From NCBI RefSeq assembly GCF_000378425.1, contig NZ_KB899818.1, positions 1 through 64,000 of the forward strand: a stretch of DNA of 64,000 nt, given 5' to 3'. This DNA comes from Cohnella laeviribosi DSM 21336. Its GTDB lineage: Bacteria > Bacillota > Bacilli > Paenibacillales > Paenibacillaceae. Positions 1 to 64,000 of the stretch are shown one piece after another; positions within the stretch are counted from its first letter, which is position 1, and every line of letters begins with the position of its first letter. The position numbers and the translations under genes are program-made. The notes below the pieces were generated by a model. The model saw nothing but the letters and a program-made list of their open reading frames with translations. It had not been told where the DNA came from and made no database searches.

Positions 1-111
1 AAACGCGCCCTCGTCTTAACGGCAAGAAAACTTGTGCGTCTGGTCGATGTGCTGCTACGCAACGGCCAACTCTACACGCCTCGAAGGAAGGTGACGACTG
101 CGAAGGATTAA
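1..111 (+). CDS. IS110-family transposase, C-terminal end only
   Basis: The frame is open from the left edge and ends in TAA after 36 codons. The residues, with ARKLVRLVDVLLRNGQLYTP near the end, resemble the last segment of the Transposase_20 (IS116/IS110/IS902) domain, where a helix with ARK..R is followed by a short basic tail. IS110 enzymes are DEDD-type recombinases guided by a structured RNA from the element's non-coding end. Catalytic residues lie outside the window, so activity cannot be judged. The assignment rests on a short stretch and is a family-level recognition only. Confidence 0.7.
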   Translation, partial: KRALVLTARKLVRLVDVLLRNGQLYTPRRKVTTAKD

Positions 112-285
112 CTCCTCCTTTGCCAAAGTCCTTCACGGATTCCCAGTTAAAATCTGGTAACTGACTCGATTTTCGACTGGGTTTTGTTTGGTGCTGCCAT
201 TTTCCCTGACTCCTGCGCTCTGCAGCCAAGAAAATTTCCAATTCTCACGAATCAGGGACTTGACATCTTACCGCTGGACTTTAAA
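112..285 (+). mobile_element. Probable 3' non-coding end of the IS110-type element
   Basis: Directly after the transposase stop lies about 170 bases without coding potential but with nested inverted repeats: CAGTTA at 144-149 pairs with TAACTG at 158-163, and CCCAGT at 142-147 can alternatively pair with ACTGGG at 176-181. The composition turns strongly AT-rich after about 285, which I take as a rough outer limit of the element; no terminal repeat or target duplication can be verified. In the IS1111 branch of IS110 the guide (bridge) RNA comes from this 3' end, so this could be such an RNA gene. That is inference. Confidence 0.4.
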
Positions 286-302
286 AAAATGAAAAATGGG
301 GG

Positions 303-331
303 TTGACTGAAGAAAAAATATGATGTACAAT
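303..331 (+). promoter_or_regulatory. SigA-type promoter pointing right from the IS end
   Basis: TTGACT at 303-308 and TACAAT at 326-331 are separated by exactly 17 bases in an AT-rich tract; a second TATAAT lies at 342-347. No gene on the plus strand follows: the next gene, fur, is on the opposite strand. Positions 286-464 otherwise hold only AT-rich sequence. The promoter could drive antisense RNA toward fur or be a relic of a displaced gene. Confidence 0.5.
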
Positions 332-464
332 TAAAATGGGATATAATATTTTATTTAGATAATAAAATATGTTTCTATACTAATTTAGCATAGTTACTCA
401 ATTTTATCAATGCATTTAACACTACCGCCGCTATGGTGGATCATTGCGGTTTTTCCATTATAAA

Positions 465-511
465 CAAAAAAAAACGCCCTAGATCCGGAATAAATCCGGG
501 GTCCAGGGCGT
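465..511 (-). terminator. Rho-independent terminator of fur
   Basis: On the minus strand ACGCCCT (511-505) pairs with AGGGCGT (480-474), with a further CCGGA/TCCGG pairing inside, followed by a run of U residues ending near 465. It begins 11 bases after the fur stop codon. Confidence 0.85.
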
Positions 512-521
512 GTAACGGGAC

Positions 522-998
522 TTATGATACCGCTTTGGATTTTCTTTTGCATTCCTTCCGTTGGCAGACGTGGAAATGGCCGATAAAATCGAGCCGATGG
601 TCCGTCACCTTGAAGCCGTACTCGCGTTCCAGCTTCTTCTCCAGATCGGTCAGCCAATCCTCCTTGATTTCCTGCAGGGCGCCGCATTCCGAACAAACCA
701 GATGATGATGCATATGTTCGTGATCGCTGCTGCGCAAATCGAAACGCACGACCCCGTCACCGAAATTCATCTTTTCCACGATGTGAAGCTCCGCAAGCAG
801 CTCCAGCGTCCGGTACACCGTCGCCAGCCCGATGTCGGAAGCCTTTTCCTTCACGAGCATGAACACGTCCTCGGCGCTCAAATGGTCCCGCTCGTTTTCG
901 AGCAGCACGCGAACCGTCGCTTCGCGCTGGCGGGTCATTTTATAGCCTTTGCTCGTCAACCGACAATTGATGGCCTCCAGTTGTTCCGCGATCGTCAA
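522..998 (-). CDS. fur: Ferric uptake regulator Fur
   Basis: Fur is an iron-responsive dimeric repressor of iron uptake genes. The protein (158 residues from the chosen start) has the winged-helix DNA-binding half, with the recognition helix ending in GLATVYRTLELL, and a metal-binding half with an HHHLVCSECG motif and a second Cys pair, C..KEC, near the end, matching the structural zinc site of Bacillus Fur. The frame opens upstream at a GTG (1007), but that codon abuts the ribosome site AGAGGGG, so the TTG at 998, 8 bases downstream of it, is preferred and gives a family-typical length. A PerR-box-like palindrome precedes the gene, and a target-like promoter lies at 14300. The call is firm; the start codon is inferred. 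Confidence 0.95.
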   Translation of the reverse strand: MTIAEQLEAINCRLTSKGYKMTRQREATVRVLLENERDHLSAEDVFMLVKEKASDIGLATVYRTLELLAELHIVEKMNFGDGVVRFDLRSSDHEHMHHHLVCSECGALQEIKEDWLTDLEKKLEREYGFKVTDHRLDFIGHFHVCQRKECKRKSKAVS

Positions 999-1058
999 GG
1001 CAAGCACCCCTCTTTTATCATGAGCTGCAGTTGGTTACGCTTTGCAGTCGAATTCAAT

Positions 1059-1073
1059 TTAGAATTATTCTAA
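1059..1073 (-). promoter_or_regulatory. PerR/Fur-type operator in the fur promoter
   Basis: TTAGAATTATTCTAA is a perfect 7-1-7 palindrome that differs from the PerR consensus TTATAATNATTATAA by one symmetric base pair per arm. It lies about 60 bases upstream of the fur start. In Bacillus subtilis PerR represses fur, so this site most likely links peroxide sensing to iron regulation; Fur autoregulation is the alternative. Confidence 0.65.
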
Positions 1074-1150
1074 TTCTAACGCAAATTCGGTCCGAAAGCA
1101 AAGCTTTTCATCAACGAGAGCAAAGAGAGAGGGACAAGCCTGCGCACCGT

Positions 1151-1582
1151 TTACCAGCCGACGCTGTCAAACCACAATTCGTTCTGGTCGCGGAGGATGG
1201 CGCTCCGGATATACGGAATGATGTTTTCCGGCAGTTCGTTTAAATGAAACCATCTGAGCTCCTCGCACTTGTGCGGCTCGGCATTGACAATGTCGCCCTT
1301 CCAGGCTTCGACCTTCAAATAAAAATCGATCCACTCGCTGCTCGTGTTTTTCCGGTGGGTTACGCCCGTTATGCGAATGTCCGCCGGATCGATGTCGATT
1401 CCGGCTTCCTCCCTCGCTTCTCGTATGGCCGCGGCCTTCACTTCCTCGCCGCCGTCGATTCTTCCGGCCACGACGCTCCAATATCCGTCCATGAAGCCGG
1501 TGTTTTTCCGTTTGAGCAGCAAAACCCGATCGTCCCGATAAAACAGCAAATGAACGGCTCCGTAAAAAATCGGCTGTCGCAC
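1151..1582 (-). CDS. NUDIX hydrolase
   Basis: This 143-residue protein is a NUDIX pyrophosphohydrolase, an enzyme type that cleaves nucleoside diphosphates linked to another group X. The NUDIX box is complete: GRIDGGEE followed seven residues later by REAREEAGI, giving the metal-binding glutamates. The N-terminal half starts with a beta strand (AVHLLFYRDDRVLLLKR) typical of MutT-like enzymes. It stands alone between fur and the SulP gene, both on the same strand, without tight coupling. The substrate cannot be told from sequence; small NUDIX proteins of this kind act as housecleaning enzymes for damaged nucleotides or ADP-ribose. Confidence 0.88.
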   Translation of the reverse strand: MRQPIFYGAVHLLFYRDDRVLLLKRKNTGFMDGYWSVVAGRIDGGEEVKAAAIREAREEAGIDIDPADIRITGVTHRKNTSSEWIDFYLKVEAWKGDIVNAEPHKCEELRWFHLNELPENIIPYIRSAILRDQNELWFDSVGW

Positions 1583-1685
1583 AGTGTTCCTCCATCAATC
1601 GCATTCCAGCTTGCGCAGGACGGATTACAACCGGCCTCTTTCGTTACAGCCTAAATATACCACACGGTTCAAGCTTTTGTCGCCC

Positions 1686-3416
1686 TCAATTTCCGCTCGG
1701 CGGGCAGCTCGGGTGGGACAGCGCCTGGCACTCCCGGAAGGCAAAATGCCGGCAATTCAAGCATTTATCGCGATCCAGCTGCGTGAGCGCATATTGCAGC
1801 GCCTCTCCCGTATGCGCGAAAAACCGCTCTTCGCCGATCCGCTTGAGCAGCCCCGTTTTGGCCAGCACTTCCCGAGGCTGCGTCCGGATGCCCGAGACGA
1901 CGACTTGGCCGCCGTTTTTTTGCACATGGTCCACAACGCCCGCCAGAATCGCTTCGCCGGTCGTATCCATAAACGGCACCCGGCCGAGACGCAGCAGCAG
2001 CACGCCCCGCCCGATCCGGCTTTTGTCCAGAACCGTTCGCGCAAACCGGGAAGCCGCTCCGAAAAATAACGGTCCTTCCACCGTATACATGCTGATTTGC
2101 GGACAGTCCTTACCTTCCTCGACGACATGGGCTTTGACTTTGTGATGCTTGTCGTTCGGGTCCGGCAGCACCTTGCTCACCGCCAGCAGCTCGCTCATCC
2201 GTTTCACGAACAGGACGGCGGTCAGCGCAAGCCCGATTTCCACCGCGGTCGTCAGGTCCGTAAAGACGGTGAGCGCAAAGGTGAGCAGCAGCACGATCGA
2301 ATCGCTCGTTTTCGTCCGGAGCAGGCGCATAAATTCGTGCCGCTCGCTCATGTTCCACGCGACGACCATTAAAATCGGCGCCATGCTGGCCAGCGGAATA
2401 TGGGAGGCGTAAGGCGCAAACAAAACGAGCACCAGCAGCACGACGAGCCCGTGAATGACCCCGGACAACGGCGATGCCGCTCCGCTCTTAATGTTCGTGG
2501 CCGTTCTTGCGATCGCGCCGGTCGCCGGAATCCCCCCGAACAGCGGCGTCACCATGTTGGCGATGCCTTGGCCGATCAGTTCCCGATTGCTGTTGTGGCG
2601 GCTGCCTGTCATGCCGTCCGCCACGACCGCCGACAGCAGCGATTCGATCCCGCCCAGCAGCGCGATCACGATTGCCGGCCGCAGCAGCATTTCGACACGG
2701 TCCCAGGTGATGTCCGGAAGATGGAATTGCGGCAGCGCGCTGGGAATCGCGCCGTACGCCGAACCGATGGTGGCGACGTGGCCCGGGTACAACAACGCCG
2801 CCAGCAGGCTGGAGACGACCAACCCGACCAGAGAAGCCGGAATTTTCGGCGCGATTTTCGGCACAACCAGAATCGCCGCCAGGCATACCGAAGCCGTCAG
2901 CACGCTGTACCCGTTTATGCTCGGCAGGTGAATCGCGATTTCCTTCATGCTCGGCCAGAAATGCTCGTGGCGCTTCATCCCTTCCAGGCCGAGAAAGTTG
3001 CCGATCTGACCGGAGAAAATGATGACGGCGATGCCGGAGGTGAATCCGACCGTTACAGGGCGCGGGATAAATTTAATCAGCCCGCCGAGCTTGAACAAGC
3101 CCATCAAAACAAGAAGAATACCGGCCATAAAGCCGGCGATCAGCAAATTTTCGTAGCCGTATTGCATGACAATCGCGAGCAGGATGGGAATAAATGCGCC
3201 CGTCGGCCCTCCGATCTGGTATTTCGACCCGCCGAACAGGGAGATGAGAATGCCGGCGATCACGGTCGTATAGATGCCGTATTCGGGTTTGACGCCGGAG
3301 GCGATCGCGAACGCCATCCCCAGCGGAATCGCGATAATGCCGACCAGCAGGCCTGAAATCAAATCGTTGCGCAAGCAGGAAAACCGGTAGCCCTCGAATC
3401 TTCCCGTCCATTTCAT
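1686..3416 (-). CDS. SulP-family anion transporter with STAS domain
   Basis: SulP proteins move sulfate, bicarbonate or other anions across the cytoplasmic membrane. The 576-residue protein shows the family layout: the Sulfate_transp membrane domain with 10-14 hydrophobic helices over roughly residues 15-400, including the GGPTGAF element in an early helix, and a cytoplasmic STAS domain at about 440-545 with the FMDTTGE loop. The last 25 residues form an added cysteine-rich tail (C..C....EC.....SC). The gene follows the ArsR gene on the same strand, but a terminator stands between them. Whether the substrate is sulfate or bicarbonate is not decidable here; no carbonic anhydrase neighbours it. 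Confidence 0.9.
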   Translation of the reverse strand: MKWTGRFEGYRFSCLRNDLISGLLVGIIAIPLGMAFAIASGVKPEYGIYTTVIAGILISLFGGSKYQIGGPTGAFIPILLAIVMQYGYENLLIAGFMAGILLVLMGLFKLGGLIKFIPRPVTVGFTSGIAVIIFSGQIGNFLGLEGMKRHEHFWPSMKEIAIHLPSINGYSVLTASVCLAAILVVPKIAPKIPASLVGLVVSSLLAALLYPGHVATIGSAYGAIPSALPQFHLPDITWDRVEMLLRPAIVIALLGGIESLLSAVVADGMTGSRHNSNRELIGQGIANMVTPLFGGIPATGAIARTATNIKSGAASPLSGVIHGLVVLLVLVLFAPYASHIPLASMAPILMVVAWNMSERHEFMRLLRTKTSDSIVLLLTFALTVFTDLTTAVEIGLALTAVLFVKRMSELLAVSKVLPDPNDKHHKVKAHVVEEGKDCPQISMYTVEGPLFFGAASRFARTVLDKSRIGRGVLLLRLGRVPFMDTTGEAILAGVVDHVQKNGGQVVVSGIRTQPREVLAKTGLLKRIGEERFFAHTGEALQYALTQLDRDKCLNCRHFAFRECQALSHPSCPPSGN

Positions 3417-3508
3417 TTGTCCATAACCTTCTTTATTTTATATATTTGATTATTTGAATATTTATAACATACTTCCGCCCCTTCGAACCGTCAAACCCGA
3501 TTTCGGCG

Positions 3509-3547
3509 CAAAAAAACAAAAGAATCCTCCATTCGGCCGCAGGATTC
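3509..3547 (-). terminator. Terminator between arsR-like gene and sulP
   Basis: GAATCCT (3528-3522 on minus) pairs with AGGATTC (3547-3541), with additional GC pairs inside, followed on the minus strand by TTTTGTTTTTTT. It separates the regulator from the transporter transcript. Confidence 0.85.
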
Positions 3548-3563
3548 CCTTGTTAGATCCGAA

Positions 3564-3893
3564 TTATGTCTCCTTACGAATGTCTTCCAGCATCGAAATG
3601 GCGTCGACGAGATGATTGTCGAAAATGCGTTTGGCGATGGCCAACAAGTCTTTGATCAGCGGGTCACGCAGCGAGTAGATGACCGAGGTGCCGTCCTTGA
3701 TGCCGTAAACGACGTTTTTGTTGCGCAAAACGGCAAGCTGCTGGGAAACGGCCGAGCCCTCGGAGCCCAGAATGCTTTGCAGTTCGTTGACGTTCCGGTC
3801 CCCTTCGCTGAGCACCTCCAAAATCCGTATCCGCATCGGATGGGCGAGCGCTTTGAAAAAATCGGCTTTGAATTGCTGCAGGTTCGAGTTCAT
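3564..3893 (-). CDS. ArsR-family winged-helix regulator
   Basis: The 109-residue protein is an ArsR/SmtB-type repressor. Residues 10-90 form the winged helix, with FFKALAHPMRIRILEVL as helices 1-2 and SAVSQQLAVLRNKNVV as the recognition helix. The DNA-binding region has no ELCVC-type metal site and no cysteine at all, so it is probably not an arsenic or cadmium sensor; the C-terminal helix (KRIFDNHLVDAISML) is of the kind used for dimerisation. It lies just upstream of the SulP transporter gene on the same strand, and similar regulators are often paired with SulP genes in this group, so control of that transporter is plausible. The inducer is unknown. Confidence 0.85.
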   Translation of the reverse strand: MNSNLQQFKADFFKALAHPMRIRILEVLSEGDRNVNELQSILGSEGSAVSQQLAVLRNKNVVYGIKDGTSVIYSLRDPLIKDLLAIAKRIFDNHLVDAISMLEDIRKET

Positions 3894-3945
3894 TCCAAAT
3901 AGCCCCTCGACTTAAACTTTTAATCCGTATCTATCATAACACAAA

Positions 3946-3981
3946 GCGCCCTATTCTCCGATTGCGCGGTGAATAGGGCGC
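3946..3981 (-). terminator. Strong hairpin downstream of the epimerase gene
   Basis: GCGCCCTATTC (3946-3956) and GAATAGGGCGC (3971-3981) are perfect 11-base inverted repeats. The U-tract on the minus strand (CTTTGTGTT) is weak, so termination is likely but less certain than elsewhere. Confidence 0.6.
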
Positions 3982-3993
3982 CGATGTTTATGT

Positions 3994-4845
3994 TTATTCA
4001 AACTTCACATAATCGCGCCAGGAGTGCTTGGGCTGCCAGCCCAGCAGCTTCTTCGCCTTGGCGTTGCTGAGCAGCGTCTCGTAGCCGCTCAGCGGTGCGC
4101 GAATATCGCTCACTTCCGGATAGCGCGCGGCAAGAAGCTCGCGGCTTGGAATGGCCATGCTCGTATCGTCCGCCGCCAAGTTGAGCGCGACCGAGCCGAG
4201 CCCCTCCGCTTCGATCGCCAGCCTGCAGGCTTCCGCGATGTCCCGGGTATCCACGTAGCTCCACAGAATCCGGTCCCGCTGCGCGGGGTCGCGGATAAAC
4301 GAAGGGAACTTCGCGTAGTCGCCGGGCTCGATCACATTGCCGATCCGAAACGAAACGACCTGCATCCCGGTCCGGCGGTGAAACATGTCCGCCGTCTGCT
4401 CGTTCACGACCTTGGACAGGCCGTAGCTGTCCTGCGGCAGCTGCGGGTGCTCCTCGTCGACCGGCACGTACTGCGGGCCGAAGCGGTTGACCGCGAACAC
4501 GATCCCGTACGACGATTCGCTGGAGGCGATGACCGCCTTGCGGATGCCGAGCCCCGCCGACGCTTCCAATATGTTGTAGGTCGTTACGACATTGTTTTGA
4601 AAAGTGACCTCGCTCGGCTTGATGTGCGCGGCGGGAATCGCCGCCAGATGAACGACGGCATCCGCGCCGGCCAGCACGCCGTAGGCTTCGCCCAACCGAT
4701 TGAGGTCGACAAGCAGGGTCGGGCAAAGCGGTTCGTCCGGCAGCCGAACGTCGGCATTGACCACGTCGTAACCTTGCTCGACGAAATGTTTAACCACCCA
4801 ACGGCCCAGCTTCCCGCTGCCGCCGGTAATCACGACTTTTGCCAT
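3994..4845 (-). CDS. NAD-dependent epimerase/dehydratase (extended SDR)
   Basis: The 283-residue protein is an extended short-chain dehydrogenase. It starts with the Rossmann nucleotide-binding signature TGGSGKLG at residues 7-14 and an acidic residue after beta 2 (NADVRL), pointing to NAD. The catalytic YxxxK is YGLSK, preceded by the serine-rich stretch ASSESSYG. Proteins of this group act on nucleotide sugars or other polyols and include uronate dehydrogenase-like members. The gene is 27 bases downstream of the aldo/keto reductase gene on the same strand, which suggests one operon acting on a shared sugar or aldehyde. The exact substrate is not visible. Confidence 0.85.
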   Translation of the reverse strand: MAKVVITGGSGKLGRWVVKHFVEQGYDVVNADVRLPDEPLCPTLLVDLNRLGEAYGVLAGADAVVHLAAIPAAHIKPSEVTFQNNVVTTYNILEASAGLGIRKAVIASSESSYGIVFAVNRFGPQYVPVDEEHPQLPQDSYGLSKVVNEQTADMFHRRTGMQVVSFRIGNVIEPGDYAKFPSFIRDPAQRDRILWSYVDTRDIAEACRLAIEAEGLGSVALNLAADDTSMAIPSRELLAARYPEVSDIRAPLSGYETLLSNAKAKKLLGWQPKHSWRDYVKFE

Positions 4846-4872
4846 CGCGTCGTCCCGTCTCCTCTGTTTGGA

Positions 4873-5811
4873 TTAGGCGAGAATGCTTTCGATCCGGTCC
4901 AGCACGTCGCTGGACAGCTCGATGCCCGAAGCGCCCGCATTTTCCTTCACCTGCTCCGGACGGCTTGCCCCGACCAGCGCGCTGGCCACGTTCGGCTGGC
5001 GCAATACCCAGGCCAGCGCCAACTGGCCGACCGTGATGCCGAGCTCCGAAGCGATTTCGCCCAGCTTCCGCACCTTGGCGATTTTGTCTTCGGTAATCTG
5101 TTTCCGCATATTGTCGTTCTTCGCGGCGCGGCTGTCCCGGGGAATGTTGTCCGCGGACGCGTATTTGCCCGTCAGCAGCCCTTGCGCCAGCGGCGAAAAG
5201 ACGACCTGGCCGATGCCTTTCCGTTCGCCGAGCGGAATGATTTCTTTCTCGATATACCGCTCGAACATATTGTAGATCGGTTGATTGACGATGATGCGGT
5301 CGAGCAGATAGCGGTCCGCGATCGCCAGCGCTTCCGCCATTTGCGCGGCCGTCCATTCGCTGACGCCGACGTAGAGCACCTTGCCCTGCCTGACGAGATC
5401 GTCCAGCGCGCGCAGCGTTTCCTCAAGCGGCGTCTCGGGATCGAAACGGTGGCAATAATAAATGTCCACATAATCGGTTCCCAGACGCTTCAGGCTGGCG
5501 TGGCACTGCTCGGTCACGTGCTTGCGGGACAGGCCGCGGTCGTTCGGACCGTCGCCCATCGGCCAGAACACTTTGGTGGCCAGCACGTACGAATCGCGCG
5601 GATACGCCCGCAGCGTTTCGCCGACGACCAGTTCCGCCTGTCCTCTTTCGTAAACGTTTGCAGTATCGAAAAAGTTGATGCCCAGATCGTAAGCGGTCTG
5701 AATCGATTTGACGGCGTTCTCCTTTTCCACGTATCCGCCGTACGTCAGCCAGCTGCCCAAGCTGATTTCGCTGACTTTTAAGCCTGAACCTCCCAATTTC
5801 CGATATTTCAT
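4873..5811 (-). CDS. Aldo/keto reductase
   Basis: This 312-residue NADPH-dependent oxidoreductase has a TIM-barrel fold with the AKR tetrad visible: Asp in NFFDTANVYERG, the Tyr four residues later, Lys in LATKVF and His in YYCHRFD. The C-terminal NADP-binding segment ends with ALVGASRPEQVKEN, resembling the potassium-channel beta-subunit/YghZ-like branch. The ribosome site AAGGAGG just upstream of ATG at 5811 supports the start. The gene is divergent from an HxlR regulator across 192 bases, so that regulator probably controls it, as HxlR proteins often respond to aldehydes or quinones. The epimerase follows in the same direction. Confidence 0.9.
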   Translation of the reverse strand: MKYRKLGGSGLKVSEISLGSWLTYGGYVEKENAVKSIQTAYDLGINFFDTANVYERGQAELVVGETLRAYPRDSYVLATKVFWPMGDGPNDRGLSRKHVTEQCHASLKRLGTDYVDIYYCHRFDPETPLEETLRALDDLVRQGKVLYVGVSEWTAAQMAEALAIADRYLLDRIIVNQPIYNMFERYIEKEIIPLGERKGIGQVVFSPLAQGLLTGKYASADNIPRDSRAAKNDNMRKQITEDKIAKVRKLGEIASELGITVGQLALAWVLRQPNVASALVGASRPEQVKENAGASGIELSSDVLDRIESILA

Positions 5812-5944
5812 CTTTCATCAACCTCCTTGAGCGGGTTCGAAGCTTATGTAAGGGTTCAAGCTTCGCCGGATTTTTTCCCGGAAACGATTTTATTGTAAAG
5901 GATTTCCGTATACGATTAAAAGTAGTGAATTATTTTTCATTTAA

Positions 5945-5990
5945 TTATACCAAGTATATATGCTATATTTTTTATACCAATTATACCAAG
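5945..5990. promoter_or_regulatory. Three TTATACCAA direct repeats between AKR and HxlR genes
   Basis: TTATACCAA occurs at 5945-5953, 5972-5980 and 5981-5989. The last two are tandem, and the third runs straight into the AAGGAGG ribosome site of the HxlR gene. The repeats flank an AT-rich TATATATGCTATATT stretch that could be the promoter -10 region. They are a good candidate for the operator of the neighbouring HxlR regulator; this is inferred from position and repetition. Confidence 0.5.
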
Positions 5991-6003
5991 GAGGTTGGTT
6001 CAA

Positions 6004-6336
6004 ATGTCGGCAAGCAGCTATATTCCGAAAGAACCCGTCAACTACGAATGCAATATCGAGAAAACGCTCGATGTGCTCGGCGGCAAATGGGCGTTTCTGG
6101 TGCTTCGCGAGCTGTTCGGCGGCACGAAGCGGTTCGGCGAACTGCAGCGCAGTATTCCGGCCGTAAGCCCCCGCGCCCTCACCAGCACGCTTCGCCACCT
6201 GGAGGAAAAAGGCGTGCTGGAGCGCCGCGTGCATCCCACCGTCCCCGTAACAGTCGAGTATACGCTGACGCCGAAAGGGCAAGACCTGCATCAAATCGTC
6301 AAAGAAATGAAGATTTGGGCCGCGAAGTGGACCTGA
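6004..6336 (+). CDS. HxlR-family transcriptional regulator
   Basis: The 110-residue protein is a MarR-like winged-helix regulator of the HxlR family. The family signature C.IE.TLDVLGGKWAFLVLRELFGG..RF.EL occupies residues 16-45, with the single conserved cysteine in YECNIEK, a residue that in several HxlR members senses electrophiles. The recognition helix lies in SPRALTSTLRHLEEKGVLER. ATG at 6004 is 9 bases after AAGGAGG, so it is preferred over the in-frame TTG at 5995. It is transcribed away from the aldo/keto reductase gene and probably controls it and itself. The inducer is unknown, though carbonyl electrophiles would fit the enzyme. Confidence 0.9.
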   Translation: MSASSYIPKEPVNYECNIEKTLDVLGGKWAFLVLRELFGGTKRFGELQRSIPAVSPRALTSTLRHLEEKGVLERRVHPTVPVTVEYTLTPKGQDLHQIVKEMKIWAAKWT

Positions 6337-6387
6337 TCGCAAACGAAACGCCGCGGACAGCGCCGCCTTCCGTTGCGGCCCCGGCCG

Positions 6388-7407
6388 CTAGCCTCCCGTG
6401 TTTTTCGCGGCGCGCCTCGTTTCCTCGATCACTTCCCGCAGGCGGTCGGGGTAGTTCGTATGAATGCCGTCCGCGCCCCAGTTCAGCGCCTTGCTCATGT
6501 TCACTTGATAATTGATCGTGTACGGATACATAAGAAGTCCGGCTTGCTTGACTTTTTGCACGTACGGCGCGTTCAGACGTTGAAAATTGGCGCCGATGCC
6601 GGCGGCGTAGCGCTTGATGTCCGCCAGCGAAGAATCGGAGATGGAAGCGGGCGCGTTGTACCACAGCAGCTGAAACAGCGGAATGTCTCCGTTCAGCGAA
6701 CGGATTTTCAACAGGCTGGCCTTGCTGAACGACTGAACCGCCACATGGCGCTTCAGCTTGAATTCCTCGACCAGCGCGACCAATTCTTCCTCGAGTCCGG
6801 GGTAGACGTCCGGCGATTTCGTCTCCAGCAAATAGTTGGTTTCGCCCCTGAACGTCTCGAAAATCTCCCGCAGCGTCGGCACCTTCTCGCCGGCGTATTC
6901 GTCCCGGGCGTACATCGGGTGCTGCCGGTTGAACCAGGACCCCGCGTCCAGCCGTTTGATCTCCGCAAGCGTCATGCTGCCGACCCGCCCGGAGCCGTTC
7001 GTCGTGCGGTTCACCGTCTCGTCGTGCATGGCGATCAAGTGGCCGTCCCGGGTCATCTGCAAGTCGATCTCCAGATAGTCCGCGTTCATCCGGACCGCCG
7101 TTTGGAACGCGGACAGCGTATTTTCCGGCGCGTAGCCCGAAGCGCCTCGGTGCGCGATCATGGCGACCTTCGCTTCGGGCGCAAACAGTGTCAGCAGAAC
7201 GTCCCGGCTTGAAGGCCATAAAAACAGCAAAGCGGCTGCGGCCGCGATCAGCAGCGAGTGAAGCGTATAAAAGTATAAAGATGACACCTGGATTTTGCGC
7301 AAATCAAGCCCTCCCGCAATCGCTCGGCTGCCGTTCTTCCGTGCTCCCGCGTTTCCCGAAATCTTCATGAGAATGAAGCCCAAAATTACTGGACAGAGAC
7401 GATTCAA
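6388..7407 (-). CDS. Membrane-anchored glycerophosphodiester phosphodiesterase
   Basis: GDPD enzymes split glycerophosphodiesters into glycerol-3-phosphate and an alcohol. The catalytic domain begins with MIAHRGASGYAPENT, giving the conserved HRG and PEN motifs, and continues with YLEIDLQMTRDGHLIAMHDE, which carries the metal-binding Glu/Asp and second catalytic His. A hydrophobic helix (about residues 43-66) precedes the domain, so the enzyme is probably anchored with the active site outside. The annotated start is a TTG; an ATG 13 codons downstream (7368) is equally possible, as neither has a clear ribosome site. It converges with the HxlR gene and is not obviously in an operon. Confidence 0.88.
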   Translation of the reverse strand: MNRLCPVILGFILMKISGNAGARKNGSRAIAGGLDLRKIQVSSLYFYTLHSLLIAAAAALLFLWPSSRDVLLTLFAPEAKVAMIAHRGASGYAPENTLSAFQTAVRMNADYLEIDLQMTRDGHLIAMHDETVNRTTNGSGRVGSMTLAEIKRLDAGSWFNRQHPMYARDEYAGEKVPTLREIFETFRGETNYLLETKSPDVYPGLEEELVALVEEFKLKRHVAVQSFSKASLLKIRSLNGDIPLFQLLWYNAPASISDSSLADIKRYAAGIGANFQRLNAPYVQKVKQAGLLMYPYTINYQVNMSKALNWGADGIHTNYPDRLREVIEETRRAAKNTGG

Positions 7408-7466
7408 TCGGGAGTGTTTCGCGTTCCCTTTGAGAGCAGTGTATTCAACAAACGCGCAACAGAGAA

Positions 7467-7500
7467 GAGCCCGTTTTCCGGTCTGGCGGAAAACGGGCTC
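7467..7500 (-). terminator. Terminator of the sulfonate-type operon
   Basis: GAGCCCGTTTTCC (7467-7479) and GGAAAACGGGCTC (7488-7500) form a perfect 13-base stem 15 bases after the dioxygenase stop. The following minus-strand tract TTCTCTGTT is U-rich but interrupted. Confidence 0.75.
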
Positions 7501-7514
7501 ATCTTGCGTTCGAA

Positions 7515-8486
7515 TCAGGCGGATTTGTCCGCGCTTTGCGAAGCGGAAGCGGAATCGTCAAGGCGCTGCGGCAAGACCGCTTCTTTCCGGCGGGTTACGC
7601 TCCGCCGTCCGTCCACGCCGACCGGAACGTCCCCGGCGATCGTCACTCTGCGGACAACGCGCTGCCGGTCGCCGTAATCGTTAATGGCGTAATGCTGCGT
7701 GGCGCGATTGTCCCAGATGACGACATCACCTGCCGACCAGCGCCACCGAACCGTATTTTCCAGCCTGGTCACATGGCTTTGAAGCAGGGATAGCAGCCGG
7801 TCCGAATCCGCCTTCGACAGCCCGATGATTTTCTTGACAAAGTGGCCCAGCAAGAGCGACCGCTCCCCGGTTTCCGGATGCACCCGGACGACCGGGTGCT
7901 CGGTCTCGTACAGCGTCGACGTAAAGACCTCCCGATGATGGCGCAGACTTTCATCCGACACCCGGGTCCGCTGCGCCGCGTAATCGTAATCGTTCGTATG
8001 CAGCGCCCACAGCCGGTCGGCCAGCTCGCGCAATTCCGACGGGAGATCCTGGTAGGCGGCGGCCGCATTCGCCCAAACCGTGTCGCCGCCCGCTTCCGGT
8101 ACGACGACCGCGCGCAAGACGGACGCCTGCGGGTAGGCGTCGACGAACGTCACGTCCGTATGCCAGGAATCCGCGCGGCCGCCATGGGCAGAGGAGTTGA
8201 GCTCCAGCAAATAATTCGTCCCCTGCTTGACCGGCACCGTCGGATGGGCGACCGGCTCCCCGAGCAGCCGTGCGAACGCCTCCTGACCCGCATCGTCCAG
8301 ATGGTGCTGTCCCCGGAAAAACAACACCTTGTGCTTCAGCAGCGCCCCGCGAATGGCGGCCAGCGTGTCCGCGTCCAGATCGCCGCTTAGACGAACGCCT
8401 CTCACTTCCGCGCCGATCCGGCCCGCTACCGGGACCGCTTCGAACCGTTCCTCTACCGCCGGTATTCCGGCCTCTTGCTTGCTCAT
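7515..8486 (-). CDS. TauD/TfdA-family 2-oxoglutarate dioxygenase
   Basis: This Fe(II)/2-oxoglutarate-dependent dioxygenase (323 residues) belongs with TauD, which oxidises taurine so that sulfite is released. The iron ligands are visible as WHTD (H109, D111) and the distal His in TQHYAIND (about H265); the 2-oxoglutarate-binding arginine lies in RQRVVRR about 11 residues further. Two ATGs stand together (8489 and 8486); GGAGGG lies 6 bases before the second, which I chose. It is the last gene of the operon with a sulfonate-type ABC transporter and a flavin monooxygenase, so an organosulfur compound is the likely substrate. The similarity does not fix which sulfonate or sulfate ester is used. 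Confidence 0.9.
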
Positions 8487-8526
8487 CATAATCCCTCCAT
8501 GTCCGCCCGATTCGGGCGATATGATT

Positions 8527-9894
8527 TTAGAGCCCGGCGATGGACCGGGATGTTGTAACCTCGGAAAACGAATTGGCGGGTCTGGGCAGGCCCAGATGCT
8601 CGCGCAGCGTCCGGCCGGCATACTCGGTGCGGAACAGCCCGCGCCGCTGCAGCTCGGGGATGACGAGCCGCGCAAACTCTTCCAGCCCGCCCGGCAAATA
8701 CGGAGGCATGACGTTAAAACCGTCGCTGCCGCCGCTCACAAACCACGCTTCCAATTGGTCGGCAACCTGGACCGCCGTTCCGGCAAAGGTCCGATGGCCG
8801 CGTCCGCCGGCAAGGCGATGCAGCAGCTGCCGAATCGTCAACTTTTCGCGTTGGGCGAGATCGACGACGAGCTGAAACCGGCTTCGGTTGCCGTTGATGG
8901 TCTCCGCCGGCGGCAATTCCGGCAGCGGCCCGTCGAGCGGATACGTGTACAAATCGACGCCGAGCATGTTGGAGAGCTGGTGCAGACCGTACTCCGGCAC
9001 CGTAAGCTCGTTCAGCTCCCGCTCCTTCTCGATCGCCTCCGATTCGGTCTCGCCGATCACCGCGCAGATGCCCGGCAATATCTTCAGCTCTTCGGGGTTG
9101 CGGCCGAACCGCGCCGCCCTTGCCTACACGTCGGCGTAAAACCGCTGAGCCTCCTCCAGCGTCTGCTGCGCGGTAAAGATGGCCTCGGCGTGCTGCGCGG
9201 CGAATTCCTTGCCGTCTTCGGAAGAGCCGGCCTGAACGAGCACCGGATAGCCTTGCGGGGATGTCGGCACGTTGAGCGGCCCGCGAACCTTGAACGACTC
9301 GCCGGCATGCTGGATCTCCCGCACCTTGCGGTCGTCGGCAAAGATCCCCGACGCCTTGTCGAGCACCAGGGCGTCGTCCTCCCAGCTGTCCCACAGTCCC
9401 TTCGCCACCTGCAGGAACTCCCTCGCGCGCTCGTAGCGTTTGCCGTGCTCAAGGTGCGCATCCCGATTGAAATTCAGCGCTTCGAACGGGCTTGCGGACG
9501 TGACGATATTCCAGCCCGCGCGTCCGCCGCTGATATGATCGAGCGAGGCGAACTTGCGCGCCACGTGAAACGGCTCGTTGTAGGTCGTCGAAACGGTGCC
9601 GATCAGCCCGATATGGCGGGTGACCGCCGACAGCGCGGACAGCAGCGTAAACGGCTCGAGCCCGACGGAGCCGCCGTGGCGGATGTTTTTGTTGACGGCC
9701 AAGCCGTCCGCGAGGAACAGCGAATCGAATTTGGCCTCCTCGGCGATGCGGGCGAGCCGCTCGAAATAGCGGATATCGGTGATGCGGTGCGGTTCCGCGT
9801 CCGGGCGCCGCCATGCCGCTTCATGATGGCCGACGTTCATGATAAACAGATTCAGGTGAAGCTGGCGCTTTGTTTTTCCCATTCGTCCCGACAC
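8527..9894 (-). pseudogene. NtaA/SnaA-type flavin monooxygenase interrupted by one amber codon
   Basis: The two halves are in the same reading frame: 456 codons from 9894 to 8527 with a single internal TAG at 9126-9124 (codon 257). The sequence before it (FYADV) and after it (ARAARFGRNPEELKILPG) joins smoothly into a luciferase-like monooxygenase of the NtaA/SnaA/DszA/SoxA group, which use reduced flavin to attack sulfonates, sulfones or chelators. Family length is about 440-460 residues, so nothing else is missing. One base change from AAG or CAG would give this stop. The gene sits between the transporter permease and the dioxygenase. It may be a recent pseudogene, a suppressed gene or a sequencing error. 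Confidence 0.85.
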
Positions 9895-9906
9895 TCCTCT
9901 CGTTTT

Positions 9907-10749
9907 TTATTCGTTGTACGTCTGCTTCCAGCCGGTCAGCCGCCGTTCCAAAGCGACCAGCGCGTAGTTGGCGATCAGGCCGATCGCCGAGATGGTGATG
10001 ATCCCCGCGTACATGTCCGGGATGAGAAAGCTGAACTGCGCATACTGGATCAAATAGCCGAGGCCGGATTTCGCGCCGACCATCTCCGCTGCGACCAGGA
10101 CGAGAATGGAGCTTGCGGCCGCCTGCCGGATGCCGACAAAGATGGTCGGAATCGAAGCCGGGATCATGACCTTGCGGAACAGGCGGACGGACGACAGCCC
10201 CATCGAGCGGGCCGACTTGATCAGCAGCGGATCGACGTTGCGGACGCCGCTGATCGTGTTGATGAGCAGCGGGAAGAAGCAGGCGTAAAAAACGATCGCG
10301 ACTTTCGACGTTTCGCCAAGACCGAGCAGCAGGATAAACACGGGCAAAATCGCCAGCGCCGCCGTATTGCGCAGCAGCTCGAGCATCGGGTTCAAATATT
10401 CGGACACCGGCTTCCACCAGCCGATCGCCAGGCCGAGCGGGATGCTGACCGCAATCGCCAGGAAAAATCCGCCCGCCGAGCGGCTCAGGCTGGCCAGCGC
10501 GTGATCGGCCAGATCGCCGGACAGCAGCAGCCGCCACCAAGCTTCGGCCACCTCCGAAAGCGGCGGCAAAAAGGTTCCGTCGACCAGTCCGGCGCGCGGC
10601 GCAATCTCCCATAAGGCGAGGAAGGCGGCGATCACAACCGTGTTTTTCAGCAGCTTGCCAAGCCTCGCCAAAAGCCGTCCCGGCGGGCCGAAGCCGCTTT
10701 TTTCACGAAGAACAAGCGTCCTTCCCACTCCCCCGTCAGCCATCCGCAA
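9907..10749 (-). CDS. ABC transporter permease, SsuC/TauC type
   Basis: The 280-residue inner-membrane permease has about six hydrophobic helices and the BPD_transp_1 EAA loop, visible as the stretch around RSMGLSSVRLFRKVMIPASIP (near residues 180-200), which contacts the ATPase. SsuC/TauC/NitT-type permeases import sulfonates, nitrate or thiamine precursors with one binding protein and one ATPase. The gene overlaps the upstream ATPase gene by 14 bases and precedes the flavin monooxygenase gene by 12 bases, consistent with translational coupling. The pairing with monooxygenase and TauD-like enzymes favours sulfonate import. Confidence 0.9.
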   Translation of the reverse strand: MRMADGGVGRTLVLREKSGFGPPGRLLARLGKLLKNTVVIAAFLALWEIAPRAGLVDGTFLPPLSEVAEAWWRLLLSGDLADHALASLSRSAGGFFLAIAVSIPLGLAIGWWKPVSEYLNPMLELLRNTAALAILPVFILLLGLGETSKVAIVFYACFFPLLINTISGVRNVDPLLIKSARSMGLSSVRLFRKVMIPASIPTIFVGIRQAAASSILVLVAAEMVGAKSGLGYLIQYAQFSFLIPDMYAGIITISAIGLIANYALVALERRLTGWKQTYNE

Positions 10750-11614
10750 CCGCTCCTTTCAATGGAGACCTTCCGCCCGGAAAGGCCTCGAGGCTATTGC
10801 TTTTCTCCTGCTCCTGCGCCTTGCTTACTTCGTCCTTGAGCAAATCCCACACTTCATGCCGCAGCTTGACGAACGCCGAATCCGATCTGAAGTCTTCCTC
10901 TCCGCTGCGGGAGGCGAAGGGAATGTCGACGATCCGCTTGATGCGTCCCGGGCGGGACGTCATGACGGCGACCCGTTGGCCGAGATAGACCGCCTCGTCG
11001 ATGCCGTGCGTGATAAAAATGACGGTTTTGCCCGTCGCTTCCCAAATGCGCAGAAGTTCGCTCTGCAGCGTCTCGCGCGTCTGCGCATCCAGCGCGGCAA
11101 ACGGTTCGTCCATCAGCAGCACGTCCGGATCGTAAGCCAAGCTGCGCGCGATGGCGACCCGCTGCCGCATCCCGCCCGACAGCTCGTGCGGATACCGGTT
11201 CTCGAACCCGGCGAGGCCGACCAGCTCGAGGAACTCTTTCGCGATTTTTCTTCTCTGCCTTCGGCCGATCCCTTTGGCCTCCAGTCCGAATTCGACGTTC
11301 GCGAGCGCCGTCTTCCACGGAAACAGCGCATACTGCTGAAACACGATGCCGCGGTCCAGGTTCGGGCCTTCGATCGGCTTGCCGTCAAGCAGGATGCGGC
11401 CGCTGCTTGGCTTCGACAGCCCGGCCAGCAGATCGAGCAAGGTGGACTTGCCGCAGCCGCTCGGGCCGACGATGACCATGAATTCCCCCTGCCGCACGTC
11501 CAGATGAATGTCCTGCAGCGCGGATATCGGGTGGAATTCCTCCTTGAGATGGCCTAAATTCCGCTGGACCCGGAACGATTTGTACACATGCTGAATGCTG
11601 ATTTTGGCCGTCAT
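10736..11614 (-). CDS. ABC transporter ATP-binding protein, SsuB/TauB type
   Basis: The 292-residue ATPase powers import. Walker A is GPSGCGKST (about residues 50-58), the signature is LSGGMRQR, Walker B is VLLMDEPFAALD, and the switch His is in FITHGIDEA. An upstream extension of the frame exists, but ATG at 11614 follows AAGGAG at a proper distance and begins MTAKISIQHVYKSF, as in the family. Its ATG overlaps the stop of the binding-protein gene (ATGA), so the two are translationally coupled. Partner of the permease just downstream. Confidence 0.92.
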   Translation of the reverse strand: MTAKISIQHVYKSFRVQRNLGHLKEEFHPISALQDIHLDVRQGEFMVIVGPSGCGKSTLLDLLAGLSKPSSGRILLDGKPIEGPNLDRGIVFQQYALFPWKTALANVEFGLEAKGIGRRQRRKIAKEFLELVGLAGFENRYPHELSGGMRQRVAIARSLAYDPDVLLMDEPFAALDAQTRETLQSELLRIWEATGKTVIFITHGIDEAVYLGQRVAVMTSRPGRIKRIVDIPFASRSGEEDFRSDSAFVKLRHEVWDLLKDEVSKAQEQEKSNSLEAFPGGRSPLKGAVADG

Positions 11615-12666
11615 GGCGCCGCTCCTTCCTCCGCGCGGTACGGATTGAATTCGTTCGTGTACAAGTCTGCCGCTTTGAGCTGGCCTTCCTTCAGCGTCCC
11701 TTCCGCCACCAGCCAATCGATCCACGTCTGGAATTCGGACTCGGCAATGAGCCCCCCTTTGCCCACGACGCCTGTGCTTTTCCAGTATTTAACGGCCGAC
11801 GCGTCCTCCTTCCTTCCCCGTTCGGCGATGATTTTTTCAAAGCGGGCGATCACTTCCTCCCGCGGCGTCGTGCGCGCCCACTCGATCGCTTTCGCCGTCG
11901 CCTCCACAAACTTGCGCGTCGCGTTCGGATTTTCCTTGATGAACTTGTCCGTCAGCACGTATGTTCCGGCGCTGAAGGTGCCGAACAGGTCGATGTCCCG
12001 GAACAGCGGCCGAATGCCGCCCCGCTCCAGCGCCTTGTCGCGAAGCAGGCCGCCAAGCGTGGCGACGTCCACCTGATGGGCTCTGAGCGTCTGCTCCGAC
12101 GTGACCGGCGGCACCACGACAAGCGTCACCTGCTCGATCTCCTTGGGCGTCAGCCCTTCCCGGTGCAAATACTCCTTGATGACGAATTCGTGATGCGCGC
12201 CCAGCGTGTTGACGGCAATCTTCTTGCCGATCAGGTCTTTGGCCGTCCGAATCGGGCTGTCGTCGAGCACGTAATAGCCCGTCCAAGTGTTTTCGTCGAC
12301 GCCGTAATACGAAATGACCGGCGTAACGGCCGCCTTGGCCGCCAGCAGCTTGACGATCGCCCCGTTGAAGGCGCCGCCGAAATCCGTGTCGCCGGTCACG
12401 ACCGCTTGAATATCCTGCGGGCCGCTGATCGTATTGCCGATAAATTTCAGCTTCAGCGGCGCCAAGTAGCCGAGATCTTCGGCCAGTTCGGGGAACGTCA
12501 CCGCCCCGACGCTTCCCTGGTAGCGCAGTTCCGTCACTTCAAGCCCTTCCGGATTGGCTGCATGCGCGGAGGACGGCTCTTTCGCTCCGCACCCGGACAA
12601 TACGATCGCCGAAGCGACCGCAGGAGCCAATACGGCGCCGATGCGCTTTAACCACCGGTTTCCCAT
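11611..12666 (-). CDS. Substrate-binding lipoprotein, SsuA/TauA/NMT1 type
   Basis: This is the extracellular solute receptor of the importer (351 residues). It begins with a basic stretch and hydrophobic segment ending in a lipobox, LSGCG, so it is lipid-anchored. The NMT1-like fold follows, including the GxxDFGGAFNGAIVKLLA region after the first half-domain and a second domain from about residue 180. Two adjacent ATGs are possible (12669 and 12666); GGGAGG is 4 and 7 bases upstream respectively, favouring the second. It is the first gene of the minus-strand operon and stands head-to-head with the HTH/binding-protein fusion gene. Confidence 0.92.
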   Translation of the reverse strand: MGNRWLKRIGAVLAPAVASAIVLSGCGAKEPSSAHAANPEGLEVTELRYQGSVGAVTFPELAEDLGYLAPLKLKFIGNTISGPQDIQAVVTGDTDFGGAFNGAIVKLLAAKAAVTPVISYYGVDENTWTGYYVLDDSPIRTAKDLIGKKIAVNTLGAHHEFVIKEYLHREGLTPKEIEQVTLVVVPPVTSEQTLRAHQVDVATLGGLLRDKALERGGIRPLFRDIDLFGTFSAGTYVLTDKFIKENPNATRKFVEATAKAIEWARTTPREEVIARFEKIIAERGRKEDASAVKYWKSTGVVGKGGLIAESEFQTWIDWLVAEGTLKEGQLKAADLYTNEFNPYRAEEGAAP

Positions 12667-12853
12667 CATCCAACCTCCCATTTGACTCCGTTTCTTTAAG
12701 CTCATAATTCCCATAGACTTGATATGCTTTTGTTTCTATAATGGAATGTACTATCGGCTCCATGACGCGTCAATAAAATGGCAACACATGAAGGCGAATG
12801 ACGACGAATGATCACCACACTTCCGATTGGCCCGGGAAGGAGGCGCTATTTCG

Positions 12854-14089
12854 ATGTCCGTTAACCGATTCGAACCGTTCCTTACGCTGCACGAGGCGAT
12901 CGATTTGCTCGGCGTCAGCCGTTCGACCTTCGACCGCTGGCGCAAGCAGAAGCGGCTGCCCGTCATCAAGATCGGCAAAGAAATCTGGATCGACAAAAAC
13001 GAGCTGGAGCAATGGGTCCGCCATCACTCCTCTTCCCGTCCGGACGCGCAAAAGCCTTCGGTTCCGGCGTCCGACCTTCGCCCTTCGTCCGGGCGAATGA
13101 CCGTCGCCGTCGGCTACCAGAGCGGATCGGCGCATATGTGGACGGCGCTGCTGATGAAAGAGCTTGGCTGGTTCGAGGAAGAGCTGGCCCGCGTCTGCCC
13201 GCAGGCGTCCGTAAGATGGATCGACGCGGCCAACGGTCCGTCCCTGCTGCAAGGCCTGATCGGCGGCAGCATCCAAATCGCCTCGCTCGGCGATTATCCG
13301 ATCATGCTCGGCTTTTCGCTCAGCCGGTCGCTGCCCGCCTTTCGCCCCGTCCTGCTCGCCTTCGACGGCAAAACGGCCGGCGGCAGAGGCATCTCCCTCG
13401 TGGCGCGGAAAGATCTCGTCATTCGCTGCGCATCCGAACTGGCCGGTCTGCCCCTTGCGACCGTCCCGCAATCCAGCGCGGGGCGGCGGCTGGCCAAGTG
13501 GCTGCGCTCGCTCGGTTACGGCGAGGAACGGCTCGTACATAAAGACATAGCGGAAAGCGCGGCGGCACTTAGACAGGGCGAAATCGCCGGAAGCGTCATG
13601 TGGGAACCGCATGTAACCTTGATGGAACAGCGCGGAGAAGGGAAAATCTTTTTCAAGGAGGGATTCGGAGAGGACTTCCTGACCGGCATCGTCGCGGAGG
13701 AAAATTGGGCTCGCCAGCATCCGGAAGCGGCCGCGGCTTACGTGAAGGCGCACATCCGCGTCCACCATCTGCTGCGCGGCGACGTCCATGTGGCTTCCCG
13801 CATCATCTCCCGCCTAAGCGGCATACCCGCGGAGACGGCCGCCCGCATCATCGCCAAAGTCAGGTGGGACGCGTCGGTCTACGACAAAGACCTGCGGACG
13901 CTCAGCCGGCTCATGCCGGAGGAGGCCGCGACGAAGGAGGCCGGAGCGGCTGATGCGCCCCGGGACGCGGGCGGAACGGACTATTCGCCTATGTCCGAAT
14001 ATTTTCGCCGGGCGGTCGAAGCCTTGAAGCTGCCGGACCCCGGCGCGCGCCCGGTGCAAGGGGACTGGTCGGATGAGCAGCATTATTGA
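12854..14089 (+). CDS. HTH DNA-binding domain fused to a cytoplasmic SsuA-like ligand-binding domain
   Basis: The 411-residue protein starts with an excisionase/MerR-like helix-turn-helix (residues 5-55: FLTLHEAIDLLGVSRSTFDR, then W.K.K.LPVIKIGKE and DKNELEQW), followed by a linker and then a periplasmic-binding-protein fold of the NMT1/SsuA kind from about residue 78 (TVAVGYQSGSAHMWTALLMK...GSIQIASLGDYPIML...). There is no signal peptide or membrane helix, so the binding domain works inside the cell, presumably as the sensor of a one-component regulator. ATG at 12854 lies 10 bases after AAGGAGG. The gene is divergent from the operon whose binding protein has the same fold; a TATAAT at 12737-12742 is a candidate -10. 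Activator or repressor role is unknown. Confidence 0.85.
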   Translation: MSVNRFEPFLTLHEAIDLLGVSRSTFDRWRKQKRLPVIKIGKEIWIDKNELEQWVRHHSSSRPDAQKPSVPASDLRPSSGRMTVAVGYQSGSAHMWTALLMKELGWFEEELARVCPQASVRWIDAANGPSLLQGLIGGSIQIASLGDYPIMLGFSLSRSLPAFRPVLLAFDGKTAGGRGISLVARKDLVIRCASELAGLPLATVPQSSAGRRLAKWLRSLGYGEERLVHKDIAESAAALRQGEIAGSVMWEPHVTLMEQRGEGKIFFKEGFGEDFLTGIVAEENWARQHPEAAAAYVKAHIRVHHLLRGDVHVASRIISRLSGIPAETAARIIAKVRWDASVYDKDLRTLSRLMPEEAATKEAGAADAPRDAGGTDYSPMSEYFRRAVEALKLPDPGARPVQGDWSDEQHY

Positions 14090-14299
14090 AGGCGCGCGGG
14101 CCGCGGGAAAGCCATGACGGCGCGAACCGGCTTCCGGCGGCGTCCCGGCGTTCCGGTGCCGGACGGCTGGCGCCTAACGGCTACTATAGAACCACTGGCG
14201 CCTCTGCCCGCGCATGCTCGACCTGCTCTCCTCTTACCGGCTGCCGCTTGCCGCCGACGCACAATGCAGCCCGGCGCGCTTGAATGCGGCCTTTTCCTG
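14090..14299. other. Gap without a recognisable gene
   Basis: The GC-rich stretch after the regulator stop shows open frames on both strands, but none with a ribosome site or recognisable protein. I see no convincing terminator. It ends at the Fur-controlled promoter. Confidence 0.5.
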
Positions 14300-14328
14300 T
14301 TGACAATGAAAATGAGAATTGTTATCAT
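14300..14328 (+). promoter_or_regulatory. SigA promoter with overlapping Fur box
   Basis: TTGACA at 14300-14305 and TATCAT at 14323-14328 are 17 bases apart. TGAGAATTGTTATCA at 14313-14327 fits the Fur 7-1-7 element (12 of 14 positions), and the 19-base classic box starting at 14314 matches at 15 positions. The operator covers the spacer and -10, so iron-loaded Fur should block transcription of the downstream binding-protein gene. Confidence 0.85.
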
Positions 14329-14385
14329 TATCTCTGTTTTGATCACTCTATCAAACACGACGAAACCATGAGGGGGAGCAACAAC

Positions 14386-15405
14386 GTGTCACACAGCAAA
14401 ACCAAATTCACATTCGTACTTGTCAGCTTAATGATCTTGTCCCTGGTTCTTGCGGCCTGCGGCGGCAATGCGTCCAACAACGCTGCTAGCGGTTCGCCCA
14501 GCGCGCCGGCGTCGAGCCCGTCCGAGAGCCAAGCAACTGCCGGCGCATCCGAAACGCCCGACGCTTCGGCCGAAAGAACGTTGACGGACGGCCTTGGCCA
14601 TGAAGTGAAGGTGCCGGCCAACCCGCAGCGCATTATCGCCTCCTATTTGGAAGACCATCTGGTCGCGCTCGGTGTGAAGCCCGTCGCCCAATGGTCGGTC
14701 GCTAACGGCATCCAGGATTATTTGCAAACCGAACTGAAAGGCATTCCGACGATCTCCTACGATCTGCCTTACGAAGCGGTCTCGAGCTTCTCGCCGGACT
14801 TGATCATCATCGGGTCGTCCTCGACGGTCGAAGGCGACAAATACGCTCAATATTCCAAAATCGCGCCGACCTACGTCCTTGGCGACGAAATCAACAACGA
14901 TTGGCGGAAGGCTTTGCTGAAAATCGGGGAAGTGCTGAACAAAAGCGAAGAAGCGCAAAAGGCGCTGGACGAATACGAGGCTAAAGCCAAGGAAGCGAAA
15001 GAGAAGCTGCAGCAAACGATCGGAAACGAATCCGCCGCCGTTCTCTGGCTCATTCAGAAGCAGTTTTACATCGTCAGCGATAAACTGTCCAGCGGCGCCG
15101 TATTGTACGGCGATCTGGGCCTGAAGGTGCCCGAAGTCGTCAAGGAAATTTCCGCAAGCGGCACGGCAAGCTGGAACCCGATTTCGCTCGAAAAGCTGGC
15201 CGAACTGGACGCGGATCACATTTTCCTCGTCAACAGCGACAAGTCGACGGGCTCCGAAGCGCTTAAGGATCCGATCTGGAAAAACATTCCTGCCGTCAAA
15301 AACGGGCATGTGTACGAGTTCGACAGCACCCACAGCTGGCTGTATTCCGGCGCGATCGCGAACAGCCAGATTATCGACGACGTGATCGCAAGCGTCGCCA
15401 AGTAA
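14386..15405 (+). CDS. Iron-siderophore ABC transporter binding lipoprotein
   Basis: The 339-residue protein is a class III (FecB/BtuF-like) solute-binding protein. It has a lipoprotein signal ending in LVLAACGGN, a Ser/Ala/Pro-rich linker, and the Peripla_BP_2 domain beginning RTLTDGLGHEVKVPANPQRIIA, followed by the long helical backbone between lobes (KSEEAQKALDEYEAKAKEAKEK). GTG at 14386 sits 7 bases after AGGGGGAG and is preferred to the ATG at 14368. It is preceded by a Fur-box promoter, so expression should rise under iron starvation. No permease or ATPase gene adjoins, so it must share transporter parts encoded elsewhere. Confidence 0.9.
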   Translation: MSHSKTKFTFVLVSLMILSLVLAACGGNASNNAASGSPSAPASSPSESQATAGASETPDASAERTLTDGLGHEVKVPANPQRIIASYLEDHLVALGVKPVAQWSVANGIQDYLQTELKGIPTISYDLPYEAVSSFSPDLIIIGSSSTVEGDKYAQYSKIAPTYVLGDEINNDWRKALLKIGEVLNKSEEAQKALDEYEAKAKEAKEKLQQTIGNESAAVLWLIQKQFYIVSDKLSSGAVLYGDLGLKVPEVVKEISASGTASWNPISLEKLAELDADHIFLVNSDKSTGSEALKDPIWKNIPAVKNGHVYEFDSTHSWLYSGAIANSQIIDDVIASVAK

Positions 15406-15606
15406 CTGCGTTTCCGCGCCCGGTAGATTGTCTTTTTGCTGCAACGCCGTTCGGAAGCCCGGCGCCCTGCGCGTTCGGCTGCCTGACCGCTGCGGCAAGG
15501 AGACCTGGGATCGTCCTTGAAAAAGAAGGCTGTCCTCGAAAAATCTGTTCACGTGTGACGGACAGGCAACTGAAGAGAAAAACATGCAAAAATGAGGAAA
15601 TGGCGG

Positions 15607-15641
15607 TGCAAGGGGGTTACCCCTGCATCGTCGTTTTTTTT
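15607..15641 (+). terminator. Terminator-like hairpin with T-run
   Basis: TGCAAGGGG and CCCCTGCA pair around a GTTA loop with one bulged A, followed by TCGTCG and eight T residues. It lies 200 bases after the siderophore-binding gene and can end that transcript. A CTGTCC/GGACAG inverted repeat stands a little upstream, near 15530-15565, in a stretch resembling a transposon edge. Confidence 0.7.
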
Positions 15642-15673
15642 GCTTCCGGTCTGTTCTATTGACGCTTTCTTGA

Positions 15674-15897
15674 CATCCGAACAGCCGGGAGGAACTGCAG
15701 TTGCCATAACCGCAACTGCAGAACCCGTTTTCGCGCGATCCCCCGATTGAAGTGCCAAAAAGGCAATTAAATCCGTCATCTCCCCCATCCGACCGGCCGG
15801 GCGAGGCTGCAGTTGCCGTAACCGCAACTGCAGAGCCCGTTTTCGCGCGATCCCCCGATTGAAGTGCCAAAAAGGCAATTAAAATCGGGCATCTTGC
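15674..15897. repeat. Tandem 112-bp repeat, two copies plus a partial third
   Basis: Units start at 15674 and 15786. Their 77-base cores (15695-15771 and 15807-15883) differ at only two positions. Each core holds a 10-base perfect inverted repeat CTGCAGTTGC/GCAACTGCAG with a 7-base loop, then a conserved stretch with CGTTTTCGCGCGATCCCCCG and a smaller TGCC/GGCA hairpin. The segment after the second core (to about 15912) again resembles the start of a unit. Together with the terminator this accounts for most of the gene-free stretch 15406-16015. It resembles a dispersed intergenic repeat family; other copies cannot be checked here. Confidence 0.85.
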
Positions 15898-16015
15898 CCT
15901 CCGGCCTGTCGGATGGACGGGGCTGAAATCCTCAATCTTCACATTCGTGCTTAAGCTTCTAATCGAAGAGAGGATGTGGGGACACCGCGATCGCCCGGAC
16001 CGGCATCCGACGGCG

Positions 16016-17836
16016 TCAGCCGGGACCGTAAGCGGCCCCTTTGAGCGCCCACCAGACGAGCAGGGCCGCGCACAGGCATGCGGCCGCGAGCAATAGGCTG
16101 TCGCGCCGGCTCCATCGCAGCGCCGGGCGAACTTCGGGGTACGGCCGGCGGCCGACGCCGCGGCTTTCCAGCGCGAGCGCCGCTTGATCGCCCAGCCGAA
16201 ACAGCGCCAGCAAAAAGGGGATTGCCGTATCCTTAAGCCTTGCGATCGCATTCCTGGCCGTCATGCGGCCGGTTTTGCCCCTGGCGACGGCCAGCCGTTC
16301 GAACCGTTCCCACTCCCCGAGCAGAACCGGAATAAACCGCATGAGCAGCGTGACGGTCAAAATAAAGTTTTGCGCGCGCCGACCGACGCACCCCCTTCTT
16401 GCCAACAGCTGCTCAAGCGATTTCCGCAGCCGCAGCGGCGTGATGACCAGCGTCATTCCAAGCCCGATCAGCATGACGAGCAGCGTGCGTCCCATGGAAT
16501 GCAGGGCGGTAAGCGTCGCTTCCGCGTTCAACAGGCTCGAGCCGCCCGCCCCCGTCCCTGCCGCCAAGGATACTGCCACGGAAAAGACACAGAACGCGAT
16601 AATCGCCCCCCGCCATCTGCGCAGCGGAATGCGGGCCCAGACGATCGTAAACAGCACGATCGCCGCGCCGATCCCGAGCCCCGTCCAGTCCCGGACGGTA
16701 AAAATCGCAGCCGACATGACGATATAGGCAAGCCACACGGCCCGCGGATCGTACCCGGCCAGCCTCGATTGCCGCAGGCCGTCGGGCTCCGGGGCGGAAG
16801 CCGGACGTTTGAAGACGCCGGCTTCGGAAACGGCGCGTCCGATCGCACTTTGTTCATGCGCCGAAAGTCCCGCGTCCGCGCGCAAAGTTCCCCGTTCGGC
16901 GGTCGGCAGAAAGGGGCCGTACGGCATGCTGCCGGCTTCTATCGGCGTCAAGCGCGCGGATTCCCCATTCGGGGCGCTTGACTCCGGCGAAAAACGCAAC
17001 GGGTCATCTTCTTCCGGACTCGCCAGCTCCTTTGCCAGCGCGGAGACATCCCAGACCGCTTCCGGCGTTGCGCCTTCCTTAAGCCAGTCTCCCGCAAGCC
17101 GCAGCCATTCCGGCACTTCCATGCCCGCTTCGGCCCACAGTTCGGGGCAAGCGAGCAGCTCGTCCCGTCCGCACAGCCGTTTGGCGCCCGAGGACGCGAT
17201 CAGCAACACCTGGTCGGCAAGCGGCAGCGCCCATTCCGTGTCGTGCGAAACCACCACCACGCCCCGGCCTTCCCGCGCCGCATGGATCAGCCGCTCGGCG
17301 AGCAGCGCATGCCCTTCGGCGTCAAGGCCCGCCGTCGGCTCGTCCAGCAGCAGCCATCGCGCCGGTACGGCGAGCAGACAGGCCAGCGCGAGACGTCTGC
17401 GTTCGCCCCCGCTCATGCGGAACGGGTCGCGCTCCAACCAGGCGGAATCCCAACCGACCGCCGCCAGCGCCTCGGTTTGCCGGCGCAGCCGCTCTTCCTT
17501 CGCCAGCCCGTAAGGCCGCAGCGCATACTCCAGTTCGGCCGCGACCGTGCGCGCCGCCAGCTGCTCCTCCGGAGCCTGGCTGGCATAGGCATAAGCCATC
17601 AGCGCCGCCGGGTTTTGCCTGGGGCGAAGCCGCAAGTCCGCCGTCCACAGATCGGACGGCCCGTAAGCGACGCCAACGCCTTCCGAAAACCGCAAACCGG
17701 CCAACTGCTCCAGCCAAAAGGTTTTGCCCGCGCCGCTGGGTCCGAATACGACCGTAATCGTGCCCGGCTTAAATTGCCAACGCCGGCCGTTCTCCGTTAC
17801 CGACAAGTCCCAACGTTCATGGACCGATTTCGACAC
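16016..17836 (-). CDS. EcfA-EcfT fusion of a biotin ECF transporter
   Basis: Two parts normally made as separate proteins are joined in 606 residues. Residues 1-230 are an ECF ATPase: Walker A GPSGAGKT, signature MSGGERRRLALA, Walker B WLLLDEPTAGLD and switch His VVVSHDTEW. A low-complexity linker (about 270-360) leads to an EcfT/CbiQ membrane domain with five or six helices and both ARG-type coupling motifs, VARGKTG and ESRGVGRR, which bind the ATPases. GTG start at 17836 with GGGAG 6 bases upstream; the gene overlaps the second ATPase gene by 20 bases. With EcfA and the divergent bioY it makes a complete ECF module. No frameshift or stop interrupts the joint. Confidence 0.9.
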   Translation of the reverse strand: MSKSVHERWDLSVTENGRRWQFKPGTITVVFGPSGAGKTFWLEQLAGLRFSEGVGVAYGPSDLWTADLRLRPRQNPAALMAYAYASQAPEEQLAARTVAAELEYALRPYGLAKEERLRRQTEALAAVGWDSAWLERDPFRMSGGERRRLALACLLAVPARWLLLDEPTAGLDAEGHALLAERLIHAAREGRGVVVVSHDTEWALPLADQVLLIASSGAKRLCGRDELLACPELWAEAGMEVPEWLRLAGDWLKEGATPEAVWDVSALAKELASPEEDDPLRFSPESSAPNGESARLTPIEAGSMPYGPFLPTAERGTLRADAGLSAHEQSAIGRAVSEAGVFKRPASAPEPDGLRQSRLAGYDPRAVWLAYIVMSAAIFTVRDWTGLGIGAAIVLFTIVWARIPLRRWRGAIIAFCVFSVAVSLAAGTGAGGSSLLNAEATLTALHSMGRTLLVMLIGLGMTLVITPLRLRKSLEQLLARRGCVGRRAQNFILTVTLLMRFIPVLLGEWERFERLAVARGKTGRMTARNAIARLKDTAIPFLLALFRLGDQAALALESRGVGRRPYPEVRPALRWSRRDSLLLAAACLCAALLVWWALKGAAYGPG

Positions 17837-18833
17837 GCCGTTCTCCCGCCTTTCCCGAACGCGCCTCTTTTGGATTCGCCTCTTTCGGATGCGCTTCTCT
17901 CATATCCGTATCTCTCATCTGCGCCTCACCCGGATTCGCCTCGATAGGATGCGCCTCCGGATGTTCCTTTCTCGGATGCTCTCTTTCCGAGTGCGCCTTC
18001 GCCGGATCCGGACGCAGCTTCGCCGCCTGCCACTCTTCCAACGATACGGGCAGCGGATGCGCAAGCTTGCCGGCACGGCCCAGCTCCAGGGCCAGCCTTG
18101 CCAAATAAGGCAGCCGAAGGCCGCATTCGGCGCACGGAGAAACGCCGCTTCCCGGCTCCCCGTAGAAAAAATTCCGGACATTGCCGTCGTAGCGGATGCG
18201 TCCCCCGGACAGCGCGATAACGCGGCGATCGGGCCCCAGCTCGTCCAGCCGTTGGGTGATCCAGATAACCGCCGCGCCGCGCGCCTCCAACTGCCCGGCC
18301 ATTGCGCGGACCCGGCGGCGCGCCGCATCGTCCAGCATCGAAGTCGCTTCGTCGAACACGATCAAATCCGGCTCTCCCGCATACGCGGCGGCAATGGCCG
18401 CCATTTGCCGCTGCCCTCCGGACAGCCGGCTCCAGGGCAAATCCGCCGCCTCGCTCAGCCCGGCAAGATGCAGCGCCCGCTCGGCTTTCCGCTCCGCCTC
18501 CTCCTGCGGCAAGCCGAGCCATTCAAGCGCAAAAGCCAGTTCCTCGCGTGGCGTTTGCCCGAACAGTTGAGCGTCCGGCTGCTGCATGACATAGGCCGCC
18601 GGATAAAACCCGGCAAAGCCGCGCTCGACCGTTCCGCGGACTTCTCCCGCCGACAGTCCGGCGGCAAGCCGTCCCAATGTCGATTTGCCGCTGCCGTTCG
18701 CCCCGACGACATACAACCATTCGCCCTTATGTACCGTCAAGTTCAGTCCGAGGGCGATCGGCCTCGTCTCGCCGGTTCCGTAGACGGACACATCGACCAA
18801 CCGCAGGGGGCCTTCGTGATTTTCCCCGTTCAT
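17817..18833 (-). CDS. ECF transporter ATPase (EcfA)
   Basis: The 338-residue protein is the other ATPase of the ECF module: Walker A VGANGSGKST, Q-loop MQQPDAQLFGQT (typical of ECF ATPases), signature LSGGQRQM, Walker B LIVFDEATSMLDD. ATG at 18833 follows GAGGG at 8 bases and replaces a longer upstream frame. The last 60 residues are unusual: a charged tail built of imperfect EAHP/EANP/KEA repeats that no ECF ATPase needs. It is transcribed divergently from bioY across a BirA-type operator, so both sides are probably biotin-controlled. Confidence 0.9.
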   Translation of the reverse strand: MNGENHEGPLRLVDVSVYGTGETRPIALGLNLTVHKGEWLYVVGANGSGKSTLGRLAAGLSAGEVRGTVERGFAGFYPAAYVMQQPDAQLFGQTPREELAFALEWLGLPQEEAERKAERALHLAGLSEAADLPWSRLSGGQRQMAAIAAAYAGEPDLIVFDEATSMLDDAARRRVRAMAGQLEARGAAVIWITQRLDELGPDRRVIALSGGRIRYDGNVRNFFYGEPGSGVSPCAECGLRLPYLARLALELGRAGKLAHPLPVSLEEWQAAKLRPDPAKAHSEREHPRKEHPEAHPIEANPGEAQMRDTDMREAHPKEANPKEARSGKAGERRVEIGP

Positions 18834-18873
18834 GCCATTTCCCTCTTCCCAATCGCAAGCTCTCGTGCTACAA

Positions 18874-18918
18874 TTCGAAATGTTAACCACGATTCAAAAA
18901 TTAGGTTAACATTTCGAA
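18874..18918. promoter_or_regulatory. BirA-type biotin operator
   Basis: TTCGAAATGTTAACC (18874-18888) and GGTTAACATTTCGAA (18904-18918) are perfect 15-base inverted arms around a 15-base spacer. The core TGTTAACC-N15-GGTTAACA fits the known BirA operator of Firmicutes. It lies between bioY and the ecfA genes, so the biotin-loaded BirA repressor should shut both. BirA itself is not in the window. Confidence 0.9.
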
Positions 18919-18931
18919 AGGGGTTTTGACA

Positions 18932-19552
18932 ATGCCGTATTCCACCGAATCCTCGACATCGCCCAATCCGGGCGCGACCCAACCGATCCATCGCCTTCGG
19001 GGCATCGTGTACACGGCCCTGTTCGCCGCGCTGTTCATCGCGTTCAGCTGGGTTCAAATTCCGCTCGGCTTCTCGCCGGTGCCGGTTACGCTGCAGACGC
19101 TTGCCGTTATGCTCGCAGGAGGCCTGCTGGGCGCTACATACGGATTCTGGAGCATCGCCATCGTCGTCCTGCTGACCGCCGTCGGTCTGCCGCTGCTGGA
19201 AGGACGCGGCGGTCTGTCTACCGTCTTCGGTCCGACGGGCGGCTATATCTGGATGTTCCCGATCTCCGCCCTGCTGATCGGCTTCGTCAGCGACCGGCTG
19301 TTCCGCGGCTCAGGGCGGCTGAACGCATGGCGCATCGCCGTTCTCGCCGCCGCGATCGCGTTGTTCGGCGTCGTGTTCCCGTATGTGGCGGGCGTGCCCT
19401 GGCTGGCCTACAAGCTGGACATGTCCTTCGCGAAGGCCATGGCTGCCGGCTGCTATCCGTTCATCCCCGGAGATACGATCAAGGGTGTGGCGGCTGTGGC
19501 GATTATCGCCCTGCTGCGGCCTCTGCTTCCCGGCCTGCGCGGACGCGGCTAA
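18932..19552 (+). CDS. bioY: Biotin ECF transporter S component BioY
   Basis: BioY is the membrane-embedded biotin receptor of ECF importers. The 206-residue protein has six hydrophobic helices and the family landmarks: the AALFAALFIAFSWVQIPLG first helix, VPVTLQTLAVMLAGGLLG, the GPTGGYIWMFPISA loop and a C-terminal PFIPGDTIKG. ATG at 18932 is 8 bases after AAAGGGG, which overlaps the right arm of the biotin operator. The energising module is encoded just across that operator, so here BioY works with a dedicated, not a shared, EcfAAT complex. Confidence 0.95.
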   Translation: MPYSTESSTSPNPGATQPIHRLRGIVYTALFAALFIAFSWVQIPLGFSPVPVTLQTLAVMLAGGLLGATYGFWSIAIVVLLTAVGLPLLEGRGGLSTVFGPTGGYIWMFPISALLIGFVSDRLFRGSGRLNAWRIAVLAAAIALFGVVFPYVAGVPWLAYKLDMSFAKAMAAGCYPFIPGDTIKGVAAVAIIALLRPLLPGLRGRG

Positions 19553-19649
19553 CCTTCGGCCCGTTCCCGCCGCCGCTTTGAAAGCTTGGTTTCCGTTCCC
19601 ATACCGCAAGCTGAAGGCCGACAAGACGGCAATCTGACGGCAAACGGCA

Positions 19650-19705
19650 GCGGGCGGCGATTCCGATAACCGATTCGGAATCGCCGCCCGCTTGTTTTAT
19701 TTCGA
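19650..19705 (+). terminator. Terminator downstream of bioY
   Basis: GCGGGCGGCGATTCCGA (19650-19666) and TCGGAATCGCCGCCCGC (19675-19691) form a perfect 17-base stem with an 8-base loop, followed by TTGTTTTATTTCGATTTTTT. It also overlaps the 3' end of the small minus-strand gene. Confidence 0.9.
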
Positions 19706-19792
19706 TTTTTTCTTGGCGGCGGAACGCCCCTGCTTCTTCGGATCGTCAGGTTTGGGCGCCCGCGTCTGCGAGTTGGGAATGCCTTCCGTCAT
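19697..19792 (-). CDS. Small basic hypothetical protein, 31 residues
   Basis: A 32-codon frame on the minus strand starts with ATG 8 bases after GGAGG (AAGGAGG in full) and ends in TAA. The product begins MTEGIPNSQTRAPKPDD and ends in a lysine-rich run, AAKKKSK, without any hydrophobic segment. The ribosome site is as good as those of the large genes, and the gap to ricA has no other coding frame. Size and composition recall minor small acid-soluble spore proteins, but I recognise no specific family and give no function. Confidence 0.6.
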   Translation of the reverse strand: MTEGIPNSQTRAPKPDDPKKQGRSAAKKKSK

Positions 19793-19901
19793 CGCGCCGA
19801 CCTCCTTCGCATGTCGCGTCGTGAACGTACGCATGCTTAGGTTGCGGCCCGCCCTTGCCCTTTATTCCTCGCCGCGCCAAGCGGCTGTCGCCCGGCCGCC
19901 G

Positions 19902-20393
19902 TCAATCGCTGCACGTCTCCGGCTGCTCGATGCGCGTTGCGGCCTCGACATCGAGCTTCTCGGCAACCGTATCGCGGATGATGCTGACGATCGATTGCAG
20001 CAAGTAGTTCACATCGGTCTGGCTTTGCTGAAATTGCTGCACGATCGGGATGTTGTCGAGCTCGTCCTGAAGCTCGGCGATTTCGTTTTCGATTTTGGCG
20101 GCCATCTTTTCATTCTTGAACGTCGTCTGGAATGCGACGAGTTCCTTTTGCTTTTTCTTGATTTGCGCGATCAGGCCTTGCACCTTCTCGTGCTTTTGGA
20201 TTTGCTTCTCCGCCTGCTGGTACAGGACGACCTCCTCGGTCGTCGTAATCAGATGCGCCAGTTCCTTAGCCTTGGCCAAAATATCTTCGCGCACGATCAA
20301 CTCCCGGTTGTCAAACTCCGGTATGGCAAGGCCTTCCTCGTGCAGGCAGCCGCAGTCGTGTTGGTGCCCATGAGCGTGTTCGGTAGCCGACAT
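19902..20393 (-). CDS. ricA: RicA (YmcA), YlbF/YmcA-family RNA-maturation factor
   Basis: The 163-residue helical protein belongs to the YlbF/YmcA family. In B. subtilis RicA, RicF and RicT form an iron-sulfur complex that steers RNase Y in mRNA processing and supports competence, sporulation and biofilm formation. Its place directly after miaB, as in B. subtilis (ymcB-ymcA), marks it as RicA. A C-terminal cysteine (C161 in PETCSD) fits the cluster ligand of RicA. Odd is a His-rich N-terminus with a CGC motif (C14, C16). Start ATG 20393, 25 bases after the miaB stop, with GGAGG upstream. RNase Y is encoded 8 kb away in the same window. Confidence 0.85.
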   Translation of the reverse strand: MSATEHAHGHQHDCGCLHEEGLAIPEFDNRELIVREDILAKAKELAHLITTTEEVVLYQQAEKQIQKHEKVQGLIAQIKKKQKELVAFQTTFKNEKMAAKIENEIAELQDELDNIPIVQQFQQSQTDVNYLLQSIVSIIRDTVAEKLDVEAATRIEQPETCSD

Positions 20394-20418
20394 AAACTTG
20401 ATTCCTCCGTTGATGGGA

Positions 20419-22017
20419 TTAAGCGCCGTGCGACAGCGCCGCCTGAACCGGAACGTCCGCCGCTTCCCCGCGAATGTACCACGTTTGCGGAGCCGTGACT
20501 TTGACCTTCACGAACTGGCCGATCCATTCCTGCGGTCCTTCGAAATGAATGAGCTTGTTCGAACGCGTCCGGCCGGACAGAACGTTCGGGTTGTTTTTGC
20601 TGACGCCTTCGACGAGCACCTCGACCGTTTGCCCTTTAAGCTGCAGGTTGCTTTCCAGGCTTAGCTCCGCAATCAGCGCGTTCAAGCGTTCCAGGCGCTT
20701 CTGCTTCACTTCGTACGGAACGTTGTCTTCCATTTCGGCGGCCGGCGTTCCTTCGCGCGGCGAATAGATGAACGTAAACGCCGAGGCGAACTTCGCTTCG
20801 CGCACGAGCGAGAGCGTTTCTTCGAACTGCTCCTCGGTCTCGCCCGGGAAGCCGACGATGATGTCGGTGGTCAGCACCACGTTCGGAATCGCCTCCCGAA
20901 TGCGGCGAACCAAATCCAGAAAGTGCTCGCGCGAATATTTCCGGCTCATCCGCTTCAGGATTTCGCTGCTGCCCGATTGCACCGGTAAATGAATATGCTC
21001 CACCAGGTTGCCGCCCTTGGCGAGCACTTCGATCAGGCGATCGTCAAAGTCGCGCGGATGCGAAGTCGTAAAGCGGACGCGCGGAATGTCGATTTTCCGG
21101 ATGTCGTCCATCAGATCGGCAAAGCGGTAGTTGCGGTCCGTAAAATCTTTGCCGTAAGCGTTCACGTTTTGCCCAAGCAGCGTAATTTCCTTAAAACCTT
21201 GCCGCGCCAGTTCGCGCACCTCGGCGATCACGTCCTCCGGCAGCCGGCTCCGCTCCTTGCCCCGCGTATAGGGAACGATGCAGTACGTGCAGAACTTGTC
21301 GCACCCGTACATGATGTTCACCCACGCCCTGAGCCCTTCGCGCTTTTTCGGCAAATTCTCGATGATGTCGCCTTCCTTGGACCAAACCTCGACCACCATT
21401 TCCTTGCCGAAGTAGGCTTCTTGCAGCAAATGCGGCAGCCTGTGAATGTTGTGCGTTCCGAAGATCAGATCGACGTACGCATGCTTTTGCATGATCCGGC
21501 CGACGACGGCGGCTTCCTGCGACATGCAGCCGCATACGCCGAGAATCAGCTCCGGCTTTTCCAGCTTGAGCGATTTCAGATGGCCCAGCTCGCCGAACAC
21601 TTTATCTTCCGCGTTTTCGCGAACCGCGCACGTGTTGAGAAGAATGACGTCCGCTTCGGTTCGTTCCGTCGTCGGGGCGAAGCCCATCTCCTCGAACAGA
21701 CCGCGCATCACTTCCGTGTCGTGTTCGTTCATTTGGCAGCCGTACGTGTAGATCAAATATTTTTTGCCCCGGCCGAGCGTTTTCAGCTCTTCGGGCACGG
21801 CATTTTCATAGTGGACCCGGATTTCTTCCTTGCCCCGCTTCTTCTCGTCCTTGTAGGAAGGCATGGCGTTGATCGTAATGTCCCGGCCCTTGATCCGGTA
21901 GGTCGTCTTGCCGTTCTCTTCCTTGACGATCTTCGCGTCGGAAAAGTCGAAGTACTTGGAGTAGTCCTTTCCCGTGTCCGGTTTCGGATTCGCCGGACCG
22001 CGATTTCCTTGCGTCAT
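20419..22017 (-). CDS. miaB: tRNA-2-methylthio-N6-isopentenyladenosine-37 synthase MiaB
   Basis: MiaB adds a methylthio group to i6A37 of tRNAs reading codons that start with U. The 532-residue protein shows an N-terminal UPF0004 domain with three cluster cysteines ([21 protein letters not shown] and GVCGCMSQE), the radical-SAM loop [15 protein letters not shown], and a C-terminal TRAM domain (about 455-520). A 60-residue basic N-terminal extension is normal for Bacillales. It is followed by ricA. The Shine-Dalgarno GAGGGA lies rather far (about 12 bases) from the ATG. Confidence 0.95.
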
Positions 22018-22135
22018 GGTGTGATCACATCCCTCGGTCAGTCTCTATGTCATCGATTGCGATTGTGCTTGCGCGGAAAGTTCATTACGTCATTATAACA
22101 TAACGAAGCGATCCAAGGCTATGCGAACCGGCAGG

Positions 22136-22165
22136 AAAAAGAAAAGCCCTCCGCATCCGGAGGGT
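22136..22165 (-). terminator. Terminator of pduL
   Basis: CCCTCCG and CGGAGGG (22147-22153 and 22158-22164) with a four-base loop are followed on the minus strand by CTTTTCTTTTT. It begins 16 bases after the pduL stop. Confidence 0.9.
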
Positions 22166-22180
22166 TGTCCGTCAAGCCGG

Positions 22181-22759
22181 TCAGTCGATGATCTCCCCCA
22201 TGTCGCCTGTCGAAACGCCGGCAGCGTTGCCTTCGTCCGTATCGATGTGCATATCCAGAGCGAACTCGTCGGACACGCGGGCGATGACGTTTTCGAATAC
22301 GACGCCGCGCTCGCCGCCGACCCGCACCTTGAGCCGCTGCTTGTCCGCGATGCCCCATTTCTGCGCATCCGACGTATGGAAATGGATATGTCTCGCCGCG
22401 ACGATAACCCCTTTATCTATCGTGACTTCTCCGGCCGGACCGACGATGCGGATGCCGGGGGTATTCTCGATGTCTCCGGATTCGCGCACGGGAGGATTAA
22501 GGCCGAGAACGAACGCGTCCGTACGGGACACTTCCAACTGCGTAGCCTTGCGGACCGGACCGAGAATGCGCACTTTGGGGAAAGAGCCCTTCGGTCCGTA
22601 AACCGCCACCGTTTCGTTCGCCGCGAACTGGCCCGGCTGGCTGAGCGGCTTCATGACGGTCAGTTCGGCGCCTTCGCCGAACAAGATGGACACATGCTCC
22701 CGGGTCAAATGGATATGGCGAGCCGAAACGCCGATCGGGACCTGTTTGATTTCACTCAT
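22181..22759 (-). CDS. pduL: PduL-type phosphate acyltransferase
   Basis: PduL converts acyl-CoA and phosphate to acyl phosphate and CoA, and replaces Pta in many Firmicutes. The 192-residue protein has two PduL domains with the zinc-binding histidines in the first copy (GVSARHIHLT) and again in VAARHIHFHTSDA. No shell-targeting extension precedes the first domain, so it is not packaged in a microcompartment. It stands alone between miaB and korB. The acetate kinase gene at 53.6 kb would complete an acetyl-CoA to acetate route. Confidence 0.93.
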   Translation of the reverse strand: MSEIKQVPIGVSARHIHLTREHVSILFGEGAELTVMKPLSQPGQFAANETVAVYGPKGSFPKVRILGPVRKATQLEVSRTDAFVLGLNPPVRESGDIENTPGIRIVGPAGEVTIDKGVIVAARHIHFHTSDAQKWGIADKQRLKVRVGGERGVVFENVIARVSDEFALDMHIDTDEGNAAGVSTGDMGEIID

Positions 22760-22821
22760 TCGTATCTCCGCCTTTGTCGTATAGTTGCTGAGTTCGTTGT
22801 CTCTTTCTATTATAGCGCATC

Positions 22822-22856
22822 AAAAAAGAAGAGGCACACGGGATCGCCTGTGTGCC
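22822..22856 (-). terminator. Terminator of korAB
   Basis: GGCACAC (22833-22839) and GTGTGCC (22850-22856) flank a short GC-rich loop; on the minus strand CTCTTCTTTTTTG follows. It lies 16 bases after the korB stop. Confidence 0.9.
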
Positions 22857-22872
22857 GCCAGATGAAAAGCTT

Positions 22873-23739
22873 TTATCGAAATTCCGCCACCAATTTGTCG
22901 AAATCGTCGCGGGAAAGGGTAAGGTCCTGCTTCGCCAGCGCCTCCTCTTTGAACCCGACAGCCAAATCCTCATAAGACTTGCGGCTCGTATCCTGATAAA
23001 TAAGACCCGTAAGCAAGCCGTTCGTCTCCATAATTTTCGTCATCGCCGCGATCCGGTTGGTCGGATCGTAGCCTTCGATGTGATCGAGGTTGACGATATT
23101 TTCCTTGAACCAGTCGTAGGTGTTCACCTTGTTGAACGTGACGCACGGGCTGAACACGTTGATCAGCGAGAAGCCTTTGTGCTTGAGCCCCGCCTCGATC
23201 AGCGCGGTGAGCTGCTTCAGGTCGCTCGAGAACGATTGCGCCACGAACGTCGCTCCGGCCGACAGAGCGATTTCCAGCGGCGACAGCGTCGTTTCGATCG
23301 ATCCTTCGGGGGTCGATTTCGTTTTGAAGCCTTCGGCGCTGCGCGGCGACGTTTGGCCTTTCGTCAACCCGTAGATCTGGTTGTCCATAACGATATACGT
23401 AATGTCGAGATTGCGCCGGATCGCGTGCACCGTATGCCCCATTCCGATCGCGAAGCCGTCGCCGTCGCCGCCGGACGCGATGACCGTCAATTCCCGGTTC
23501 GCCAGCTTGACGCCCTGCGCGATCGGCAGCGCGCGGCCGTGAATGCCGTGAAAGCCGTAAGCGTTAATATAACCGGAGATGCGCCCCGAGCAGCCGATGC
23601 CCGATATGACGGCGAGCTGTTCCGGCTCGAGACCGATATTCGCCGCCGCCCGCTGAATCGCCGCTTGCACGGAGAAATCCCCGCAGCCCGGGCACCAGTT
23701 TGGCTTCACATTGTTGCGGAAGTCTTTGAACGTAGCCAT
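22873..23739 (-). CDS. korB: 2-oxoacid:ferredoxin oxidoreductase, beta subunit
   Basis: This subunit binds thiamine pyrophosphate and an iron-sulfur cluster. In its 288 residues are NWCPGCGDFS near the start (cluster and TPP contact), the TPP motif beginning GDGDGFAIGMGH and ending about 25 residues later with DNQIYGLTKGQTSP. ATG at 23739 has AAGGAG upstream and lies 2 bases after the korA stop, so the two genes are coupled. Together they probably oxidise 2-oxoglutarate to succinyl-CoA with ferredoxin as acceptor; other 2-oxoacids are possible. Confidence 0.92.
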   Translation of the reverse strand: MATFKDFRNNVKPNWCPGCGDFSVQAAIQRAAANIGLEPEQLAVISGIGCSGRISGYINAYGFHGIHGRALPIAQGVKLANRELTVIASGGDGDGFAIGMGHTVHAIRRNLDITYIVMDNQIYGLTKGQTSPRSAEGFKTKSTPEGSIETTLSPLEIALSAGATFVAQSFSSDLKQLTALIEAGLKHKGFSLINVFSPCVTFNKVNTYDWFKENIVNLDHIEGYDPTNRIAAMTKIMETNGLLTGLIYQDTSRKSYEDLAVGFKEEALAKQDLTLSRDDFDKLVAEFR

Positions 23740-23741
23740 CG

Positions 23742-25478
23742 TCAGACCAACTCCTTGCACGCTTTTTCGATTTCGGCAGGCAAAAACGGCGTTCCGTCGT
23801 ATTTCAGCAGGTTTTCGATCTTGTCGTGATAGCCGACGTTCATCTTGATCAACGACGCGAGTTGGCCGGTTCCGTTGTTTTCCAGGACGACCGCTTTGGG
23901 AGCGCGGGCCAGATGCGGCTCCAGCAGTTCGCTCGGGAACGGATGCAATTGCCGAACGGTGATATGGTTCGTACGGATGCCTTGCTCCGCAAGGCGGCTG
24001 CGCGCTTCGTCGATCGTGCCGCCGGTCGAACCCATGCCGATGATAAGCAGATCCGGGGTCTCGTGCGGCGCGTCCGCCTTGATCGCATCGGTAATCCGCA
24101 AATGCTTGATTTTGCCGAGGCGCTTTTCCATCATTTTCTTGCGGTTCGGCGCGGCTTCCGAAGGACGGCCTTCCTGGTCGTGCTCTACGCCCGTCACATG
24201 GTGGATGCCGTTCTTTGCCCCCGGCAACACGCGAGGCGAAATGCCGTCTTCGGTGAATTCGTACCGTTTGAACATCCGGTTCGGTTCAAGCGGCGGAAGC
24301 TCTCCCGTCACCAGCTTGCCGCGCTCGATCTTGATCCGGTCGTAATCGAGGGGTTCGCACGACTGCTTGCCGAGCGACAGCTGCAGGTCGGTCGCCACGA
24401 TGACCGGAACTTGGTATTGTTCCGCCAGGTTGAACGCTTCGATCATATCGTAGAAGCACTCTTCGATCGTGCTCGGCGCGATGACGACTTTCGGAATTTC
24501 CCCGTGCGTGCCGTAGATCAGCGCGTTGATATCGGATTGCTCCTGCTTCGTCGGCAGCCCCGTCGAAGGTCCGCCGCGCTGCGTGTCGATGATCACGAGC
24601 GGCGTTTCGGTCATGCCCGACAGGCCGATCGCTTCCATCATCAGCGACAGCCCGGGGCCGGCGGATGCCGTCATCGTCCGGACGCCGGCGTAGTTGGCGC
24701 CGATCGCCATCGTAACCGCCGCGATTTCATCCTCGGTCTGAACGACGGTGCCGCCGAATTTCGGCAGTTTCTTGATCAAATATTCCATGATTTCCGAAGC
24801 CGGGGTAATCGGATAAGCGGACATGAGCCTGCAGCCCGCCGCGATGGCGCCCAGCCCCAACGCCTCGTTGCCGATCATGAACAGCTTCTGCTTGCCGTCG
24901 GCTTCCTCGAGCCGGAATTCCTCCAGCGGGCCGCCCGCAAGCTCCAGGACGTACTCGGCTCCGCGCCTTACCGCTTCGATGTTTTTCTCGACGACGGCCG
25001 GACCTTTCCGCCCGAACTCCTCCTCCACCGCCTTGTTGAACACTTCGAGCGGAAGCCCGAGCAGCGCCCAGGAGGCGCCGGATGCAACCATATTTTTCAT
25101 CAGCGAGGTGCCGAGCTCCTCGGCGATCGCCGTAATCGGAACCGCGAACAGCCGGGCGTCGACGCCTTCCGGAACGGTCGGCGAAAACTTCGCGTCCGCG
25201 ACAATGACGCCGCCCGGACGCAGCTCGTGAGCGTTCAAATCGATGCTTTCCTGGTCGAAGGCGACCAATATATCCAAATCGTCCGAAATGGCGCGGATGG
25301 GTTTGGTGCTGATGCGGATTTTGTTGTTGGTGTGTCCGCCTTTAATCCGCGAGGAAAAGTGACGGTACCCGTAAAGGTAGTAACCCAGCCGATTCAGCGA
25401 GGTGGAGAAAATACGGTCCGTACTCTCCACGCCTTCCCCTTGCTGGCCGCCAATTTTCCATGACAGTTGACTGATCAC
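23742..25478 (-). CDS. korA: 2-oxoacid:ferredoxin oxidoreductase, alpha (gamma-alpha fused) subunit
   Basis: The 578-residue subunit fuses the gamma domain (about 1-190, with GGQQGEGVESTDRIF at the N-terminus) to the alpha pyrimidine-binding domain (about 205-500, with AYPITPASEIMEYL and GPGLSLMMEAIGL) and the C-terminal domain. An ATG exists at 25487 but touches the ribosome site AGAGGAG; GTG at 25478, 9 bases after it, gives MISQLSWKIGG as in Bacillales relatives. korA and korB form an operon ending in a terminator. The upstream stretch 25479-25687 is AT-rich and shows no gene. Confidence 0.92.
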   Translation of the reverse strand: MISQLSWKIGGQQGEGVESTDRIFSTSLNRLGYYLYGYRHFSSRIKGGHTNNKIRISTKPIRAISDDLDILVAFDQESIDLNAHELRPGGVIVADAKFSPTVPEGVDARLFAVPITAIAEELGTSLMKNMVASGASWALLGLPLEVFNKAVEEEFGRKGPAVVEKNIEAVRRGAEYVLELAGGPLEEFRLEEADGKQKLFMIGNEALGLGAIAAGCRLMSAYPITPASEIMEYLIKKLPKFGGTVVQTEDEIAAVTMAIGANYAGVRTMTASAGPGLSLMMEAIGLSGMTETPLVIIDTQRGGPSTGLPTKQEQSDINALIYGTHGEIPKVVIAPSTIEECFYDMIEAFNLAEQYQVPVIVATDLQLSLGKQSCEPLDYDRIKIERGKLVTGELPPLEPNRMFKRYEFTEDGISPRVLPGAKNGIHHVTGVEHDQEGRPSEAAPNRKKMMEKRLGKIKHLRITDAIKADAPHETPDLLIIGMGSTGGTIDEARSRLAEQGIRTNHITVRQLHPFPSELLEPHLARAPKAVVLENNGTGQLASLIKMNVGYHDKIENLLKYDGTPFLPAEIEKACKELV

Positions 25479-25687
25479 AGTGTCCATCTCCTCTTAATCT
25501 CTGCTTCGGCGCGAGCGCAAACGATGCTATGCGATAAACATTACAAATCAACTATATTAATGAAAGCAATTATCAATGTAAATTTTATGATTGCATATTC
25601 CAAAAAGCAAGCTTTTATGCCCAATTCAAACGATAACACTTTCTGATAAAAACGATGCGCTTCCGTTATGAATCAAAATCGATGCGA

Positions 25688-26629
25688 TTACTGGGGAAGA
25701 TATTTGTGCAAAAAGCGGAACGCGTTCTCGCCGAGCATGCCCCGCACGGTCCGCTCCGGATAGCGCCTCAGAAGCGCCTCCGCCAGCGCGGGATACTGCC
25801 CCGGGTGGGCGAGCCCCTGCACATAGCGATCGATCCCGTCGAAATCCGAGCCGAACGCCAAATGCCGTTCGCCGCCGAGCGAGCATACATGCTCGACATG
25901 GCGCAGCACATCGTCGATGGACGCCGAATCCCGCTCGGTCAAAAACCACGGCACAAACGTAAGGCCGATAATGCCGCCCGCTTGGATGATCGCTTGGATT
26001 TGCGCGTCGGTCAGATTGCGGGGATGGTTCCGCAGCGCCCGCGCATTGGAATGGGAGGCGAAAAAAGGTCGGCTCGAGCAGTCGGCCACATCCCAGAAGC
26101 CTTTTTCCGACAGATGCGACACGTCGATCAGAATGCCCATCTCCCCGCATTCCTTGACCAGCCTCCTGCCCGCCCCGGTCAAACCGCCGCCGCGGGGCTC
26201 CAGCGCGCCGTCGCACGCCCAGTTGGCACGGTTCCAAGTCGGGCCGAGCAGCCGCAATCCGAGCAGGTGCAGCAGCCTCAGGCACCACCACTGTTCCCGC
26301 AGTCCGTCGACTCCTTCCAGCGACAGCAGAGCGCCCCTGCATGCTCCCTCGCGAACGGCCTGAAGGTCGCCGGCGCTCCGGACGATTCGCATTCCCGGAG
26401 CCGTCAGCACCTTCGTCCAGAAAAGTTCGGCCTCCCGGAGCACCGTCTCCGGTTCCATCCGTTCGTCTTCCGGCAGGTAGATGGCAAAAACCTGAAGCCG
26501 GACGTTCCCTTCCTTCAGCCGATTCAGGGTGACGTCCAATCCTGCGCTTTCCGGCCCGTCGAATGCCAAACCCGGGGCTTTCAGCATTTTGAACAACACG
26601 TCGCAGTGCAAATCCGCGATCCCGGTCAC
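25688..26629 (-). CDS. Membrane dipeptidase family (peptidase M19)
   Basis: The 313-residue protein belongs to the renal-dipeptidase (M19) family, zinc enzymes that split dipeptides, including D-amino-acid ones. Zinc ligands are visible: HCD in IADLHCDVLF, Glu in LSLEGVDGL, then His in SHSNARAL, and Asp in FGSDFDGID. The frame extends far upstream, but GTG at 26629 is 6 bases after AGGAGGG and starts directly at the family's first strand. No signal peptide or membrane helix is present, so the enzyme is cytoplasmic despite its family name. It lies between spoVS and korA, where many Bacillales carry it. Confidence 0.9.
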   Translation of the reverse strand: MTGIADLHCDVLFKMLKAPGLAFDGPESAGLDVTLNRLKEGNVRLQVFAIYLPEDERMEPETVLREAELFWTKVLTAPGMRIVRSAGDLQAVREGACRGALLSLEGVDGLREQWWCLRLLHLLGLRLLGPTWNRANWACDGALEPRGGGLTGAGRRLVKECGEMGILIDVSHLSEKGFWDVADCSSRPFFASHSNARALRNHPRNLTDAQIQAIIQAGGIIGLTFVPWFLTERDSASIDDVLRHVEHVCSLGGERHLAFGSDFDGIDRYVQGLAHPGQYPALAEALLRRYPERTVRGMLGENAFRFLHKYLPQ

Positions 26630-26724
26630 GCTTATCCCTCCTGCCCTTTTATGCCGCCGGCCGTACCCGGCGGAACGCGAACGGGCGCTTATACCGCTTA
26701 AGCCCAACAGGCGCCCGAACGCAA

Positions 26725-26794
26725 CAAAAAACCTGTTCTCCGCTCCAACCTCCCGGCAAGAAAAAGCCCGGGCCGGACCGTCCGAGAACAGGTT
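26725..26794 (-). terminator. Nested terminator after spoVS
   Basis: On the minus strand AACCTGTTCTC (26794-26784) pairs with GAGAACAGGTT (26740-26730), followed by U residues to 26725. The 43-base loop contains its own hairpin CCCGG/CCGGG around GCTTTTTCTTG. An outer and an inner stem, each with U residues after it, is an uncommon layout. Confidence 0.7.
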
Positions 26795-26815
26795 TACCAT
26801 CACTCTTCATTATCT

Positions 26816-27076
26816 TTAGCGAGGTTCCACGATTAGCTTGATCGCCGTGCGATCTTCACCGTCAATCACGATATCGGTAAAAGCCGGGATGCAAATCAAA
26901 TCCACCCCGCTCGGCGCCACAAAACCCCGGGCAATCGCGACGGCTTTGATCGCCTGATTCAGCGCTCCCGCACCAATCGCTTGCAGTTCCGCATTGCCTC
27001 TCTCTCGGAGCACACCCGCCAAAGCGCCTGCGACAGAATTTGGATTGGATTTTGCAGAAACCTTTAATACTTCCAT
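26816..27076 (-). CDS. spoVS: Stage V sporulation protein S
   Basis: SpoVS is a small Alba-fold protein needed for progression of sporulation past stage V. The 86 residues from MEVLKVSAKSNPNSVAGAL to AIKLIVEPR are nearly those of B. subtilis SpoVS in length and sequence. An upstream in-frame ATG exists, but ATG at 27076 stands 8 bases after GAGGAGG. A SigH-like promoter lies upstream. The gene follows ymdB on the same strand, as in Bacillus. Confidence 0.96.
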   Translation of the reverse strand: MEVLKVSAKSNPNSVAGALAGVLRERGNAELQAIGAGALNQAIKAVAIARGFVAPSGVDLICIPAFTDIVIDGEDRTAIKLIVEPR

Positions 27077-27125
27077 GACCAGTTCCTCCTCGGGGATCAA
27101 AGGATGGGCCCACTAAGGCATACAT

Positions 27126-27151
27126 ATTCGGTAGGAGCCCCGTTAATTCCT
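27126..27151 (-). promoter_or_regulatory. Candidate SigH promoter of spoVS
   Basis: AGGAATT (27151-27145) and GAAT (27129-27126) resemble the SigH -35 AGGAWWT and -10 GAAT, separated by 15 bases against a usual 14. The B. subtilis spoVS gene is transcribed by SigH, so position and pattern agree. Confidence 0.5.
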
Positions 27152-27213
27152 GCTTCTTTGGAAGGAAGCGGCCGCAAAAATCGCGAAAAATTCTGATATT
27201 TACGCGGGGAAGA

Positions 27214-27244
27214 ACGGGTATTTTGCGCCATGAGGCCCAAATAC
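27214..27244 (-). terminator. Hairpin downstream of ymdB
   Basis: GGGTATTT and AAATACCC (27214-27221 and 27237-27244) enclose a GC-rich partially pairing loop 20 bases after the ymdB stop. The following minus-strand GTTCTTCC is poor in U, so it may be only a partial terminator. Confidence 0.5.
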
Positions 27245-27263
27245 CCGGCATTTTCCGGTTCGG

Positions 27264-28058
27264 TCAGGAAGCGATCCAGGAATCCTCGTCGATCCGGATC
27301 GTTTGGATGCCGGTTGCCCGTCCCGTCGACTCGTCCATTTCGACAAATACGCCGTGCAGATGCCATTTGCCTTCCGCGACCTGAAACCTTGCGGGCAGTC
27401 CCGTCTTGAATTTGCGAAGCACGCCTTCCTTCTCCATCCCGAGAACGCCGTCGCGAGGTCCGGTCATGCCGGCATCCGTCAAGTAAGCGGTTCCTCCCGG
27501 CAATATCCTCTCGTCGTTCGTCTGAACATGGGTATGCGTGCCCACCACAAGCGAAGCTCTGCCGTCCAAGTGCCACCCCATGGCGATTTTCTCGCTGGTC
27601 GCCTCGGCGTGGAAATCGACCAGGATGCATTTCGTTTTTTGGCGGAGCTCGTCTACGATCTCGTCGGCCGCGCGGAACGGACAATCGGCCGGCGGCAGGA
27701 ACGTGCGTCCGATCAGATTGACGATCCCAAGCTCCTTGTTGCCCGCCTTAATGACGGCGCTGCCCGCCCCCGGCGTCCCCGGCGGCAGATTGGCGGGGCG
27801 GACCATCCGCGGCTCGTCGTCGATAAACTCGAATATTTCGCGGTTGTCCCACGTATGGTTGCCCATCGTAATCCCGTGAACGCCCCATTCGAACAGCTCG
27901 CGGGTAATGGCGGCGTTGATGCCGCGTCCGCCCGCCGCATTTTCGCCGTTGGCGATGATGATGTGCGGCCGGTACTTGTCCTTGAGCCAAGGCAGCAGAC
28001 GCTTGACCGTCTCCCTGCCGACGCTCCCGACGATATCCCCGATAAAAATCACTCTCAT
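27264..28058 (-). CDS. ymdB: YmdB metallophosphodiesterase
   Basis: YmdB is a binuclear-metal phosphodiesterase acting on 2',3'-cyclic nucleotides; in B. subtilis it sets the switch between motility and biofilm. The 264 residues show all metal motifs: FIGDIVG at the N-terminus, ANGENAAGG, GVHGITMGNHTWDNREI and later VDFHAEATSEKIA, plus VGTHTHVQTND. Full length, ATG with AAGGTG upstream. It follows rny after a hairpin, matching the conserved rny-ymdB pair. Confidence 0.94.
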   Translation of the reverse strand: MRVIFIGDIVGSVGRETVKRLLPWLKDKYRPHIIIANGENAAGGRGINAAITRELFEWGVHGITMGNHTWDNREIFEFIDDEPRMVRPANLPPGTPGAGSAVIKAGNKELGIVNLIGRTFLPPADCPFRAADEIVDELRQKTKCILVDFHAEATSEKIAMGWHLDGRASLVVGTHTHVQTNDERILPGGTAYLTDAGMTGPRDGVLGMEKEGVLRKFKTGLPARFQVAEGKWHLHGVFVEMDESTGRATGIQTIRIDEDSWIAS

Positions 28059-28127
28059 AAGACACCTTCCCTGCTTTGAACACGAATTGTTGGCATGCGG
28101 CGAACAAAGAAAACAACGGCGGAAAGG

Positions 28128-28170
28128 GAAGAAGTGGCCGCTATGCTGCAGCCACTTCTTCAGCCTTCCC
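28128..28170 (-). terminator. Hairpin downstream of rny
   Basis: GAAGAAGTGGC and GCCACTTCTTC form an 11-base stem just after the rny stop, with CCTTTCC following instead of a clean U-run. It may terminate or protect part of the rny transcript while letting ymdB be read. Confidence 0.55.
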
Positions 28171-28175
28171 GAAAC

Positions 28176-29717
28176 TTATTTTGCGTACTCCACCGCTCGA
28201 GTCTCACGGATGACCGTGACCTTGATATGGCCCGGATAGTCCAACTCGCTTTCGATTTTCTTGGTAATGTCGCGGGCCAATCGAAAGGCTTCCGCGTCGT
28301 CGATTTTGTCCGGCTGTACCATGACGCGGACTTCGCGTCCGGCCTGGATGGCGTACGATTTTTCGACGCCTTCGAACGACTCGGAAATCTCCTCCAGCTT
28401 TTCCAGGCGTTTGATATACGTTTCGAGTGTCTCCCGCCTTGCTCCCGGGCGCGCGGCGCTGAGCGCATCCGCGGCTCCGACGAGCATGGCGATGACCGAC
28501 GTCGCTTCGCAATCTCCATGGTGGGAGGCGATGCTGTTGATGACAACGGGATGCTCTTTGTACTTCTTGCCCAACTCCACGCCGATCTCGACATGCGAAC
28601 CTTCCACTTCGTGGTCGAGCGCCTTGCCGATGTCGTGCAGCAAGCCGGCGCGTTTGGCAAGCGTGACGTCTTCTCCGAGCTCCGCCGCCATCAATCCAGC
28701 CAAGTAAGCTACTTCCATCGAGTGCTTCAGCACGTTCTGGCCGTAACTTGTCCGAAACTTCAACCGTCCCAAAATCTTGATCAAATCCGGATGGAGACCG
28801 TGCACGCCGACTTCGAACGTCGCCTGCTCCCCATATTCCCGAATTCTTTCGTCCACTTCTTTGCGGGATTTTTCCACCATCTCTTCGATGCGGGCCGGGT
28901 GTATTCTTCCGTCGGCCACCAGCTTCTCGAGAGCGGTGCGGGCAATCTCCCGGCGAATCGGATCGAACCCCGATAGAATAACCGCTTCGGGCGTATCGTC
29001 AATGATCAGATCGATGCCTGTCAACGTCTCAAGCGCCCGGATATTGCGGCCTTCCCGACCGATAATGCGCCCCTTCATCTCTTCGTTCGGCAGCGCCACG
29101 ACCGATACCGTCGTTTCGGCAACGTGATCCGCCGCGCAGCGCTGAATGGCGAGCGAGATGATGTCGCGGGCGCGTTTGTCGGCTTCTTCCTTCGCTTGCT
29201 GTTCGATATCTTTGATCAGCTGGGCGGTTTCGTGGCGAATTTCCTGCTCCACAGTCGTCAAAATCAACTGTTTCGCGTCTTCCATCGTCAAATTCGAAAT
29301 CCGCTCCAATTCGCTGATCTGCTGCTTATGAAGCGTCTCGATCTGCTCCTGAATCTCTTCGATACGTTTCTCTTTGTTGGCAACCTGCTCCTCTTTACGT
29401 TCCAACGCTTCAAGCTTTCGGTCAAGCGACTCTTCCTTCTGCACCAGCCGCCGTTCCTGCCGCCCGATCTCGTTGCGTCGTTCGCGAATATCGCGCTCGG
29501 CCTCGTTACGGAGCTTGTGCACCTCGTCTTTGGCTTCCAGCACCATTTCCTTGCGGATAGCTTCCGCTTCTTTGCGGGCATTCTCCACAATTTGCAGAGC
29601 CGCCTGTTCCGCACTGGAAATCTTGGCTTCCGCAAAGGACTTGCGTACAACATAACCGATCCCAAAGAAAAGCGCGCCAACAACGATGACGATCAAGACC
29701 CAGATCCAGTCCTGCAT
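28176..29717 (-). CDS. rny: Ribonuclease Y
   Basis: RNase Y is the membrane-bound endoribonuclease that starts decay of many mRNAs in Firmicutes. The 513 residues consist of an N-terminal membrane helix ([20 protein letters not shown]), a long coiled coil (about 30-190), a KH domain ([15 protein letters not shown], near 225) and an HD domain with the HD pair in [13 protein letters not shown] is preceded by GAGGAGGTGAAAGACC. A promoter at 29990-30019 leaves a leader of about 265 bases. RicA, a partner factor, is encoded in the same window. Confidence 0.97.
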
Positions 29718-29982
29718 GGTCTTTCACCTCCTCGTTGCATCGCCAAGGCAAACGCTTGGGACACGTATAAAATTGTGTGCCGGCTTTCAAACCGATCCGT
29801 TTCGTTTTGTTGCGGGTAAAACGGCTGCCACTTTCTCCCTGCGCGAAAGCCGCGTTTTACCGGTGACGAATCAAGAAAGGCGATGGATTCCCATCGCTTT
29901 CCCGAATCGTTAAAAGTCGAAAAAACAAGTTCCGAATCATTTTTTGGAAGGAAAAAAGGGTTCGGAATGGGAAGATGGAATA
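29718..29982 (-). promoter_or_regulatory. Long structured 5' leader of rny
   Basis: From the promoter to the start codon the transcript would carry about 265 untranslated bases, the whole gap to recX apart from the promoter. It holds three inverted repeats: TTCCGAA/TTCGGAA followed by CTTGTTTTTT, GCGATGG/CCATCGC with a GAAT loop, and a G-GTAAAACG/CGTTTTACC stem near the gene. No coding frame with a ribosome site is seen. A regulatory or self-cleaved leader is possible. Confidence 0.5.
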
Positions 29983-29989
29983 CAGAAAC

Positions 29990-30019
29990 ATTGTAGCTTT
30001 TGTGAAAATGGATTGTCAA
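29990..30019 (-). promoter_or_regulatory. SigA promoter of rny
   Basis: TTGACA (30019-30014) and TACAAT (29995-29990) on the minus strand are 18 bases apart, just after the recX stop. No better promoter is visible nearer to rny. Confidence 0.7.
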
Positions 30020-30057
30020 GCAAAGCATTTCGGCTTGACCCGCTTCCATCGTCCCGC

Positions 30058-30843
30058 TTAGAAGCCGTCCCCGCCGTCTTCCGGAAAGGCCGGGTCCGCT
30101 TCCTCCCCGGACATCGCATGGCGGACCGCATCGCGGGCCACTCCGCCGGAAAATCCCCGCCGCATCAGCAGCCCCATCAGCTTGTACTGGCGTTCCCGCA
30201 AGCTTTTTCCCTTCACGTTCGGCCACCGTTTCTTCGCCAGCTCGAAGGCGGCCTGCCGCTCCGCGCCATCGTCCAGTTCCTTGATCGCCTCGTCCGCCTC
30301 GCGCTTGGCAACGCCCCGCTGCAGCAGCTCCTGGCGGATCAACCGGCTGCCTTTGCGCTGGATGCTCAGCTTCTGCTCGGCATACCGCTTCGCGTATGCG
30401 GCGTCGTCAACGAGCCGGTACGCGATTAGTCTTTCCAAACAGCCGGCGACCGCTTCCGCGGACAAGCCTTTCCGGCTCAGCGCGGCGGCCAGCTCCCGCT
30501 TCGTCCTCGGCTTGCGGTCCAGCATGGCGAGCGCAGCCCGGTAAGCCTCCTCGACTTCCTGCTGCTTGGTCAGCGCTTCCCACTCTCCGGCGCTCAGCTT
30601 CTTCCCCGGCAGCAGACGCCAGCTTACGAGCGTATCTTCATGCACGGCAACGACGGCCGTCTCCGCATCCGCGTTCGAAGGCGCCTCTATGCGTTCTGCC
30701 GATTCCGCGGGAAGCTTCGCCTGCGCGGTTGTTTCCGCCTTCCCGGATTCCGGCAAGCGAACGGTGACGTTGTACATCGACTGCCTTTTCGGATCCGGGT
30801 GGACCGCTACGATTTCAGCCGCCGCTTGTTCCTTCCGTTCCAT
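30058..30843 (-). CDS. recX: RecX regulatory protein
   Basis: RecX binds RecA filaments and modulates recombination. The 261-residue protein has the usual three-helix repeats in its middle and C-terminal part (ALAMLDRKPRTKRELAAALSR, RLVDDAAYAKRYAEQ, KLMGLLMRRGFSGGVARDAVR) with a family-typical N-terminal extension as in Bacillus RecX. ATG at 30843 follows GGAGG by 7 bases; the frame upstream is not needed. It lies 87 bases after recA in the same direction, with only a weak hairpin between, so both can be co-transcribed. Confidence 0.93.
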   Translation of the reverse strand: MERKEQAAAEIVAVHPDPKRQSMYNVTVRLPESGKAETTAQAKLPAESAERIEAPSNADAETAVVAVHEDTLVSWRLLPGKKLSAGEWEALTKQQEVEEAYRAALAMLDRKPRTKRELAAALSRKGLSAEAVAGCLERLIAYRLVDDAAYAKRYAEQKLSIQRKGSRLIRQELLQRGVAKREADEAIKELDDGAERQAAFELAKKRWPNVKGKSLRERQYKLMGLLMRRGFSGGVARDAVRHAMSGEEADPAFPEDGGDGF

Positions 30844-30865
30844 GCCGTTTCCTCCAATAGTAAAA

Positions 30866-30889
30866 GACATCCGCGCGCGGCGGATGTCC
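30866..30889 (-). terminator. Weak hairpin after recA
   Basis: ACATCCGC and GCGGATGT flank a CGCGC loop, followed by CTTTTAC. It may reduce reading from recA into recX, the ribosome site of which follows within 20 bases. Confidence 0.5.
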
Positions 30890-30930
30890 CGATTGTTCCC
30901 GAATGCATGAGGTCAGGCTTAACCGTCGTC

Positions 30931-31992
30931 TTAGTCGAGTTCCGCGAATTCGATATCGTCTTCTTCGTCGACGGAACCGCCTTGACGCAGCGCGGACGAG
31001 ACGATGTCCGAATTCAGGCTGATGCTGCGGATTTGGCGCTCGATCTCCGCGCAGATGTCCGGGTGATCCTTCAGGAATTGCTTCGCGTTCTCCCGTCCTT
31101 GGCCAAGCCGTTCGCCGTTAAAGGAGAACCAAGCGCCGCTCTTCTGCACGATATCCAGCTCCGTGCCGATGTCGATGATGCTGCCTTCCTTCGAAATGCC
31201 TTCCCCGTACATGATGTCGACCTCGGCCTGCTTGAACGGCGGCGCGACCTTGTTCTTGACCACCTTGATGCGGGTACGGCTGCCCACCACATCGTTGCCC
31301 TGCTTGATGGAGTCCACCCGGCGCACGTCCAGACGGATGCTCGCATAGAATTTGAGGGCCCGTCCGCCCGGCGTCGTTTCGGGGTTGCCAAACATGACGC
31401 CGACCTTTTCCCGAAGCTGGTTGATAAAGATCGCGATCGCCTTCGACTTGCTGATCGCTCCGGACAGCTTGCGCATCGCCTGAGACATCAGGCGGGCCTG
31501 AAGGCCGACGAACGAGTCGCCCATGTCGCCCTCGATCTCCGCCTTCGGCACGAGGGCCGCAACCGAGTCGACCACGATAATATCGACCGCGCCGCTGCGC
31601 ACCAGCGCTTCGGCGATTTCCAGCGCCTGTTCGCCGGTATCCGGCTGGCTGAGCAGCAGCTCGTCGATGTTGACGCCGAGGTTGCGCGCGTAAATCGGGT
31701 CCAGCGCATGCTCCGCATCGATAAACGCCGCCTGGCCGCCCGCTTTCTGGACTTCCGCGATCGCATGCAGCGCGACCGTCGTCTTGCCGGAAGATTCGGG
31801 TCCGTACACTTCGATAATTCGCCCACGCGGAAATCCGCCGATCCCGAGCGCGATATCCAATGCCAGCGCGCCGCTGGGATACGTTTCCACCTGAAGCTGC
31901 GCTTGCTCGCCCAATTTCATGATCGATCCTTTGCCAAACTGCTTCTCGATTTGGCGCAAAGCCATCTCTAATGCGGCGCGACGATCCGACAA
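30931..31992 (-). CDS. recA: Recombinase RecA
   Basis: RecA forms filaments on single-stranded DNA for recombination and triggers LexA self-cleavage. The 353 residues contain Walker A GPESSGKT, the strand-exchange loop region [12 protein letters not shown], the [16 protein letters not shown] core and an acidic C-terminus ([13 protein letters not shown]). In-frame GTGs exist at 32001 and 31995, but the TTG at 31992 yields the family start [17 protein letters not shown] lies about 10 bases upstream. GTG at 31995 is a fair alternative. Its own promoter and SOS box are upstream. Confidence 0.97.
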
Positions 31993-32024
31993 CACACCCA
32001 CATCCTTATCGTTTTAATAGTTTT

Positions 32025-32053
32025 ATCATACCTGTTTTTGCTGCCGTTGCCAA
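32025..32053 (-). promoter_or_regulatory. SigA promoter of recA
   Basis: TTGGCA (32053-32048) and TATGAT (32030-32025) on the minus strand are 17 bases apart, 33 bases before the chosen start codon. Confidence 0.8.
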
Positions 32054-32061
32054 GCGTTTTG

Positions 32062-32075
32062 CGAACATTCGTTCT
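32062..32075 (-). promoter_or_regulatory. LexA (SOS) box of recA
   Basis: CGAACATTCGTTCT on the plus strand fits the Gram-positive SOS box CGAACNNNNGTTCG with one mismatch. It lies 8 bases upstream of the -35 element, so damage-induced LexA release should raise recA expression. Confidence 0.8.
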
Positions 32076-32086
32076 GTTCGCGTTGC

Positions 32087-32124
32087 AAAAAAGAACCGCA
32101 GCAAAGTCATCTTCGCTACGGTTC
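32087..32124 (-). terminator. Terminator of cinA
   Basis: GAACCGTAGCGAAG and CTTTGCTGCGGTTC (32124-32111 and 32106-32093) form a 14-base stem with few mismatches, then TTTTTT. It separates cinA from the recA promoter, unlike genomes where cinA and recA share one transcript. Confidence 0.88.
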
Positions 32125-32249
32125 TTCCGCAACTTTCACTCACCAATTTACCACAGCCGCGGCGGGCTGACAACCCCTTTTTGCGCTTATTGTCGCGCAT
32201 TGCCGCAAAATGGCGATAAAAGGGGAATATGAAGGCGCTTCTTGCCTTA

Positions 32250-33503
32250 TTATCCGCGTCCGGTCAGCGTCAGCCACAGCAGGTACAACGCGCGCTTCGA
32301 CGCGCGCAGGCGAATCCCTTCGCGGTCGCCCGACAGCTGCAGCCGCTCCACCTTCGTCGGCCGCCCGCGCTCGGCGAGGCCGACGAACACGAGCCCGACC
32401 GGCTTGCCCTCGGCCGAAGCCGGCCCCGCCACGCCGGTGACCGATACCGCGAGGTCGGTATCCGCCGCGGCAAGCATGCCCTCGGCCATCGCCTTGGCCG
32501 TCTCGGCGCTGACCGCGCCCGGCGCATCGGGTCCCTCCAGCAGCTCCTGCGGCACGCCGAGCTGCTTATGCTTCACCGCGTTGCTGTAGCTGACAACGCC
32601 GCCGGCAAATACGTCCGCGCTGCCCGGCACGGTCGTCAGCATCGCCGCGATCATGCCGCCGGTGCAGCTCTCGGCGAGCGACACGGTGCGGCGCTGCTGC
32701 GCCAGCAGCCGCACGACCGCGGCTTCCAGCGCGATGTCCTCTTCCGCATACAGATAGCGGTCCGTCCGCCGCCGGATTTCCTGCAGCGTCGGCTCCATCC
32801 GGCGCGCCGCCTCTTCGGCGTCCGCCGCCTTCGTGGACACGCGGATCGCCACTTCCCCTTCCTTGGCGTAAGGCGCGATCGTCGGGTCCGTCTGCTCCCG
32901 GATCAGGTCGATCAGAAGCTCTTCCAGCGCCGATTCGCCGATGCCGCTGAATTTCAGGACGACCGAACGCAAAACGTTCGTTTCGCCCAGCAGCTTGCGC
33001 AACCAGGCGGAACCGTCGTTTTCGAACATCGGCTTCATTTCGCGGGGCGGCCCCGGAAGCAGCAGGTAATGCGTGCCGTCCGCCGACAGCGCGTTGCCGA
33101 CCGCAAGGCCGGTGTCGTTGCGCAGCGGCACGGCGCCCTCGATCAGCATCGCCTGGCGGCGGTTGCTCTCGACGAACGCCGCTTCCCGCCCGGCGAACAT
33201 CGATTCGATCTTCCGCATCGTCGGCTCGTGCAGCACGATTTTGCGGCCCAAATAAGAGGCGAGCGCATCCCGGGTCAGATCGTCCATCGTCGGGCCGAGA
33301 CCTCCGGTAAAGACGAGCAGGTCCGCCCTGCCGCGCGCCGTTTCGATCGCTTGGCGGATGCGGGCTTCGTTGTCGCCGACGACCGTCTGGTAATAAACGT
33401 CCACGCCCAATTCGGCCAAAGCCTGCGCCAGAAATTGCGCATTCGTGTTTACGATCTGGCCCAGAAGCAGTTCCGTGCCGACCGCGATAATTTCCGCTTT
33501 CAT
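32250..33503 (-). CDS. cinA: CinA, competence/damage-inducible protein with NMN deamidase domain
   Basis: CinA (417 residues) joins an N-terminal molybdopterin-binding-like COG1058 domain (ADP-ribose pyrophosphatase type; MKAEIIAVGTELLLGQIVNTNA, GGLGPTMDDLT) to a C-terminal PncC domain that deamidates nicotinamide mononucleotide (AESCTGGMIAAMLT, SVTGVAGP). ATG overlaps the pgsA stop by four bases (ATGA), so it is coupled to pgsA as in Bacillus. Confidence 0.95.
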   Translation of the reverse strand: MKAEIIAVGTELLLGQIVNTNAQFLAQALAELGVDVYYQTVVGDNEARIRQAIETARGRADLLVFTGGLGPTMDDLTRDALASYLGRKIVLHEPTMRKIESMFAGREAAFVESNRRQAMLIEGAVPLRNDTGLAVGNALSADGTHYLLLPGPPREMKPMFENDGSAWLRKLLGETNVLRSVVLKFSGIGESALEELLIDLIREQTDPTIAPYAKEGEVAIRVSTKAADAEEAARRMEPTLQEIRRRTDRYLYAEEDIALEAAVVRLLAQQRRTVSLAESCTGGMIAAMLTTVPGSADVFAGGVVSYSNAVKHKQLGVPQELLEGPDAPGAVSAETAKAMAEGMLAAADTDLAVSVTGVAGPASAEGKPVGLVFVGLAERGRPTKVERLQLSGDREGIRLRASKRALYLLWLTLTGRG

Positions 33504-34126
33504 CCGTCGCGCCGCACCTCTTTGCCCGCTCCGGAGGCAGGCGGATGGTCCGCCGGCGGATTGAGCAGGCTTTTGTTTTTAACGAAATAGTCGATACCCG
33601 AATAAATCGTGATCAGCACCGCCGCCCAGACGATAATCGTGTCCACCGGAATATGTAGGAACTCGAACGGGAAGTTGTTCAGCAGCAGCACCACGATCAT
33701 CGCAATCTGAATGGCCGTCTTCCACTTGCCCCATTTGCTGGCCGCCAGCACCACGCCTTCGAGCAGCGCCACTTGCCTTAAACCCGTAACCGCCCACTCG
33801 CGCGCAATGATGAAGATCGCGACCCAGGCGTCAAGCTTGCCCATTTCCACAAGCGAGATCAGAACGGCGGCCACGAGCAGCTTATCCGCAAGGGGATCCA
33901 GCAGCTTGCCGAGGTTGGTGACAATCTTGCGCTTGCGGGCGATATATCCGTCAAGCCCGTCCGTGCTGGCCGCGATTATAAAGAGAAGCAACGCGAATAT
34001 CTGATTGTACGAGATGGAATAGGTGCCGAGTGTAAGCGGGGAAACGTCCAGCCTGACCAGCAGGAAGAACGCCACGATCGGCACGAGAAAAATCCGTGCC
34101 AGCGTAATCCGATTGGCCAGGTTCAA
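33500..34126 (-). CDS. pgsA: Phosphatidylglycerophosphate synthase
   Basis: PgsA makes phosphatidylglycerophosphate from CDP-diacylglycerol and glycerol-3-phosphate. The 208-residue membrane protein carries the CDP-alcohol phosphotransferase motif (D-G-AR-G-D-D) as STDGLDGYIARKRK followed by TNLGKLLDPLADK. The start is a TTG with GGAGGAGG at 7 bases. It is the first gene of a pgsA-cinA unit. Confidence 0.95.
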   Translation of the reverse strand: MNLANRITLARIFLVPIVAFFLLVRLDVSPLTLGTYSISYNQIFALLLFIIAASTDGLDGYIARKRKIVTNLGKLLDPLADKLLVAAVLISLVEMGKLDAWVAIFIIAREWAVTGLRQVALLEGVVLAASKWGKWKTAIQIAMIVVLLLNNFPFEFLHIPVDTIIVWAAVLITIYSGIDYFVKNKSLLNPPADHPPASGAGKEVRRDG

Positions 34127-34341
34127 GCCGCTTCCTCCTCCCGCCGTTTGAGCCCGAAATCAAGCTTCATTCGATTCGATATCTCGCGCATCCGAATGCC
34201 TTCCCCCCTGTTGTGCCGTTCTGCCTTTCAATTCGAAACCAGTATAAACGAAGCCGCAACATGTGTCAAAAGAGCGACAGACGCTTCCCGCCGGCCGCTC
34301 CGGCCCGGAGGAAGCGCCGTTTGACGCGCGATGGAAGGCGC

Positions 34342-34833
34342 TTAACGGTAGTTGACGAACTGCAGCTCAAGCGGGAGATCCGCTCCCCTAAGCAGCGCGA
34401 TGACCGCCTGCAGATCGTCCTTGCTTTTGCCGGAAACGCGAATCTGGTCGCCCTGGATCTGGCTTTTGACTTTGATTTTCGAATCCCGGATCAACACGTT
34501 GATTTTCTTCGCGGATTCCTGATCGATGCCCTGCTTGAGCGTCACCGTTTGCCTGACCGTGCCTCCCGAAGCCGGTTCGATTTTCCCGTATTCCAGATTG
34601 CGGATCGGCACCCCGCGCTTGATCAGCTTCGACTGCAAAATGTCGATCACGCTTTTCAGCTTGTACTCGTCGTCGGAGACGATGACCAGCGACCGGTCCT
34701 CCAGCTTGATGCTGCTTTTGCTGCCTTTGAAATCGAAACGGTTTTCGATTTCCTTAAGCGCCTGGGTAACGGCATTGTTCACTTCCTGCAAATCCACTTT
34801 CGATACGATGTCAAACGAATATTCCGACGCCAT
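34342..34833 (-). CDS. YajQ-family nucleotide-binding protein
   Basis: The 163-residue protein ([20 protein letters not shown] to [11 protein letters not shown]) is a complete YajQ/UPF0234 member, two ferredoxin-like domains known to bind nucleotides, in some bacteria cyclic di-GMP. ATG at 34833 has AAAGGAAG upstream; the longer frame is discarded. A GC-rich hairpin (about 34270-34318) with TCTTTTG after it follows the stop. Its function here is unknown. Confidence 0.92.
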
Positions 34834-34898
34834 CGATTCGACTTCCTTTCCTGTAAACCAAACTTTGTATCCTATTATAGCAGTTATCGCGAACGAAC

Positions 34899-34937
34899 CC
34901 AAAACAAAAGAGCCCCTTCACCAAGGGCCCCTTCGTT
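34899..34937 (-). terminator. Terminator of the small membrane protein gene
   Basis: AAGGGGCCCTT and AAGGGGCTCTT arms pair through their GGGGC/GCCCC segments 14 bases after the stop, followed by TTTTGTTTT on the minus strand. Confidence 0.8.
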
Positions 34938-34950
34938 TTGCCGTCTTTCT

Positions 34951-35118
34951 TCAGCTAGAGCGCGAGCGGGCCGGCTCCCGGAACATGTCCAAAATGCCGA
35001 GCACGATCCAGGCCAGCCCGAAACCGAGAATTCCGTTCCCCCAAGCACTTGGCGTCAAATACCAGCCGATCAGGCTGACGATGACGCCGATCCCGGTAAC
35101 GACCCAACTCGTTGCCAT
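34951..35118 (-). CDS. Small membrane protein, 55 residues
   Basis: The product has two hydrophobic helices (roughly residues 3-20 and 28-44: WVVTGIGVIVSLIGWYL and GILGFGLAWIVLGILDMF) and a short charged tail. ATG at 35118 lies 9 bases after GGAGG. A terminator follows. I recognise no named family; the two-helix form with a glycine-rich second segment is common in small Bacillales membrane proteins of unknown role. It lies between yajQ and rodZ. Confidence 0.75.
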   Translation of the reverse strand: MATSWVVTGIGVIVSLIGWYLTPSAWGNGILGFGLAWIVLGILDMFREPARSRSS

Positions 35119-35223
35119 ATATCCCGACCTCCGCGGTGCAAAATGAAAATACGTTAGTATCATAACCGCGGAGATGGCCGCTCATTCATGAAAACCCGAA
35201 TTCCGGCGCCGAAGACGGCGGCG

Positions 35224-36099
35224 CTATGCCGACGGTTCGGTCTCGGCGGCCGCCGGAGTGAATTGAAATTTGCGCGACCTCGGCGCGTCCGTATCGTCGA
35301 CCGCGACGCCGTCGATCGAGATCGACACCTTGGCGGCGCTGCCGACATTGACGTAGAACGGGCCGTCGATTTCGAAGGTCAGCGTTTGGTCTTTTCCGGG
35401 AGTCCCTTGGTAAATGTATTTCCCGTGGCGGTCGTTCTCCCGAACGCCTACCCAGCAATCCCCCGAAAACGCAAAGGAAAGAACGTGCGTGCCGGTGCCG
35501 GACACGTCGTAATAGTAGGTGCTCCCCGACTGCTTGGTGAGCGTCAGCGTCGTCGCGGACGGCGTCTCGCTCGGACTCGGCTCGGCCGAAGCCGATTGGG
35601 TCGGGGTCGGGGTCGCGGAGGGAGACGGCGAAACCGTCGACGAAGGCAGCGCGGTTTCGGACGTGATGTCTGTCGCGTTGTCCCGCTCCTCCGCGTCTTT
35701 GCCCGAATTGTTGACGTAGTATACGTACAGCAAGGCGATGATCAGCAGGGGAAACAGCCACATGACTGAATTGACCGCGATTTTCCCCCACCGGTCGCTA
35801 TGCGTAACGGATCGGCTTCTGGGTTTGAGCATCGGTTCGCTCGCCGCCGTTTCCTGGGAAGCCGTTTTCGGAAGCTCTTTATGGTACAGGCGAAGCACTT
35901 CTTCCGCGTCCAACCCGACCGTCTCCGCGTATGTTTTCACAAAAGCGCGCACGTAGAAAGAACCCGGCAGTACTTTGTAGTCTCCAGCCTCGATAGCTTC
36001 CAGATATCGTTTGCGGATTTTGGTCGCTTCCTGAATGTCATCGAGCGTATAGCCGTGCTGCTCTCTTGCCTTGCGCAGCAGCTGTCCCAAATCCGACAT
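35224..36099 (-). CDS. rodZ: RodZ-like cell-shape protein
   Basis: RodZ links MreB to the wall-synthesis machinery. The 291 residues follow its plan: a cytoplasmic HTH_25 domain (LGQLLRKAREQHGYTLDDI at the start), a membrane helix (about 108-128, VMWLFPLLIIALLYVYYV), an extracellular Ser/Thr/Pro linker and a C-terminal DUF4115 beta domain. ATG with GGAGGTGACAAC upstream. Its place between ymfK and pgsA matches ymfM (rodZ) in B. subtilis. Confidence 0.92.
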   Translation of the reverse strand: MSDLGQLLRKAREQHGYTLDDIQEATKIRKRYLEAIEAGDYKVLPGSFYVRAFVKTYAETVGLDAEEVLRLYHKELPKTASQETAASEPMLKPRSRSVTHSDRWGKIAVNSVMWLFPLLIIALLYVYYVNNSGKDAEERDNATDITSETALPSSTVSPSPSATPTPTQSASAEPSPSETPSATTLTLTKQSGSTYYYDVSGTGTHVLSFAFSGDCWVGVRENDRHGKYIYQGTPGKDQTLTFEIDGPFYVNVGSAAKVSISIDGVAVDDTDAPRSRKFQFTPAAAETEPSA

Positions 36100-36155
36100 G
36101 TTGTCACCTCCGTTATTTGATCTTTATTCGGCCAAGCGCTTGACCCGGCCGGTTG

Positions 36156-36926
36156 TCAGAAGCCGTCGTCCAATCCGGCGGTCGTAAAATTCTCGTATGT
36201 AATTTCCTCGTCCGGCGTATTGCGAAGCTCGATAATGCAATCGAAGAGGTCGTAGTCGAAATCGGACTCGCGGACGAAAATATCCGGATGCTCGATCACC
36301 TTGGTCGAGGGCATCGCCATAATTTCCTTCAGCAGGCTGTAATGCTTCTCGTTCGAACGGATCGTGCTGACGATGCCGTCGATAATGAACACGTTGTTCG
36401 GATTCGTCTCTTCTTCGGAAAGCTGGCTGCGCACCGTCTGGCGAAGCAGCGTGGAGGAGACGAACGTCCAGCGCTTGTTCGCGCACACGCTGCCGGCGAT
36501 GATGGACTCCGTCTTGCCGACGCGGGGCATGCCGCGAAGACCGATCGTCTGGTTGCCGTCGCGTTTGAACAATTCGCCGAGAAAATCGACGAGAAGCCCC
36601 AGCTCGTCCCGCGTAAAACGAAACGTCTTGCCGTCCGACGAATCCCGTTCGATGTAGCGCCCGTGGCGGATGGCCAAAATATCGGTAAGGCGGGGCGGTC
36701 GCAGCGTGATGAGCGAAATGTTTTCGACCTTTGCAAGCATGCGGCCCAGCAGTTCGATTTTTTCGTCGTCGTCCGTTTGCAGGAGCAATCCCCGCGTGCG
36801 GTCCTCAACCCCGTTGATCGTAATGATGTTCACTTCGAGCATGCCCAGCAATGAGGCCAAATCTCCTAAAAGTCCGGGACGGTTTTTATGAATTTTATAT
36901 TCCATGTACCATTGCTTTTTTTCCAT
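36156..36926 (-). CDS. ymfK: YmfK-family protein (DUF3388)
   Basis: The 256-residue protein starts with an ACT-like domain (WYMEYKIHKNRPGLLGDLAS, to about residue 75) followed by a DUF3388 domain containing GMPRVGKTES, which looks like a P-loop variant, and VFIIDGIVSTIR like a Walker B strand. ATG at 36926 after GAGG is chosen over a longer frame. It is the counterpart of B. subtilis ymfK by place and layout. Its biochemical function is not known. Confidence 0.88.
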   Translation of the reverse strand: MEKKQWYMEYKIHKNRPGLLGDLASLLGMLEVNIITINGVEDRTRGLLLQTDDDEKIELLGRMLAKVENISLITLRPPRLTDILAIRHGRYIERDSSDGKTFRFTRDELGLLVDFLGELFKRDGNQTIGLRGMPRVGKTESIIAGSVCANKRWTFVSSTLLRQTVRSQLSEEETNPNNVFIIDGIVSTIRSNEKHYSLLKEIMAMPSTKVIEHPDIFVRESDFDYDLFDCIIELRNTPDEEITYENFTTAGLDDGF

Positions 36927-37070
36927 TAAGCGCACCTCTGCCGGCCGGGGCAAAAATCGGGTTCCCCCGCCTACTTTGTATTCTACAAGACTCGTCAATC
37001 TCCTGCAAAATTCCGGGGCAAGAATGCGTCTAAAGTCCCAGATTTCACGGGTATTGAAACGTCAACTCCA

Positions 37071-37102
37071 AACGGCCCCGCCGGAAAGACGGCGGAGCCG
37101 TT
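37071..37102 (-). terminator. Hairpin between ymfJ and ymfK
   Basis: AACGGC...CCGCCG and CGGCGG...GCCGTT pair with single mismatched bases; the following TTTGGAG is a poor U-tract. The stretch 36927-37167 shows nothing else. Confidence 0.5.
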
Positions 37103-37167
37103 GATGAAGCTTTCTCATTCGTCGTTCAATCCATTTGGACGAACGAAACGCCGCTTGGGTTGCATTT

Positions 37168-37419
37168 TTAGCTGCGGTTGGCCAATTTTACCATCAAACG
37201 GGCGATCGTCTTGCGTTCGGATTCGTCCCCGACTTCCCACAGATCCTTCAGAACGCGTTCCTCGTCGTTTTGCGGATCGACCTTACTTTCGAGAAATTCC
37301 CCGATCTCGTACGCAAGCTTCGCGATCGCTTCCTCGCTGATGCCCATATTTTTGGCGGCTTCCACCCGGTCGCCCAAAAACTTTTTCCAGGTTTCAAAGT
37401 TGCTCAATACGGTCGACAT
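37168..37419 (-). CDS. ymfJ: YmfJ-family small protein (DUF3243)
   Basis: The 83-residue helical, charged protein (MSTVLSNFETWKKFLGDRVE...) belongs to DUF3243, as B. subtilis YmfJ, and stands at the same place after ymfI. AGGAGG lies 6 bases before the ATG. The role is unknown. Confidence 0.9.
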   Translation of the reverse strand: MSTVLSNFETWKKFLGDRVEAAKNMGISEEAIAKLAYEIGEFLESKVDPQNDEERVLKDLWEVGDESERKTIARLMVKLANRS

Positions 37420-37513
37420 CGCTCAGCCTCCTGCCTGATTGGAATGAATGCTACAGCGAATAATATGTCCAGCGCGCCAAACCCGTATGCGCTCCATCCC
37501 CTGCGCAAACTTG

Positions 37514-38287
37514 TCAAACCATCCAGCCGCCGGAGAGGCTGATCACCTGGCCGGTCACGTAACCGGCTTCTTCCGAAACGAGATAGCGCACCAGCTCCGC
37601 CACTTCCTCCGGCCGGGCCAGCCTGCCGAGCGGAATGTCCCGGATCAGTTCGGCCTTTTCCTCGGGCGAAAGCGAAGCGAGCATGTCCGTGTCGACCGCG
37701 CCGGGAGCGACCGCGTTGACCGTCACGCCGAACGCGGCCATTTCCCTGGCGAGCGCCTTGGCGAAGCTGTTCAGGCCGCCTTTGGCGGCGGAATAGGCGA
37801 CTTCGCCGGCGGCGCCCGTGATCCCCCAAATGCTGGACAGAAACACGAACCTTCCCCTCCGGTTCCACGCCATTCCGGGCCCGAACAGCTTGGCGAGCCA
37901 ATACGCCGATTTCAGGTGGACGTCAAAGAGCTCATCCCACGCCGTTTCCTCCGTATCGTCAAGCAACCGGTAATAAGCGGTGCCGGCGCAATGCACCACG
38001 ATGTCCGGCATCAGACCTTCCCGCTCCAGCTCGTCTTTAAGCCGTTTCAACGCGTCGCCGGAACGGACGTCGGCCCGGACGGCAGCCGAGCGTTTCGCCC
38101 CCAGTCGCCGGCATTCGTCTGCGACTTGCTCGGCCAAATCCAGCGCCGTGCGGCAGTGAACCGCCACGTCGATGCCGTCCGCCGCAAGCCGCCGCGCAAC
38201 CGCCGCCCCGATGCCGCGCGACGAGCCCGTCACCAACGCGGTCCGCAAAGCGCCGAGCGGAAGGGAACGCGCCTGCCCCGCGGTCAC
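37514..38287 (-). CDS. ymfI: EF-P 5-aminopentanone reductase (YmfI, SDR)
   Basis: In B. subtilis YmfI reduces the aminopentanone group on elongation factor P to 5-aminopentanol, needed for translation of proline runs and swarming. The 257-residue short-chain dehydrogenase has TGSSRGIGAAVARRLA (cofactor), NAG-like HCAGTAYY, and the catalytic S...YSAAKGG. GTG start at 38287 overlaps the ymfH stop (GTGA). It is FabG-like in sequence; the EF-P role is assigned from the conserved ymfF-ymfH-ymfI order. Confidence 0.88.
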   Translation of the reverse strand: MTAGQARSLPLGALRTALVTGSSRGIGAAVARRLAADGIDVAVHCRTALDLAEQVADECRRLGAKRSAAVRADVRSGDALKRLKDELEREGLMPDIVVHCAGTAYYRLLDDTEETAWDELFDVHLKSAYWLAKLFGPGMAWNRRGRFVFLSSIWGITGAAGEVAYSAAKGGLNSFAKALAREMAAFGVTVNAVAPGAVDTDMLASLSPEEKAELIRDIPLGRLARPEEVAELVRYLVSEEAGYVTGQVISLSGGWMV

Positions 38288-39570
38288 ACCGCATCGCTCC
38301 GGACGACGGCAACGGCAAGCCGGTCCGCGTTCACATGCTCGCGCAGACGGGCGTTCACGTCGCCCGGCGTCAAGCTTTCGTACAGGCCGACCAGCTCGAA
38401 AAAGTCGCCGCCGTTCAAGCGGTAGCGCGTAAACTCGTTGGCGATGGCTTCGGGGCTGTTCAGCATGCGGAGATACGCGCCGATCCGTTTCCGTCTGGCC
38501 CGCTCGAATTCGGCTTCGGCGACGCCCTTTTGCGCCGCTTCTTCCAGCGCTGCCGTCACTTTGGCGACAAGGGCGTCCGGATCTCTTGTATCGCCGCCGA
38601 TGACGGAGAACGAATAGCCGGAACCCGTATTGAATTCGTAGCCGAAACCGTCGGAAATCAGATTCGCTTCGTACAGCTCCTGGTACAGAGACGAACTGGG
38701 ACCAAGCAAAATATCGAACATCAGCCGGGTCACCAGTTCCCGCCGGATCGCGCCACTTCCGTCCCGGGGAGCCGGCTCTTCCTTATAGCCGAACAGGCAT
38801 TTGGGAAGGGAAACGGGCAGCCGGATCTCCTTCCGCTTCTCCCGCACCTGAAGAGGTTCCTCCTCGAAGATCCGCTCGACCGGACCGGCCTCGGGGAATG
38901 TTTTGGCCGCCTGGTTGGCTTTGACCAGCTCCAGCGTCGCCTCGCCGTCGACGCCGCCCACGACGAAAAGCGTCATATTGGACGGATGGTAAAACGTCCG
39001 GTAGCAGTCGTACAGCATTTCCTTCGTGATGGACCGGACCGATTGCTCCGTGCCGGCAATGTCGATATGGACGGGATGGACGCTGTACAGCGCTTCGATC
39101 AGGCCGTAATAGACGCGCCAGTCCGGATTGTCCCTGTACATGTTGATTTCCTGCACGATAATGCCTTTTTCTTTTTCCACGTTGGCATCGGTAAAATAAG
39201 GATTCTGGACGAAATCGAGCAGCGTTGCGAGATTCGCTTCGATGTTGCGGGTGGCGCTGAACAAATACACCGTCCGGTCAAAACTCGTAAAGGCGTTGGC
39301 CGAAGCCCCCTGGGATGCGAACGTGGCAAAAATGTCGCCTTCCGGCTCCTCAAACATTTTATGCTCGAGGAAGTGAGCGATGCCGTCCGGCACCCGGATC
39401 TCCTCGCCCCCCGCAGGACGAAAACGGTTGTCGATCGAACCGTAGCGGGTCGTAAAGGTGGCGTACGTCTTCGTAAATCCGGGCTTCGGCAGCACAAACA
39501 CGTCGAGGCCGTTGTCCAGCTTCTCGTAATAAAGCGTCTCCTGAAGCTTGTCGTACCGTTTAGTCGCCAT
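38284..39570 (-). CDS. ymfH: YmfH, M16-family peptidase-like, EF-P modification-associated
   Basis: The 428-residue protein belongs to the M16 (pitrilysin) family. The inverted zinc motif HxxEH is present as HFLEHKMFE, with a downstream Glu about 76 residues later (ALYSV region), so it may be an active peptidase. Genetic data in Bacillus link YmfF and YmfH to EF-P 5-aminopentanol modification, with ymfI. It overlaps ymfF by 11 bases and ymfI by 4. Confidence 0.9.
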   Translation of the reverse strand: MATKRYDKLQETLYYEKLDNGLDVFVLPKPGFTKTYATFTTRYGSIDNRFRPAGGEEIRVPDGIAHFLEHKMFEEPEGDIFATFASQGASANAFTSFDRTVYLFSATRNIEANLATLLDFVQNPYFTDANVEKEKGIIVQEINMYRDNPDWRVYYGLIEALYSVHPVHIDIAGTEQSVRSITKEMLYDCYRTFYHPSNMTLFVVGGVDGEATLELVKANQAAKTFPEAGPVERIFEEEPLQVREKRKEIRLPVSLPKCLFGYKEEPAPRDGSGAIRRELVTRLMFDILLGPSSSLYQELYEANLISDGFGYEFNTGSGYSFSVIGGDTRDPDALVAKVTAALEEAAQKGVAEAEFERARRKRIGAYLRMLNSPEAIANEFTRYRLNGGDFFELVGLYESLTPGDVNARLREHVNADRLAVAVVRSDAV

Positions 39571-40855
39571 CGCCGCTTCCTCCTTTCCGGTCCCGCAGGA
39601 AATAGATCGTATCGAGTTCGACGCTTTGCGCGACCTCGGCCACCCGCTCCGGGGTCACCGCCTCGAGCTCTTCGAGCAGGCTGTCCCCGTTCCGGTCGGT
39701 TCCGGCGAGCACGTTGTTGAAATCGAACGAGATGCGTTCGAACGCGGAGTCCTGCAGTTCCCGAAGCTGGTTGGCCAGCATCGCTTTCGTCCGCAACAGG
39801 TCCGCTTCGCCGATTTCGCCGCGGCGCATCGAGGCGAGCTGCTCCCGAATGATGCCGACCGCCTTCTCGTAGTTTCCGATCTCGATGCCGGACTGAATCG
39901 TAAGCAGCCCCTTGTGCCCGTCCAGACGGGAAGAGGCGTAATAGGCGAGGCTCGCTTTTTCCCGTACGTTGACAAACAGCTTGGAGTGCGGGAAAGCGCC
40001 GAGCAGCCCGTTATACATAAGCAGTGCCGGGTACCGCTCGTCTCCGAAGCTGATGCCGGTCGTAAGCCCCATATTCAGTTTGCCTTGGCCGACATCCAGC
40101 CGTTCGACAACCGTCTGCGGCTCGTTTCTCGCCTTCCGGAGGCGCGGAGGCGCATAAGACGACGGAGAGCCGCCCGAAAGCTTGAACGCCGCTTCCGCGA
40201 GCGGCTCGACTTCCTCCAGCGTCGTGTCGCCCGATACGTACAAGTCAAGCACGGCATCGTTCAACCAGTTTCGGTAAGCCTCGTAGAGTTTTTCGGCGTC
40301 GAGGCCGTCCAGATCGTCCTTTCGTCCGAGCGCCGGGAGCCGGTACGGTTCGTCCTTGCACATTTCCTCGACGCACCGTTCGGCGGCATAGCGGATTTTA
40401 TCGTTGACTATGGCTTCGATCCGCTTGCGCACCGTCGTTTTTTCGGCTTCCACGTAACGGGAACGAAAGCGTCCCTCCTCCAGCGCGGGAGAGGTCAGCA
40501 CTTCGCCGAGAAAATCGACCGCTTCCTTCAGGAGCGGCTGCCTGGAAGACACGAAGCGGTCGTTGATGATATCCAGCTTGAACTGCACGATCTGAAAATC
40601 GCCGCGCTTATAGATGTCGAATCCGAAGCCCGCTCCGTACAGATCGTCCAGCCGCTCGCGGAAGGAGATCGTCTCCGGATACGATGCGGTGCCCCGGCGC
40701 AGCACAAAAGGGGTGAGCGCTACCGGCGTCACCCTCGATTCGGTTAACGGAATTCCGACGAACAACGACAATGCAAAGGTCTTGAATCGTTTGGTCGGCA
40801 GCACGTGAAGCCGCAGCCGTCCCAAGCGTCCCCGCTGGAAATTTTCCGTAGACAA
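39560..40855 (-). CDS. ymfF: YmfF, inactive M16-like partner of YmfH
   Basis: The 431-residue protein has the M16 fold (two related halves) but no HxxEH motif in its N-terminal part, so it is the non-catalytic partner expected to dimerise with YmfH. TTG start at 40855 is 9 bases after AAAGGGG. It is the first gene of the ymfF-ymfH-ymfI unit and lies downstream of sleB on the same strand. Confidence 0.9.
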   Translation of the reverse strand: MSTENFQRGRLGRLRLHVLPTKRFKTFALSLFVGIPLTESRVTPVALTPFVLRRGTASYPETISFRERLDDLYGAGFGFDIYKRGDFQIVQFKLDIINDRFVSSRQPLLKEAVDFLGEVLTSPALEEGRFRSRYVEAEKTTVRKRIEAIVNDKIRYAAERCVEEMCKDEPYRLPALGRKDDLDGLDAEKLYEAYRNWLNDAVLDLYVSGDTTLEEVEPLAEAAFKLSGGSPSSYAPPRLRKARNEPQTVVERLDVGQGKLNMGLTTGISFGDERYPALLMYNGLLGAFPHSKLFVNVREKASLAYYASSRLDGHKGLLTIQSGIEIGNYEKAVGIIREQLASMRRGEIGEADLLRTKAMLANQLRELQDSAFERISFDFNNVLAGTDRNGDSLLEELEAVTPERVAEVAQSVELDTIYFLRDRKGGSGDGD

Positions 40856-40950
40856 GGCATCATACCCCTTTGGCTCTTTTCCGATTCAGCCCCATTCTAA
40901 CCGATGGCCCATTTGGAAGCAAATCCTTTCCAGCGATTCAAAGCGTTTTT

Positions 40951-41718
40951 TTATCGACAGAAGATATGCCTCCCGATCGTCTTGTACTGCGGCCGGGTCC
41001 AAATCCATTTGGAAGTGGCGGTCGCCGGGTTGAAATAATACAGGCAGCCGTCGACCGGGTCCCAGCCGCTGACCGCGTCCTTAACCGCCTTGTAGGCCGT
41101 TTCGTTCGGTTCCAGGTAAATTTGCCCGTCCGCGACCGCGGTAAAAGCGCCCGGCTGAAAGATTACGCCGGAAACCGTGTTGGGAAACTCGGGAGACCGT
41201 ACCCGGTTCAAAATAACGGCCGCAACCGCAACCTGGCCTTCGTACGGCTCGCCCCGGGCTTCGCCGTAAACGGCGTTCGCCATAATCTTCAGATCGCTGG
41301 CGGACAGACCGAGATTGTTGGAAGCCGGCAGATCCTCGTTTCGCGCCGGCGCATTGCCTCCTCCGCCCGTGGCGGAACGGGGCAGATCCTCCGCTGTCGG
41401 CTTCCAGTCCTTGGTCGCCTGCCACAGCTTCAGCTTCGTTTTCGCGCCGACAATTCCGTCGGCTTTCATGCCGAATTTCCATTGAAACCATTTGACCGAA
41501 TTCAGCGTTACCGGCCCGAACTGGCCGTCCACCTTGCCGCTGTAGTAGCCGAGATATTTCAGCCGTCCCTGCAATTCATATACGTCCTTGCCCGACGCGC
41601 CCTGCTTGAGTACCGCCTCTCCAAACGTATCCACCGAGTGCTTGGAGTTTTCCAGCGTGTACAGCCCCAGCAGGCCGAGCACGACGCATAGCGATAATAC
41701 CACCAGTCGATAGCCCAT
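40951..41718 (-). CDS. sleB: Spore cortex-lytic enzyme SleB
   Basis: SleB is a lytic transglycosylase that degrades spore cortex peptidoglycan during germination. The 255 residues contain an N-terminal hydrophobic export segment, a peptidoglycan-binding domain (VYELQGRLKYLGYYSGKVDG...FGPVTLNSV, about 35-100), a Gly/Asn-rich linker and the Hydrolase_2 catalytic domain (LKIMANAVYGEARGEPYEGQ with the catalytic Glu). ATG at 41718 is preferred; a TTG two codons earlier is closer to AAAGGCG. CwlJ-like proteins lack the binding domain, which favours SleB. Confidence 0.87.
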   Translation of the reverse strand: MGYRLVVLSLCVVLGLLGLYTLENSKHSVDTFGEAVLKQGASGKDVYELQGRLKYLGYYSGKVDGQFGPVTLNSVKWFQWKFGMKADGIVGAKTKLKLWQATKDWKPTAEDLPRSATGGGGNAPARNEDLPASNNLGLSASDLKIMANAVYGEARGEPYEGQVAVAAVILNRVRSPEFPNTVSGVIFQPGAFTAVADGQIYLEPNETAYKAVKDAVSGWDPVDGCLYYFNPATATSKWIWTRPQYKTIGRHIFCR

Positions 41719-41845
41719 GACCAAGTCACGCCTTTCCCAGTCGATTGATGCTGCCGCGAACGGCGCATTCACTGTCGTTAGTATGAGAAAGGGAAGCTTC
41801 GGTTATACGCCGATTCTGGCTATGGAGGGATTCCTTCTTTTCCGA

Positions 41846-41882
41846 ACAAAAACAACCCTGCGGTGTCAAAATCCGCAAGGTT
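41846..41882 (-). terminator. Terminator of the ftsK/spoIIIE gene
   Basis: AACCTTGCGG and CCGCAGGGTT pair (one mismatch) around a 9-base loop, followed by GTTTTTGTT on the minus strand, 13 bases after the stop. Confidence 0.85.
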
Positions 41883-41894
41883 GCGTGAAGGCGC

Positions 41895-44549
<2,655 letters not shown>

Positions 44550-44571
44550 GCGCGCCACCTCCCGGTACACC

Positions 44572-44600
44572 ATTATATCACAGTTGTCCGGGGTTTTCAG
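44572..44600 (-). promoter_or_regulatory. Extended -10 promoter before spoIIIE
   Basis: TGATATAAT (TATAAT at 44577-44572) with CTGAAA at 44600-44595 and 17-base spacing lies across the end of ylzJ. It would place transcription start only about 15 bases before the TTG start. Confidence 0.6.
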
Positions 44601-44856
44601 TCGAACCGGAGGAGGAAGCCGCCGCCCCCGCCTCTTTTCCCGCCGCCGCAAAATGAATCGTTTGTCCCGGCGCCAAGTCCGGCCGCAGATAGGCGTCGAG
44701 CGGAGCCGACACCAGCCGCACGATGCGGCCGATTCCGGGAGCGACGGGAGCGACCAGCATGATCAGATCCCCAACCGTCACTTCAATCATCGGCTTGGGC
44801 GGAGAATGAAGGCCTTCCAGCACCAGTTCGGCCGGCATGCAGGTATACAAAATCAT
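44578..44856 (-). CDS. ylzJ: YlzJ-like protein
   Basis: The 92-residue protein begins [15 protein letters not shown] and matches YlzJ-like proteins in size and location, downstream of tepA and upstream of spoIIIE. The C-terminal 25 residues are Ala/Ser/Gly-rich and look unstructured. Its ATG overlaps the tepA stop by four bases. The function is unknown. Confidence 0.85.
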
Positions 44857-45599
44857 GGGTTCGCGCCTCCTCCGGACGCGGCCGCCTTGCGGTCCGCGAT
44901 CCGCCGTTTCAACTCCTGCAGCGCGGCGCCGATGCCGCCGACCTCGTCGATCAAACCGTTGCGCACCGCTTCCGATCCGATCACCGTCGTTCCGATGTCC
45001 CGCGTCAGTTCTCCCGTTCGGAACATGAGCTCCTTGAAGGTCTCCTCCTGGATCCGGGAATGCTTCGTGACAAAGCGGACGACTCTTTCCTGCATTTTCT
45101 CCAAATACTCGAACGTCTGCGGCACTCCGATGATCATTCCGTTCAGACGGATCGGATGAATGGTCATCGTGGCCGTCTCCGCGATAAACGTATAATCCGC
45201 CGAGACCGCGATCGGCACCCCGATCGAATGCCCTCCGCCCAGAACGACGGCCACTTTCGGCTTGGACAGGGAAGCGATCATCTCGGCGATCGCAAGTCCC
45301 GCTTCAACGTCTCCGCCGACCGTGTTGAGCACGATCAGAAGCCCTTCGATTTTCGGATTTTGCTCGGCCGCGACCAATTGCGGAATCACATGCTCGTATT
45401 TTGTCGTCTTGTTTTGCGGCGGGAGCATCATGTGCCCCTCCACCTGGCCGATGATGGTCAGGCAAAAAACGTTCGATTCGGCTGCCGGAACCGCGGTCTG
45501 GCCAAGCTGCACCAGGCTGTCCGTCGGCTGCGGCGGACGTTCTTCCTGGCCTTGGGCGGGCTGTTCCGCCGTCGTTTCCGGTTTTCCCTTGTCGCTCAT
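44853..45599 (-). CDS. tepA: TepA, ClpP-like serine protease
   Basis: TepA (YmfB) is a cytoplasmic ClpP-class protease; in B. subtilis it was described as assisting protein translocation, and it acts on small spore proteins during germination. The 248 residues have a disordered N-terminus (40 residues, Gln/Pro/Glu-rich), then the crotonase fold with [14 protein letters not shown], the Ser in [11 protein letters not shown] and the His in [13 protein letters not shown] at 45599, 6 bases after AAGGAGG; the longer frame is discarded. Confidence 0.9.
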
Positions 45600-45701
45600 G
45601 GCTTGCCTCCTTAAAGGACCGCCGTCATGCGGGGCTTGACATAGTATGGGCCAACCGGACGCGAATATGCGGACAACGCCGAACCGCTCGGCTTGCGCCG
45701 G

Positions 45702-45735
45702 AAAAAACAATCCCCCTGCCGCAAAGGCAAGGGGA
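45702..45735 (-). terminator. Terminator of the RNase J gene
   Basis: CCCCTTGCC and GGCAGGGGG pair around TTTGC (45734-45712), followed by ATTGTTTTTTCC on the minus strand, 32 bases after the stop. Confidence 0.9.
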
Positions 45736-45766
45736 ATGCTGGAGTGAGTGAGGGTTGAAGCGCCGT

Positions 45767-47446
45767 TTATACTTCCATAATGATCGGGAGGATCATCGGT
45801 CTTCTTCTTGTTTGTTCATAGAGGAAACGGCCAAGCGCTTCCTTGACGTTCGTTTTGAGCGACGCCCATTCGTTCACGTTCTCGTTCATCAGTTTCTGCA
45901 GCGTTCCGGATACGATTCGGTTCGCTTCTTCGAGCAATCCTTCGGATTCGCGAACGTAAACGAAGCCTCGGGATATAATATCCGGTCCGGACAAAATCGA
46001 GCCATCCTGCTTCGACAGCGTGACGACCACAACCAGGATGCCGTCCTGGGACAGCAGCTTCCGGTCGCGCAGGACGATGTTGCCCACGTCGCCGACGCCG
46101 AGCCCGTCGATCAGGACGTTGCCCGATGGCACCTTGCCGCCTTTGCGCGCCACGCCGTTCTGAATTTCCACCGTATCTCCGATATCGATCAGGAAAATAT
46201 TCTCCTTGTCAATGCCTACCGCTTCGCCCAGCATCGCGTGATGCTTGAGCATCCGGTATTCGCCGTGAATCGGAATGAAATACTGCGGACGCATCAGGTT
46301 GAGCATCAGCTTCAATTCTTCCTGGCTTCCGTGTCCGGATACGTGAACGCCGGAGACGGATCCAGGCCCGTAGATCACGTGGGCTCCGAGCCGCATCAGT
46401 TCGTCAACCGTACGGCCGACAAACTTCTCGTTGCCCGGAATCGGCGTCGCCGAAATGACGACGGTATCGCCCGGCAGAATGTCTACCTTGCGGTGGGTCG
46501 AGCGGGCCATGCGGGTCAAAGCCGACATCGGTTCGCCCTGGCTGCCCGTCGACAGAATGACGACCCGGTCTGCGGGAAGCTTGTTCACCTCTTCCGGTTC
46601 GATCAGCATGCCTTCCGGAATTTGCAAATATCCGAGCTCCGAAGCGATCGTGACGACGTTCACCATGCTTCGGCCGATAACGGTCAACTTGCGGCGGGTC
46701 TCCATCGCCGCGTTGATGATTTGCTGAATCCGATGCACGTTGGAAGCAAAGGTTGCGACTACGACGCGCTGCTTCGCGCTCCGGAAAATGTCTTCCAGCT
46801 CCTTGCCGATATTGCTCTCGGAAGGCGTAAAGCCCGGCCGCTCGGCATTGGTGCTGTCCGACAGCAGCGCGATGACGCCGCGCTTGCCGATTTCGGCCAT
46901 CCGCTGCAAATCCGCGAATTGCTCGTTAACCGGCGTATGGTCGAATTTGAAGTCGCCGGTATGCACAACGACGCCTTCCGGCGTCTCGAGGCAGATGCCG
47001 ACCGAGTCGGGTATGCTGTGGTTCGTGCGGAAGAAACTCGCCTTGATCGTGCCGAACTGCAATTCGGAATCCGCTGTAATGACATGGCGTTTCGTATCGC
47101 CGAGCAGTCCGGCTTCCTTCAGCTTGTTCTCGACGAGCCCCAGCGTCAGCCGGGTTCCGTAAACCGGAACGTTAAGATGTTTCAGGACATAAGGCAGACC
47201 GCCGATATGGTCTTCATGTCCGTGAGTAAGCAGGATCGCCCGCACTTTGTCGCGATTATCGGTCAAGTACGTAATATCCGGAATGACGACATCGATGCCG
47301 AGCATTTCTTCCTCGGGAAATTTCAATCCCGAATCGACGACGACGATGTCGTTTGCATACTGGATGACGTACATATTCTTGCCGATCTCGCCGACGCCGC
47401 CCAGTGCGAAAATGAGCAATTTATCTTGGTTGTTCTTTTTGGACAA
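45767..47446 (-). CDS. Ribonuclease J
   Basis: RNase J is a 5'-3' exonuclease and endonuclease of the beta-CASP metallo-beta-lactamase family, central to mRNA turnover. The 559 residues show the zinc motif HGHEDHIGG (about 75-83), [11 protein letters not shown], the beta-CASP region with TGSQGEP and SATPIPGNE, and [10 protein letters not shown] near residue 370. The start is a TTG, 9 bases after GGAGG. It lies where B. subtilis has rnjB, between dapA and tepA, although parts of the sequence resemble J1 as much as J2, so I give no suffix. Confidence 0.95.
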
Positions 47447-47539
47447 AGTCTAGTACCTCCTACGATAAGTCGACGATCCCGCTCATTATGGAATTGTCAA
47501 GCTGCAAAAGAAAATAGCCGCACCCAATCACTCAACTTA

Positions 47540-47569
47540 ATTATACATGAAGCAATTTGTGGAATTCAA
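47540..47569 (-). promoter_or_regulatory. SigA promoter of the RNase J gene
   Basis: TTGAAT (47569-47564) and TATAAT (47545-47540) are 18 bases apart on the minus strand. The leader would be about 90 bases. No dapA terminator is evident in 47570-47682. Confidence 0.7.
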
Positions 47570-47682
47570 GGCAACGCTTATCGCCGGCTTGCCGTCGGGC
47601 GTTATTGTTTCCCCAAGCCGCTTTGCCGATGCTTATCTTAGGTGCGGGATCAAGCCGTTTCAGGAGGCATACGTTCCGGTTG

Positions 47683-48558
47683 TCAGCCGATCAGATTGCG
47701 AATAAACGCCGTTTCCTGCTCGTTCGCGTCGACAAGCGGCAGCCGCACGCCGCCGACCGGCAGCCCCTTCAGGCGAAGCGCGGCCTTGACGGCAACCGGA
47801 TTCGGCACCGGATGAGGGCAATGGAACAGCCCTTTGAAAACGGGGTAGCAGCGCGCGTTGATTTGCGCCGCCTCGGCCGTCCGCCCTTCCGTATACGCTT
47901 CGATCAGCCGCTTCATGTCCGCTCCGATAATATGGCTGGCCACGCTGACAATCCCGTATCCGCCTACGGCCAGCGCGGGCAAGGTAATGGCATCGTCTCC
48001 GCTGTAGACGACGAACGAATCCGGAGCGCCGCTGACGATTTCGGTGATTTGCTCCACCGAAGCGCACTCCTTCGTCGCGACGATGTTCGGGATTTGCGCC
48101 AGCCGGAGCGTCGTTTCCGCGGAAATGCTGACGCCTGTCCGACCGGGAACGTTATACAACATGACAGGCAAGGATGTCGATTCGGCAACGGCTTTAAAAT
48201 GCCGGTACAATCCTTCCTGGCTCGGCTTGTTGTAATACGGAGCGACAAGAAGAACGCCGTCCACGCCCGATTGCTCCGCAATCTGGGTCAAATGGATGGA
48301 ATGCCGCGTGTCGTTGCTGCCCGTTCCGGCAATGATCTTGCAGCGTCCGGCCGCCCGTTCCACCGCAAACCGGAAGAGCGCCTCCTTCTCCTCCTCGGAA
48401 AGCGTCGGGGATTCCCCGGTCGTTCCGCAAACGACAAGGCTGTCCGATTTTTGTTCTTCGATGAGATAGTCGATCAGCCTGCCCGTCACGTTCCAGTCGA
48501 TTTCCAGCTGTTCGTTGAACGGAGTCACCATCGCCGTAATTAACCGGCCAAAGCTCAT
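47683..48558 (-). CDS. dapA: 4-hydroxy-tetrahydrodipicolinate synthase
   Basis: DapA condenses aspartate semialdehyde with pyruvate, the branch point to lysine and dipicolinate. The 291-residue TIM barrel has the GTTGESPTLSEEE motif, the catalytic Tyr in VMLYNVPGRTG and the Schiff-base Lys in VATKECAS. ATG at 48558 is 8 bases after AGGAGG. Last gene of the dpaA-dpaB-asd-dapG-dapA cluster, 4 bases after dapG. Confidence 0.96.
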   Translation of the reverse strand: MSFGRLITAMVTPFNEQLEIDWNVTGRLIDYLIEEQKSDSLVVCGTTGESPTLSEEEKEALFRFAVERAAGRCKIIAGTGSNDTRHSIHLTQIAEQSGVDGVLLVAPYYNKPSQEGLYRHFKAVAESTSLPVMLYNVPGRTGVSISAETTLRLAQIPNIVATKECASVEQITEIVSGAPDSFVVYSGDDAITLPALAVGGYGIVSVASHIIGADMKRLIEAYTEGRTAEAAQINARCYPVFKGLFHCPHPVPNPVAVKAALRLKGLPVGGVRLPLVDANEQETAFIRNLIG

Positions 48559-48562
48559 GTTC

Positions 48563-49852
48563 TTATCCTCCTCCGGTATATGCGCCGTGTTCGGCGCCGG
48601 CCCGCTCCGGACGTTCGAAAGCGTCAAGGTTCGCTCCGGATGCCAGATGCAGGCCGAAAGCAGAATGCAACGCCTGCAGGGCAGGCACCATATCGTCTTC
48701 AGCCACCAACACCCATATCGTCGTGTTGGAGTCTGCAGATTGCAAAATCGGAATATTTCGATCGGTCAGCGCTTCCACAATGCGGGCCATCACGCCGGGC
48801 TCCCCGTTCATCCCGCCGCCGATTACGGACACTTTGGCGCATCCGGGACGAACTTTCGGATGAAAACCCATCTCCCGGAGCAGGTTCACCGCCTTGCGCT
48901 CTTCCGCGCCCGCCACGGTGTAAACGACGCCCGCCGGCGTGACGCTGATGAAATCGACGCTGATGCCGTTTGCCGCCATCGCCCGGAAGATGCGGGCCTG
49001 CACGTCCGAAGGTCCTTCGGGCGTTTGAACCGAAAGCTGGGTTACGCCCCCGACATGGGCCAGGCCCGTAACGGTCCGGTCGCTCCAGCCTTTCCGGCTG
49101 CGGACGGATTCCGCGTGCGTGACAAGCGTTCCTTCCCCATCGGAAAAGGTCGACCGCACCCGGACGGGAATGCCGGCTTTCATGGCGATTTCGACGGCCC
49201 GCGGATGAATGACCTTCGCCCCGTTGTAGGCCATGTTGCAAATTTCCTCATAGCTTACGCATTCAAGCTGCCGCGCATGGGCGACCAGCCGCGGATCGGC
49301 AGTCAGAATGCCGTCGACGTCCGTATAGATGTCGACGACGGAAGCGCGAAGCGCCGCGCCGAGCGCCGTCGCCGTCGTATCGCTCCCACCCCGGCCAAGC
49401 GTGGTAATCTCGCCGTCTTCCGTAACGCCTTGAAATCCGGCGACGATGACGATGCGGCCTTCCGCCAGGTGCCGGTTGATCCGGCCGGGATCGATATGGA
49501 CGATCCGGGCGGCGCCGAAGCGGCCGTCGGTCCGGATTCCCGCCTGGCCTCCGGTCAGAACGACGCTGGGAGAACCGGCTTCGTTCAGCAGGCTGCACAA
49601 AGTGGCCGCGGATATGATCTCTCCGCAGCTGAGCAAAAGGTCTTTTTCCCGGTCCGAAAGCGCCCCTCCGTTGCTGCCGATCCAATCGAGCAGCGTATCG
49701 GTCGCATAAGGCTCGCCTTTTCGTCCCATGGCCGACACCACGACGACAAGCTGCCGCCCGGCCGACTTTTCCCTCAAAATATGGCGGAGGACGTTGCGTC
49801 GACCTTGTTCGTCAGACAGCGACGTCCCTCCGAATTTTTGCACCAATATCAT
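48563..49852 (-). CDS. dapG: Aspartate kinase
   Basis: Aspartokinase phosphorylates aspartate, the first step to diaminopimelate, lysine, threonine and methionine. The 429 residues carry QKFGGTSL at the start, GGSDTTATALGAAL, and two ACT domains at the C-terminus. By location between asd and dapA it corresponds to B. subtilis DapG (aspartokinase I, meso-diaminopimelate-inhibited). The name DapG rests on synteny. Confidence 0.93.
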   Translation of the reverse strand: MILVQKFGGTSLSDEQGRRNVLRHILREKSAGRQLVVVVSAMGRKGEPYATDTLLDWIGSNGGALSDREKDLLLSCGEIISAATLCSLLNEAGSPSVVLTGGQAGIRTDGRFGAARIVHIDPGRINRHLAEGRIVIVAGFQGVTEDGEITTLGRGGSDTTATALGAALRASVVDIYTDVDGILTADPRLVAHARQLECVSYEEICNMAYNGAKVIHPRAVEIAMKAGIPVRVRSTFSDGEGTLVTHAESVRSRKGWSDRTVTGLAHVGGVTQLSVQTPEGPSDVQARIFRAMAANGISVDFISVTPAGVVYTVAGAEERKAVNLLREMGFHPKVRPGCAKVSVIGGGMNGEPGVMARIVEALTDRNIPILQSADSNTTIWVLVAEDDMVPALQALHSAFGLHLASGANLDAFERPERAGAEHGAYTGGG

Positions 49853-49939
49853 GACGCAGCCCTTCCCTCCGTCCCGATTGGGATGGCGTGCTTCGAAGCT
49901 TGCAAAGGCGTGCGGTGCGAACGATGGGGCTTATAGCGC

Positions 49940-50986
49940 TTATCCGTTGCTGCGGGACGCGGCGATATGCTCGGCGATTTGCACGGCGTTCCAAGCGGCG
50001 CCCTTCAGCAAATTGTCCGATACGATCCACATGTTGAGCGCGCGCGGATTGGACAGGTCGCGGCGCACGCGCCCGACGAACGTCTCGTTCTTGCCTGCCG
50101 CTTCCGTCGCCAGCGGATACACCTGATTGGCGGGATCGTCCTGAAGGACGACGCCCGGAGCGTTTGCAAGCAGCGATTTCACTTCTTCAAGGTCGAAATC
50201 CTGCTTCAGCTCGACATAAACGGACTCGGAATGGCCGTAAACGACCGGAATGCGAACGCAGGTTGCGGTCACGTCGATCGAATCGTCGCCCATGATCTTC
50301 TTCGTCTCGCGGATCATTTTCATTTCTTCCAAGGTAAAGCCGTTGTCCTGGAATTTGTCGATCTGCGGGATGGCGTTGAACGCGATTTGATGCTTGACGG
50401 GCAAAGAAGCGACGGGCAAAATATCCGGGTTCACGTCGTCTCCGTTAAGCACCGCGCGGGACTGACGAAGCAGTTCGTTGATCGCCCGCGCGCCCGCTCC
50501 GGAAACCGCTTGATAGGTGGAAACGATGATCCGGGAAATGCCGTAGCGGTCGTACAGCGGCTTCAGCGCCACGACCATTTGAATCGTGGAGCAGTTCGGG
50601 TTCGAGATGATGCCTTTGTGCTCGGCGACCTTGTGAATGTTCACTTCCGGGACGACAAGCGGCGTATCGGGATCCATCCGGTAGGCGTTGGTGTTGTCGA
50701 TGCACACCGCGCCGCGGGCGACGGCTTCCGGAATCAGCGCCTTGCTGACGTCTCCGCCCGCGCTGAACAGCGCGATTTCGACGCCGTCAAAGCTTTCCGG
50801 CTTCGCCTCCTCGACGGTGTACGTCTTGCCCTTGAACTCGATTTGGGTCCCTGCGGAACGAGCGGAAGACAGCAGCTTCAGGCTCTTGATCGGGAAGTTT
50901 CGTTCTGCGAGCAGTCGGATAATCTGTTCTCCAACGGCGCCGGTCGCTCCCACGACGGCAACGTTGAACGAAGTTGGATTGGACAT
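49940..50986 (-). CDS. asd: Aspartate-semialdehyde dehydrogenase
   Basis: Asd reduces aspartyl phosphate to the semialdehyde. The 348-residue protein shows the NADP motif GATGAVGEQIIRLL, the catalytic Cys in SNPNCSTIQMVVAL and the active-site His further on (RIPVVYGHSESVYVE). ATG with GAGGGG upstream. It follows dpaB by 37 bases. Confidence 0.96.
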   Translation of the reverse strand: MSNPTSFNVAVVGATGAVGEQIIRLLAERNFPIKSLKLLSSARSAGTQIEFKGKTYTVEEAKPESFDGVEIALFSAGGDVSKALIPEAVARGAVCIDNTNAYRMDPDTPLVVPEVNIHKVAEHKGIISNPNCSTIQMVVALKPLYDRYGISRIIVSTYQAVSGAGARAINELLRQSRAVLNGDDVNPDILPVASLPVKHQIAFNAIPQIDKFQDNGFTLEEMKMIRETKKIMGDDSIDVTATCVRIPVVYGHSESVYVELKQDFDLEEVKSLLANAPGVVLQDDPANQVYPLATEAAGKNETFVGRVRRDLSNPRALNMWIVSDNLLKGAAWNAVQIAEHIAASRSNG

Positions 50987-51023
50987 GGTGTATTTCTCCC
51001 CTCTTCGGTACTGCGTTTATATC

Positions 51024-51620
51024 TCATGCGTAAAGGTAACGCTCAATGAGCATCGGCTGTAACTGCTTCCCCTGCAGGGCAGCCTCGCAAGCTTCCAGCG
51101 CCAAATCCATTCTCGCCACCAGGGAATTCGGCTTCGCCTGCGGATTATCCTGGCCGAACGGCACGAAGTAAATGTTTTTCGTCACCAGCAGCTTCGCAAT
51201 ATTCGCGGCATTCAGGCCGAGTCCGTCGTTCGTCGAAATCGCGAGCACGATGGGGCGGCCGTTCCGCATCTGCGCTTTCGCGGCCATAAGCACCGGACTG
51301 TCCGTGATCGCGTTCGCCAGCTTGCTCGTCGTATTCCCCGTACAGGGCGCGATGAGCAAAATGTCAAGCCGCTTGGAGGGACCAAGCGGTTCCGCGTCGA
51401 CGATGGTGCTGATGATTTCGTTTCCGGTCAAATTGCGCAATTCCGATTGCCAATGCGCCGAGGTGCCGAATCTCGTATCGGTCGTCATGACCGCCTGCGA
51501 GGCGATCGGAACGACATCCGCCCCCGCGTCCTTGAACCGCCGGATTAGCGGCACGACTTCCGGCAACGTGCAATGAGATCCGGTCAAAGCGTAACCTAAA
51601 GTGATTCCCTGCCAATTCAT
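51024..51620 (-). CDS. dpaB: Dipicolinate synthase subunit B (SpoVFB)
   Basis: DpaB is a flavoprotein subunit needed with DpaA to make dipicolinic acid in the mother cell. The 198-residue protein has the flavoprotein/HFCD fold with GYALTGSHCTLP and LLIAPCTGNTTSKLANAITDSPVL. Its ATG overlaps the dpaA stop by four bases. Confidence 0.94.
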   Translation of the reverse strand: MNWQGITLGYALTGSHCTLPEVVPLIRRFKDAGADVVPIASQAVMTTDTRFGTSAHWQSELRNLTGNEIISTIVDAEPLGPSKRLDILLIAPCTGNTTSKLANAITDSPVLMAAKAQMRNGRPIVLAISTNDGLGLNAANIAKLLVTKNIYFVPFGQDNPQAKPNSLVARMDLALEACEAALQGKQLQPMLIERYLYA

Positions 51621-52516
51621 GGCTGTTCCCCCCGTTGTCGGCTGTCCTCCAGAATCATCTGAATGAGCCCGTTGGCGATGATGCGTCCGGCCGTCTTCGG
51701 AGCGACGATTCCCGGCAATCCGGGCGCCAGCATCGCCTTGATGCCGCGCTTCTCGGCAAAGCGGAAATCGGTTCCGCCAGGCTTCGAGGCCAGATCGATA
51801 ATCACCGCGTTCAAGGGAAGTCGGGAGATCACTTGCGCTGTGATTATCATATTCGGAATCGTGTTAAAAAGCAAGTCGCATCCTTCGGCCTGACGCGCCA
51901 AATCCGCGATGTAGAAAGGCTCGTAGCCCATCTCGAACGCCCGCGCGAACGTCTCCTCGCGCCGGACTCCCGCCTTTACCTTGGCGCCGAGCCCTTGCAG
52001 CGTCCGCGCCAGCGTCATCCCCGTCCGCCCCAAGCCGAGCACGATGCAAGTCGATCCGTGAATCGTAATGTCCGTGTTCTGGATCGCCATCATGACGGCG
52101 CCTTCGGCGGTCGGAATCGAGTTGTAGATGGCCACGTCGTCGCGTTCGAACAGCTCGACCAAGCCGATTTGGTGCTTCTCGCACAATCGCCGCAAATACG
52201 GCTTCGCCATGCCGGTATACACCTTGCCCCATTTGGGCATCGCCTCCAAAAAAGGATCGGACAGCTTCAGCTCCCGATCGGTAAAAACGGCCGCGATCGT
52301 TCCGTCGTCGTCGGTCCCGACCGCCGGCAGCAGCAGTGCATCGGCCGCCCGGAGCAGTTCGGGCGTCCATTCCGCTTTGGAGACGCCCGGAAACGGTGTG
52401 TCCAGCCGGTCGAATCCGACGATCGAAACGCTTGCGTCCATCTCCGTCAGCTTCTGGATCACTTCCAGCTGCCGGGCGTCTCCGCCGGCCAGAACGACCT
52501 CCACCCCCGTAAGCAT
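51617..52516 (-). CDS. dpaA: Dipicolinate synthase subunit A (SpoVFA)
   Basis: DpaA is the NAD(P)-binding dehydrogenase subunit of dipicolinate synthase; DPA gives spores their heat resistance. The 299 residues have an N-terminal domain and a Rossmann domain (VLGLGRTGMTLARTLQGLGA, about 155-175) with a Gly-rich APGLPGIVAPKTAG near the end. ATG at 52516 is 8 bases after AAAGGAGGG; upstream codons are discarded. First gene of the cluster, preceded by a SigK-like promoter. Confidence 0.94.
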   Translation of the reverse strand: MLTGVEVVLAGGDARQLEVIQKLTEMDASVSIVGFDRLDTPFPGVSKAEWTPELLRAADALLLPAVGTDDDGTIAAVFTDRELKLSDPFLEAMPKWGKVYTGMAKPYLRRLCEKHQIGLVELFERDDVAIYNSIPTAEGAVMMAIQNTDITIHGSTCIVLGLGRTGMTLARTLQGLGAKVKAGVRREETFARAFEMGYEPFYIADLARQAEGCDLLFNTIPNMIITAQVISRLPLNAVIIDLASKPGGTDFRFAEKRGIKAMLAPGLPGIVAPKTAGRIIANGLIQMILEDSRQRGEQP

Positions 52517-52552
52517 GACGTCATCCCTCCTTTCCGCTACCCTTGCACAGCA

Positions 52553-52581
52553 CATAGTATGCAGCCGCCTAAAACCGGGTG
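52553..52581 (-). promoter_or_regulatory. Candidate SigK promoter of the dpa operon
   Basis: CACC (52581-52578) and CATACTATG (52561-52553) with 16 bases between them fit the SigK pattern (AC at -35 and CATANNNTA at -10) with one mismatch. The B. subtilis spoVF operon is SigK-dependent. Confidence 0.55.
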
Positions 52582-52595
52582 CCTGCCAAGGGAAA

Positions 52596-52619
52596 CGGCC
52601 GCGCTTTTGGGCGCGGCCG
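52596..52619. other. GC-rich hairpin upstream of dpaA
   Basis: CGGCCGCGC and GCGCGGCCG pair around TTTTGG. No gene ends here on the plus strand; on the minus strand it lies between the dnaD terminator and the SigK-like promoter and could be a second insulating stem. Confidence 0.5.
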
Positions 52620-52699
52620 TCCGTTATTTTCGAAGGTTCGGAAAGGAAAAGCAAAAGGATGGGCATAAACGGAAACACGGGAAAGAAAGGTTCTCGCCG

Positions 52700-52733
52700 C
52701 AAAAAAAATTCCCCGCAAACCAGCTTTGCGGGG
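52700..52733 (-). terminator. Terminator of dnaD
   Basis: CCCCGCAAA and TTTGCGGGG form a perfect 9-base stem with a 5-base loop, then AATTTTTTTT on the minus strand, 22 bases after the dnaD stop. Confidence 0.93.
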
Positions 52734-52754
52734 ACTAGCGGAATCGGCCCGGCA

Positions 52755-53480
52755 TCAGCCTTTGCCGCTGCGGAACTTCTGCACGTGGGCGCGGGCGTCG
52801 TCGACGCTCTCGACGCGGTTGCGGCTCCACTCGAGCAGAATCCGGTCGATGTAACGAAAATGCAGCTTGCCGGCGAATACCGCCTCTTTCAGCGCAAACA
52901 AAATCAATTCGGCCGGGTACCCGTCCTGATCGTACCAATTGGCGATCGTCTCGCACTCCATCGGCGTCAAGGGCCGGCCGAATTCCTGCTCGAATACGCT
53001 GTACAAATCGGTCTCGCCGCCGGGGCGGTTCGCCGGGCCGGCGCCCAAAGCCGAGCCGCGGACGGCAGGCTGCGGGCCGCCCGGGCGTTCGGACGCCGTT
53101 CCGGCCCGCAAGGGGAGTTCCCCGGACGACAGCAAGTCTGCGATCCGGCTGAACAAGCCGGCCAGATTGTACCGCTCGGATTGCACGCCGGAAATCGGAT
53201 CGACGACATCGTCGATGGCGATAAAGCCCATTTTCAGCAGCCTTTGCATCGTTTTGCCCACTTCCGCTTGGGACATCCCGAGCCGTTCCTGCAGCTGCTC
53301 CATCGTCGGAAACTCGTTCTGTTCCAATTGGCGGTACGCCAGCAACTGAATCAGCAGCATGCATTCCGTATCGGTCAAACCCAGCATCCGGTAGCTTCGC
53401 AGCAGCGCGTACGGCAGGCTTACCGCTCCGTCCATATAAGCTTCCGCCAGCCCGCGGGCCAGCGCAGCGCGTTCGCTCAT
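52755..53480 (-). CDS. dnaD: DnaD-family replication initiation protein
   Basis: DnaD helps load the replicative helicase at oriC and restart sites. The 241 residues comprise an N-terminal winged-helix oligomerisation domain (about 15-110, TDTECMLLIQLLAYRQLEQNEFPT) and a C-terminal DnaD/DnaB_2 domain (FEQEFGRPLTPMECETIANW, then DRILLEW) ending in a short basic tail. ATG follows AAAGGAGGAGG. In B. subtilis dnaD lies with asnS-nth; here it lies next to ackA. Confidence 0.92.
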   Translation of the reverse strand: MSERAALARGLAEAYMDGAVSLPYALLRSYRMLGLTDTECMLLIQLLAYRQLEQNEFPTMEQLQERLGMSQAEVGKTMQRLLKMGFIAIDDVVDPISGVQSERYNLAGLFSRIADLLSSGELPLRAGTASERPGGPQPAVRGSALGAGPANRPGGETDLYSVFEQEFGRPLTPMECETIANWYDQDGYPAELILFALKEAVFAGKLHFRYIDRILLEWSRNRVESVDDARAHVQKFRSGKG

Positions 53481-53550
53481 TCAAGCCTCCTCCTTTCCGA
53501 TCCTTCACGATCCATCCCGGTCGCCCGTCGGTCCGGAGCCTTCGCGGCTT

Positions 53551-54780
53551 TTACGACGGGGTTTCGGATTTTGCCATCGCCGCTTTTTGCACCAGCCGGT
53601 ACGTATCGCGGGCGATCAGCAGCTCTTCGTTGGTCGGCACGACCAGCACGTCCACCTTCGAGCTGTCCGTCGTAATGCGGCGCGTCTGTTTCGAGCGCGC
53701 CTGATTGCGCTCCTCGTCCAGCTCGAGCCCCAGAAACGTCAATCCTTCGCACACTTTTTTGCGCAGCAGGTCGGAATTCTCGCCGATGCCCGCGGTAAAC
53801 ACGATCACGTCCAGCCCGTTCATCGCGGCCGCGTACGCGCCGATATACTTGCGGATGCGGTAGGCATACATCTCGAACGCAAGCCTTGCCGATTCGTTGC
53901 CTTCGTTCATCGCCTGCACCACTTCGCGCATGTCGCTGCTGACGCCGGATACCGCGAGCAGGCCGCTGTGCTTGTTCAGCATCGAATTGACTTCATTGAG
54001 CGTAAGATCTTCTTTATTAATCGTAAAGGGAACCACCGCCGGATCCAAGTCGCCGCTCCGCGTTCCCATCATCAGCCCTTCAAGCGGCGTCATGCCCATG
54101 CTCGTGTCGTACGATTTGCCGTGCAGGATGGCCGTGCAGCTTGCGCCGTTGCCGATGTGGCAGCTCACCATCTTCAGGCTTTCCAGCGGCCGGCCCAGAA
54201 ACTCCGCGGCCGTTTGGCTGACGTAATCGTGCGAGGTGCCGTGAAAGCCGTAGCGGCGGATTTTGTGCTTGCGGTAAAGCACCATCGGAATCGCGTACAG
54301 ATACGATGTCGGGGGCATCGTCTGATGGAACGCCGTATCGAACACGACCGCCTGCGGCACGTCCGGCAAATTCGTCTCGACCGCGACAATGCCCATCATA
54401 TGGGCGGGATTGTGAAGCGGCGCCAGATCGAACAGCTTGCGGATTTCCAGCTTGACGTTCGCATCGATCAGCACCGATTCGCGGAACGTTTCGCCGCCGT
54501 GAACGACCCGGTGCCCGACCGCCTGGATCTCGTCGACGCTATCGATTACGCCGAATTTCCGGTGCGTGAGCATATCCAGCACTTTGCGCACGGCGGTCGT
54601 ATGCTCGAGAATTTCGCTGACTTCGCGAACCTCCGGCTGTCCTTCCACCTCGTGCGTCAAAATCGAAGAATCCATGCCGATCCGCTCGACCAGTCCTTTG
54701 GCCAGAACGCGCTCGGTCGACATGTCGTATAACTGGTACTTGAGCGAAGAACTGCCCGCATTGATGACCAATACGTTCAT
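53551..54780 (-). CDS. ackA: Acetate kinase
   Basis: AckA interconverts acetyl phosphate and ADP with acetate and ATP. The 409-residue protein has the ASKHA signature INAGSSSLKYQL at the start, RVVHGGETF, the substrate-binding GFHGTSHDYV and SCHIGNGASC. Its partner pduL is 31 kb away. The ATG overlaps the hbd stop by four bases, so ackA is translated together with hbd. Confidence 0.96.
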   Translation of the reverse strand: MNVLVINAGSSSLKYQLYDMSTERVLAKGLVERIGMDSSILTHEVEGQPEVREVSEILEHTTAVRKVLDMLTHRKFGVIDSVDEIQAVGHRVVHGGETFRESVLIDANVKLEIRKLFDLAPLHNPAHMMGIVAVETNLPDVPQAVVFDTAFHQTMPPTSYLYAIPMVLYRKHKIRRYGFHGTSHDYVSQTAAEFLGRPLESLKMVSCHIGNGASCTAILHGKSYDTSMGMTPLEGLMMGTRSGDLDPAVVPFTINKEDLTLNEVNSMLNKHSGLLAVSGVSSDMREVVQAMNEGNESARLAFEMYAYRIRKYIGAYAAAMNGLDVIVFTAGIGENSDLLRKKVCEGLTFLGLELDEERNQARSKQTRRITTDSSKVDVLVVPTNEELLIARDTYRLVQKAAMAKSETPS

Positions 54781-55649
54781 TGAATCCGGTCACCGTCCTT
54801 GTCGTAAGTGAAAAATCCCCGTCCTGTCTTGACGCCGAGCTGCCCTGCGCGCACTTTCTTTTTCAGCAAAATCGACGGTCTGTATTTCAGTTCCCCGTAT
54901 TCGCGGAACATCCGGTCCAGGGCGGCAAGAATGGAGTCCAGCCCGAAGCGGTCCGCCATCTCCAGCGGTCCGTGCTGGAACTGGTAGCCGATGCGCATGG
55001 CGCTGTCGATATCTTCGGCGGACGCGACCCCTTCCTCCAGCAGATGAAGCGCTTCGTTGATCAGCAGGCAGATGAGCCGCGTCGTGACGAAGCCCGGGGA
55101 TTCGTACACCATGATGCCTTTTTTGTGCAAGACGTTTTCGATAAAATCTTTCGTTTTCCGGAACGTGTCGTCCGACGTTTGCAGCCCGAGGATGATTTCC
55201 ACCACGTCCACCCGCATCGCCGGATAGACAAAGTGCATGCCGATCACCCGCTCCGGCCGCCGGGTCGCCCCCGCCAGCTCCGTCAAGCTCAGCGTCGACG
55301 TGTTGCTGGCCATGATCGTCTCTTCCGGCAAAATGGCATCGAGCTGCGCAAACACGTCCAGCTTGCTGTCCAAATCCTCGCTGATCGTTTCAATGATCAG
55401 ATCGCAGTTCGCCAGATGCCCCAGCGAAGGCTCTGTATGTATACGATTGAGAATCAATTTTTTCTCCGCTTGCGTGATTGCCCATTTCTCGATTTGCTTG
55501 TCCAAGCTCATCTCGATCGCATTCAACGCATTGTGCAGACGGTCGGGCGTTTTCTCGGCCAGATGCACGTCCAGTCCTTTGACGGCAAGCATCTCGGCGA
55601 TGCTCTGGCCCATCGTGCCCGCTCCCACCACACCGACGCTGCGAAACAT
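54777..55649 (-). CDS. hbd: 3-hydroxybutyryl-CoA dehydrogenase
   Basis: This NAD-dependent enzyme oxidises 3-hydroxyacyl-CoA in fatty-acid breakdown or butyrate-type metabolism. The 290 residues begin with the Rossmann motif GVVGAGTMGQSIAEMLA and include the catalytic Ser-His-Glu region (SNTSTLSLTELA, IGMHFVYPAMRVDVVEII) and the C-terminal helical domain. ATG with GGAGG upstream. It is coupled to ackA, an uncommon pairing. Confidence 0.92.
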   Translation of the reverse strand: MFRSVGVVGAGTMGQSIAEMLAVKGLDVHLAEKTPDRLHNALNAIEMSLDKQIEKWAITQAEKKLILNRIHTEPSLGHLANCDLIIETISEDLDSKLDVFAQLDAILPEETIMASNTSTLSLTELAGATRRPERVIGMHFVYPAMRVDVVEIILGLQTSDDTFRKTKDFIENVLHKKGIMVYESPGFVTTRLICLLINEALHLLEEGVASAEDIDSAMRIGYQFQHGPLEMADRFGLDSILAALDRMFREYGELKYRPSILLKKKVRAGQLGVKTGRGFFTYDKDGDRIQ

Positions 55650-55763
55650 GACGTATGTCCCTCCAACAGATCCGTTTATCTCTTTCTTCTTGCAAAAATC
55701 GCAACCTATACCATATTAACATACCCGAAACGTTGCCGAAACCGACGACTCGTGGCAAAACGG

Positions 55764-55945
55764 TTAACATCCTTCGAGCCGTTCTCCAAAATTTCGCCAC
55801 AATTCGGACAGCGCGCGAAGCAGCGCCTCGTTCTCCGCCTCGCTGCCGACCGATATCCGGACGTATTCCGGGTATCCCCAGCCCCGGCCCGGACGGAGAA
55901 TGATGCCCCGCTGAAGAAGCTCCCGGTTGATCCGTGCCGGCGCCC
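55764..55945 (-). pseudogene. C-terminal remnant of a HisC-like aminotransferase
   Basis: On the minus strand the frame ending in TAA at 55766-55764 reads ARINRELLQRGIILRPGRGW, then GYPEYVRISVGSEAENEALL, which is the last 55 or so residues of histidinol-phosphate aminotransferase (class II aminotransferase family). Upstream, the frame meets a stop near 55947 and homology ends. A promoter and a ribosome site with ATG (55960) precede it but lead into another frame. The main body of the enzyme, some 300 residues, is absent, so an internal deletion is likely. It cannot be functional. Confidence 0.75.
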
Positions 55946-55999
55946 ATCAGCGTGGTTCATGGAACATCCCCTCTCCCGATCCTTTATTGCTGTATTTAT

Positions 56000-56028
56000 A
56001 TAATACGTTAATTCTGTATTGGAGTAAA
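56000..56028 (-). promoter_or_regulatory. SigA promoter left in front of the hisC remnant
   Basis: TTTACT (56028-56023) and TATTAT (56005-56000) are 17 bases apart, followed by GGGAGAGGGG and ATG at 55960. The promoter and start may be those of the deleted aminotransferase gene. Confidence 0.55.
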
Positions 56029-56045
56029 GTTTTAAACCACCAAAC

Positions 56046-56077
56046 AAGCGGTCTCCGGAATATCCGGCGAACCGCTT
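56046..56077 (-). terminator. Hairpin after the anti-sigma gene
   Basis: AAGCGGT and ACCGCTT with an inner CCGG/CCGG pairing, followed by GTTTGGTGGTTT on the minus strand, end the sigma/anti-sigma unit. Confidence 0.65.
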
Positions 56078-56132
56078 GCGCTTGAGCGAACCGCATTTCA
56101 AAGCCGCTCCGTATTCAATCGTTACGCCCGGC

Positions 56133-57356
56133 TTAGCTGCCCTCCAAAATCGCCGAAACCCGTTCTTTCCACGATTCCACATAGCTTTCCGAAGCCGCCC
56201 ACTGCACCATAATCACCGATTCCGCCGGCGCAAGCTCCAGCGTCAACTTCTGTTGCGCGGCGTCCTTTTGCTTGTACGGGTAAATGTCGATTGCGTTCTG
56301 CAGGACAACCGCCAGCAAATCCCCGTTCGGGGAAGTAAACGCGTCCTCCGCGGCAGGCTCGAGCCGCAAAATGTCTTCCCAGGATACCGCAAGCCGGTCG
56401 CTTTTGACGACCGTTTCGGGAAGCTCCGTTCCGATCGGCTCCGTGGAGGCGGCGTCCACCGGTTTAAGCGACGAGGAGCCGGCGAATTTGACGCCGACCC
56501 ATCGGCCGGGTTGCCGGACGATCGACCATTGCTCCGTTTGCGCCTGCCGCAGGGCGTCGGCTCCTTTCCCGACCTTGCGGCCGGCAAACAGCTCCTCGAA
56601 CGCCACGTGCGATTCCGCCGCCGGATCGGACTCGGGACGAAGCGAATCCGCGGCCAGCTGCTCGACGGTTTTGACAAACCGGTATTCCCGGGCCGCCGAA
56701 CCGTCTTCGGACCCGCGCAGTTGCGCCAGCGAAACGTATTGATTCCCGACATAGAGCAGCTTTTCGTTCACGGACGACCGCTCCGCTGAGAGCGATTCCG
56801 CCGACTTCGGCGCGGAGCCGTTCTCGGCGTTGTAGGCGATCAGCCGCAGCGAGCCGCCGCTGCGGGTCTTCACCGGTTCGATTTTCCAGAAATCCTGCTT
56901 GTACGGCATCAAGATCCCGCCGCCTTCCGCGACGACCGCAAGCTTGCCGCGATCGGGAGCGATCAGCACGGTGCGGTACGAACTGCCGTTGCCGCCGCTT
57001 TCCTCCGCATCGTTGCGCAGACCGACAAGCAGCGCCGACGCGACCGCCTCGCCCGCTTCCAGCGGCGCCGGCTCCGTCTGCTCTCCGGACGCCGTCACGA
57101 GCAAGGACTCTTCTCCGTCGCCCGCAAGCGGCCGGATATCGGGTCCTTTCCATGCCCAGACGGCGGCCAGAACCAGAAGCATAGCCGCAAGCGCAATGCC
57201 CGAGCTTCTCCAGCCCAGGCGGAACACGCCGCGCCGCTTGCGGACGGGTTCGTCCAGCCGCTCTTCGATTTGCCTTCGCAGGCGATCGTCGAAACCATGT
57301 CTCTTAAACGGATCGCGAGCCAGTTGGTCTTTGAGTTCTTTATCCATCAGATCCAT
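56133..57356 (-). CDS. Probable anti-sigma factor, membrane-anchored
   Basis: The 407-residue protein has a cytoplasmic N-terminus of about 50 residues (MDLMDKELKDQLARDPFKRHGFDDRLRRQIEERL), one membrane helix (about 51-68, SGIALAAMLLVLAAVWAW) and a large extracellular region without a family I can name. Its start lies inside the end of the sigma factor gene (17-base overlap), the usual arrangement of an ECF sigma and its anti-sigma. No zinc-binding HxxxCxxC motif is present, so it is not a ZAS-type anti-sigma. The signal sensed is unknown. Confidence 0.75.
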   Translation of the reverse strand: MDLMDKELKDQLARDPFKRHGFDDRLRRQIEERLDEPVRKRRGVFRLGWRSSGIALAAMLLVLAAVWAWKGPDIRPLAGDGEESLLVTASGEQTEPAPLEAGEAVASALLVGLRNDAEESGGNGSSYRTVLIAPDRGKLAVVAEGGGILMPYKQDFWKIEPVKTRSGGSLRLIAYNAENGSAPKSAESLSAERSSVNEKLLYVGNQYVSLAQLRGSEDGSAAREYRFVKTVEQLAADSLRPESDPAAESHVAFEELFAGRKVGKGADALRQAQTEQWSIVRQPGRWVGVKFAGSSSLKPVDAASTEPIGTELPETVVKSDRLAVSWEDILRLEPAAEDAFTSPNGDLLAVVLQNAIDIYPYKQKDAAQQKLTLELAPAESVIMVQWAASESYVESWKERVSAILEGS

Positions 57357-57906
57357 AGCCGAGTCGCCCCTTCATCTTCGATAATTTTCGGCGGGCGTGA
57401 AACATGCGCGACTTGACCGTGCCTTCGGTCACCCCGAGCATGTCCGCGATTTCTTTCAGCGACAGTTGATAATGAGCGTATAGAATCAGGACTTCCCGGT
57501 ATTTGACCGGAAGCTGAAGCACCAGCTTCCACATCTCGCTCGCGGCCAGCTCCTCGACCGCCTCATGCTCGGCCGAAGGACGAACCCCGCCGGAATCGCC
57601 GATCCGATCCGTAAGGGTAACCTTTCGCAAAAACGCCGACCGCTTGAAATCGATGGCGGTGTTCCTCGTGATGGTAAGCAGCCACGTTTTGACGGAGGAA
57701 TCGCTGCGGAAGGCGTGCAAATTTTTGTACGCTTTAATAAACACTTCCTGGGCGATATCGTCCGCCATATCCCATTTTCGCGTGATGCTGAACGCATAAT
57801 TCCACACCTCTTTGCCGTATGCGGTCATCAGCTCGTTCAGCAGGGCCTTGCGGTCTTCGGATTCGGTCATGTATTTTAAATAATCGAAATTCGCTTCGGA
57901 ATTCAA
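57340..57906 (-). CDS. ECF-type RNA polymerase sigma factor
   Basis: The 188-residue protein has sigma region 2 (YAFSITRKWDMADDIAQEVFIKAYKNL, with the -10-recognising FRSDSSVKTWLLTITRN) and region 4 (LPVKYREVLILYAHYQLSLKEIADMLGVTEGTVKSRMFHARRKL in three pieces), separated by a short linker, so it is a group IV sigma. A TTG at 57936 opens the frame, but the TTG at 57906 lies 8 bases after AAAGAGG and is preferred. A TGAACC-N16-CGTC element just upstream may be its own promoter. It controls an unknown regulon together with the following membrane protein. Confidence 0.88.
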   Translation of the reverse strand: MNSEANFDYLKYMTESEDRKALLNELMTAYGKEVWNYAFSITRKWDMADDIAQEVFIKAYKNLHAFRSDSSVKTWLLTITRNTAIDFKRSAFLRKVTLTDRIGDSGGVRPSAEHEAVEELAASEMWKLVLQLPVKYREVLILYAHYQLSLKEIADMLGVTEGTVKSRMFHARRKLSKMKGRLGYGSDG

Positions 57907-57925
57907 ACCTTCCACCTCTTTGTTT

Positions 57926-57951
57926 GACGATCCCAATACCCCGCAGGTTCA
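57926..57951 (-). promoter_or_regulatory. Candidate ECF-sigma autoregulatory promoter
   Basis: TGAACC (57951-57946) and CGTC (57929-57926) with 16 bases between them resemble the TGAAAC-N16-CGTC promoters of ECF sigmas. Transcription would start at about 57919, almost at the ribosome site of the chosen start, which is tight. The fit could be chance. Confidence 0.4.
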
Positions 57952-58031
57952 AAAATATATATGAATTCGTTCCCGATACGAAGACCGTCCAAATCCTCTA
58001 CATATGCTATCATATTTTTGATTTCAATAAC

Positions 58032-58063
58032 AAAAAAACAACCCGGGATCAAAACCCCGGGTT
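58032..58063 (-). terminator. Terminator of the FtsH-like protease gene
   Basis: AACCCGGG and CCCGGGTT flank a GTTTTGAT loop, then GTTTTTTTG on the minus strand, 9 bases after the stop. Confidence 0.92.
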
Positions 58064-58071
58064 TGCCATAT

Positions 58072-59577
58072 TTATGCGGATCTATCGGCTTGCCGCAACT
58101 GCTCCCGCAGCCGGTCTCCGGACAGCGTCTCCTCCTTCACCAGAATGGGGAACAGGCGGCGGAACGTATCCGCGTGCCGATTCAGCAGTTCGCGGGTCCG
58201 CTCGGTCAGATCGCCGAGAATGACGGCATTTTCCTGCGACCACTGCTCGACGGTGACGGCTTGCGGGTGCACGATGCCCAGCCCCGACATGCCGGATTCG
58301 ATCATCGTGCGCACGATGTTCGTCGCCTGCTCGAAGTCTCCCTTGGAGCCCGTGCTTCTACCGCCGTAATGCAGCTCTTCGGCCACGGCGCCGCCGAGGG
58401 CGATCATAATCTGGTTTTCAAGCGCCTCTTTGGTGTACAAATACCGGTCCTGATCCGGATGGTGGCGCACATAGCCGAGCGCTCCGCCGCGCGGCGTCAG
58501 CGAAACCTGGGCGACGCTGCCCGGCCGGACCGTTTCGGCGACGATGGCGTGGCCGAGCTCGTGAATCGCGACCCGCTCGCGCTCTTCGCGCGTCGTCTCG
58601 CGGTCCATCCGCTCTCCCATCAGCACCTTGTCGATCGCTTTGCCGAAATGCTCGGCGCCAAGCTGCTGGCTGTCATCCCGCATCGCGTAGATGGCCGCTT
58701 CGTTCATCACGCTTTCGAGCTGCGCGCCGGAGAAGCCGAACGTCTCTTCCGCGATTTTCGCCAGCGAAACTTCCGCCGAAATCGGCTTGTTGCGGGCGTG
58801 CAGGCGCAAAATATGTTCGCGCCCCGTCCGGTCCGGCAAATCGACCTGGATATGCCGGTCGAACCGCCCGGGCCTGAGCAGTGCGGGGTCGAGCAGCTCT
58901 TTGCGGTTGGTGGCCGCAATGAGCAGCACGCGCGGCTTCACGTTGCCCTGAATGCCGTCCATTTCCGTCAGCAGCTGATTGAGCGTCTGATCGTATTCGC
59001 GCTGCTGGCCGCCGTCGCGCTTGCCCCCGATGCCGTCGATTTCGTCGATGAAAATAATCGCGCTGTCCCGCTTCTGCTTGACCGCAAGGCGCCGCGCTTC
59101 CCGGAACAGCTCGCGGATTCTGCCGGCGCCGACCCCGACGTACATCTCGACGAACTCGCTGCCCGACGCGGACAAAAAAACCGAACGCGTATACTGCGCC
59201 GCGGCTTTGGCCAGCAGCGTCTTGCCCGTGCCGGGCGGCCCCGTCAGCAGAATCCCTTTCAGCGGACGAATCCCGAACTTTTCGGCTTCTTCGCTCCGAA
59301 CGAGAAACTCGAGCGCTTCGATCAGCTCGCGCTTGGCCCGCTCCTGGCCGCCGATGTCGTCGAACGACAGCGGTTCCGGCTCGCGCGCCGGCCGCTTCCG
59401 GGCGGCGGTCCCTATCGCCGTCCCGCCGCGCGCGCTCGCCAGGAAAAGCAAGCCGCCCACCAGACCCAGTCCAAGAATCAGCGGCAAGCCGGGAAAGCCC
59501 GTATAGATCAAAAAAACGACGAGAACGGGCAAAAAGCCGACGGCGATCTCCTTGCCGTATTGGTGAACGTTACGCAT
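58072..59577 (-). CDS. Compact FtsH-like AAA metalloprotease
   Basis: The 501-residue protein has two N-terminal membrane helices separated by only a few residues (about 12-27 and 31-48), the AAA domain with Walker A GPPGTGKT (113-120) and Walker B IIFIDEID (DE at 178-179), the SRH region ATNRKELLDPALLRPGRFDR, and an M41 protease domain with the zinc motif HELGH (339-343). Ordinary FtsH is about 600-650 residues with an external domain of some 70 residues between its helices; that domain is absent here. The gene overlaps the end of the upstream small membrane protein gene by 8 bases. Confidence 0.88.
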   Translation of the reverse strand: MRNVHQYGKEIAVGFLPVLVVFLIYTGFPGLPLILGLGLVGGLLFLASARGGTAIGTAARKRPAREPEPLSFDDIGGQERAKRELIEALEFLVRSEEAEKFGIRPLKGILLTGPPGTGKTLLAKAAAQYTRSVFLSASGSEFVEMYVGVGAGRIRELFREARRLAVKQKRDSAIIFIDEIDGIGGKRDGGQQREYDQTLNQLLTEMDGIQGNVKPRVLLIAATNRKELLDPALLRPGRFDRHIQVDLPDRTGREHILRLHARNKPISAEVSLAKIAEETFGFSGAQLESVMNEAAIYAMRDDSQQLGAEHFGKAIDKVLMGERMDRETTREERERVAIHELGHAIVAETVRPGSVAQVSLTPRGGALGYVRHHPDQDRYLYTKEALENQIMIALGGAVAEELHYGGRSTGSKGDFEQATNIVRTMIESGMSGLGIVHPQAVTVEQWSQENAVILGDLTERTRELLNRHADTFRRLFPILVKEETLSGDRLREQLRQADRSA

Positions 59578-60103
59578 CGGGCCACACCCCGATTTTCGCC
59601 GGTTGACGGGGCAGGACCACGAATTTGGCCTCGTTTCCGGAGCGCAGCGTAACGTAAACGTTATGCTCGTCCATTTCCGTAACGGCCGTCAGGCCGGGAT
59701 ATTGTTTCATCAGCGAACGCATCGCTTCGCGAATATCCGAATATTGGCTGCGATCCATCGCCTGCGCCACGTCGAACAGCGCCTGGCTCCAGATTTGCTC
59801 AAGCTGATCGCTCGGCTTCCCTTCCACGACAAGCTGCAGCGTCCGTCCGCCAAGCGACGAAGCGCCGTTTTCGGTCACTTTCCGGTACACTTCCGCCAAA
59901 TCCGCATCGGCAGCCAGTCCGACTTTCAGCACGACTTCGTTTCCGTTAAGCTCCGTTTCGGCCGACTGCACGCCCGGAACCGATTTGGCCAACCGGTCCA
60001 GCGGCTGTTCGATGCCGTAATGCCGATACAAATGCCAACCGCCAAACAACAAGACCGCAGACAGCGCGGCTGTTGCAGCGATGGGACCTATACGCAATTT
60101 CAT
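59570..60103 (-). CDS. Membrane-anchored protein of unknown function
   Basis: The 177-residue protein begins MKLRIGPIAATAALSAVLLFGGWHLY (in two pieces), one membrane helix, followed by an exported part of about 150 residues with two alpha-beta units (SVPGVQSAETELNGNEVVLKVGL; GRTLQLVVEGKPSDQLEQIW). ATG at 60103 is 10 bases after AAGGAGG. The overlap with the FtsH-like gene suggests the two proteins act together; the exported domain could replace the missing external FtsH domain. I recognise no family. Confidence 0.75.
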   Translation of the reverse strand: MKLRIGPIAATAALSAVLLFGGWHLYRHYGIEQPLDRLAKSVPGVQSAETELNGNEVVLKVGLAADADLAEVYRKVTENGASSLGGRTLQLVVEGKPSDQLEQIWSQALFDVAQAMDRSQYSDIREAMRSLMKQYPGLTAVTEMDEHNVYVTLRSGNEAKFVVLPRQPAKIGVWPDA

Positions 60104-60242
60104 GCCGCATTGTCCTCCTTGCTTTATATAAACATTCATCTCTTTGATATAGATTGGAATACATAAATGAGTATATCATAAATTGATATATTCATCGTTA
60201 TATAAAGCTTGGCAACAATGCCAACGCGGCCGCGGGCGCATG

Positions 60243-60301
60243 AAAAAAACTCCTTCGACCGGCGCGGCGAACCTGAGGTTCGCAAGCGTCAGACGAAGGA
60301 G
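60243..60301 (-). terminator. Long terminator downstream of ypmB
   Basis: CTCCTTCG and CGAAGGAG (60301-60294 and 60257-60250) enclose an inner GCGAACC/GGTTCGC hairpin and are followed by TTTTTTTC on the minus strand. It stands 74 bases after the ypmB stop in the 270-base gap 60104-60374; the rest of the gap is AT-rich near the start of the next gene. Confidence 0.85.
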
Positions 60302-60374
60302 GTTACTCCGGAACGTTTCCGGCTTGCTTTATGCGATTCGGATTTTCCGAATTCGCGCCTATCGATCCTGGCGC

Positions 60375-60911
60375 TTATCCGGCCGTCCGGCCGGGCAAAT
60401 CGTACGTTTTGAGCTTGGTGCCGTCCTTGAAGGCGTAAAAATCGATCGACTGGCGGCCGGTGTCCGGGTCGGCGACATAGCGGATCTCCCATGCCGGCTG
60501 ATTGTCGAACCATCCGGGGAGCAGCCGGACAATGTCCGAACCCGGATGCTGCGATGCGAAAAGCTCCCTTATCCGCTTTTCGGACAGGCCGTCTTCCAGC
60601 TTCTCTTTGACGAGGCCGCTCGCGCGCTCCCATACGATCCATTCGACGCCTTCCGCATCTTTGCCGGTAACGACCCAAACCGTCTCGTCCCACACATGCT
60701 TGCTGACCGAACCGATCCGCTTCAGCCCCGCTTCCGTCTTGGCGGTCGCAACCGCGCGGGCTTCGTCCCGGCGATAGTCCGCGTCGGCGTTGCGCACCGT
60801 GACGACAAACAGGACGAGCAGAAACAGAAGGAAGCCGCCGATCAACAGCGCCCACCGCCCGGGCGTAAGCGGAGACCGCCGCCGATAAGCGTCGCTTCGG
60901 CTCGGCGTCAT
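60375..60911 (-). CDS. ypmB: YpmB-like membrane protein (DUF5590/PepSY)
   Basis: The 178-residue protein has a membrane helix (about 20-40, ALLIGGFLLFLLVLFVVTV) and an exported part with DUF5590 and PepSY-like features (RNADADYRRDEARAVATAKT; PAWEIRYVADPDTGRQSIDFYAFKDG in two strands). In Bacillales ypmB lies near dinG and asparagine/aspartate metabolism genes; here dinG is 2 kb away. Its GTGA/ATGA-type overlap with mtaD shows coupling. Function unknown. Confidence 0.8.
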   Translation of the reverse strand: MTPSRSDAYRRRSPLTPGRWALLIGGFLLFLLVLFVVTVRNADADYRRDEARAVATAKTEAGLKRIGSVSKHVWDETVWVVTGKDAEGVEWIVWERASGLVKEKLEDGLSEKRIRELFASQHPGSDIVRLLPGWFDNQPAWEIRYVADPDTGRQSIDFYAFKDGTKLKTYDLPGRTAG

Positions 60912-62212
60912 GCGCGCAACCTCTCGAAGCAGCGCTGCGCCTCAAAGCGAATCCGTTCCAAATCCAGCGTCAGCAGCTCGCGGTTGCGCAGCAGCTGGCG
61001 CCCGTCCGCCCAGACGTGAACGACATCCGCCCCGGATGCGGCGTATACAAGGTGGGAAATGTAGTCGGTAGCCGGCGTCAAATGCGGCTTATCGACCGAT
61101 ACGGCAATAAAGTCCGCTTTCAGGCCGGGCTTCAGCTCGCCCGTAACGCCTTCGAGGCCGAGCGCCTTCGCCCCGCAGACGGTGCCGAGCCGCAGCGCTT
61201 CGAGCGCGGGAACCGCGGTCGGATCCCCGGATACGCCTTTGTGCAGAAGCGCGGCCAGCCGAATTTCCTCGAACAGGTCGAGATTGTTGTTGCTGGCGGC
61301 GCCGTCGGTGCCGAGCGATACCGTAACCCCGGCGCGGAGCAAATCCGGCACGCGGGCAACGCCGCTGGCCAATTTCAGATTGCTGACCGGATTGTGCGAT
61401 ACCGCCACGTTGCGCTCCGCGAGCAAGGCGATTTCGTCGTCGGTCAGATGGACGGCATGCGCGACGAGAGCGGGGCGCGAAAACAGGCCGAGCCGGTCCA
61501 AATGCTCGACAGGCCGGACGCCGTAATCGCGCACGTTCTGCTCCACTTCCGCCGCAGTTTCGGACATATGCGTGTGCAGAGGCAGCCCGAGATCGTGGGC
61601 GGCGGCGACGATCCGCTCGATATAGTCCGGAGGGCACGTGTAAGGAGCATGCGGCGCCATCATGACCCGAATCCGGCCGTCCGCCTTGCCGTGCCAGTCT
61701 TTGGCGAACCGGATCGCCTCCTCCAGCTTGACGGTTTGCTCTTCGGGCGGGCACAGGCCGATAACGCCGCGGGCCAGCGCCGCTCTTAACCCCGACTGCT
61801 CCACGACTTCCGCGACGCGGTTCATATGATCGTACATATCCGCAAAAGTCGTCGTTCCGCTCAGAATCATTTCCGCCGCCGCGAGCGCCGAGCCCCAGTA
61901 GACATCGTCGCCCGTAAATTTGGCTTCCATCGGCCAGATATGGTTCTGCAGCCAGTCCTGCAGCTTGAGATCGTCGGCCAGCCCGCGAAGCAGCGTCATG
62001 GCGGCATGCCCGTGCGTGTTGACCAGACCGGGAAGAAACAGAAGCCCTTCGCCGTTCACGATTTCGGCCGCCGCCCGCCTTTCGGCTTCCGGCGCCGTCC
62101 CTTCGCCGATCGCGGCGATCTGGGTCCCTTCCACGGCCATCCACCCTTGCAGCACCGGCCGTTCCGGGCTCATCGTAATGAAAATGCCGTTTTCAACCAA
62201 CCAACGTTTCAT
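60908..62212 (-). CDS. mtaD: 5-methylthioadenosine/S-adenosylhomocysteine deaminase-type amidohydrolase
   Basis: MtaD deaminates methylthioadenosine and S-adenosylhomocysteine. The 434-residue amidohydrolase shows the metal motif NTHGHAAM, the later His in THMSET and AHAVHLTDDE, and the Asp in GTDGAASNN, as in the MtaD/SsnA group. The ATG lies 20 bases after the rex stop. Other amidohydrolases of this group deaminate different purines, so the substrate is a family-level inference. Confidence 0.85.
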   Translation of the reverse strand: MKRWLVENGIFITMSPERPVLQGWMAVEGTQIAAIGEGTAPEAERRAAAEIVNGEGLLFLPGLVNTHGHAAMTLLRGLADDLKLQDWLQNHIWPMEAKFTGDDVYWGSALAAAEMILSGTTTFADMYDHMNRVAEVVEQSGLRAALARGVIGLCPPEEQTVKLEEAIRFAKDWHGKADGRIRVMMAPHAPYTCPPDYIERIVAAAHDLGLPLHTHMSETAAEVEQNVRDYGVRPVEHLDRLGLFSRPALVAHAVHLTDDEIALLAERNVAVSHNPVSNLKLASGVARVPDLLRAGVTVSLGTDGAASNNNLDLFEEIRLAALLHKGVSGDPTAVPALEALRLGTVCGAKALGLEGVTGELKPGLKADFIAVSVDKPHLTPATDYISHLVYAASGADVVHVWADGRQLLRNRELLTLDLERIRFEAQRCFERLRA

Positions 62213-62232
62213 GGTTCACGATTCCTCTCGAT

Positions 62233-62871
62233 TTATTGTTCGTCTTCGTCGCGATTCAAGTAATAGGCCAAGCTAAACAGGTCCGCCGTAAAGTCCGTCT
62301 GGTGCAGGCGCACGCCCGGCGGCGTCCGGATCACCGTGGGGGCGAAATTCAAAATCCCCCGGATGCCGGCCGCGACGAACTGGTCGGATACGTTCTGCGC
62401 TTCGGACGCCGGCACCGTGATAATGCCGACGGTGATGTTTTTCGCCTTGACCGTCTCGTTTAACTGCTCCATCGGAAGCACGGTCAAATTGTTGATGGTC
62501 GTCCCGACCTTGGACGGGTCTCGGTCGAAAACGGCCGTGATCTTCATGTTTTCTTTTAAGTACGTATTATAATTGCACAGCGCCCGGCCCAAGTTCCCGG
62601 TGCCGACCAGGGCGACGTAAAGCGGACGGTCGAGCTTCAGTATTTGGCGGATCTTCTCGATCAGATACGGCACATTGTAGCCGACTCCCTTGCGGCCGAA
62701 GTCTCCGAAATAGGCCAGGTCTTTGCGGATTTGCGCGGGATTCAGATCCAGCCTCTCCCCCAAATCCTGGGAGGAAACCGTATGGACTTCGCGTCTGTTC
62801 AATTCGTCGAGATACCGTAAGTAGATAGGCAGCCTGCGAACGACAACCTCCGAAATTTTGTCCTGCTTCAC
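62233..62871 (-). CDS. rex: Redox-sensing repressor Rex
   Basis: Rex represses fermentation and respiration genes when the NADH/NAD ratio is low. The 212-residue protein has an N-terminal winged helix (RRLPIYLRYLDEL...SSQDLGERLDLNPAQIRKDLAYFG) and a Rossmann domain with GTGNLGRAL near residue 90. It lies between mtaD and dinG. Possible targets in the window are ackA, hbd and korAB, but I found no clear TTGTGAANNNNNNTTCACAA site in front of them. Confidence 0.96.
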   Translation of the reverse strand: MKQDKISEVVVRRLPIYLRYLDELNRREVHTVSSQDLGERLDLNPAQIRKDLAYFGDFGRKGVGYNVPYLIEKIRQILKLDRPLYVALVGTGNLGRALCNYNTYLKENMKITAVFDRDPSKVGTTINNLTVLPMEQLNETVKAKNITVGIITVPASEAQNVSDQFVAAGIRGILNFAPTVIRTPPGVRLHQTDFTADLFSLAYYLNRDEDEQ

Positions 62872-62903
62872 AACCGCTTCCCCCTAAAACCGTCTGCTTT
62901 CGT

Positions 62904-64000
62904 TTATGTTCCGGATGGCGTCTCCAGCCATTCGCGGATTCGGTTCACCAGCCCGCCGGTGGGCAGGTGCTCCATCTTCGGTCCCGGCAGCGAATACAAA
63001 AAGTATTTGCCGTAGCTGGTTTCCAGCACGCGCGTATCGTACAGCACAACGATTCCTTTGTCGTTGGTCGTGCGGACAAGCCGGCCGAAGCCTTGCTTGA
63101 AGCGGATGACCGCTTGCGGCAGCGACAGGCTCATGAACGGATTTTTCTTCTCCGCCGCAAGGCGTTCCGATTTGGCCTCGGCGACGGGATGGTTCGGCGG
63201 CTGAAACGGCAGCCGCACAATAGCCAGACAGGTCAGCGCGTCTCCCGGAATATCGACGCCTTCCCAGAAACTGCTCGTGCCCAGCAGCACGGAGGCCGGC
63301 TGCTCGCGAAATTGCCGGGTCAGGACGCTTCGGCTGCTGCCGTCGATGCCTTGGCCCATCACTTCGATGCCGCTCGAAACCAGCAATTCCTTGAGCAGGG
63401 CATGCACCGTCTTCAGCATCCGGTAGGAAGTAAACAGAACGAGCATGCGCCCTCCGATCGTCTTGGCCACCTCGGCAAGCGATTTCGCCAGTTCCTCGAC
63501 AAAGCGGGCTTCCCCGTCCCGTCCCCGGATGGCGGGGAAATCGCGCGGAATCAGCACGAGCGATTGCTCCCTGTAGTTGAAGGGAGAAGGCAGCTGCGCG
63601 GTCATGAGCTTGCCTTCCTTATCCGCATGCGCAAGCCCAAGCTGTTCCGTCACATAGCGAAACGATTTGTCGACCGTAAGCGTGGCGGACGTCAGGACGA
63701 CGCTGGATTTGCGGTCGAAAATATGCTCTTTCAGCTTGCCGCTTACGTCGGCCGGCATTCCGTACATCCAGACGGACCGGTTCCGGTACTGCGCATGCCC
63801 TTCGATCCAGTACACGAAATCGGGATCGGCAAGCGTGACAAAGGACTGAAGCTCCGTGCGCACGGCCGCCAAATCCTTGACCGCTCCGTTCAGATCGGTC
63901 AAGAGGCTTTGCATCGCCAGCTCGTCCGCATGTTCGCGAATGTCCGGCAAAAGCTTATCGAGCGGCCGGATCAGGTCCGACAACAGCTGGATGACGTTAT
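62904..64000 (-). CDS. dinG: DinG-family ATP-dependent helicase, C-terminal part
   Basis: The frame is open to the right edge. It covers the C-terminal half of a superfamily 2 XPD/DinG helicase: VVLTSATL (motif III-like), SFWEGVDIPGDALTCLAIVRL (motif V area) and the terminal QGFGRLVRT motif VI. A residue count of 365 is visible. The N-terminal half, with Walker A, possible exonuclease domain and cluster cysteines, lies outside. It is convergent in order with rex, 32 bases apart. Confidence 0.93.
   Translation of the reverse strand, partial: NVIQLLSDLIRPLDKLLPDIREHADELAMQSLLTDLNGAVKDLAAVRTELQSFVTLADPDFVYWIEGHAQYRNRSVWMYGMPADVSGKLKEHIFDRKSSVVLTSATLTVDKSFRYVTEQLGLAHADKEGKLMTAQLPSPFNYREQSLVLIPRDFPAIRGRDGEARFVEELAKSLAEVAKTIGGRMLVLFTSYRMLKTVHALLKELLVSSGIEVMGQGIDGSSRSVLTRQFREQPASVLLGTSSFWEGVDIPGDALTCLAIVRLPFQPPNHPVAEAKSERLAAEKKNPFMSLSLPQAVIRFKQGFGRLVRTTNDKGIVVLYDTRVLETSYGKYFLYSLPGPKMEHLPTGGLVNRIREWLETPSGT

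Follow-up and report, generated by a model that had tools for sequence, protein, structure and literature searches.

Introduction

Several bacterial transcription factors bear a solute-binding-protein domain, among them SgrR (a helix-turn-helix, HTH, with SBP_bac_5) and Btr (AraC with Peripla_BP_2), but these pair other HTHs with other binding-protein families and are not known to be linked to sulfonate genes. The LysR-type proteins Cbl, SsuR and CysB are known local activators of such genes, with an effector domain of the type-2 periplasmic-like kind; their HTH is the LysR winged HTH, which differs from the HTH_17 domain of the regulator described here, and profile searches of this regulator at E up to 1 returned no LysR family. 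The same HTH family joined to a binding-protein domain, and divergent from the gene of an ABC solute-binding protein (SBP), does occur elsewhere in the same genome (locus L004, G000:C1, ~796-2765), where a protein matching HTH_17 at 60.6 bits and PBP_like (PF12727) at 218 bits is encoded head-to-head with modA, whose product exceeds the TIGR01256 cut-off. L004 shows that proteins joining HTH_17 to a binding-protein domain already exist alongside transporter genes, and is a parallel, molybdate-type version of the design. Its sensor is a PBP_like/ModA-type domain, whereas that of the present regulator is of the NMT1/SsuA type, and its intergenic stretch, inspected by eye, holds no run of the 10-bp repeats reported below.

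According to PMC5859096, BldC of Streptomyces, which has a MerR-like HTH, binds head-to-tail on direct repeats with one protomer per 9-bp repeat, leaving footprints one helical turn apart at sites that vary in repeat number. The loci studied here resemble this in carrying tandem direct repeats about one helical turn (10 bp) apart, but BldC is a protein of 68 residues without a sensor domain and with the unit AATTXXXX(C), whereas the present regulator is fused to a binding-protein domain and its loci carry the unit TGA[C/G]NANNAA at a 10-bp period. For the binding-protein domain the relevant comparison is TauA, in which, according to PMC6906117, the Gln30 side chain holds the sulfonate together with main-chain groups of Gly61, Gly79 and Thr132, while Glu106, Thr132 and Asp205 bind the amine of taurine. 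The regulator's sensor has its fold and its sulfonate-contact positions in common with SsuA and TauA; unlike them, it has no export signal, is fused to an HTH, lacks equivalents of Glu106 and Asp205, and is sister not to SsuA but to a lipoprotein family here called SBPC. Among the open PMC papers listed by searches on such a fusion or on sulfonate regulation, we recognised no description of it.

Here we describe this regulator in a window of 64,000 nucleotides from Cohnella laeviribosi DSM 21336 (NZ_KB899818.1, positions 1 to 64,000) and compare it with its relatives. The main new result is a specific candidate operator, a set of 10-bp repeats in the divergent promoter.

An HTH Joined to a Cytoplasmic Binding-Protein Domain

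The gene and its two domains are placed as follows.

12854..14089, + strand: regulator gene, 411 aa, with an HTH_17 N-terminus and a cytoplasmic SsuA/TauA-like binding-protein domain (profiles, predicted model, hydropathy)
12878..13024, + strand: HTH_17/excise domain, residues 9-57, with recognition helix SRSTFDRWR (profiles)
13097..13858, + strand: sensor domain, approximately residues 82-335, with proposed oxyanion-anchoring positions Q89, G128, G146 and S208 (profiles, model, alignments)

The reading frame opens at ATG 12854, with AAGGAGG 10 nt upstream, and closes with a stop codon at 14087-14089. An earlier note, made from the DNA letters, had claimed an HTH joined to an SsuA/TauA-like domain without signal peptide or membrane helix, and this architecture is borne out: residues 9-57 exceed the curated cut-offs of both Pfam HTH_17 (40.5 bits; cut-off 27) and NCBIfam excise (33.8; cut-off 28.8), and the sensor passes the gathering score of NMT1_2 (28.0 bits; cut-off 24.7). 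Searched against the PDB at E up to 10, the HTH profile returned three chains, DBP48 (E 0.09), RacA (0.33) and RppC (0.65), with BldC absent. No signal peptide or transmembrane segment was found in the window's regulator, its 19-residue hydropathy means peaking at 1.16 overall and at 0.61 within the first 60 residues. Among 42 regulators the largest such means range from 0.78 to 2.10, and a lipobox-like motif occurs in the first 60 residues of 1/42 regulators vs 44/50 SBP reading frames, some contigs being counted twice. Since it lacks an export signal, we do not class the protein as SsuA or TauA, but only as a regulator that contains a domain of this kind. Two relatives, at L017 (6956-7981) and L018 (6965-7981), have 341 and 338 aa and are thus ~70 residues shorter overall, with the HTH and the start of the sensor well conserved.

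The earlier note had proposed a fold search, and a periplasmic-binding fold was found by profiles, by phmmer and by Foldseek on a predicted model. Against TIGR01728 (SsuA_fam) the sensor reaches E 4e-18 over residues 84-338, its 65.5 bits lying under the curated cut-off of 163.5, and phmmer of the regulator finds TauA 6ssy (E 5e-9) and SsuA 2x26 (E 2e-7). An AlphaFold model built from 12 aligned regulators, of moderate confidence (mean pLDDT 69.7; within the sensor most 10-residue means fall in the range 70-93, the lowest reaching 53), has SsuA 3ksx and TauA 6ssy as its best solved matches at E ~5e-15 and TM by target of 0.66-0.71.

The presumed sulfonate contacts are strongly conserved. Equivalents of TauA Gln30, Gly61, Gly79 and Thr132 are kept as Q89 (39/39, with one gap), G128 (40/40), G146 (40/40) and S208 (39/40), where we take Q89 to match Gln30 from the GYQ motif aligned to SsuA and from the TauA numbering. 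By alignment, the taurine-specific residues are absent from the window's regulator: Ile180 stands for Glu106 (Ile in 37/40 regulators) and Thr277 for Asp205 (Thr in 35/40). The Trp176 equivalent, W250, is kept in the window and lost in 11/12 type A and 3/3 type D regulators compared (operon types A to D are defined below). Positions 91, 92, 129, 206 and 250 vary with operon type, a comparison that phylogeny confounds, and Q89, W96, G128, G146, D147, D171-G172-K173, S207, R212, E251, D274 and W285 are, among others, invariant in 39 regulators beside the four types, only some of these positions being known to line the pocket. The kept anchors and type-specific positions fit a non-taurine organosulfonate with type-specific R groups, or, as far as the invariant positions go, a common oxyanion.

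In a 90-domain tree the sensors of 40 regulators form one clade (100/97), sister to 13 SBPC lipoproteins (98/96; together 100/99) and apart from SsuA, SBPA and TauA-like proteins. This tree was midpoint-rooted and drew long-branch warnings; it includes L109 and leaves out the shortened or split regulators of L017, L018 and L087. Because the sister group is SBPC, the tree indicates one recruitment of the sensor, from the SBPC side, and on the same tree the regulator now appears mostly beside operons with SBPs other than SBPC. Descent of the sensor from the SBP encoded next to it is rejected on this topology, the sister lipoproteins being a different family. SBPC-family lipoproteins also cluster, at L110, L111, L112 and L113, with ABC ATPase-like proteins and unassigned proteins of ~430-490 aa and 620-640 aa, where this SBP family is put to another use.

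Linkage to Divergent Sulfonate-Type Operons

The regulator gene faces an operon on the opposite strand.

11611..12669, - strand: divergent gene 1, an NMT1-type lipoprotein SBP, type A (profiles)
10736..11614, - strand: ABC ATPase of the taurine/nitrate type, same operon (profiles)
9907..10749, - strand: ABC permease of the Ssu/Tau type, same operon (profiles)
8527..9894, - strand: FMN monooxygenase of the NtaA/DmoA family, with one in-frame TAG at 9124-9126 (profiles, alignment)

Divergent gene 1 matches PF09084 (NMT1-type) at 74.4 bits (cut-off 20.5) and SsuA_fam at E 8e-19, under the curated cut-off. Accordingly, where the earlier note saw a head-to-head operon beginning with a true SsuA-like lipoprotein, the divergent arrangement and the NMT1-type lipoprotein stand, and "SsuA-like" holds at superfamily level only. 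Its start lies at ~12666-12669 (Shine-Dalgarno GGAGG, then MGNRWLKRIG...LSGC) rather than at 12714. The monooxygenase frame has 455 codons before its stop, and 10/10 aligned relatives have Lys at the TAG position; the TAG may be either a recent nonsense change, making a pseudogene, or a sequence error. A riboswitch or other known RNA was rejected, since a comparison of the entire window with Rfam gave nothing at the gathering threshold. Downstream of the regulator (14284-19552) lie a Peripla_BP_2 lipoprotein gene and then ABC ATPase genes that resemble those of an ECF transporter, in one of which the T component seems to be fused, with a BioY-like gene; these names were given by eye except Peripla_BP_2, which was assigned by profile.

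The regulator matches 53/394 genomes of its family at 1e-15 or better, several of these matches being SBPs without an HTH, and HTH and sensor occur together in at least 35/394, the window's own included and three of them in pieces. Scoring was confined to the top few candidates of each genome (4 in the family, class and phylum searches, 8 in the ssuA search), so that all genome-search counts are lower bounds. Class and phylum samples of 398 genomes each, drawn evenly and searched at 1e-30, gave beyond the window's own one HTH-bearing protein among the scored candidates (G657, L109), and two other phylum-sample matches are HTH-less SBPC-family lipoproteins beside an FrdA-like enzyme. The named relatives belong to Paenibacillus, Cohnella and one unclassified Paenibacillaceae bacterium. 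A mobile or phage origin was considered and rejected: no relative was confirmed in viral contigs, none of 148 matching plasmid records held one with 80% coverage, and the best plasmid-record match is unannotated, 29% identical and without the HTH part.

The co-occurrence with sulfonate-type operons that the earlier note had suggested looking for is pervasive. At 45/46 regulator loci (the window, L048-L087, L006, L008, L017, L018 and L109; L007 and L009-L016 are omitted as duplicate contigs), an SsuA/NMT1/TauA-type SBP gene lies within 4.5 kb upstream on the opposite strand, and 21 of these loci have ssuA with ssuD. The loci are related, so these counts, and the p-values below, overstate independence. 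By operon type the 45 divide into 15 of type A (the window's type), 21 of type B (ssuA-ssuD), 6 of type C (FrdA/AprA-like flavoprotein with SBPC) and 3 of type D (FAD enzyme with a TauA-like SBP, the match in L084 being only 23% identical). The SBP gene adjoins the regulator at type A and type B loci; at type C and type D loci the two are separated by a flavoprotein gene. At the type B locus L059 both the SBP (PRK11553) and the monooxygenase (TIGR03565) exceed curated NCBIfam cut-offs, which makes them sulfonate genes by NCBI's own criteria. The remaining locus, L109, holds the only regulator detected in another family of the class; it matches none of the four SBP types beside the regulator, and the C-terminal part of its protein reaches no Pfam binding-protein model.

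Two operon kinds merit separate record. Operons of an FrdA/AprA-like flavoprotein with an SsuA-like lipoprotein (SBPC) occur at L063, L066, L067, L072, L075 and L079 and at L107 and L108, with a permease match in most and PRK08275 over its cut-off in L066, and they are also found in distant phylum members without the regulator. At the type D loci L082, L083 and L084 an FAD oxidoreductase and a TauA-like SBP stand beside the regulator, a ferredoxin being identified in L083.

Tandem 10-bp Repeats and a Second Box in the Divergent Promoter

Four elements can be placed between the two divergent coding regions.

12779..12818, + strand: four tandem 10-bp direct repeats, TGGCAACACA TGAAGGCGAA TGACGACGAA TGATCACCAC, the proposed operator next to the operon -35 (repeat scoring)
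12745..12773, - strand: candidate operon promoter, -35 TTGACG (12773-12768), 17 nt, -10 TACATT (12750-12745)
12714..12742, + strand: candidate regulator promoter, TAGACT, 17 nt, TATAAT
12705..12726, + strand: conserved AATTCC box, located in the leader of the operon and across the candidate -35 of the regulator; some of its targets suggest a CymR-like sulfur box

The repeats, which the earlier note did not mention, occupy 12779-12788, 12789-12798, 12799-12808 and 12809-12818 and are the best match to the pattern in the 4.48-Mb genome, with 1 mismatch; three other places match with 2, and the reversed control gives 1. Upstream of the regulators, the best three-unit run exceeds all 60 dinucleotide shuffles in 38/42 loci; L066 is marginal (1/60 shuffles as good), and in the same shuffle test the type D loci L082, L083 and L084 have no such 10-bp repeats. 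As the consensus was derived from the sequences being scored, the test was repeated without it: self-identity at lag 10 has a mean of 14.45/20 (shuffled 10.2) and at lag 20 of 13.02/20, all other lags from 5 to 25 giving ~10.4-11.2. L109, whose upstream region was scored separately and showed no such repeats, stands outside the shuffle, lag, helix/repeat and -35 phase counts, and L058, L085 and L086 enter the linkage and ssuA counts (by tblastn) and are absent from the palindrome, repeat, tree, pocket, helix/repeat and -35 analyses. A palindromic operator was also considered. The window's 10-bp palindrome, TGACGCGTCA, is absent from the palindromes, at most 4, listed for each other locus, and was therefore dropped in favour of the direct repeats.

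Among the 38 loci with both the repeats and the operon -35 TTGAC (L079, without TTGAC, and the three type D loci are skipped), the distance between that TTGAC and the first scored unit is a multiple of 10 in 34, with an offset of +1 in 3 and of +2 in 1; a -10 with at least 4/6 matches at a 16-18 nt spacer is present in only 23/38. Among the best 30 of 63 ssuA matches from 245 genomes of the same family, repeats precede 13/13 ssuA genes with an adjacent regulator (scores 25.5-31.5) vs 0/17 without one within ~1.5 kb (17.0-20.5; L133, L134 and L140 are counted here, the nearby match being SsuA itself). The Fisher value of 8e-9 is overstated, the genes being related, and the two groups also form identity classes, at 62-100% vs 54-67% to the query. 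The repeat unit also varies with the recognition helix: where SR[S/A]T contains Ser, 38/47 TGA-starting units read TGAC and 0 read TGAG, and where it contains Ala, 49/53 read TGAG, loci scoring under 24 being left out. The switch maps on the tree to about one change, at the base of a 21-row clade (93/84), plus L083, which is without repeats, so the tracking of TGAC/TGAG by Ser/Ala is suggestive rather than strong.

The AATTCC box is a different element. Allowing at most 3 mismatches of 13 fixed letters, AATTCCNATNNNNTTACT is found on the + strand of 40/42 upstream regions, vs 5/42 for the opposite strand; mononucleotide shuffles contain it in 9% of cases. The window's copy sits in the operon leader and overlaps the -35 of the candidate promoter at 12714-12742 that would serve the regulator. 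A longer form has 12 matches in the genome vs 5 in the reversed control. Genes beside the 9/12 places scanned (L092, L097 and the window's own were left out) include an OAH sulfhydrylase, an SsuC-like permease, a sulfite-reductase fragment and an HpaB monooxygenase, as well as a LysR and a hydantoinase-type amidase, the latter with its end rather than its start towards the box; at three of the 9, neighbouring reading frames had no match at 1e-20. We read the box as CymR-like, and AATTCC...TTACT would be a separate sulfur-starvation box, probably that of CymR. For B. cereus, PMC3519770 mentions putative CymR-binding motifs at sulfur genes, the alignment of its Figure S2 including ssuB.

Proposed Mechanism and Alternatives

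As a whole, the locus is best explained, and we think with reasonable probability, by a ligand-dependent, local one-component activator of the divergent transporter/monooxygenase operon. Its excisionase/BldC-like HTHs would bind head-to-tail along the tandem 10-bp repeats, on one helix face; since the repeats lie next to the operon -35 and on that one face, the protein is placed as an activator. The signal-less sensor domain would close on an imported organosulfonate, its oxyanion held by Q89, G128, G146 and S208, and closure would favour the active assembly of the regulator on DNA. The earlier note had proposed a switch of this kind, its sensor detecting the sulfonate that the importer brings in; the fold, the cytoplasmic form, the co-occurrence with sulfonate-type operons and the candidate operator support that proposal in part, and a ligand shared with the neighbouring SBP is conceivable. 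Because the repeats are ~30-70 bp downstream of the regulator's candidate start site, binding should damp its own gene, and because the AATTCC box covers the candidate -35 of the regulator as well as the leader of the operon, the operon would need sulfur limitation and substrate both. We put forward more tentatively, and would not count on, a specific form of this scheme in which the binding-protein clamp gates a BldC-like filament, ligand closure controlling head-to-tail HTH_17 assembly on phased 10-bp repeats, in a module that accompanies organosulfur-type operons of four kinds or more. To our knowledge, a ligand-gated head-to-tail filament has not been described as a mode of activation.

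The same regulator and operator could work on another signal, the sensor reading sulfate, sulfite or another small oxyanion as an anti-inducer rather than the imported substrate; APS acts in this way with Cbl in E. coli. The many sensor positions invariant beside four operon types, and a sensor not derived from the neighbouring SBP, are what a gauge of general sulfur supply might show, but the five type-dependent positions vary as they would for different R groups, subject to the same confounding by phylogeny, and the AATTCC box may already read sulfur supply, which leaves an anti-inducer unlikely in our estimate. The sign of regulation might also be reversed, with a ligand-released repressor that forms a filament along the repeats and obstructs RNA polymerase at the -35. 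The repeats do reach the -35 hexamer in register, and PMC5859096 reports precedents in BldC, which protects -60 to -10 at smeA-sffA and controls whiI from -50 to -80, whiI being on early in the mutant. The repeats, however, extend upstream of the -35, in helical phase and not over the -10 or +1, which is the usual place of an activator, and repression could be served by the box that already lies downstream; a repressor seems improbable, the more so than an anti-inducer. It is harder still to credit a fused domain that senses no ligand and has a structural or protein-interaction role, the HTH alone regulating. Replacement of the taurine-amine residues, and loss of the Trp176 equivalent from most type A and all type D regulators compared, are as such a role would have it, but the oxyanion anchors are kept almost without exception while full-length sensors share only 33-55% identity with the window's. 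We thus continue to prefer an activator that responds to an imported organosulfonate.

Implications

The locus offers a testable case of an extracellular nutrient receptor turned into an intracellular transcription switch, for which the sister lipoprotein family, a single origin, the target operons and a candidate operator are all available. Should the repeats prove to be bound in the way suggested here, the regulator would join head-to-tail binding of the BldC type to metabolite sensing, and the sensors of this family may hint at the ligands of the unassigned operons of types A, C and D.
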